Source: a virus. From it: 24,260 nucleotides of DNA. The position numbers and the translations under genes are program-made. The stretch is taken from positions 1 through 24,260 of IMG/VR virus record IMGVR_UViG_3300025941_000093; one strand, 5' to 3'. Shown piece by piece: positions 1 through 24,260 of this stretch (within the stretch, counting starts at the first letter, position 1; each line of letters begins with the position of its first letter). The notes below the pieces were generated by a model. The model had not been told where the DNA came from, searched no databases, and worked only from the letters and a program-made list of their open reading frames with translations.

Positions 1-1617
1 CTCCCCGCCACGCCCCCGGACTACTTCTCGGGGCTAGCGCGCAGCTCCCTCAACTCGGTCGGGGACTACCTCGCCGGGGGCCACCTCAAGCCTGACACGC
101 CAACGGAGAGGAACCTCTACAGCGCGGGCCACGGGGTCGGTGACGCCGCCAGCATGATGGTCCCGGCCGCAGGGGTGGCGCGCATTGCCAGGGGCGCCAG
201 GGGCGCCCTGGGGGAGACGGGTGGCGCGCGGCAGGCCCTGGTCGAGGGCGGCGACATGGCGACCTCCGTCCAGCCCGGCAGCATGACCGGCAGCGTGGCG
301 ACCAACCTCTCCGCCAATCCCTTCATGCAGCTCACCTCCGGGGCGGCGGGCGGCAGCGCGGAGCAGGCCACCGGCAGCAAGTGGGGCGGGCTGGCCGGAG
401 CGGCGGCGGTCCCCCTGGGGGCGGGCGTGTTCCGGGGCCTCGTCTCACCCGGCCTGTCGCAGCTCAACCCGGAGCAGGCCCGCCTGCGTGACCTCCTGCT
501 GGCGGAGGGCGTGCCCATCTCACCGGGGCACCAGTCCGGTAGCAAGCCGATGCAGGCGGTCGAGAGCGTGCTGGAGAACCTCCCGTTCACCGGAGGCCCG
601 GCGGCGGCCGACAAGGAGGCGGCGCGCATCGCCTTCAACAAGGCGGCCCTGGCGCGGGCGGGGGAGCACAACGCGGACTACGCCACGCCCGGCATCGCGG
701 GCGACGCCGCCAACAGGGGCGTGGTGCAGCAGGCGCTCGACCGGTCCGGGACGAGGATGCAGGAGATATACGGCCGAAACGACCTGAACCTTGACCCGGC
801 GACGATGCAGCCGATTGCCGAGAGCCTCGCCACCGCGAGGCGCACGATGTCGGACGAGGCCTTCGGTGTGGTGCAGAGAAAATACAATGACTTCGTGGAT
901 AAGATACTGAACCAGCCCAGCGGCGGCACCTACGTGCCGGGGCCAGCCTACAAGCAGCTCGACAGCGACCTCTCGCGGATGATCCGGACCGGCACCGACC
1001 CGGCAGTGAAGGACACACTGCTGGAGATGCGGAACGCCTTGCGCGACGGGTTCGGCCGCAACATCGCCAACGCGGAGGAGGGCGCCGCCCTGGCGGAGGC
1101 CCGCCGTCAATACGCTAGCGGAAAGGTCATCGAGGGGGCCATGAACAAGGGCACCCCCTACACCCTGGCCGGGAACATCCCGCCGTCCGGGCTGATCGAG
1201 CAACTGAAGAAGGGCACCGGCAATTTCGTCGCCAAGGGCGCGGGCGACCTCCGCGACCTCGCGGCGGCGGGCAAGACCTTCCTGACCGAAACGATCCCCA
1301 ACAGCGGCACGGCGCAGCGTCTCTTCTGGCAGTCACTCCTGACCGGCGGCGCGATAGGCGGCGGCCTCGCGCACGACCCCCTCACTGCCGCGATCTCGAC
1401 CGGCGCCAGCCTCGTCCTCCCCACCGCCGCGCAGGCCCTCATGCGCTCCGACGCGGGCAAGCGTTACCTGACCAACCAAGCCGCCCGGAACATGCCCGGC
1501 CAGCCCACGGCGGGCATGTGGGGCGCGACCCAGACGGACCAGCTACCGGGCCTCTTCGACCCGTCGCCCCAGCCCCCGAAACGTCGTTACGACTTCGACG
1601 TGACGCCGACCCGGTAG
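1..1617 (+). CDS. Probable phage virion/ejection protein, C-terminal part (5' end outside window)
   Basis: The reading frame is open from base 1, without a convincing start, to TAG at 1615-1617, so at least 538 residues of a longer protein are visible. The sequence is rich in Ala and Gly, with hydrophobic Ala/Gly stretches (around residues 50-65, 125-150 and 440-475) separated by helical charged segments. The tail is Pro-rich and ends in DVTPTR. No catalytic motif is recognised. Large Ala/Gly-rich helical proteins with amphipathic stretches at the end of a structural module are typical of internal or DNA-ejection proteins of podovirus-like phages. That assignment is by character and position, not by a family signature. 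It converges on the DNA polymerase gene with only two bases between the stop codons, so it is probably the last gene of the late transcript. It could equally be another minor head or tail protein. Confidence 0.55.
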   Translation, partial: LPATPPDYFSGLARSSLNSVGDYLAGGHLKPDTPTERNLYSAGHGVGDAASMMVPAAGVARIARGARGALGETGGARQALVEGGDMATSVQPGSMTGSVATNLSANPFMQLTSGAAGGSAEQATGSKWGGLAGAAAVPLGAGVFRGLVSPGLSQLNPEQARLRDLLLAEGVPISPGHQSGSKPMQAVESVLENLPFTGGPAAADKEAARIAFNKAALARAGEHNADYATPGIAGDAANRGVVQQALDRSGTRMQEIYGRNDLNLDPATMQPIAESLATARRTMSDEAFGVVQRKYNDFVDKILNQPSGGTYVPGPAYKQLDSDLSRMIRTGTDPAVKDTLLEMRNALRDGFGRNIANAEEGAALAEARRQYASGKVIEGAMNKGTPYTLAGNIPPSGLIEQLKKGTGNFVAKGAGDLRDLAAAGKTFLTETIPNSGTAQRLFWQSLLTGGAIGGGLAHDPLTAAISTGASLVLPTAAQALMRSDAGKRYLTNQAARNMPGQPTAGMWGATQTDQLPGLFDPSPQPPKRRYDFDVTPTR

Positions 1618-1623
1618 GCCTAC
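1614..1623. repeat. Palindrome containing both convergent stop codons
   Basis: GTAGGCCTAC is a perfect 10-bp palindrome. It contains the TAG stop of the rightward virion gene and, on the other strand, the TAG stop of the leftward polymerase gene. No T-tract follows on either strand, so it is not an intrinsic terminator as it stands. Confidence 0.6.
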
Positions 1624-3686
1624 TTGACGTAGCGCGGCCCCCGGCGGCCCTTGGCCGACAGGGGGAAGCGTTCCGCCCAGACGGGGAGCTGGCACATGAC
1701 GTCGAGCATCTCGGGCACCGACCCGTGCCCGACCGGCGGCTCGCAGATGATCTCGTCGTGGACCAAGGCGATGGGCCTGTAGCCTGCGTCCTCAAGCCGC
1801 AGCGTGCCGTGGACCATGAGGTCGCGGCAGAGGCCCTGCACGGCGTTCTCCGTCAGCCTGCCCCCGTAGGTGTGCCCGCGTTCCCACTTCTTCGACTTCG
1901 GGTTCACTTGCATGTAGGTGACCATCTTGCCGCCAAACTTGCCCGGCTCCAGCAGGGGCTGATTGTACCAGAGGTATCGGCCACTCGGCAGCTTCATGCG
2001 GAGCCACTGCCCGTCCTTGAGGAACGCGACCTTCGCCCCCAGGCCGGTGTGGACCGAGATCACCACGCCCGGCCGCCCCACGGCCTCGACCGCCCCGTCC
2101 TGCAGCGCGAACCACAGCTTCGGGATGCGCGGGAAGGTGTCGCGGTAGACCGTCACCGCGCGCTGCGCGTCCTCCGGCGACAGCAGCACGCCGCCCATCG
2201 CGAGGACCGTCTCGCGGAACTTCCACCACCCCATCTGGTAACCGGCGCCGAGCACGAGCGTCTTGCCCACGTGCCGCTGCCAGCTATCGGGGGCGACGTC
2301 CGCCGCCCTCATGCCGAAGACCCTGGCGGCCATCTCCTCGTATATCTTGCGACGTTCCATGAACGCATCGAGGAGGTCGGTCTGGCCCGACAGCCACGCG
2401 ACCCCGCAGGCCTCGACGGAGCTGTAGTCCCCGGAGGCGATCTCAAACCCCGGCCGGGCTATGATGCTCCCCCGCAACATCTTGGAGATCACGTCGAGGG
2501 GCGGGCCGACCAGGGCGTTGACCAGCTCGCCGCCGCCCGCCATCACGTTGCGGACCCCTTCCCAATCCGCAACGACGTCGCGGGGGAAGTTTTGGATTTG
2601 CACGCCGTGGCTGATGTAGCGCCCGGTGTTGGCGCCGTGGTAGCCCAGCATGCCCCGGACCACGCCCTCCGCGTCGGCGCGCTCCGCGATGGCGTCCAGC
2701 TTCCGCACGCTGATCTTCCCCGCCTCCAGGCGGACGTTCAGGACGTCGCGCTCGTGCTCCCCCACACGGGGGTCGGCCAGGAGGCGGATCACGTCCCGGC
2801 GGCGCATGTCGGGGAGGCTCTCCTCCTCCGGCTCCTCGTCCTCCTCCGCCTCGACCACCTCTTCGGTGACGAGGTCGCTGTCGCGCTGCAGCTCCGGCGG
2901 CTGCGACAGGTCCACCCCCTGGGCCAGGAGGTATCGTTTCAAATCCTTGATGCGGGAGGCCTGCTTGACGCGCCCCTCCGTCAGCTCCGACATCACGCAA
3001 TCCAGCACCACCCGCGTCTCCTCCGCGATGACCTTGGCGGCGCGGACGAAGTCCAGATCGAAGCAGACGCCTCTGTCGTTCATCACCTCCGTCTGCTCCC
3101 AGGCTTCCTTCTCCCCCGGCGGGAAGGCGCGGAGGCTGCCGTCCAGGGCGCGCTCGACCTTCACATCGATGCTGCAATAGTCGGAGAGCTGCAGCATGCG
3201 CTCCTCGTCCTCCCACCAGACCGGCGTCCCGTCCACCAGCGTGGAGCGGGGGCGGCACATGCGGAGCATGAGGCTGTAGCCTTTCTGGTCCTTCTTCACG
3301 TCCAGGCCGATGGCGATGGCGGCGTCGTTCAGCGACCCCGGCAGGGCCTGGACCCTGGCGCGGGCCATCGTGCAGTCCCACCGCCAGACCGGCACCTCCG
3401 GCCAGCCATGCCGGGGCGCCAGGATGTCCCGGAGTATGATCCGCTCGAAAGCGGCGTTGTGGGCGACGATGCGGAACTTGTGGTCCTCCAGCGCCGCCCG
3501 GAACCGATCCGGCAGGCGCTGGCCCGGCCGCCACTCGACAGGCGGCTCGCCCCCGATGGCGAGGCGGGCGAGCGTCACCGAAGTGTCCGGGTGGGCGGCG
3601 TAGACGTAGACCCCCGCCCGGCGCAGATCGACCGTAGACCTTGTTTCGCAGTCCCAATAAAGCGTCGGCTGCACCGGGCGGGGCAT
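1620..3686 (-). CDS. Phage DNA polymerase I family (family A) with 3'-5' exonuclease
   Basis: This 688-residue replicative polymerase has a complete set of family A motifs. In the exonuclease domain these are ExoI WDCETRS (D12/E14), ExoII around HNAAFE (near residue 75) and ExoIII YCSID. In the polymerase domain, motif A is SGDYSSVE (D420, E425), motif B is RHVGKTLVLGAGYQ, and motif C is VHDE (H643-E645). It lacks a 5'-3' exonuclease domain, as expected for phage replicative enzymes. An unusually acidic segment (EEVVEAEEDEEPEEE) lies between the exonuclease and palm regions, where it may be a flexible insertion. The ATG at 3686 is preferred over an upstream in-frame start because it lies two bases after the stop of the winged-helix gene and begins with MPRPVQPTLYWDCET, close to ExoI. 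The upstream Shine-Dalgarno is weak, so translation is probably coupled. It is the last gene of the leftward operon. Confidence 0.95.
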   Translation of the reverse strand: MPRPVQPTLYWDCETRSTVDLRRAGVYVYAAHPDTSVTLARLAIGGEPPVEWRPGQRLPDRFRAALEDHKFRIVAHNAAFERIILRDILAPRHGWPEVPVWRWDCTMARARVQALPGSLNDAAIAIGLDVKKDQKGYSLMLRMCRPRSTLVDGTPVWWEDEERMLQLSDYCSIDVKVERALDGSLRAFPPGEKEAWEQTEVMNDRGVCFDLDFVRAAKVIAEETRVVLDCVMSELTEGRVKQASRIKDLKRYLLAQGVDLSQPPELQRDSDLVTEEVVEAEEDEEPEEESLPDMRRRDVIRLLADPRVGEHERDVLNVRLEAGKISVRKLDAIAERADAEGVVRGMLGYHGANTGRYISHGVQIQNFPRDVVADWEGVRNVMAGGGELVNALVGPPLDVISKMLRGSIIARPGFEIASGDYSSVEACGVAWLSGQTDLLDAFMERRKIYEEMAARVFGMRAADVAPDSWQRHVGKTLVLGAGYQMGWWKFRETVLAMGGVLLSPEDAQRAVTVYRDTFPRIPKLWFALQDGAVEAVGRPGVVISVHTGLGAKVAFLKDGQWLRMKLPSGRYLWYNQPLLEPGKFGGKMVTYMQVNPKSKKWERGHTYGGRLTENAVQGLCRDLMVHGTLRLEDAGYRPIALVHDEIICEPPVGHGSVPEMLDVMCQLPVWAERFPLSAKGRRGPRYVK

Positions 3687-3688
3687 GG

Positions 3689-3979
3689 TCAGAACGCCAC
3701 TCTGTAGACATGGGCCAGACGGCCGGAGCGGGTCCGGCGCTTTTCGGCTGTCGGCTCCACCCACCCGCCTAGCTCCAGTTCACGCAGGCGGGCACTCGCC
3801 GTCTGGTGGCGGAGGTCGAGTGTCACCTCGATCTCATCGCATGTCCTACCCGCCGGGCTGTGTCTCACCTCCCTGTAGATGCTCCGCCGCAGGCGGCCCA
3901 GCACGTCGTCGTTGATGCTGTCGGCGGCGTCCTCGCTGGTATCGGACCCCGCAACAAAGCCCGGACGGGTAGGATACAT
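3689..3979 (-). CDS. Small winged-helix DNA-binding protein
   Basis: This 96-residue protein has a segment, GRTCDEIEVTLDLRHQTASARLRELELGGWVE, that reads as a winged helix-turn-helix: an opening helix, a recognition helix (HQTASARLRELE) and a wing strand rich in Arg (EKRRTRSGRLAHVYRV). Such small wHTH proteins occur between the polymerase and ssDNA-binding genes in several phage replication cassettes; their role is not established. The ATG at 3979 follows the TGA of the DUF2815 gene by three bases and has GAGGAG nine bases upstream, inside the end of that gene. Its stop is two bases before the polymerase ATG. It could autoregulate the operon or act at the replication fork; neither is shown by the sequence. 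Confidence 0.75.
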   Translation of the reverse strand: MYPTRPGFVAGSDTSEDAADSINDDVLGRLRRSIYREVRHSPAGRTCDEIEVTLDLRHQTASARLRELELGGWVEPTAEKRRTRSGRLAHVYRVAF

Positions 3980-3982
3980 GGC

Positions 3983-4534
3983 TCAGAACTCCTCCGACAT
4001 CTCTTCGGCAACGACGTCGAAGTCCTGGGTGGGCGAGGTCCGCCCGAAGACGGCGTCGTGCTTCAGCAACTGGATGTTGCTAAGGCCCAACGAGATGCCG
4101 ATCCCCATGCGGGTGTAGATGAACGGCCGCACGCTGACCTTCGCCCACCGCCCGCCGTAAATCTCTTTCGGGTCCGTCACCTTCTCCAGCATCCCGTTCA
4201 CGATGCCGGGCATCTCGGCGGACGTGCAGGAGAAAAAGTGCCAGCCCGGTTCGTAGCCCGCATAGTTGGGCTTCTCTTCCGCCCGGCGAACGACCGCATC
4301 CGGCTTGCGGGCAGTGGACGGCCACTTGGCTTTGTCCTTGCCCCAGGCCTGGGTGCAGAGGTCTTCGCAGGACGCCAGGATGGCGGCCACGTCCTTGCTG
4401 CCGGGCGGCAGCAGCAGCGACATCCGGTAGCGCGGCCCATCCGGCGTCTCTTCCGGGGGCAGGATGTTCGGCCACGAGATGCGGCCGGGGCCGACCACGA
4501 GGCGGGGGACTTCAGGCTTCTTCGTTCCAGACAT
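3983..4534 (-). CDS. DUF2815 family ssDNA-binding protein (Enc34-type SSB)
   Basis: This 183-residue protein matches the DUF2815 pattern from memory. It has an N-terminal RISWPNIL segment, a YRMSLLLPP strand, a middle with YGGRWAKVSVRPFIY, and a C-terminal GISLGLSNIQLLKHD. The phage Enc34 protein of this family is a single-stranded DNA-binding protein with an OB fold, so this is probably the phage SSB. The C-terminus is acidic and ends in EEMSEEF; an acidic tip with a terminal Phe is the usual partner-docking tail of bacterial SSBs. The start at ATG 4534 is chosen over a TTG 24 bases upstream. It has AAGGAA nine bases ahead and lies four bases after the DUF2800 stop. It sits between the nuclease and polymerase genes, which fits a shared replication/recombination role. 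Confidence 0.88.
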   Translation of the reverse strand: MSGTKKPEVPRLVVGPGRISWPNILPPEETPDGPRYRMSLLLPPGSKDVAAILASCEDLCTQAWGKDKAKWPSTARKPDAVVRRAEEKPNYAGYEPGWHFFSCTSAEMPGIVNGMLEKVTDPKEIYGGRWAKVSVRPFIYTRMGIGISLGLSNIQLLKHDAVFGRTSPTQDFDVVAEEMSEEF

Positions 4535-4538
4535 GGAC

Positions 4539-5681
4539 TTATATTCCTTCGGGTTCAACGGTGAAGTCGGAGTGCGGCGCCGAAAGGGCCGGGCGCCGGT
4601 CGGCCTCCGGCACCAGCGTGGTGCCTGGATCGGACATGGTCACGAGCTGGGACCACGTATCGGGTAGCGGCAGCTTGTAAGTCTTGAGGGCCTTCTCCGC
4701 CTGGGCGGGGCTGATCAGCTTGGACGCGAACCGCTCCCCGTCAGTGAGGCCCACGGCGAGCAGGGCGGTCCCGGCCTTCTCCTCGTCCGCCCAGATGCGG
4801 CGGCCCCGCTTGTTGACGATCTTCCAGCCGGGGACAGCCTGCCCCTTCTCGGCCAGGGCGTGGGCGTGCGCGCGGATCGAGGCCAGCCACGTCTCCACGA
4901 TGTCCGCGCGCGTCAGCAAAGTCCCCAGCTCCTCCGGCGAGAGTGACAGCGGGTCAGGCGGGTCCGCGAAGTCCGCCCTGGCCGCCTCCAGGGCCTGGGC
5001 GCGCAGGGCCGGGCATTCTCCGGCGGCCCGACAGAATGTGCAATGGTCGCCGGCGACCAGCTTGGCGTCGGGGGCGGTCGCCGCCCTGGCGATCTGCAGC
5101 ATGTCGCCCGCCAGCTCGATCATCTCCCCCACCCCGACCGTCGCCCGCTGCGGCGGCCCCAGGCGGGGCTGGACCACCACCAGCTCGATCACCTTGATCT
5201 CCACCCCCTGGGGGACCGACTGCATGGCCCCCAGGGCATACCCCCCGAGCTGGAAGTTAACGCGGCCATCGGGGCGGCGCACCGGCACCGCGTGGCCCCC
5301 TCCCGTCTTGAGGTCCACCACGTAGAGTACCGGAGGGGCGACGATGACGGCATCGACGGTCCCCCGGAACAAATCGTGAATGTCTCGCATCCAGAATTGA
5401 TGCTCGATCCGCAGGACGCCGCCCAGGCGGGCGTGGGCCTCCCGGACCTCGTCCACGTAGGGCTGCAGGAGGTCGCACCCGTCGATGTCGTCGGGAATGT
5501 GGTCGGTCGGGTCGGTGTTGGCGATGAGGCACTCGGCCGCCACCGCGTGGAGGTCCGTCCCTCGCTTCGCGTAGGAGCTGGGGCGGTCCGGCCGCCCCGC
5601 CTCCGCCGCCATGCTGCCGGGGCACATGAACCGCCGTTCAAGGACGCTCATGCCCAGGGGCGAGTGCCCGGCGGGGATCAC
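4539..5681 (-). CDS. DUF2800 family nuclease, Cas4/RecB-like PD-(D/E)XK with probable Fe-S cluster
   Basis: This 380-residue protein has the PD-(D/E)XK layout. H45 lies in GTDLHAV, D110 in FRGTVDAVIV, and D123/K125 in VVDLKTG, followed by a QLGGYALGA helix. Four cysteines are placed as in Cas4 and AddB nucleases: C20 (MCPGS) near the N-terminus, and C214, C217 and C223 (CTFCRAAGEC) after the nuclease core. A [4Fe-4S] cluster is therefore likely (inference). Family members accompany DUF2815 and PolA in phage replication cassettes and presumably process DNA ends. The open frame extends to 5786, but GTG 5681 is the better start. It lies one base after the TGA of the upstream gene behind GGTGGGTG and gives the family-like opening with a conserved His (PAGHSPL). 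Confidence 0.87.
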   Translation of the reverse strand: MIPAGHSPLGMSVLERRFMCPGSMAAEAGRPDRPSSYAKRGTDLHAVAAECLIANTDPTDHIPDDIDGCDLLQPYVDEVREAHARLGGVLRIEHQFWMRDIHDLFRGTVDAVIVAPPVLYVVDLKTGGGHAVPVRRPDGRVNFQLGGYALGAMQSVPQGVEIKVIELVVVQPRLGPPQRATVGVGEMIELAGDMLQIARAATAPDAKLVAGDHCTFCRAAGECPALRAQALEAARADFADPPDPLSLSPEELGTLLTRADIVETWLASIRAHAHALAEKGQAVPGWKIVNKRGRRIWADEEKAGTALLAVGLTDGERFASKLISPAQAEKALKTYKLPLPDTWSQLVTMSDPGTTLVPEADRRPALSAPHSDFTVEPEGI

Positions 5682-5682
5682 G

Positions 5683-6297
5683 TCACCCACCGAAGACCTC
5701 AATCGCAGACTGAGCTGCGGCCAGGATGGCGGGCCACTTATCCACAGGGCACTGCAGCAGCTTCGGTGCGCCGCCGACCTCCTCAAGGAGCTGGATCACG
5801 GTCTGGTTGCGGCCCGGCGCCTTGTTGGCGAGGACCACCAGCACGGCCCGCAGCTCCTCCTCCGAAGGGGTTACCGGGGGCGTATACGGCGGAGTTTCGA
5901 CCAGGGGAGCCTCTAACTCCGCCGTGCCGTGGACGCCGTTAGGCTTGGCCGCCACGGGGGCCATTTTAGAGGCCCTGGGCGCCCTCTTCACGGGGGCCGG
6001 GCGATCACTCCGGGCCTCCTCCACAGGCGCCTGTGGGGCCTCCTGCGGGGCCGCCTGGGGCACGTTCGTCAAGGGGGGCAGCTCGTCCTCCGACAGCGGC
6101 AGCTCCTCCTGGCCGGGGTGCTCGATCCGCTCGCCCAGCAGGCCCGAGAGGGCGTCGGCGGCGATGCCGGGGAAGGAGGACAGGTCCGCCGCCCCCTCGT
6201 CGTCCGCGTGGCGGAGGAACCACGCCAGCAAGCGGGGCGTGACCTTCAGATTGACCATCATCTGGACGGCCACCTTGTTCTCGGGTTCGTCACTCAT
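5683..6297 (-). CDS. Unknown phage protein with disordered middle and helical C-terminal module
   Basis: This is a 204-residue protein in three parts. An N-terminal helical segment (VNLKVTPRLLAWFLRHADDEG) is followed by a Pro/Ala/Glu-rich linker (about residues 65-145) that is probably disordered. A compact C-terminal helical module follows, with the pattern EEELRAVLVVLANKAPGRNQ...LLEEVGGAPKLLQCP...ILAAAQSA. That module resembles a short helical repeat seen at the ends of assorted phage replication and recombination proteins; its function is unknown to me. The ATG at 6297 overlaps the TGA of the helicase gene (TGATG), so translation is probably coupled. Its position between helicase and nuclease suggests an accessory role in replication or recombination, but nothing in the sequence identifies an activity. 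Confidence 0.72.
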   Translation of the reverse strand: MSDEPENKVAVQMMVNLKVTPRLLAWFLRHADDEGAADLSSFPGIAADALSGLLGERIEHPGQEELPLSEDELPPLTNVPQAAPQEAPQAPVEEARSDRPAPVKRAPRASKMAPVAAKPNGVHGTAELEAPLVETPPYTPPVTPSEEELRAVLVVLANKAPGRNQTVIQLLEEVGGAPKLLQCPVDKWPAILAAAQSAIEVFGG

Positions 6298-7664
6298 CAC
6301 GAAGTCCTTTCGATAATGTCATGGATTATCTCACGCTTGCGGGCGAGCACGTCGGCCACCCTGGCGTCCACCGACCGGGCGACAGCCAGCAGGGAGACGT
6401 TCACGCCCCGGAGCTGCCCCGCGCGGTGGAGGCGGGCGACCGCCTGATCCAGCGCGGCGGGCGTCCACGGGAGGTCGAGCATCACGCACCGGGAGGCGTG
6501 CTGCAGATTGAGGCCGAAGCCGCCAACCGTGGTGTTGCAGATCAGCACACGCGGCCCGCCGTCCTCCTGAAAGTCCGCCAGGGCGGTGGCGCGCTGGACC
6601 GGCGTCGTGTCCCCGATGAGGAGGCGCGACCCGTAGGGCGCCAGGGCGGTGGCGACGTGCTTGAGGGCGTCAATGTGCGAGCCGAAGACGACGACCCGGT
6701 CGAGGCCCCCCAGCAGCTCCGCGCGGATGACCTCCACCGCCGCCGGGGCCTTGGCCAGGGCAGTCACCCGGCGGGTGGACGCCAGGGGGAGCATCATCGC
6801 CTGGAGCCGCTGCCACGCCGCCTCGTCCCCGTCCTCGATGGCGGCCAGGACGATGTCGATCTCCGCGAGCTGCTCCGGCGTCATGGTCGCGTTCATCGCC
6901 GCCCGGTCCTCGTCCGATATCTCCACCGGCAGGCGGGACATGACGACGGGCGGGAGGCTGGTGATGTCGCGCAGCTTCAGCCTGGAGGAGCACTGGCGGA
7001 GAATGTTCCCCAGCTCCGGGAGGTTCTTCCCGCCCACCACCACGGGTCCGAATATCTTCATCTTCACCACGCAGAACCGGTCCATGAAGGTGGCCACGGA
7101 GGTGACCCCCTCCGGCAGGAGGTCCGGGCGGAGGCGGCTGAGATGCGTCCACAGCTCGTCCGGGGTGTTCAACACCGGGGTGCCGGTCGCGATCCAGACC
7201 CGGTCGGCCCGCCTGAAAAGGGCACCCTTGCTGTCCATCCTGGCGCCGTAGACGGCGCGGGTCCGGACGGTGCCGCTGTGCGCCAGGGCGTGGCCCTCGT
7301 CGCAGACCATGCTGGCCCACCGCAGGGCGAAGAGCTGGCGCCAGATCGGCACCGCGCGCATCAGGTCGTAGGAGACAATGACAACATCGGCGGAGGGCCA
7401 GATGTTGTCCTTTCCTGTGCGGACCACCTGAACCAGGGCGCCCGGCCGGAACCGCGTCACCTCCTGCTCCGCCTGGGCGACCAGCATGCCCAGCGTCACC
7501 CAGAGCTGCCGCCCGGCGGGGCCAGCTCCGCCCGCCGTCTCGCCCGCCTTGATGAGGGCCGCCGTCTTGCCGGTGCCCATGTCCCACAGCAGCAGCCTGT
7601 GACCGGCCAGGAGGTCAGCCTGGACCGCCTCCTGATGCGCCCAGAGCGCGGGGGCGGTCACCAC
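6297..7664 (-). CDS. SNF2-type superfamily 2 helicase/translocase
   Basis: This 455-residue protein has all the core SF2 motifs in order. Motif I is WDMGTGKTA (K33), motif II DEGH (near residue 123), motif III ATGTP, motif V GFGLNLQHASR and motif VI QAVARLHRAGQ. The Q-rich motif VI and the DEGH box place it with SNF2/SMARCAL1-like phage helicases that accompany DUF2800, DUF2815 and PolA. Such enzymes translocate on DNA using ATP and may remodel forks or D-loops. The start is one of two consecutive GTG codons (7664 or 7661). AAGGAG lies five bases before the first, and the TGA of the HTH gene overlaps this site. It is the second gene of the leftward operon. Confidence 0.92.
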   Translation of the reverse strand: MVTAPALWAHQEAVQADLLAGHRLLLWDMGTGKTAALIKAGETAGGAGPAGRQLWVTLGMLVAQAEQEVTRFRPGALVQVVRTGKDNIWPSADVVIVSYDLMRAVPIWRQLFALRWASMVCDEGHALAHSGTVRTRAVYGARMDSKGALFRRADRVWIATGTPVLNTPDELWTHLSRLRPDLLPEGVTSVATFMDRFCVVKMKIFGPVVVGGKNLPELGNILRQCSSRLKLRDITSLPPVVMSRLPVEISDEDRAAMNATMTPEQLAEIDIVLAAIEDGDEAAWQRLQAMMLPLASTRRVTALAKAPAAVEVIRAELLGGLDRVVVFGSHIDALKHVATALAPYGSRLLIGDTTPVQRATALADFQEDGGPRVLICNTTVGGFGLNLQHASRCVMLDLPWTPAALDQAVARLHRAGQLRGVNVSLLAVARSVDARVADVLARKREIIHDIIERTS

Positions 7665-7882
7665 AGGTTCTCCTTCCCGACCCGCGCCACGATGCTGGAC
7701 GGCACCACGCCGGGGGCCAGGAGGCCCTCTACTGTTTCACGTGAAACAAGCACCTTCCGGCCCAGCCGGAGGTGGGGGAATTTACCGGTGCGGCACCATT
7801 CGTAGAGCGTGCGCTTCGGAATACCCAGCATCTCGGCGGCGCGGGCCACCGATATCATGGGTTTTTGGCGGGCGGGCGGCAT
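7658..7882 (-). CDS. Small HTH_17/excisionase-type DNA-binding protein
   Basis: This 74-residue protein has a MerR/Xis-like winged helix: MISVARAAEMLGIPKRTLYEWCRTGKFPHLRLGRK, then a strand (VLVSRETVEGLLA). This is the HTH_17 pattern seen in excisionases and small phage regulators. It probably binds DNA as a regulator or architectural protein. ATG 7882 is preferred over the in-frame start at 7945: AGGAG lies five bases upstream, and the longer N-terminus would cover the divergent control region. It is the first gene of the leftward operon and ends inside the helicase start. Being next to the divergent promoters, it is the best candidate to act on the dyads there, but that link is inference. 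The presence of an Xis-like fold does not by itself show that the phage is temperate. Confidence 0.83.
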   Translation of the reverse strand: MPPARQKPMISVARAAEMLGIPKRTLYEWCRTGKFPHLRLGRKVLVSRETVEGLLAPGVVPSSIVARVGKENLW

Positions 7883-7901
7883 GTTCTCTCCTGACGGGGT
7901 T

Positions 7902-7975
7902 GATCCGTCCTGTGCAAGATGGGGCACCCCCGCACCGAGGCCCAATCACATAACCGTGATTGCACTGGACGGACC
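7902..7975. repeat. Imperfect inverted repeat, candidate operator pair
   Basis: The left arm at 7902-7917 and the right arm at 7960-7975 are reverse complements at 14 of 16 positions, separated by 42 bases. The right arm is 16 bp upstream of, and in phase with, the TTGCAC -35 box of the first rightward promoter. Confidence 0.6.
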
Positions 7976-8044
7976 TTGCACCACGGGCGCCACAGTCCTA
8001 TCTCTGGCTCTCGTTGAACCGCTGGCCCCGAAAGGCACCACACC
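7976..8044 (+). promoter_or_regulatory. Early promoter-leader cassette, copy 1
   Basis: The -35 TTGCAC (7976-7981) and -10 TATCTC (7999-8004) are separated by exactly 17 bp. A dyad GCCACAG-N6-CTCTGGC overlaps the -10. The leader TCTCGTTGAACCGCTGG and the ribosome site GAAAGG precede the ATG at 8045. The layout is shared with four further copies upstream of small genes. Confidence 0.7.
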
Positions 8045-8380
8045 ATGACCAATGAGCACCGCCTGAAGCTGGAGCTGTCCATCATCCGCCGCATCGTGAA
8101 GGACGCCCTCGCCCTGGGCTACACCGTGTCGGTGTGCGACGGCGAGGAGTGGACCGTGAAGCGGTCCACCAAGCTGGGCCAGATCATCGCGGCGGTCCGC
8201 ACCACCGACGAGGACTACCTCGCGTTCCGCACCGCTGACGGCACCTACGTCGGCAAGGTATTCCTCGTTTACGGCAACGAGCCTTACGAGGTGATCAACG
8301 ACTACAGCGCCAACGAGGCGACGGAGGCCCTCCTGAAGGGCGCCAACGCCCTGGCCGCCAAGGTCGAGGAGCGTTGCTAA
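8045..8380 (+). CDS. Unknown small phage protein (111 aa)
   Basis: This is the first gene of the rightward early series, behind promoter cassette 1, with GAAAGG as ribosome site. The N-terminus is a charged helix (HRLKLELSIIRRIVKDALALG). Beta-rich stretches follow (YTVSVCDGEEWTV and GTYVGKVFLVYGNEPYEVINDY), and then a C-terminal helix (NEATEALLKGANALAAKVEE). I recognise the general appearance of a protein common in phages of GC-rich hosts, but no named family and no catalytic residues. The TAA stop overlaps the next ATG (TAATG), so the next gene is probably translationally coupled. Confidence 0.8.
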   Translation: MTNEHRLKLELSIIRRIVKDALALGYTVSVCDGEEWTVKRSTKLGQIIAAVRTTDEDYLAFRTADGTYVGKVFLVYGNEPYEVINDYSANEATEALLKGANALAAKVEERC

Positions 8381-8544
8381 TGACCTCCCCCGACCCGCGC
8401 GGCCCGCTGCGCCGCATCGTCAGCGTCGAGCGCAAGACCGACGCCGACTACGTCACCTGTGATTGTGGGCACACGGCCCGCAAGGTCCACGCCGACTGGA
8501 GCTGCGCCACCGAGACGCGCTGCTTCCAGTGCAGGGAGGCCTGA
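8380..8544 (+). CDS. Small zinc-ribbon-like protein (54 aa)
   Basis: This 54-residue ORF begins at an ATG overlapping the previous stop (TAATG). It has two cysteine pairs in a zinc-ribbon spacing: CDCGH at residues 27-31 and CFQC near the C-terminus (residues 48-51), with a further Cys in between. Four cysteines of this kind usually bind one zinc ion and stabilise a small protein- or nucleic-acid-binding fold. Its third codon positions are nearly all G or C, as in neighbouring genes. No specific family is recognised. Confidence 0.7.
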   Translation: MTSPDPRGPLRRIVSVERKTDADYVTCDCGHTARKVHADWSCATETRCFQCREA

Positions 8545-8545
8545 G

Positions 8546-8827
8546 ATGCCCCGCAACCGCCCCCTCTCCAAGACCCAGCTCCAGCTCCTGGCGGAGCTGG
8601 ACACCTCCCGCCTGGGGCGCCTGATGGTCGAGCAGGCCTGGGGCAAAGGCCCCGATGGCGGGAAGGTCAGCTTCGGCCGCCGCCGCGTCCACGCCGCCCG
8701 CGATCTGGAGCTGATGGGCCTGCTGGAGCGCATCGGCCGGGACAAGAGCATGGAGGCCCAGGGCAACGGCAATAACATTCATTACACTCTCATCTCATAC
8801 CGCCGCCCGGCGGCGAAGGAGGCCTGA
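8546..8827 (+). CDS. Unknown small phage protein, possible helix-turn-helix (93 aa)
   Basis: The ATG at 8546 is one base after the previous stop. The N-terminal half (LSKTQLQLLAELDTSRLGRLM) and the middle (KVSFGRRRVHAARDLELMGLLERIG) look like the helices of a winged-helix domain. A final strand (NNIHYTLISYRR) may form the wing. This is a fold impression, not a family match. The open frame extends upstream to 8459, but that part overlaps the zinc-ribbon gene and is unlikely to be translated. Confidence 0.75.
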   Translation: MPRNRPLSKTQLQLLAELDTSRLGRLMVEQAWGKGPDGGKVSFGRRRVHAARDLELMGLLERIGRDKSMEAQGNGNNIHYTLISYRRPAAKEA

Positions 8828-8828
8828 C

Positions 8829-9041
8829 ATGGCAAACCGTTTGATCCACGACGTCGTGGCGCTGGAGCGTTTCGAGGTGACCACCTTCGCGGAGCTGCGC
8901 GACGTGCTGGTCCGCATGCAGGCCTTGGGCCTGGACGACGCCCACCTCGATGGCCCCCACAGCGTGACGCTGCTGGAGGAGACGCTGTCGGACGGCTCCC
9001 AGGTCTGCGAGCTGCTGATCCGCCCGGTGGTGCGTTACTGA
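8829..9041 (+). CDS. Unknown small phage protein (70 aa)
   Basis: The ATG at 8829 has AAGGAGG eight bases upstream. The protein has a helical centre (TFAELRDVLVRMQALGLDDAHL) and a beta-rich end (SVTLLEET...VCELLIRPVVRY). No family is recognised. It lies one base after the preceding stop, and its own TGA shares a base with the next ATG (TGATG), so it belongs to a coupled run of small genes. Confidence 0.75.
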   Translation: MANRLIHDVVALERFEVTTFAELRDVLVRMQALGLDDAHLDGPHSVTLLEETLSDGSQVCELLIRPVVRY

Positions 9042-9199
9042 TGCGTATCGTTGTTTACATGGGCGGCGCCTGGAAGCTGTCCGCCCGCGCAATGGCCAAG
9101 CTGAAGAAGCAGATCGCGGCCGGGGAGGGATACCAGCTCGACGTCCTGGGCACTTACCTGGGCGAGGTCTGCTACCCCGCCGATCTGGAGGATGAGTGA
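9041..9199 (+). CDS. Unknown very small protein (52 aa)
   Basis: This starts at the ATG overlapping the previous TGA and ends at TGA 9197-9199, which overlaps the next ATG. The sequence MRIVVYMGGAWKLSARAMAKL begins with a strand and continues into a basic helix. The end is acidic (ADLEDE). Codon third positions match the neighbouring genes. No family is recognised; the overlaps on both sides are the main support. Confidence 0.65.
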   Translation: MRIVVYMGGAWKLSARAMAKLKKQIAAGEGYQLDVLGTYLGEVCYPADLEDE

Positions 9200-9351
9200 T
9201 GAGCCAGTCCATTGCGGCTGTGGTCGCCATCCTGTGCGGCGGCTGCTTCGCCGCCTGGGTGCTCACGATCTACGACCAAGTCCGGGAGGACGAGGCCCGC
9301 ACCAAGCGAGAGCTGGAATACTTCTACCGCAACACACAGGAGGACGAATGA
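9199..9351 (+). CDS. Small single-pass membrane protein (50 aa)
   Basis: A hydrophobic segment covers residues 4-24 (IAAVVAILCGGCFAAWVLTI). A highly charged tail follows (YDQVREDEARTKRELEYFYR), predicted to lie on one side of the inner membrane. It starts at an ATG overlapping the previous stop and ends in an ATGA overlap with the next gene. Small early phage membrane proteins can affect the host envelope or superinfection, but no specific function can be read here. It is too short, and placed too far from lysis genes, to call a holin. Confidence 0.65.
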   Translation: MSQSIAAVVAILCGGCFAAWVLTIYDQVREDEARTKRELEYFYRNTQEDE

Positions 9352-9557
9352 ACCCCCGCGCCACGCTGCTCTGCAATCAGGCCGACATCGCCTGGGCCTT
9401 GGAGGTCCACGCGACGACGCTGAAAGGCCCCTACGGCCTCGCCATGCTCTACGGCAACGAGGACGCCCCGGAACGCATCGACTTCTGGAACGAAGAGATG
9501 CCCAAGCACGACACACCCCCGGCTGCCATCTGGCACCCGACACAGAAGGAAGACTGA
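9348..9557 (+). CDS. Unknown small phage protein (69 aa)
   Basis: The ATG at 9348 overlaps the preceding TGA (ATGA), with GGAGG about seven bases upstream. The sequence has aromatic and acidic character (GPYGLAMLYGNEDAPERIDFW) and a Pro-rich end (PPAAIWHPTQKED). No family is recognised. The longer open frame from 9192 is not favoured, because it would run through the membrane-protein gene. Confidence 0.72.
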   Translation: MNPRATLLCNQADIAWALEVHATTLKGPYGLAMLYGNEDAPERIDFWNEEMPKHDTPPAAIWHPTQKED

Positions 9558-9558
9558 C

Positions 9559-9999
9559 ATGGCCCTGAAGATCACGAAGGCGGAACGGACCGCCCTGGCT
9601 GACATCATCAAGACTATCGACAGCGAACGCGACAACGCCAACGACGCCCGCCGCGCCTTGGCCGACCGCATCTCGGAGGTCCGCGACGAGCTGGAGCAGC
9701 TCCTTGCAGAGGCGAACCAAGCCATCGCGGACTACAACGGCAGCCTGCAGGAGTTCACGGCGTGGCGGGACGAGGTCGCCCAGCGCCTCAACGACGAGGT
9801 GGGCGAGCGGTCCGAGAAGTGGCACGAGAGCGACAAGGCGTCGGAGGTCGCGGACTGGATCAGCACGCTGGAGAGCATCGAGCCGGAGGAGGTCGAGGAG
9901 CTGGACGAGATCGACCTCCCGGACGTCAGCGAGGAGATCGAGGAAGGCGACTTCGTTACCGAAGTGAGCGATCTGGCCGACGCGCCGGAGACAGTGTGA
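9559..9999 (+). CDS. Coiled-coil protein with acidic tail (146 aa)
   Basis: The N-terminal two-thirds is a strongly helical, heptad-like stretch (about residues 10-85: RTALADIIKTIDSERDNAND, then EVRDELEQLLAEANQAIADY). The C-terminal third is very acidic (PEEVEELDEIDLPDVSEEIE). The mix suggests an oligomeric scaffold or a DNA-mimic-like surface; neither is demonstrated. The ATG at 9559 has AAGGAAG upstream and follows the previous stop by one base. Its TGA overlaps the next ATG (TGATG). I recognise it as a type common in phage early regions, without a known function. Confidence 0.8.
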   Translation: MALKITKAERTALADIIKTIDSERDNANDARRALADRISEVRDELEQLLAEANQAIADYNGSLQEFTAWRDEVAQRLNDEVGERSEKWHESDKASEVADWISTLESIEPEEVEELDEIDLPDVSEEIEEGDFVTEVSDLADAPETV

Positions 10000-10211
10000 T
10001 GCGGACGAGCGGCGGCGGGCGGTTCACGCCCGGCTCCTGGGGCTGCGCGTGCGGCAGCCTGCTCCCCCGCCGGGAGCTGGCCGACGCCAGGGGCATCTTC
10101 TGCGCCTACGTCTGCGACGAGTGCGAGGCGGAGAAGCGGAGCCGCTACCGGCCCGACATCTTCACCGACCCGGACTACCCGGCCGACGAACCCATCGAGG
10201 CGGAGGACTAG
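9999..10211 (+). CDS. Small zinc-finger-like phage protein (70 aa)
   Basis: Cysteines are spaced CACG at residues 15-18 and CAYVCDEC in the middle, followed by a basic-acidic tail (EAEKRSRYRPDIFTDPDY and DEPIEAED). The cysteine pattern suggests a zinc-binding module. The tail motif RYRPDIFTDPDY with an acidic end looks like a recurrent phage family from memory, of unknown role. Its ATG shares a base with the previous stop. It is the last gene before promoter cassette 2. Confidence 0.78.
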   Translation: MRTSGGGRFTPGSWGCACGSLLPRRELADARGIFCAYVCDECEAEKRSRYRPDIFTDPDYPADEPIEAED

Positions 10212-10213
10212 CT

Positions 10214-10305
10214 GGGGTGCGCGGGGTGCATAGGTGGTCCCCTTGCACCCCAGGGGCCACAGCACTATCTATGGTTCTCGTTGAACCGCTGCCCAGGAGA
10301 ACCCG
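10214..10305 (+). promoter_or_regulatory. Early promoter-leader cassette, copy 2
   Basis: The -35 TTGCAC (10243-10248), 17 bp, and -10 TATCTA (10266-10271) are followed by the shared leader TCTCGTTGAACCGCTG and an AGGAG ribosome site before ATG 10306. The -35 lies in the right arm of a perfect hairpin, GGGGTGCA/TGCACCCC. The 35 bases at 10214-10248 match 12337-12371 at 33 positions. The dyad over the -10 is degraded (GCCACAG-N6-CTATGGT). Confidence 0.7.
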
Positions 10306-10506
10306 ATGACCCGCACCCCCGACAGCATCCGCCAGTCCAACCTCCTCGACGCCGCCAATGAGCGCGCCATGCACCGCACCCAGGTGGACATCTTCCACCA
10401 GAACGACGACGGGAGCTGGACCCTGCGCTCCTTCGGTGACGAGAAGACCGCCGTGTGGGCGGAGGGGGTCGCCGCCCGGCGCGGGGTAGTCACCCGCCGC
10501 GCCTGA
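10306..10506 (+). CDS. Unknown small phage protein (66 aa)
   Basis: This single-gene transcription unit lies between promoter cassettes 2 and 3. The ATG at 10306 has AGGAG upstream. The protein has an N-terminal helix (SIRQSNLLDAANERAMHRT) and a strand-rich middle (VDIFHQNDDGSWTLRSFGDEK), then a short helix and a basic end (GVVTRRA). No family is recognised. The isolated promoter and clean start are the best support. Confidence 0.72.
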   Translation: MTRTPDSIRQSNLLDAANERAMHRTQVDIFHQNDDGSWTLRSFGDEKTAVWAEGVAARRGVVTRRA

Positions 10507-10512
10507 AAATAA

Positions 10513-10597
10513 ATCGGCCGGGGCCTCTTGCACCCCGGCCACCACACCCCCATCTCTTGATCTCGTTGAACCGCTGGCCCCGAAAGGCACCCCTCCG
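10513..10597 (+). promoter_or_regulatory. Early promoter-leader cassette, copy 3
   Basis: The -35 TTGCAC (10528-10533), 17 bp, and -10 CATCTC (10551-10556) are followed by TCTCGTTGAACCGCTGG and GAAAGG before ATG 10598. An upstream hairpin GGCCGGGG/CCCCGGCC flanks the -35. The GCCACAG dyad over the -10 is not preserved in this copy. Confidence 0.65.
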
Positions 10598-10915
10598 ATG
10601 ACCATCAACACCGACCTCCTCAACGCCAAGCTGATCCGCAGCGCGGCCCACGCCGTCGTCATGTATGCCTACGACAACGCGGAGAAGGGCTACCTCTGGT
10701 CGGCTGGCACCGACATGCAGGACGCCTCCAAGCTCTACCTGTCGCTTCACGACCACGAGCAGGCCGCCCGCTACGAGCGCGTTGCCCAGATCATGTTCAA
10801 GCAGGCCGAAGAGCGCGATGCGGCGGAGGCCCTCCTCCGCGCCACCACGGCCGCCGAGCAGGCCGAGAACAGCGCGGGCTGGACCTTCGGCACCCCCCTC
10901 GTGATGGAGGGCTGA
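10598..10915 (+). CDS. Unknown helical phage protein (105 aa)
   Basis: This protein is largely alpha-helical, with charged repeats such as DASKLYLSLHDHEQAARYERV and EERDAAEALLRATTAAEQAE. It has a TPR-like feel but no defined repeat. ATG 10598 lies behind GAAAGG of promoter cassette 3. The next gene starts three bases after its stop. No family is recognised. Confidence 0.75.
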   Translation: MTINTDLLNAKLIRSAAHAVVMYAYDNAEKGYLWSAGTDMQDASKLYLSLHDHEQAARYERVAQIMFKQAEERDAAEALLRATTAAEQAENSAGWTFGTPLVMEG

Positions 10916-10918
10916 GAG

Positions 10919-11269
10919 ATGGCCGCCACCACACTCATCGCCCGCCGCGCCTCCGGCCGGGACGTTCCGATCTGGAACGTCTTTGCCTGCGGCTCCAGCA
11001 TCGGCAGCCTGACGAACCTCCCCCGCGAGCGGGCGTGGTGCCTCACGGCGCGCTACTGCGGCCGCCTGCTCGACTTCCGCGCCGCCAGCCGCGAGGCGGT
11101 CCTCCTGGCCCTGCGTTGCGCGGTGGACGCCATCGACCACGCGATGGATCAGGACGAGGCGGACGGGTGGGTCGAGGACGAGGACGGCGACCTCGCCGCC
11201 CAGCGGGCGGCGGAGCGCCGGGCGGAGGACTACGCCATGCGCCGCGAACACGAGGAGCCGTGGTTTTAA
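10919..11269 (+). CDS. Unknown small phage protein (116 aa)
   Basis: The ATG at 10919 follows the previous stop by three bases. The first half contains scattered small residues and aromatics (DVPIWNVFACGSSIGSL). A helix follows (AASREAVLLALRCAVDAIDHA), and the tail is strongly charged (DEADGWVEDEDGDLAAQRAA, RREHEEPWF). No family or catalytic motif is recognised. It is the second gene of the unit driven by promoter cassette 3. Confidence 0.75.
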   Translation: MAATTLIARRASGRDVPIWNVFACGSSIGSLTNLPRERAWCLTARYCGRLLDFRAASREAVLLALRCAVDAIDHAMDQDEADGWVEDEDGDLAAQRAAERRAEDYAMRREHEEPWF

Positions 11270-11283
11270 TCGCCCGGCACCCC

Positions 11284-11354
11284 TTGCACCCCGAGGGCCA
11301 CAGCCCCATCTGTGGCTCTCGCCATTGAACCGTCAGCCCCGAAAGGCTCCCGAC
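11284..11354 (+). promoter_or_regulatory. Early promoter-leader cassette, copy 4 (perfect dyad)
   Basis: The -35 TTGCAC (11284-11289), 17 bp, and -10 CATCTG (11307-11312). The dyad over the -10 is perfect here: GCCACAG-CCCCAT-CTGTGGC. The leader differs slightly (TCTCGCCATTGAACCG, a small insertion) and is followed by GAAAGG before ATG 11355. Confidence 0.68.
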
Positions 11355-11639
11355 ATGACCCAGCTCCCCGCCCTCCGGATCACCCTGTCCACCCAGTGGA
11401 ACACCGGCCGCCTCTACGCCCGCGACGGGCAGCGCATCGGCGCCGCCCTGGTGCAGGACGACAAGGGCACGCGCATCCTGTTCCGCGACTACAGCCGCAT
11501 GATCAATGGCGAGATCGCCGTCACCGGCCCGGTGCCCGGCACCCAGGGCGAGCTGAAGGCGGCGACGATGGCCGCCTACGACCGGACCGGCGGCTACCGC
11601 ATGTCGTGCGATGCCGACCGCCTCCGGTGGGTGGACTGA
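11355..11639 (+). CDS. Unknown small phage protein (94 aa)
   Basis: ATG 11355 is chosen over an in-frame ATG at 11325 because GAAAGG lies correctly before it and the leader matches the other cassettes. The protein is beta-rich (LRITLSTQWNTGRLYARDGQ, TRILFRDYSRMINGEIAV) and has a short helical region near the end (ELKAATMAAYDR). No family is recognised. Confidence 0.72.
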   Translation: MTQLPALRITLSTQWNTGRLYARDGQRIGAALVQDDKGTRILFRDYSRMINGEIAVTGPVPGTQGELKAATMAAYDRTGGYRMSCDADRLRWVD

Positions 11640-11641
11640 TC

Positions 11642-11779
11642 ATGGGCAAGCTGACCTTCGACCTCACTGAGGTCGAGACATACACCCAGGTGATCGCGGA
11701 GCTGGTGCGCCAGGGCATCGTCTTTGAGGCCCGCTCCGATGGTTACTTCTTCGTTATCACTCTTGATGGAGGCTGCTGA
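11642..11779 (+). CDS. Unknown very small protein (45 aa)
   Basis: The ORF begins at ATG 11642, two bases after the previous stop, and ends at TGA 11777-11779, one base before the next ATG. The sequence MGKLTFDLTEVETYTQVIAE and the end GYFFVITLDGGC suggest a small alpha/beta fold. It is supported by position and codon use only; no family is recognised. Confidence 0.62.
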   Translation: MGKLTFDLTEVETYTQVIAELVRQGIVFEARSDGYFFVITLDGGC

Positions 11780-11780
11780 C

Positions 11781-12329
11781 ATGACCCGCATCATCTTCCG
11801 CCCGGTGACCAACACCCAGCGCAGCGCCGTCGCCCGCTTCGGGACCGACTGGCAGCTCGCCCACTGGTCCAAGCTGGGCCACCCGGTGACGGTCCGGGGC
11901 GTCCCCTCCGTCTTCATCCACCCGGTGGGCCAGCAGTGGGAGGCCCGGTGGGTCAGTGCCGCCCTGGTCGAGCTGGCGGAGCCGCTCCCGGTGGACCCGC
12001 CCACCGACGACGAGATGGACGCCTGGGCCGCCCAGGCGGAGAGCGCCCCCGCAGAGGCCGACTGGCTGGCCATAGAGGCCCTCCGGCGCGAGCGGGCAGC
12101 CCACGTCGCCCGCGAGCTGGAAGGGGTCCAGGCGAGCGCCTGTGACCGCGCCCAGGCCGCCTGGGAGGAGGGGGGCCGCGCCGCCCGCCTGCTGGCGGAG
12201 GCGGAGCCGGAGTGGCGCCAGGGCAGCCTCGATCTGGAGGGCTGCTTCCCGGACTACACCAGCTCCTACTGCCGCTGCTGCGACCGTAACGAGCTGGAAT
12301 GCGACTGCCCCGGCGGCTTCCGCTACTAG
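11781..12329 (+). CDS. Unknown phage protein with Cys-rich C-terminus (182 aa)
   Basis: The ATG at 11781 lies one base after the previous stop. The N-terminal part is a beta-rich domain (MTRIIFRPVTNTQRSAVARF, PVTVRGVPSVFIHP). A long helical middle follows (residues about 85-150, rich in Ala, Glu and Arg). The end carries a cysteine cluster CRCCDRNELECDC, which could bind zinc. No family is recognised. It closes the unit driven by promoter cassette 4. Confidence 0.75.
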   Translation: MTRIIFRPVTNTQRSAVARFGTDWQLAHWSKLGHPVTVRGVPSVFIHPVGQQWEARWVSAALVELAEPLPVDPPTDDEMDAWAAQAESAPAEADWLAIEALRRERAAHVARELEGVQASACDRAQAAWEEGGRAARLLAEAEPEWRQGSLDLEGCFPDYTSSYCRCCDRNELECDCPGGFRY

Positions 12330-12336
12330 CATGACT

Positions 12337-12430
12337 GGGGCGCACGGGGTGCATAGGTGGTCCCCTTGCACTCCGCCAGCCACAGGGCCATCTCTGGCTC
12401 TCGATTAACCCGCTGACCCAGGAGGCCCCG
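12337..12430 (+). promoter_or_regulatory. Early promoter-leader cassette, copy 5
   Basis: The -35 TTGCAC (12366-12371), 17 bp, and -10 CATCTC (12389-12394). The dyad GCCACAG-N6-CTCTGGC has one mismatch. The leader TCTCGATTAACCCGCTG has diverged and is followed by AGGAGG before ATG 12431. The upstream 35 bases (12337-12371) nearly repeat those of copy 2. Confidence 0.68.
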
Positions 12431-13186
12431 ATGGCCCGCATTTACGCCCCCGCCGAGATCGAGAACCCCATCGCCTACAGCAACGCGATTGACGCCCGCA
12501 TCAAGGCGAACGCCTACAAGACCCGCGCCGCCAAGTGGCAGGCCGCGACCCCCGACCACGTCGAGCTGACTGACGCGATGCGGACCCACCGCTCCGCGTT
12601 CGTGGGCAAGATGTACGACAGCCTCGTGGAGTGGGGCAGCCTGACCTCCGGCCAGGAGGCGGCCGTCCGCCGCATCGTCAACGAGGACGCGGCGAAGAAG
12701 GCCGAGCGCATCGCCGCCCGCGCCGCCGCCGACGCCGCGTCGGTCCACGTCGGCACGGTCGGCGAGCGCCTGACCCTGGCCCTGACAATCTCCTTCGCGA
12801 CCTCGTTTGAGACGCAGTTCGGCACCATGCACGTGGTCGGCATGAAGGACGCCCAGGGCAACATCTTTATCTACAAGGGCAACAAATTCCTGGGCGAGCG
12901 CGGCGCCCCCCTGGAGGGCAAGGCGACCGTGAAGGAGCACGGGGTCCGCGAGGGCGTGAACCAGACCATCCTGGCGAGGCCGACCTTGGCCCGCCCGGCG
13001 GCCCTGGTGGCGGCCGAGAAGGCGGCGGAGGAGGCCCGCGTGGCCGCCATCCTGGCCGCCGACGCGGTGGCCCGCGAGGCCTACCTCGACCTGGGCCGCG
13101 ATGGCCGCATGCCGACCGACGAGGAGATGGAGGCCGAGCAGCTCCGCCGCCTTGCGGTCCGCGCCGCCATCTACGGGGAGGGCTAA
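12431..13186 (+). CDS. Phage protein with conserved beta module of unknown role (251 aa)
   Basis: ATG 12431 has AGGAGG upstream. The N-terminal half is helical and charged. Residues about 113-185 form a beta-rich module, including GERLTLALTISFATSFETQF, GTMHVVGMKDAQGNIFIYKG and ATVKEHGVREGVNQTILARP. This resembles a segment with the pattern TVKxHxEYxGxxQTxLxR that recurs in phage and plasmid proteins from memory. An OB-like or nucleic-acid-binding fold is plausible but unproven. The C-terminal 65 residues are a helical Ala/Glu-rich tail. It is the longest product of the early series and the first gene behind cassette 5. Confidence 0.78.
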   Translation: MARIYAPAEIENPIAYSNAIDARIKANAYKTRAAKWQAATPDHVELTDAMRTHRSAFVGKMYDSLVEWGSLTSGQEAAVRRIVNEDAAKKAERIAARAAADAASVHVGTVGERLTLALTISFATSFETQFGTMHVVGMKDAQGNIFIYKGNKFLGERGAPLEGKATVKEHGVREGVNQTILARPTLARPAALVAAEKAAEEARVAAILAADAVAREAYLDLGRDGRMPTDEEMEAEQLRRLAVRAAIYGEG

Positions 13187-13189
13187 GAC

Positions 13190-13390
13190 ATGGCCGTCAC
13201 CTCCCCCTGCCGCTACGCCATGCGCGAGATCGAGCACGACGGCGCGGTGGTCGGCTACGCCGTCCACCAGAGCTGGACCGAAGACGGCCGCCTCGTGGAC
13301 CGCGTGGCCAAGGTGTTCTCCGCCGAGACGGCGGGCGTCTACACCGCGTGGAGCTGCGCCAAGAGCATGGTGGAGGCCCTCAATGGCTAA
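13190..13390 (+). CDS. Unknown small phage protein (66 aa)
   Basis: ATG 13190 has GGGGAGG upstream and follows the previous stop by three bases. The sequence is beta-rich and aromatic (CRYAMREIEHDGAVVGYAVH, then DRVAKVFSAETAGVYTAW). No family is recognised. Its stop lies inside the start of the next gene. Confidence 0.72.
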   Translation: MAVTSPCRYAMREIEHDGAVVGYAVHQSWTEDGRLVDRVAKVFSAETAGVYTAWSCAKSMVEALNG

Positions 13391-13688
13391 CCACACCACC
13401 TACGTCAGGGACACGGGCTGGAAGGCCCCCCTGACGGCCCAGGGCCTCGCCCGCCGTCAGGGCTGGAACGACGCCCTCGACGGGGCGCCGCCCGACCGGA
13501 GGCTGATGGATCACGCGGACAAGCACGTCGCGATGTCCTACGAGCGCGGGCGCCTGTTCGCTCTCAACGTGATCGCCTCCGGACAGAAGCCTCTGCGCTG
13601 GAGGACGACGTCCTCGACGCCCTCGACACTCGGCAACCAGCTCGCCAGGGCGAACGCCCTGGTGGGCCGCGCCACCCCCGCGATCTAA
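13383..13688 (+). CDS. Unknown phage protein with GWxDAL motif (101 aa)
   Basis: The ATG at 13383 overlaps the last codons of the previous gene. The core ARRQGWNDALDGAPPDRRLM and SYERGRLFALNV has the spacing GWxDAL ... YxxGRxxAL, which recurs in small phage proteins and faintly resembles ribosome modulation factor (QxGxxAGxxGR...WxxGW). The resemblance is weak, so no function is assigned. The C-terminus is Arg/Thr/Ser-rich. A longer open frame reaches back to 13101 but overlaps the two preceding genes. Confidence 0.7.
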   Translation: MANHTTYVRDTGWKAPLTAQGLARRQGWNDALDGAPPDRRLMDHADKHVAMSYERGRLFALNVIASGQKPLRWRTTSSTPSTLGNQLARANALVGRATPAI

Positions 13689-13709
13689 CCCAACCAACAG
13701 GAGGCCCCG

Positions 13710-13931
13710 ATGGCCCAAGACCCCCACACCCACCCCTGGCAGCTCTTCGTCGTGTTCAAGGACGGCGACAAGACGAAGGACGTCGCGCTGCGGTTCCGGA
13801 CCGGCTCCGCCGCCGAAGAGGCCCTGGCCCTGCTGCAGGAGGTCGAGCCGGTGCTCTGCCTCCACCTCCTCGATGAGAAGGGCCAGGAGTGGATGCACTG
13901 GGACCGCGACCCGAAAGAGGAGGGCCTGTGA
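13710..13931 (+). CDS. Unknown small phage protein (73 aa)
   Basis: ATG 13710 has a strong AGGAGG site. The sequence is an alpha/beta mix (WQLFVVFKDGDKTKDVALRF, AEEALALLQEVEPVLCLHLL) with a charged end (HWDRDPKEEGL). No family is recognised. The following gene starts two bases after its stop. Confidence 0.73.
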   Translation: MAQDPHTHPWQLFVVFKDGDKTKDVALRFRTGSAAEEALALLQEVEPVLCLHLLDEKGQEWMHWDRDPKEEGL

Positions 13932-13932
13932 G

Positions 13933-14214
13933 ATGGCCGCCTACATCATAATGACCGCGTCGGCCACGATGCCCGCGTCGGTGAAGGCCCGCTACCGGCG
14001 GGTGGCGGTCTGCCTCGTGGCGGACCCCGAGAACCCGCCCAAGATGATCAGCCGCCGGGCGCGGGGCATGATCGAGGTCACCCAGACCTGGGAGCGGCTG
14101 AACGTCGGCAAGTGCGTTCGTTCCGCCTACGTGCGCGCCCTGCAGCGGGCGGAGGTGGTCTGCAACGAGATGAACGACTACCGCGCCAAGCTGCTGGCGG
14201 GGGCGGCGTCGTGA
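13933..14214 (+). CDS. Unknown small basic phage protein (93 aa)
   Basis: ATG 13933 is chosen because it follows the previous stop directly. The longer frame from 13873 would overlap that gene. The protein has a hydrophobic start (AAYIIMTASATM), then basic beta and helical segments (KARYRRVAVCLVADPENPP, RSAYVRALQRAEVVCNEM). Its TGA overlaps the GTG start of the next gene. No family is recognised. Confidence 0.7.
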   Translation: MAAYIIMTASATMPASVKARYRRVAVCLVADPENPPKMISRRARGMIEVTQTWERLNVGKCVRSAYVRALQRAEVVCNEMNDYRAKLLAGAAS

Positions 14215-14519
14215 AGCGCCTCTACCTGTCGCGGCAGCAGAAGGCCCTCCTGACCCGCAGCGTCCCCGGCATCTGCATCCGGGGGACGTGGCTGTGGGTG
14301 CTGGACGGGGAGCCGGTGACGGCCGCGATTAACGGCGCCCTCAAGAAGGGGTGGATCGAGGCGGACTACTACACCGGGGGCCACGCGGCCACCCGGCCCA
14401 CCGCCGCCGGGCGCTTCGCCATCCACCTCGACGCGGCGCAGCACGAGCAAGGCACACTCAACTCCGCCCTGGCGCTGGCCAGGGCGAAGGAACTGGCAGA
14501 GAAGGAGAAGACAGCGTGA
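14211..14519 (+). CDS. Unknown small phage protein (102 aa)
   Basis: It probably starts at GTG 14211, overlapping the previous TGA (GTGA). The sequence has a basic start (KRLYLSRQQKALLTRSVPG) and a helical charged end (LNSALALARAKELAEKEKTA). The middle (NGALKKGWIEADYYTGGHAA, TRPTAAGRFAIHLD) has the look of a small winged-helix protein in which the last strands carry a PTxAGR pattern. This is a weak impression. It ends in a GTGA overlap with the integrase-like gene. Confidence 0.68.
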   Translation: MKRLYLSRQQKALLTRSVPGICIRGTWLWVLDGEPVTAAINGALKKGWIEADYYTGGHAATRPTAAGRFAIHLDAAQHEQGTLNSALALARAKELAEKEKTA

Positions 14520-15106
14520 GCTACATCAACCGGGTCACTGTCAACAAGGCGCAACGGTCGCCTGGGCACTGGCAGATCAAGACCAACATAGCAACGATTG
14601 ACGACCGGTCGGGGCGGCGCCTCGCCCGCCTGCAGCACTACAAGACGTTCCTGGGGACGGAGGCCCAGGCGGAGATGGAGCGATACCGCACACTCTGGGA
14701 GGCGCGCGGCAAGCCGGAGGCCAGCTCCGCCCCCGTGCCAGACGGGGACGAGACGGTCGGGAGCTACGCCGCCCGGTGGCTCCTGGCGCGGGAGGCGGAC
14801 CGGAAGGAGATCGAGGCCGCCGAGACGGAGCGCGCCCGGCGCAACCGGGTATACCTCTACGTGGTCCCCGCCTGGGGCCACCTCCAGCTCTCGACGCTCC
14901 GGCGGGGCGAGATACTGGGCGGCGCCCAGTGGCTGGGGAGCCAGCTCTCCACCCGGACCGGCGAGAAGCTGACGCCGACCACGGTGAAGCACGCCCTGCT
15001 CACGCTCCAGGCCGTGGTGGAGGCCGCCGCCGAGCGCGGTGGCGCCAGCCTCCTGGCTTGCGACTTCGACGGCGTGAAGCGGACGCTCCTTGCCCAGACG
15101 TGGTGA
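14516..15106 (+). CDS. Integrase-like protein with arm- and core-binding domains but no catalytic domain
   Basis: This 196-residue protein starts at GTG 14516, behind AAGGAG. Residues about 15-70 (GHWQIKTNIATIDDRSGRRL, YKTFLGTEAQAEMERYRTLW) look like the AP2-like arm-binding domain of tyrosine integrases. Residues about 85-185 (TVGSYAARWLLAREADRKEI, YVVPAWGHLQLSTLRRGEI, TPTTVKHALLTLQAVVEAAA) match the SAM-like core-binding domain. The protein stops just where the catalytic domain would begin. No R...HxxR...Y motif exists here or in any frame before the next gene, and a terminator hairpin follows within 31 bases. It therefore cannot recombine DNA alone. It may be a DNA-binding regulator, an interfering protein or a relic of a temperate ancestor. 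Confidence 0.72.
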   Translation: MSYINRVTVNKAQRSPGHWQIKTNIATIDDRSGRRLARLQHYKTFLGTEAQAEMERYRTLWEARGKPEASSAPVPDGDETVGSYAARWLLAREADRKEIEAAETERARRNRVYLYVVPAWGHLQLSTLRRGEILGGAQWLGSQLSTRTGEKLTPTTVKHALLTLQAVVEAAAERGGASLLACDFDGVKRTLLAQTW

Positions 15107-15128
15107 TCGGAGCAGCCTGTAGCCTGGG

Positions 15129-15162
15129 AAAACAAAGGCCCCCCGGTGTGAGCCGGGGGGCC
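15129..15162 (-). terminator. Rho-independent terminator reading leftward
   Basis: A perfect 10-bp stem GGCCCCCCGG/CCGGGGGGCC (15137-15146 and 15153-15162) with a 6-base loop. On the minus strand it is followed by TTTGTTTT (15136-15129). On the plus strand it is followed by TGACCC, with no T-tract. The canonical terminator therefore acts on leftward transcripts, although the stem may also slow rightward ones. Confidence 0.75.
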
Positions 15163-15205
15163 TGACCCGGTTGGCGCCGGGGTATCACGCAAGGAGCATT
15201 GCGCT

Positions 15206-15943
15206 GTGTCTGAGCATACAAGGGACGGGACTGGTGTCCATGCCAGTGACAAGGGCGTGAAAGACGCGCCACAGGAGCCTCAAGGCGGCCCGCCCAGGCC
15301 CCTGGTGGAGGAGTGGACCCAAGGGACCAACCTCACGCCGGAACACCCCCTGGGGCGCCTGATGGGCCAGGAGAGGTGGTGTGTGTGGCGGTGGGTGAGG
15401 AAAGGCTCCGGCAAGTGGACGAAGAAGCCGGAGCGGCCCGCGCCGGAGGGCCAGGGGTGGGGTCTGGCGACCAACAAGCCGGGCGAGGGACGGAGCTACG
15501 AGGCGGCCCGCGCGGCCGTGCTGCGGGGTGACGCGGACGGGGTGGGGTGGCTGCTGCTGGGGGAGCCGGAGCTGGTGTGGCTCGACCTCGACAAGTGCCG
15601 CGACGTGAAGACGGGAGTGTTGGACCCGTGGGCCACCGCCGTGCTGCAGCGGATCGGCAAGTGCTACATGGAGCTGACCCCCTCCGGCACAGGCGTGCGC
15701 GCGGTCGGCAAGGCGGAGGACATCCCCCACGAGGGCCAGACCAGGGTGGACATCCGCCGGGTGCTGGCGGGCGCTGGCCCATACCAGATCGCGGAGTGGG
15801 GCGGCGTGCGCGAGGCACGCGAGGGCGCGGCCATCGAGGTATTCCATAATTGTGCGCGGTTCGTAACGGTCACCGGGGCGTGGTCGCAGCTCACCATGCC
15901 CGGCGGCACGCGGCGGCCCACACCAGGGAAGGCGGGGCTATGA
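15206..15943 (+). CDS. Archaeo-eukaryotic primase (PrimPol) domain protein
   Basis: This 245-residue protein carries the AEP motifs in order. Motif I is LDLDK (D127, D129), motif II SGTGVRAV (S160-G163, with Arg where many members have His), and motif III ends in CARFVTVTG (near R218). It matches the N-terminal domain of NrS-1-type and plasmid primase-polymerases, which make primers and extend them with dNTPs. The first 45 residues are charged and probably disordered. The start is GTG 15206, with AAGGAG nine bases upstream. Its stop overlaps the ATG of the helicase gene (ATGA), so the two products are probably made together and act as one complex. Confidence 0.85.
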   Translation: MSEHTRDGTGVHASDKGVKDAPQEPQGGPPRPLVEEWTQGTNLTPEHPLGRLMGQERWCVWRWVRKGSGKWTKKPERPAPEGQGWGLATNKPGEGRSYEAARAAVLRGDADGVGWLLLGEPELVWLDLDKCRDVKTGVLDPWATAVLQRIGKCYMELTPSGTGVRAVGKAEDIPHEGQTRVDIRRVLAGAGPYQIAEWGGVREAREGAAIEVFHNCARFVTVTGAWSQLTMPGGTRRPTPGKAGL

Positions 15944-17817
15944 GCGAGGACGCGGAGCGCACGCTCGACGCGGAGCTGGGGGCCTTCGCCCTGGAGCTGC
16001 AGGGCATGGCCGCCGCCCAGAGGGGCGGGAGGGTTGGCGCCAACGGGGCCGCGCCGGGAGGGGGAGTGGAGCAGGCGCCCATCGAGGACGTGGTCGCGGC
16101 CCTGGCAGTGATCCCCAACGGGGACGGGTGGGACGACGGGTGCGGGTGGGACGATTGGAACACAATCGGAATGGCTGCCTGGCACGCTACCGGCGGGAGC
16201 GCGGACGGGTATGAAGCGTGGTCGGCCTGGAGTGGACGGTGCGCCGACAAGCACGACGAGCTGGCGTGCCAGGAGCGGTGGACGCACTGGGGCCGCTCGC
16301 CGCCCGCGCGGGTGGGGATCGGCAAGCTGGCGATCCTCGCCAAGCGAGCGACCAGGGGGGCATGGCGCCAGCCATCGGCGGCGCCGGAGAAGGAGTTCGA
16401 CCGTGACGAAGAGGCAATGGAAGGTGATGCTGGCGGAGTACCTCGTGCCCGCCGCCCTGGTGGCGCTGGCCGCAGCGGCGGCAGCCTGGGTGCTGACGTA
16501 GGGGAGGGGGACGGCGAGGAGCTGTCGGCCTTCATGAGACTGGCGGCGCGGGTGGTCTACGTGAAGGGCCTGCACCGGTTCTTCGACGTGGTGGACCGGA
16601 CGATGATGGACGAGGCGAGGCTGTGTGTGGAGGCAGGGAGAATGGGCGTGGAGGGGTTCGCGGTGAAGGGGAAGAACGGGGTCGTGGCGCAGCTCGTGGG
16701 CCACCCAGGAGGCGTTTTAAGGCACGCCCAGGGGGTGACGATGCGGCCGGGTCAAGGCCTACTGGTGCAGGAGGAGGAGGGCGTGTGCGTCAATCTGTGG
16801 CGCCCTACGGAGCTGGTCCCGAAGGGGGGCAGGGGGGACGCGAGCGCGATCCCGTGGGAGGCCCACGCCGCCCGCCTGATACCCAACGAGAAGGACAGGC
16901 GGCGGGTGCTCGACCGCATGGCGTTCGCGCTCCAATACCCCGGCGTCAAGATCAACAGCGCCCTGGTCCTGCTGGGCGGGCAGGGCACGGGGAAGGACAC
17001 GTTCCTCGACCCGTTCTGGGCCGCCGTGGGGCGACATAACCTGTCGGTCGTGCCTGGGTTACAGGTCGGCGGGGACTTCAACGAATACATGCAGTCCGCG
17101 TGGCTGCTGATCTCCGAGATGCCGTCCTTCAGGAAGCGGTCGTCGTATGAAGAGATCAAGGCGGTCCTGACCACGCCGCCCGACAAGCTGCGGATCAACA
17201 CCAAGGGCGTGTCGGCCTACCAGATACCCAATGTGCTCAACGTCATTGTCACCACGAACCACGAGGACGCCATCGCCCTGGCGGACGACGACCGGCGCTT
17301 CGACGTGGTCGAGACAGCCAAGGCGGGCGACGACGAGCACTTCGCGGAGCTGTATGCGTGGCTGGACCACGGCGGGCGCGAGGCCGTGATGGGGTGGCTG
17401 CTGGCGCGGGACGTGGCGGGGTTCAACCCGAAGGCGGCGCCGCCCATGAGCCGGGCCAAGGCCGTCATGACCAGGGAGGCGGAGCCTGCCGCGATGGGCT
17501 GGGCCAGGGGCCTGTGGGGGCCTGACGGACCCATGTCGGGGCGCGTGCTGGTCACGCTGGACGAGCTGGTGGAGCTGGCACGACGGGGCTACTGGGGTGC
17601 AGGCGACATGGCTCGCGGGCACCGTTTGATCGCGCAGCTCCAGAAGGCGCTGGTCGCGGACACGTGGCGGACGACCGGCGTGCAGATACTGGAGGCGGAC
17701 GGGAGGCCGCGAGTGTGGGCGCGGGAGGCGGTCGAGCTGTATGCCCAGATGGAGCCGAAGCTGCTGCGGACTAAGCTGGAGGAGGACCGAAAGCGTAGCG
17801 CGGGCAGTGAGTTCTGA
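15940..17817 (+). CDS. PriCT-2 and SF3 (DUF5906/D5-like) primase-helicase
   Basis: This is a 625-residue protein. Residues about 45-125 (CGWDDWNTIGMAAWHATGGS, YEAWSAWSGR, ERWTHW) match the primase C-terminal 2 domain. A low-complexity Gly/Arg-rich linker follows (about 145-195). The C-terminal part is an SF3 helicase: Walker A GGQGTGKDT (residues 346-354), Walker B WLLISEMP, and sensor VIVTTNHEDA followed by DDDRRFDVVE. It belongs with DUF5906-type phage primase-helicases, which unwind at the origin as hexamers. ATG 15940 overlaps the PrimPol stop. A possible internal start at ATG 16534, just before the helicase domain, has GAGGAG twelve bases ahead. A separate small ORF is overprinted on the linker. 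Related systems carry all these domains in one chain. Confidence 0.88.
   Translation: MSEDAERTLDAELGAFALELQGMAAAQRGGRVGANGAAPGGGVEQAPIEDVVAALAVIPNGDGWDDGCGWDDWNTIGMAAWHATGGSADGYEAWSAWSGRCADKHDELACQERWTHWGRSPPARVGIGKLAILAKRATRGAWRQPSAAPEKEFDRDEEAMEGDAGGVPRARRPGGAGRSGGSLGADVGEGDGEELSAFMRLAARVVYVKGLHRFFDVVDRTMMDEARLCVEAGRMGVEGFAVKGKNGVVAQLVGHPGGVLRHAQGVTMRPGQGLLVQEEEGVCVNLWRPTELVPKGGRGDASAIPWEAHAARLIPNEKDRRRVLDRMAFALQYPGVKINSALVLLGGQGTGKDTFLDPFWAAVGRHNLSVVPGLQVGGDFNEYMQSAWLLISEMPSFRKRSSYEEIKAVLTTPPDKLRINTKGVSAYQIPNVLNVIVTTNHEDAIALADDDRRFDVVETAKAGDDEHFAELYAWLDHGGREAVMGWLLARDVAGFNPKAAPPMSRAKAVMTREAEPAAMGWARGLWGPDGPMSGRVLVTLDELVELARRGYWGAGDMARGHRLIAQLQKALVADTWRTTGVQILEADGRPRVWAREAVELYAQMEPKLLRTKLEEDRKRSAGSEF
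16403..16501 (+). CDS. Overprinted transmembrane mini-ORF inside the helicase gene (candidate)
   Basis: This 32-residue ORF is in the +1 frame relative to the host gene. It starts at GTG 16403 with GAAGGAG seven bases upstream and ends at TAG 16499-16501. The product has a basic start (VTKRQWKVMLAEY) followed by one strongly hydrophobic helix (LVPAALVALAAAAAAWVL). About 90% of its codons end in G or C, like real genes of this window. In the host frame over the same bases, only about half do, and the host product there is a Gly/Arg-rich linker. This local swap of codon signal suggests that the small frame is under coding selection. It could still be chance. Confidence 0.42.
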   Translation: MTKRQWKVMLAEYLVPAALVALAAAAAAWVLT

Positions 17818-17846
17818 GCTAGTCGGTGCGTTGCGTGCAAGGACAC

Positions 17847-17876
17847 GGGGCTGCACAGCACACAGGGGCTGCACAG
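17847..17876 (+). repeat. Tandem repeat of GGGGCTGCACAG
   Basis: GGGGCTGCACAG occurs at 17847-17858 and 17865-17876, an 18-base period, just after the helicase gene. It may be a protein-binding iteron pair near a candidate origin. Confidence 0.5.
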
Positions 17877-17880
17877 GGGT

Positions 17881-17904
17881 CGCACAAGAGCTGTGCGGCC
17901 TTTT
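17881..17904 (+). terminator. Weak intrinsic terminator after the helicase gene
   Basis: The hairpin CGCACA-AGAGC-TGTGCG (17881-17897) is followed by GCC and TTTT (17901-17904). The short stem and four T residues make it a weak candidate for ending the primase-helicase transcript. Confidence 0.4.
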
Positions 17905-17959
17905 GCGTATTTGGACCAGTGGGTTGCAGGCGTTCCGCACAATGCACACCAGTAGTTGG

Positions 17960-18030
17960 GGTATACACGGAAAATCAATACGATATACGCTATTACGTAT
18001 ACGTTATATATGTATAGACGCGCGGAAAAT
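17960..18030. promoter_or_regulatory. AT-rich island; candidate origin or promoter
   Basis: About 70 bases of markedly AT-rich sequence interrupt an otherwise GC-rich genome. They contain repeated TATAC elements (GTATAC, GATATACG, CGTATACG), the perfect palindrome ACGTATACGT at 17995-18004, and TTATATATGTATAG further on. It lies between the primase-helicase and the RuvC-like gene. This suits a DNA-unwinding element, or a strong promoter for the resolvase and packaging genes. The sequence alone does not distinguish the two. Confidence 0.5.
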
Positions 18031-18041
18031 AGGTGTGTGCA

Positions 18042-18653
18042 ATGTGTGAGTGTGCAGATGACCCGGCGGAGCTGGGGCGCAAGGCGGAGCGTGAGCGGGC
18101 CAGGATCGAGCGGGCGGCGAAGCGGCAGCAGCGTGAGGCGAGCCGGGCGGAGAGCGGGTGGACGGTGCTTGGGATCGACCCTGGCAAGGGCGGAGCGGTC
18201 GCGCTGATCCGGTGCTGGTGGGGGAGGGACAGGCCGCAGCTCGACGCCGTGGGCGAGGCGGTGGACAGCCGCCGGGTGCGGCAGCTCGTCCCGGAGGCGG
18301 ACCTCGTCGTGGTGGAGGGCCAGCAGGCCAGCCCGCAGATGGGCGTGGTCGGGGCCTTCAGTTTGGGGAGGGCCACAGGGAGGCTTCAGGAGGCCGTGGA
18401 GGCGGGGCTGAGGGGGAGGGCGGTCGAGGTATGGCCAGCGAGGTGGAGGGCGTCCTACGGGCTGCGTGGCGGCCCTGCGGGCAAGGCGGAGGGGGTGGGT
18501 CTGGTCGAGCGGCTGCTGGGGACCGACGCGGTGCATCGGCACGACGAGGCGGACGCGGTGCTGCTCGCGTGGTGGGGCTGGCGTCATGTTTTGCTTGCGG
18601 ACGCCAGTCTCACGCAGCAAGGTGCCGTTTCATGTGGTGAAACTAGGAGCTAG
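18042..18653 (+). CDS. RuvC-like Holliday junction resolvase
   Basis: This 203-residue protein has the RuvC/RNase H fold motifs. VLGIDPGKGGA carries D46, VVVEGQQ carries E92, and HDEADA (residues 167-172) carries D168 and D171. It would cut four-way junctions arising in phage recombination and replication before packaging. The N-terminus has an Arg/Glu-rich helix (about residues 10-38) ahead of the core. ATG 18042 is taken as the start, but GTG 18033 in the same frame is possible; both have weak ribosome sites. It lies directly upstream of the terminase genes and just after the AT-rich island. Confidence 0.85.
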   Translation: MCECADDPAELGRKAERERARIERAAKRQQREASRAESGWTVLGIDPGKGGAVALIRCWWGRDRPQLDAVGEAVDSRRVRQLVPEADLVVVEGQQASPQMGVVGAFSLGRATGRLQEAVEAGLRGRAVEVWPARWRASYGLRGGPAGKAEGVGLVERLLGTDAVHRHDEADAVLLAWWGWRHVLLADASLTQQGAVSCGETRS

Positions 18654-18659
18654 AAGGTA

Positions 18660-19211
18660 GTGGGTGCGCTGCGTAGTCCGAGACGGGAACACTTCTGCCT
18701 GCTCATCGCCCAGGGCAATCTGGCCACGCCTGCGGCCAGGAAGGCCGGGTTCAAATACCCGGATAAGGTGGCGTCCCAGATGATGCGGCAGCCTGCGGTC
18801 AAGGCCCGGATCGCGGAGATGTCCGAGCGGGTGGACATTGAAAAGGCGAAGGAAATTGTCCGGGTGAACGCGCCGACCAGGGAGTGGGTGCTCAAGGAGC
18901 TGGTGGATCAGGTGGAGCACGCCAAGCTGGCCAGCGACAGGGGCGCCACGCTCAAGGGGCTGGAGCTGGTGGGCAAGGAGATCGGGATGTTTGTCCAACG
19001 CTCAATGGCAATCGAAAGTCCGCTGGCGAGGCTATCGGCCGACAAGCTGCTCGCGCTCCTCGCCCTCGTTGACGAAGCGGTAGGATCGGAGCAGGTAACG
19101 ATACCGAAGGGCAACGTGACCGCCGCGCCGCTGACCATCGAACACCAGCCTGTGTCGAGTGTGGGGTCTAGTGTGGGGACCGAGGAGGCAGGGGGTGCAG
19201 ATGGCCAATGA
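18660..19211 (+). CDS. terS: Terminase small subunit
   Basis: This 183-residue protein has an N-terminal region (REHFCLLIAQGNLATPAARK, AGFKYPDKVASQMMRQPAVK) matching the helix-turn-helix of small terminases (Terminase_2 type). A helical oligomerisation region follows (EWVLKELVDQVEHAKLASDR, TLKGLELVGKEIG), then a C-terminal tail probably used to contact TerL. It recognises phage DNA and recruits the large subunit. The start is GTG 18660, with AGGAG ten bases ahead. The tail is encoded by two copies of AGTGTGGGG (VSSVGSSVG). TerL follows after a structured gap of about 264 bases, which is unusually long for this gene pair. Confidence 0.85.
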   Translation: MGALRSPRREHFCLLIAQGNLATPAARKAGFKYPDKVASQMMRQPAVKARIAEMSERVDIEKAKEIVRVNAPTREWVLKELVDQVEHAKLASDRGATLKGLELVGKEIGMFVQRSMAIESPLARLSADKLLALLALVDEAVGSEQVTIPKGNVTAAPLTIEHQPVSSVGSSVGTEEAGGADGQ

Positions 19212-19475
19212 TATCAAGGGGTTGCATCGTGCGCGTGGCGTCCACCACGAACGCCAACCCATCTCGTTGCGATGGGCGATACAACCTGGGGTTGCGTTAT
19301 ACAACCCTGGGTTGCATAGGCCAGGACGTGACGCTGACGGATCGTTCCGGCCCCCCGGCAGGGGGGTGCCGGGGGCGGGATGCGTGAACGCAGTCCCATC
19401 CACCCAAACTCCACTCTCCCACCGTAATAAACAGAAAGCCAAATTTTGGCGCGGCCCTGTGGGGGCTGTTTCGCA
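19212..19475. other. Structured non-coding gap between TerS and TerL; candidate packaging site or RNA
   Basis: The gap holds two tandem 20-base units (19279-19298 and 19299-19318), each with a CAACC...GGTTG dyad. It also holds a 9-bp perfect stem CCCCCGGCA/TGCCGGGGG (19352-19375) and a second stem GGGATGCG-TGAA-CGCAGTCCC with one bulged base (19377-19397). An open frame from ATG 19201 to 19482 crosses it, but its codon use does not match real genes here. Pac or cos sites often lie in or near small terminase genes. A structured RNA is the other possibility. Confidence 0.5.
19279..19318 (+). repeat. Tandem 20-base repeats with internal dyads
   Basis: The two adjoining units read ATACAACCTGGGGTTGCGTT and ATACAACCCTGGGTTGCATA, matching at 16 of 20 positions. 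Each contains a CAACC/GGTTG inverted repeat. A related GGGGTTGCAT occurs at 19218-19227. Confidence 0.6.
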
Positions 19476-20885
19476 ATGGTAACGGTAGTCGACCAGCTCC
19501 GCTCCGACCCTGTCGCGCTCAAGGCGTTGCGCCAGGAGACGAAGCGGCTCCTCTCCGAGCGCACCATCGAGCTGTATACGCCCTACCCCAAGCAGGAGGC
19601 CTTCCACGCCCACGGCGCCCTGATGCGCGAACGGTTGCTGATGGCGGCTAACCAAGTGGGAAAGACGTATTGTGCGGGTGCGGAATGTTCATACCACCTC
19701 ACTGGTGAATATCCGGTCTGGTGGCAAGGGAAGCGTTTCAGCGATCCGGTCGCCGGGTGGGCCATCGGCGTCTCCTCAGAGCTGACCCGTGATAGCTGCC
19801 AGCGTATATTGTTCGGCCGCGCCAGCTCGCCCGGCACGGGGCTGGTCCCCCGCCGCCTCATCAAGGGGTCCACCTCCGCCAGGGGCGTCAGCGAGGCCCT
19901 CGACACCGTTTCGGTGCAGCACGCCTCCGGCGGTGTCAGCACCATCGGGTTCAAGTCCTATCAGCAGGACCGGGAAAAACTCCAGGCCGAGACGCTCCAT
20001 TTCGTTTGGATGGACGAAGAGCCACCTTATGACATCTACAGTGAAGCGGTAACGCGCACGAACGCAACGAACGGCATCATCCTTCTGACGTTTACCCCGC
20101 TTGAAGGCATGTCGGACGTGGTCCGCCTGTTCTACCCCAAGCCGACCACCCCGGACCGCGCCCTGGTGCAGATGACGCTGGAGGACGCCGCACACTTCTC
20201 GGAAGAGCAACGAAACCGCGTCAAGGCGTTCTACAAGCCGCACGAACGTGAGGCCCGGACAAGGGGCATCCCGCAATTAGGCTCCGGCAAGGTGTTCGCG
20301 GTCCCCGAGAGCGCATACACGATCGATGCCTTTTCGATACCACGTCATTGGCCGAAGATCATAGGCATAGACTTAGGGTTCGACCACCCTTTCGGTGCCG
20401 TCATGCTCGCACATGACCGCGAGGCGGACGTGGTCTACATCACCCAGGCCTTCTCCGTCGCCCAGAACACCGTCGCCCAGCACTGCCAGATACTGCGCGG
20501 CTGGGGCCACGGCATACCCGTGGCGTGGCCCCACGACGCGGCCTCCCACGACCGCACCTCCGGCGACCCGATGGCCGAGATTTACCGCCGGAACGGGTTG
20601 CAGATGCTTTTCGAGCACGCGACCTTCCCGGAGGGCGGGTATGGGCTGGAGGCGAGCATCGCGGACATGATCGACCGCCTGGAAAGCGGCAGGCTGAAGA
20701 TATTCAACCACCTCACCGACTGCCTTGACGAGATCAGGAACTACCACAGGAAGGAGGGCCGCCCGGTGAAGCAGCACGACGACATCGTCTCGGCCATCCG
20801 TTACGCCCTCATGATGCTGCGCTACGCCCGGCTGCCGCCCAGCTCCCGCTCCGGCCCCATCAAGCGGGGCCTCCGCGTCGTTTGA
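19476..20885 (+). CDS. terL: Terminase large subunit
   Basis: This 469-residue packaging motor and nuclease has the ATPase features LLMAANQVGKT (Walker A, K63/T64) and FVWMDEEP (Walker B with catalytic Glu), followed by LLTFTPLEG (coupling motif). The C-terminal RNase H-like nuclease shows IGIDLGFDHP, PHDAASHD and KQHDDIVSAIRYAL, which supply the acidic metal ligands. The N-terminal YPKQEAFHAHGALMRERLLM and EYPVWWQGKRF segments place it with P22-like podovirus terminases. ATG 19476 is used; an in-frame TTG lies 30 bases upstream. The ribosome site is poor, so translation may depend on the structured upstream region. Hairpins follow its stop. Confidence 0.95.
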   Translation: MVTVVDQLRSDPVALKALRQETKRLLSERTIELYTPYPKQEAFHAHGALMRERLLMAANQVGKTYCAGAECSYHLTGEYPVWWQGKRFSDPVAGWAIGVSSELTRDSCQRILFGRASSPGTGLVPRRLIKGSTSARGVSEALDTVSVQHASGGVSTIGFKSYQQDREKLQAETLHFVWMDEEPPYDIYSEAVTRTNATNGIILLTFTPLEGMSDVVRLFYPKPTTPDRALVQMTLEDAAHFSEEQRNRVKAFYKPHEREARTRGIPQLGSGKVFAVPESAYTIDAFSIPRHWPKIIGIDLGFDHPFGAVMLAHDREADVVYITQAFSVAQNTVAQHCQILRGWGHGIPVAWPHDAASHDRTSGDPMAEIYRRNGLQMLFEHATFPEGGYGLEASIADMIDRLESGRLKIFNHLTDCLDEIRNYHRKEGRPVKQHDDIVSAIRYALMMLRYARLPPSSRSGPIKRGLRVV

Positions 20886-20891
20886 GCCGAA

Positions 20892-20916
20892 ACCTGTTCA
20901 CACAGGTAGCTGTGTG
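20892..20916 (+). promoter_or_regulatory. Two mutually exclusive hairpins after TerL
   Basis: ACCTGT-TCAC-ACAGGT (20892-20907) and CACACAG-GTAG-CTGTGTG (20899-20916) are both perfect inverted repeats. They share bases, so an RNA could form only one at a time. This is the geometry of an attenuator, but no leader peptide is seen. Confidence 0.4.
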
Positions 20917-20950
20917 GGCAAGTTTCACGCTTTGTTCCCCTTCCCAGGCG

Positions 20951-20973
20951 GGACACGCACTGAGTGCGTGTCC
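20951..20973. terminator. Perfect palindrome, possible terminator downstream of TerL
   Basis: GGACACGCACT-G-AGTGCGTGTCC is a perfect inverted repeat of 11 bases per arm around one base. It is followed by GACTTTCGC, which has only a short T-tract. It may end the TerL transcript weakly or be a protein-binding site. Confidence 0.45.
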
Positions 20974-20994
20974 GACTTTCGCCATTTGCCCCTC

Positions 20995-21086
20995 TTGACA
21001 GCCTCCCGGCACGCGAAAACAAGGGCTTCCCAAGACCACCTCCGGTTGTGTAGAACGCCCCGTGTCAACTAGGGGTGGATTGTCTC
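20995..21086 (+). promoter_or_regulatory. Possible late promoter and leader of the portal gene
   Basis: TTGACA at 20995-21000 is a consensus -35, but the hexamer 17 bases downstream (AACAAG) is a poor -10. TAGAAC further on is an alternative -10 without a good -35. The leader ends with AGGGGTGGA before ATG 21087. Direct evidence for a promoter is weak. Confidence 0.3.
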
Positions 21087-23894
21087 ATGGCGCGATCCCC
21101 GCGCTCTAAAAGCTCCCGCTCCGACCCGCTCGATGACGAGGAAATCCTCGCGATTGTGCGCGCCTACCGCGAGGACGCCGCCAATTATGCCGATGACACG
21201 CTAGGCCCGGACCGGGAGCGGTCATTCGCTTATTACGAGGGCGCGGTCCTCAACGACGACGGCACGCCCGAGCATCTGGAGCCGGGCCGCTCATCCACGG
21301 TTGTGCGCGAGGTCGCGGACATCATCCACACCATGCTGCCGGGGATCATCCGCGTCTTCGCGGGCGGCGACAAGGTCGTGGACTACGAGCCAAATTCCGC
21401 CGAAGACATCCCCCAGGCCGAGCAGGCCACCGAATACATACAATACCTCCTCAACGCGGACGGGAATAACTGGTTCGCGACACTATACGACAGCGTCCAC
21501 GACGCCCTCCTCAAGAAGATCGGCGTCATAAAGTGGGCGTTTGAGGAGACGCACAAGGTCGAGGAGTTCGACTATACTGGGATCACGATGCTGCAATTCA
21601 TGCAGCTCGCCTCCGATCCCGAGATCGAGATACTCTCCCAGGAGCACACCGCAGAGGACACTGCCGTCCTGGCCCCACCCGGCGGGGACAGCTCCGGTGC
21701 CACGCCCCCTGCCCCCCTCCCTGGAGGTGGTCCCGCTCCACCCCCTCCGGGCGGCGGACCCCCCGCGCCTCCCGCTCTTCCCGCTGGTATCAATTCACCC
21801 GCGATGGGTGGCTCGATGGGACAACCAGGGCCGGGTGCTCAGGGACCGAATGGCGCGGGGGGAATGCCCCCAGGGATGCCCCCTGGCGGACCGCCCCCAC
21901 CAGAGGGCCTGGAGGCGTCTCCAGCGCCCCCAGGCGGGCCACCGGGCATGGAGCCACCACCTCCGCCCGGCGGGCCTCCTGGCGCCCCTGGAGGGCCGCC
22001 TGCGCCCCCTTCGCCGGGCGCGGTGGGCGGCCCTCCGGGCGGGCCTCTCCCCCCTGGCGGACCGCCCGGCCTGTTCTCTCCGGGCGCCCCCATGCCCCTC
22101 ACCGACTGCCGGGTCCGCCGCACCCGCCAGAGGCGAATTCTCAAAGTGATGGCGGTCCCGCCAGAGGAATTCCTGATCTCGCGCGAGGCCAGGGACGTCC
22201 TGACCGCGCGCTACGTGGCGCACCGGACCACGCCGACCGTCTCGGAGCTGATCGAGCGCGGGTATGACCGCGAGCTGGTGGAGGAGCACGCCAGCCCCGA
22301 CGCGGAGGCCCGCAACGAGGTCCGCTCCAGCGAGGCGCGGCAGCGCAACAAGGGCCTCCGTGACGGCGACCCGGACGGCGGCCCCGACATCTCCACGTGG
22401 CGCGTGCCCCACACCGAAGCGTGGGTCCGCCTGGACGCTGACGGCGACGGGGTGGCGGAGCTGCACCGCATCTGCACCGTGGGCCACGACAGCCCCGAGA
22501 TCGCGTCGGACGAGATCGACGCCGAGGCGCCCTTCGCCGTCCTCAATGCGATCCGATTGCCCCACGCCGCTGTCGGCTACGCGATAGCGGACCAGACGAT
22601 TGACTTGCAGGACATCAAGACATCAGTCCTGCGCTCGATCCTCGACAGCCTCGCCCAGGCGATATTCCCCCGGACGGCGGTGGTCGAGAACGCGGTCACG
22701 ATGGACGACGTGCTCAACAACGAGGTCGGCGCGATCATCCGGATGCAGGCGCCCGGCATGGTCCAGCCGCTTGCGGAACCATTTATCGGCGGCCCCGCTC
22801 TACAGGTTATGCAATATCTGGACGAGATGCGGGCGCAACGGACCGGCATCTCCCGCCAATCGCAAGGCCTGGACGCGAACGTCCTGCAGAGCACGACGAA
22901 GTCCGCAGTCTCCGCCAGCGTCGAGGCCCAGCAGGACCGCGTCGAGCTGATCGCGCGGACGTTCGCGGAACTGGGGATCAAGGACGTCTTCAAGGGCCTC
23001 CTCCGTTACGTTATCCGCCATCAGGACAAGGCGCGCGTGGTCCGCCTCCGCAACCAGTGGGTGTCGGTCGATCCGCGCTTCTGGGACGCGGAGATGGACG
23101 TCAGCGTGAACGTCGGCCTGGGGCGCGGGACCGACGAGACGCGCATGGCGTTCCTGGCGACTATCGGCCAGAAGCAAGAGCAAGTCCTGCAGATGTTCGG
23201 ACCCGGCAACGCCTTAGTGTCCATCGGGCAACTCCGCGAAACCTACGCCGAGATGCTCCGGATCATGGGGTTCAAAAACCCCGACCGGTTCTTCAAGGTG
23301 GTCACGCCGGAGCAGGAACAGATGCTCCAGCAGCAGATGGCCCAGAATAAACCGCCCGACCCCAACCAGATGCTCGCGGACGTCGAGAAGGAGAAGACCA
23401 AGGCCAAGACGCAAGTGGACATGGCCCAGCAGCAGCTCGACCTCGCCAAGGCCAAAAACGACGACGACTTCAGGCGGGACCAGCTCGACGCGGACGTCCT
23501 GCTGCGGGCGGCCGAGATACAGGCCAAGTATGGCACCCAGGTCGATGTCGCATCGATCAAGGCGGCCCTGGACACCGACCGCGACATCCTGGCCCAGCAG
23601 CACGAGGCCCAGATGCAGCAGCTCAAGCAGCAGGGCCAGATGCAGAGCCAGGACGCCGACCTCCGGGGCCGCCTCCAGCAGGCCGCGATGGGCCACGTGG
23701 CGGGCGCCGCCATGAAGAACGCCGACATGCAGAACCAGGGCGACATCGCCACCCAGCGCGCCAACACCCAGGTCCGCACCGGCCTGATCCGGGAGGCCCT
23801 CCGGGCGCCCCCGATGGGCACCCCGCCCGGCGCGAAGCCTAACGGCGCGGGCGGCCCCGCCCTGCCCCCGATGGACCCAGGAGGCCCGGAATGA
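21087..23894 (+). CDS. P22-type portal protein with Pro/Gly-rich insertion
   Basis: This 935-residue head-tail connector is longer than P22 portal (about 725). The N-terminal wing region (RAYREDAANYADDTLGPDRE, YEGAVLNDDG, SSTVVREVADIIHTMLPGII) and the central region (VPPEEFLISREARDV, YAIADQTIDLQDIKTSVLRS, RTGISRQSQGLDANVLQSTT) match this class. Residues about 197-337 are a Pro/Gly-rich low-complexity insertion made of PPGG, GGPP and GGPPG units, placed where homologs have only a short loop before VRRTRQRRILKVMAVPPEEF. The C-terminal 190 residues are a long Gln-rich coiled coil, expected to form the barrel. ATG 21087 is preferred to an in-frame ATG at 21075. It ends in an ATGA overlap with the next gene. 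Confidence 0.92.
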   Translation: MARSPRSKSSRSDPLDDEEILAIVRAYREDAANYADDTLGPDRERSFAYYEGAVLNDDGTPEHLEPGRSSTVVREVADIIHTMLPGIIRVFAGGDKVVDYEPNSAEDIPQAEQATEYIQYLLNADGNNWFATLYDSVHDALLKKIGVIKWAFEETHKVEEFDYTGITMLQFMQLASDPEIEILSQEHTAEDTAVLAPPGGDSSGATPPAPLPGGGPAPPPPGGGPPAPPALPAGINSPAMGGSMGQPGPGAQGPNGAGGMPPGMPPGGPPPPEGLEASPAPPGGPPGMEPPPPPGGPPGAPGGPPAPPSPGAVGGPPGGPLPPGGPPGLFSPGAPMPLTDCRVRRTRQRRILKVMAVPPEEFLISREARDVLTARYVAHRTTPTVSELIERGYDRELVEEHASPDAEARNEVRSSEARQRNKGLRDGDPDGGPDISTWRVPHTEAWVRLDADGDGVAELHRICTVGHDSPEIASDEIDAEAPFAVLNAIRLPHAAVGYAIADQTIDLQDIKTSVLRSILDSLAQAIFPRTAVVENAVTMDDVLNNEVGAIIRMQAPGMVQPLAEPFIGGPALQVMQYLDEMRAQRTGISRQSQGLDANVLQSTTKSAVSASVEAQQDRVELIARTFAELGIKDVFKGLLRYVIRHQDKARVVRLRNQWVSVDPRFWDAEMDVSVNVGLGRGTDETRMAFLATIGQKQEQVLQMFGPGNALVSIGQLRETYAEMLRIMGFKNPDRFFKVVTPEQEQMLQQQMAQNKPPDPNQMLADVEKEKTKAKTQVDMAQQQLDLAKAKNDDDFRRDQLDADVLLRAAEIQAKYGTQVDVASIKAALDTDRDILAQQHEAQMQQLKQQGQMQSQDADLRGRLQQAAMGHVAGAAMKNADMQNQGDIATQRANTQVRTGLIREALRAPPMGTPPGAKPNGAGGPALPPMDPGGPE

Positions 23895-24260
23895 GCGGCA
23901 CCACCGGCACCGTCCTCGACCCCCGCATCGCGGAGCTGCTGAAGTCCTACAGTCAGCAGTCGGCGGAGGACCGCCAGAACGGCTACGCCCGGTTCATGGG
24001 CGGCGCCTTCGCCCCCGACGCGGGCGCCCCGCCAGTGGCCCCAGGGACGCCCTACACCGGCCCTCAACCCATGTTCGCGGGCGCCTACAACACGCTCTCC
24101 CCGGCCAATTTCGCCGCCCACAACGCCAGCCTGCAGGCGCCCGACCCCAACTGGGTCGCGCCCCAGCAACAGCAGCTCCCCGGCCTGATGGACAGCGATG
24201 CGGAGGCAAGGAAGCTGTTTGATCCCGACCGCCTCAGAGGCGCCTGGAGCGGGGGCGAGG
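23891..24260 (+). CDS. Start of a virion-module gene of unknown role (cut by window end)
   Basis: ATG 23891 overlaps the portal stop (ATGA), and the frame is open to the end of the window (123 residues seen). The sequence has a short helical start (VLDPRIAELLKSYSQQSAED) followed by Pro/Gly/Ala/Gln-rich, probably disordered sequence (APPVAPGTPYTGPQP, VAPQQQQLPGLMD). Position after the portal suggests a scaffold or head-assembly protein, which is inference. No family is recognised in the visible part. Confidence 0.7.
   Translation, partial: MSGTTGTVLDPRIAELLKSYSQQSAEDRQNGYARFMGGAFAPDAGAPPVAPGTPYTGPQPMFAGAYNTLSPANFAAHNASLQAPDPNWVAPQQQQLPGLMDSDAEARKLFDPDRLRGAWSGGE

Follow-up and report, generated by a model that had tools for sequence, protein, structure and literature searches.

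What are the five copies of one short element that precede successive groups of small genes in a phage genome fragment, and which form of RNA polymerase would read them? The window analysed here is a 24,260-nucleotide stretch of viral DNA (IMG/VR record IMGVR_UViG_3300025941_000093, positions 1 to 24,260), in which five intergenic cassettes with the common pattern CTTGCAC-N17-(T/C)ATCT lie on the plus strand between positions 7975 and 12430. Judging from the sequence, these elements are probably promoters for the host RNA polymerase, duplicated by recombination, that would restart transcription at each small-gene module of the replication-proximal region.

An earlier note on this DNA had described each copy as a TTGCAC box, exactly 17 bases, TATCT or CATCT, a conserved leader and one of two ribosome sites, and this anatomy is confirmed throughout. 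The first cassette (P1, 7975-8044) consists of the -35 element TTGCAC (7976-7981), a spacer containing a CCACA block, the -10 element TATCT (7999-8003), the leader TCTCGTTGAACCGCTG (8009-8024) and the ribosome site GAAAGG (8030-8035), followed by the ATG at 8045. P2 (10242-10305) has its -35 element at 10243-10248, TATCT at 10266-10270, the exact leader at 10276-10291, AGGAG at 10295-10299 and the ATG at 10306. In P3 (10527-10597), the -35 element (10528-10533) precedes CATCT (10551-10555), the third and last exact copy of the leader (10561-10576), GAAAGG (10582-10587) and the ATG at 10598. The leader has diverged in the two remaining cassettes, as had been stated: P4 (11283-11354), with the -35 element at 11284-11289, CATCT at 11307-11311, GAAAGG at 11341-11346 and the ATG at 11355, and P5 (12365-12430), with the corresponding elements at 12366-12371 and 12389-12393, AGGAG at 12420-12424 and the ATG at 12431. 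From the TATCT or CATCT to the ATG, the distances are 41, 35, 42, 43 and 37 bases in copies 1 to 5, within the claimed range of 35-43.

The five repeats are real and not due to chance. Each left-out copy was scored at 39-47 bits by a model built from the other four, compared with at most 10.7 bits for the best non-cassette place on both strands of the window with the same leave-one-out models and at most 12.9 bits for the top score in 40 random windows; the pattern read backwards gave no matches. Two invariant features had escaped the first description, namely a C immediately before TTGCAC in all copies and CCACA as a third invariant block inside the spacer. Including relatives (see below), CTTG is invariant in all 20 copies, which represent 10 distinct sequences. 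Among these 10, the core is unchanged while spacer and leader drift, and CCACA stays fixed although neighbouring spacer positions vary. No sigma factor explains this spacer block. The -10 element is CATCT in most copies of the relatives, as in copies 3-5 of the window; variation is seen between C and A at position -10 and between C and T at -13. Conservation centres on the promoter and is lowest at the ribosome-site end of the cassette. Some of the conservation may stem from recent duplication rather than from selection.

Every intergenic gap of more than 4 bases within the gene series 8045-13390 contains a cassette, a regularity not remarked on before, and the series is thereby divided into five plus-strand modules. 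Module 1 (8045-10211) comprises nine tightly packed small genes, the first encoding a phrog_5680-like product of unknown function, and module 2 (10306-10506) is a single gene for a 66-residue protein, likewise of unknown function. Module 3 (10598-11269) holds the genes 10598-10915 and 10919-11269, module 4 (11355-12329) holds three genes, and module 5 starts with the genes 12431-13186 and 13190-13390 (12431-13390). On the other side of P1, we also identified a previously overlooked candidate divergent promoter, TTG-N20-CCATCT (7917-7945, minus strand), a role suggested by sequence and position. It would serve the minus-strand block of HTH, helicase, exonuclease and DNA polymerase genes, of which the HTH gene (7658-7882) has its ATG at 7882. 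An 18-base palindrome read directly from the DNA, AATCACATAACCGTGATT (7944-7961, not assigned to a strand), overlaps the -35 element of this minus-strand promoter and is a candidate operator.

The same elements are present in five related viral contigs and were found nowhere else in the sequences searched. A search of viral contigs with the leader alone returned 35 stretches, mostly chance matches in unrelated sequence, and pointed to the present phage group as the only carrier of the cassette. The window element is absent from the diverged relatives G006-G009, the last of which has one site CTTGCAC-N17-CATAT. Among the close relatives, P5 precedes gene 12431 in the window and in G001, G002 and G003, whereas G004 lacks the gene 12431-13186 and has P5 directly ahead of gene 13190-13390. 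The same element thus stands ahead of non-homologous genes, a check that the earlier note had proposed for the leader in related phages. G004 also lacks P4 together with its upstream gene 10919-11269, G002 and G003 have a replaced upstream half of P5 but have kept its gene, and the first gene of module 4 differs at its N-terminus in G001 and G002. This turnover of genes and promoters supports the modular-promoter idea, in which promoter-leader units are copied ahead of gene cassettes.

The virus itself is a soil-type, lytic-looking podovirus, probably of alphaproteobacteria. None of 50,697 phage records matches the window at the nucleotide level; the cultured phages nearest to it include those of Sinorhizobium and Rhizobium, and the closest is listed as a Microcystis phage, MJing1 (OQ540923). 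On the bacterial side, the terminase was found only in two small contigs from metagenome-assembled genomes (Oxalobacteraceae and Acidobacteria by label), which give no host assignment, and the lack of tRNA genes in the window and G001 leaves no hint from that side.

How would such cassettes work? Recombination would duplicate the promoter-leader units and spread them ahead of modules, and host RNA polymerase would presumably restart transcription at each module start. The units would act early, a term that refers to position only, and may fire together through the common core CTTGCAC-N17-YATCT and the CCACA block. No RNA polymerase or sigma factor was found among the large open reading frames of the window and a 43-kb relative, with frames below ~170 amino acids scanned in part. 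The leader would be mainly an untranslated tail carried along by duplication. It folds no better than shuffled sequences (z between -0.8 and +0.2), and we rejected a structured leader or RNA thermometer on these values. A sigma-54 promoter was also rejected, as the spacing of GG and GC, judged by eye, is inconsistent across the copies.

The fixed positions C-37, TTG, C-14, Y-13, A-12, T-11 and T-9 fit alphaproteobacterial promoters of both the RpoH class and the sigma-70 class that lacks T at -7, and recognition by both factors is plausible. The earlier note had found the spacing to fit a housekeeping-sigma promoter of proteobacteria; the 17 bases do fit, but the housekeeping identity does not follow, as the -10 elements TATCTC and CATCTC have no T at -7 and the RpoH positions fit equally. 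A classical (E. coli type) sigma-70 promoter, with a -10 element near TATAAT and T at -7, is not what the cassettes contain, and a consensus sigma-70 scan found no site in the cassette region. Nevertheless, it is quite possible, if short of probable, that they are alphaproteobacterial-type sigma-70 (RpoD) promoters helped by CarD, since in alphaproteobacteria -7T is missing from more than 60% of sigma-70 -10 elements and spacers are most often 17 bases long (PMC8407463); the cassettes have the TTG -35 and the ~17-base spacer of this class, exactly 17 in all copies, and a TTGC resembling alphaproteobacterial rpsB promoters. Most copies begin the -10 element with C rather than T, which argues against it, as in upstreams with the motif this base divides heat-shock from housekeeping genes by 19:4 versus 0:8. 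Tentatively, we also consider it possible that the cassettes are RpoH (sigma-32 class) promoters, by which the host stress sigma factor would switch on the module genes when, e.g., infection or stress raises RpoH activity. The published RpoHI-determining positions are C-37, TTG at -36 to -34, C-14, C/T-13, A-12, T-11 and T-9 (PMC3441632): C-37 and the TTG occur in all 20 copies, the remainder occur at fixed spacing in all copies, and the variable -10 and -13 are tolerated positions. CCATNT with TTG 18-20 bases upstream is found in 19 of 59 alphaproteobacterial clpB/lon upstreams as opposed to 0 of 58 rpsB/rplU upstreams (p = 7e-7); groES upstreams were left out of the heat-shock set, as CIRCE and TTGAC promoters are frequent among them. 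CCATCT or CCATAT occurs in copies 3-5 and most copies of the relatives, and the G009 site points in the same direction. However, copies 1 and 2 have CTATCT with the housekeeping-type base, and the -35 TTGCAC is unlike the TTGTGT of clpB. A six-position classifier, whose housekeeping training set comprised only 8 sites, gave -0.1 bits for copies 3-5, whose -10 is heat-shock-like, a value that favours neither class, and -5.3 bits, on the housekeeping side, for copies 1-2. That all early gene modules are driven by duplicated host RpoH promoters, with the takeover genes gated by the stress response and not by the housekeeping polymerase, seems to us rather doubtful.

The conserved part could instead be mainly an operator, with a phage repressor or activator that binds the CCACA block at all five sites and controls the modules jointly, which would be compatible with promoter function. 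The invariance of CCACA within a variable spacer and the small HTH protein encoded next to P1 speak for such an operator, as does MJing1, in which different palindromes, TTGTGC-N-GCACAA, are scattered upstream of early genes beside an HTH_XRE gene. We nonetheless regard it as unlikely: the proposed site, CCACAG-N6-CTCTGG spanning the -10, is an imperfect inverted repeat that copy 3 does not preserve, the window yielded no repressor, and the integrase is a remnant, therefore making lysogenic control doubtful. Gene turnover at the cassette seams would also be expected if the cassettes were neutral remnants of duplication, hitch-hiking intergenic repeats that serve as recombination seams and are devoid of promoter activity. 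This is improbable, as divergence has affected the spacer, the leader and the upstream flanks (33% upstream identity) and yet the bases at promoter positions are fixed.

Repeated early promoters are already a known phage strategy. Near-identical relatives with visibly swapped genes and promoter halves, as found here, offer a compact setting in which to follow the modular exchange of promoters and genes. Should host RpoH read the cassettes, they would be a rare duplicated phage promoter set keyed to a stress sigma factor and make it possible to ask directly whether infection exploits RpoH; with a housekeeping sigma factor, they would be an ordinary, well-preserved example.

Among known systems, the promoters of alphaproteobacterial RpoH, e.g., RpoHI/RpoHII of Rhodobacter sphaeroides, resemble the cassettes from C-37 through T-9, with a free -10 and the same register (PMC3441632), but lack the invariant spacer CCACA and precede heat-shock rather than phage genes, in addition to the -35 and copy 1-2 differences given above. 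CarD-assisted alphaproteobacterial sigma-70 promoters share the TTG -35, the spacing, the missing -7T and the rpsB-like TTGC (PMC8407463), and differ in the first -10 base of most copies and the failed consensus scan. The phiX174 promoter PB, a sigma-32-like site with a proposed response to the heat-shock sigma factor, is a phage precedent, but a single E. coli promoter of low consensus similarity and not a duplicated set (PMC3335065). MJing1 likewise has dispersed elements, CTTGTGC-N-GCACAA, upstream of several genes in a syntenic early block, although they are palindromic and of different sequence. The start-associated sequences of cluster K mycobacteriophages, the 13-base SAS GGGATAGGAGCCC next to the ribosome site and the ESAS with 17-base inverted repeats (PMC3203893), also repeat before gene starts, including those of non-homologous genes, within one related phage group. 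The resemblance to them drawn in the earlier note breaks down, as GAAAGG and AGGAG alternate between copies and the conserved core of the cassettes is the -35/-10 pair upstream.

The five copies of TTGCAC-17-YATCT described in the earlier note are present on the plus strand at 7976, 10243, 10528, 11284 and 12366 (cassettes P1–P5). The gene starts that follow them (8045, 10306, 10598, 11355 and 12431), the ribosome sites and the distances were also as described, with 41, 35, 42, 43 and 37 bases between the -10 and the ATG, respectively. Each copy, when left out and scored by a model of the other four, obtained 38.6–47.4 bits, compared with ≤10.7 bits for the best other site on either strand of the window under the same models and ≤12.9 bits for the cassette model on 40 random windows. 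All 10 distinct core versions, drawn from six records, have in common CTTGCAC, C as the ninth base counted from TTG, CCACA in mid-spacer, C, A, T and T within the -10 region, and G and CTC just downstream, the remaining spacer positions being variable. The upstream flanks share a mutual identity of only 33%. Three copies have the exact leader and the other two carry insertions in it; the leader RNA shows no more folding than shuffled sequences do. The repeats are real and look like functional, duplicated promoter cassettes.

The genes at 8045–13390 overlap or are spaced by at most 3–4 bases, save for four gaps of 85–101 bases, which are exactly P2 to P5; P1 resides in the divergent region ahead of 8045. 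For this spacing analysis, the gene starts 8546 and 11642 were corrected by direct sequence reading. Host RNA polymerase most likely initiates at each cassette, which would give each module of small genes its own start in addition to possible read-through from upstream. The ORFs scanned included no recognisable RNA polymerase or sigma factor of the phage's own. With identical cores, the modules would be expected to react in the same way. The additional CCACA block may be a regulator binding site or a relic of duplication. In read-through RNA, GC-rich hairpins at 10212–10265, 10507–10550 and 12336–12388 span the -35 of P2, P3 and P5, with folding z-scores of -1.7, -3.0 and -0.9, respectively. 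They lack a T run and could possibly serve as a barrier or 3' end between modules.

The element was found in five further viral contigs (G001, 43,486 bases, and G002–G005), and no other viral contig matched the 18-base core pattern. These are close relatives, mostly with 84–100% nucleotide identity over long blocks. The earlier note had proposed checking whether the leader also precedes genes that are not homologous, and in the relatives it does, with exchange around the cassettes in G001–G004. Gene 12431 is absent from G004, so that P5 lies directly ahead of gene 13190 there, and gene 10919 and P4 are jointly absent from G004 and from one end of the G001 contig. The gene after P4 differs at its N-terminus in G001 and G002. 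The P5 core differs from the window at 7 of 32 bases in G002 and G003, and only 18 of 60 bases of the upstream flank agree in G002, while the gene after P5 is still 95% identical. These comparisons provide good sequence evidence for module exchange. At its two ends (L061/L062), the G001 contig has differing versions of region 10766–11520, one including gene 10919 and P4 and the other lacking them, which suggests that the source sample contained a mixed population.

The 24,260-base window represents a podovirus-like phage. From left to right come an ejection-protein-like gene; a block of minus-strand replication genes, encoding a family A DNA polymerase, a DUF2800 exonuclease, an SNF2-type helicase and a small HTH protein; the plus-strand small-gene series; and genes for a VapE-type primase, the large terminase and an SU10-type portal. 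The nearest cultured relatives include Microcystis phage MJing1 (identities of 62% for terminase, 53% for portal and 47% for polymerase), Sinorhizobium phage phiM5 (portal 47%, polymerase 37%) and Rhizobium phages such as RHph_N2 (terminase 49%). Relatives of the gene 12431 product occur mostly in phages of alphaproteobacteria and Aeromonas. The host is likely an alphaproteobacterium. The region 14351–15106 is an integrase remnant matching only residues 26–157 of the 380-residue MJing1 integrase. The catalytic part is missing in the window, G001, G002 and G003, suggesting that this group has probably lost lysogeny.

More distant relatives, with terminase or exonuclease 50–77% identical, lack the element. 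MJing1 (L348, 6462–8891) carries dispersed elements of the type CTTGTGC-N-GCACAA upstream of several early genes, beside an HTH_XRE gene; they share the architecture of the window cassettes but differ in sequence. In the divergent region of G006 (37896–37993; L096 17896–17993), CGTGACAACGCA(A/T)CTT(C/T)TGCCGTGA occurs twice, at a distance of 66 bases, forming a candidate operator pair. G008 and G009 have single TTG-N19-(C/T)CAT(A/G)T sites followed by AGG, at about 30788 of L101 (G008, reversed), about 19440 of L102 (G009) and 5489 of L103 (G009, minus strand); only the G009 site at 25489 came from the pattern search, the other two being found by eye. In the window itself, a candidate sixth promoter, TTG-N20-CCATCT, lies on the minus strand at 7945–7917, 34 bases upstream of the start of the HTH gene. 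Direct reading located an 18-base palindrome, AATCACATAACCGTGATT, with 6-base perfect arms within 7917–7961, overlapping the -35 of this promoter. The palindrome is likely an operator, and the overlap would allow the HTH protein to regulate the divergent promoter pair.

The earlier note proposed that a housekeeping sigma factor reads the cassettes, and the comparisons point both ways. A consensus sigma-70 scan of the cassette region returned nothing, but the -35 TTGCAC resembles housekeeping rpsB sites, and T at -7 is often absent from the sigma-70 promoters of alphaproteobacteria (PMC8407463). Recognition by RpoHI, the heat-shock sigma factor of Rhodobacter sphaeroides, rests on C-37, TTG, C-14, C/T-13, A-12, T-11 and T-9 (PMC3441632), and all copies carry every one of these bases in the correct register. 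We compared upstream regions of clpB and lon (heat-shock) with those of rpsB and rplU (housekeeping) in about 30 genomes from the same class as G066, which was assumed to be alphaproteobacterial from a CIRCE-type groES promoter. In these genomes, 19 of 59 upstream regions of the heat-shock genes carry TTG-N18-20-CCATNT, as against 0 of 58 for the housekeeping genes (p = 7e-7), and the CCAT:CTAT ratio among motif-bearing upstreams is 19:4 versus 0:8. Copies 3–5 read CCATCT and copies 1–2 CTATCT. A six-position classifier, which assigned 20/23 and 7/8 left-out sites correctly with only eight housekeeping sites available, placed copies 3–5 at about 0 bits and copies 1–2 at -5.3 bits, towards housekeeping. 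Recognition by both RpoH and sigma-70 is possible, and RpoH control, if true, would make the cassettes more interesting.

Our searches, which covered open-licence papers, found no description of duplicated RpoH promoters in a phage. The likeness to mycobacteriophage start-associated sequences drawn in the earlier note does not extend to the kind of element, because those sequences are tied to the ribosome site (PMC3203893). A phage link to a stress sigma factor has precedent in the sigma-32-like promoter proposed for phiX174 PB (PMC3335065) and in the RB43 phage protein that stabilises sigma-32 (PMC3486835).
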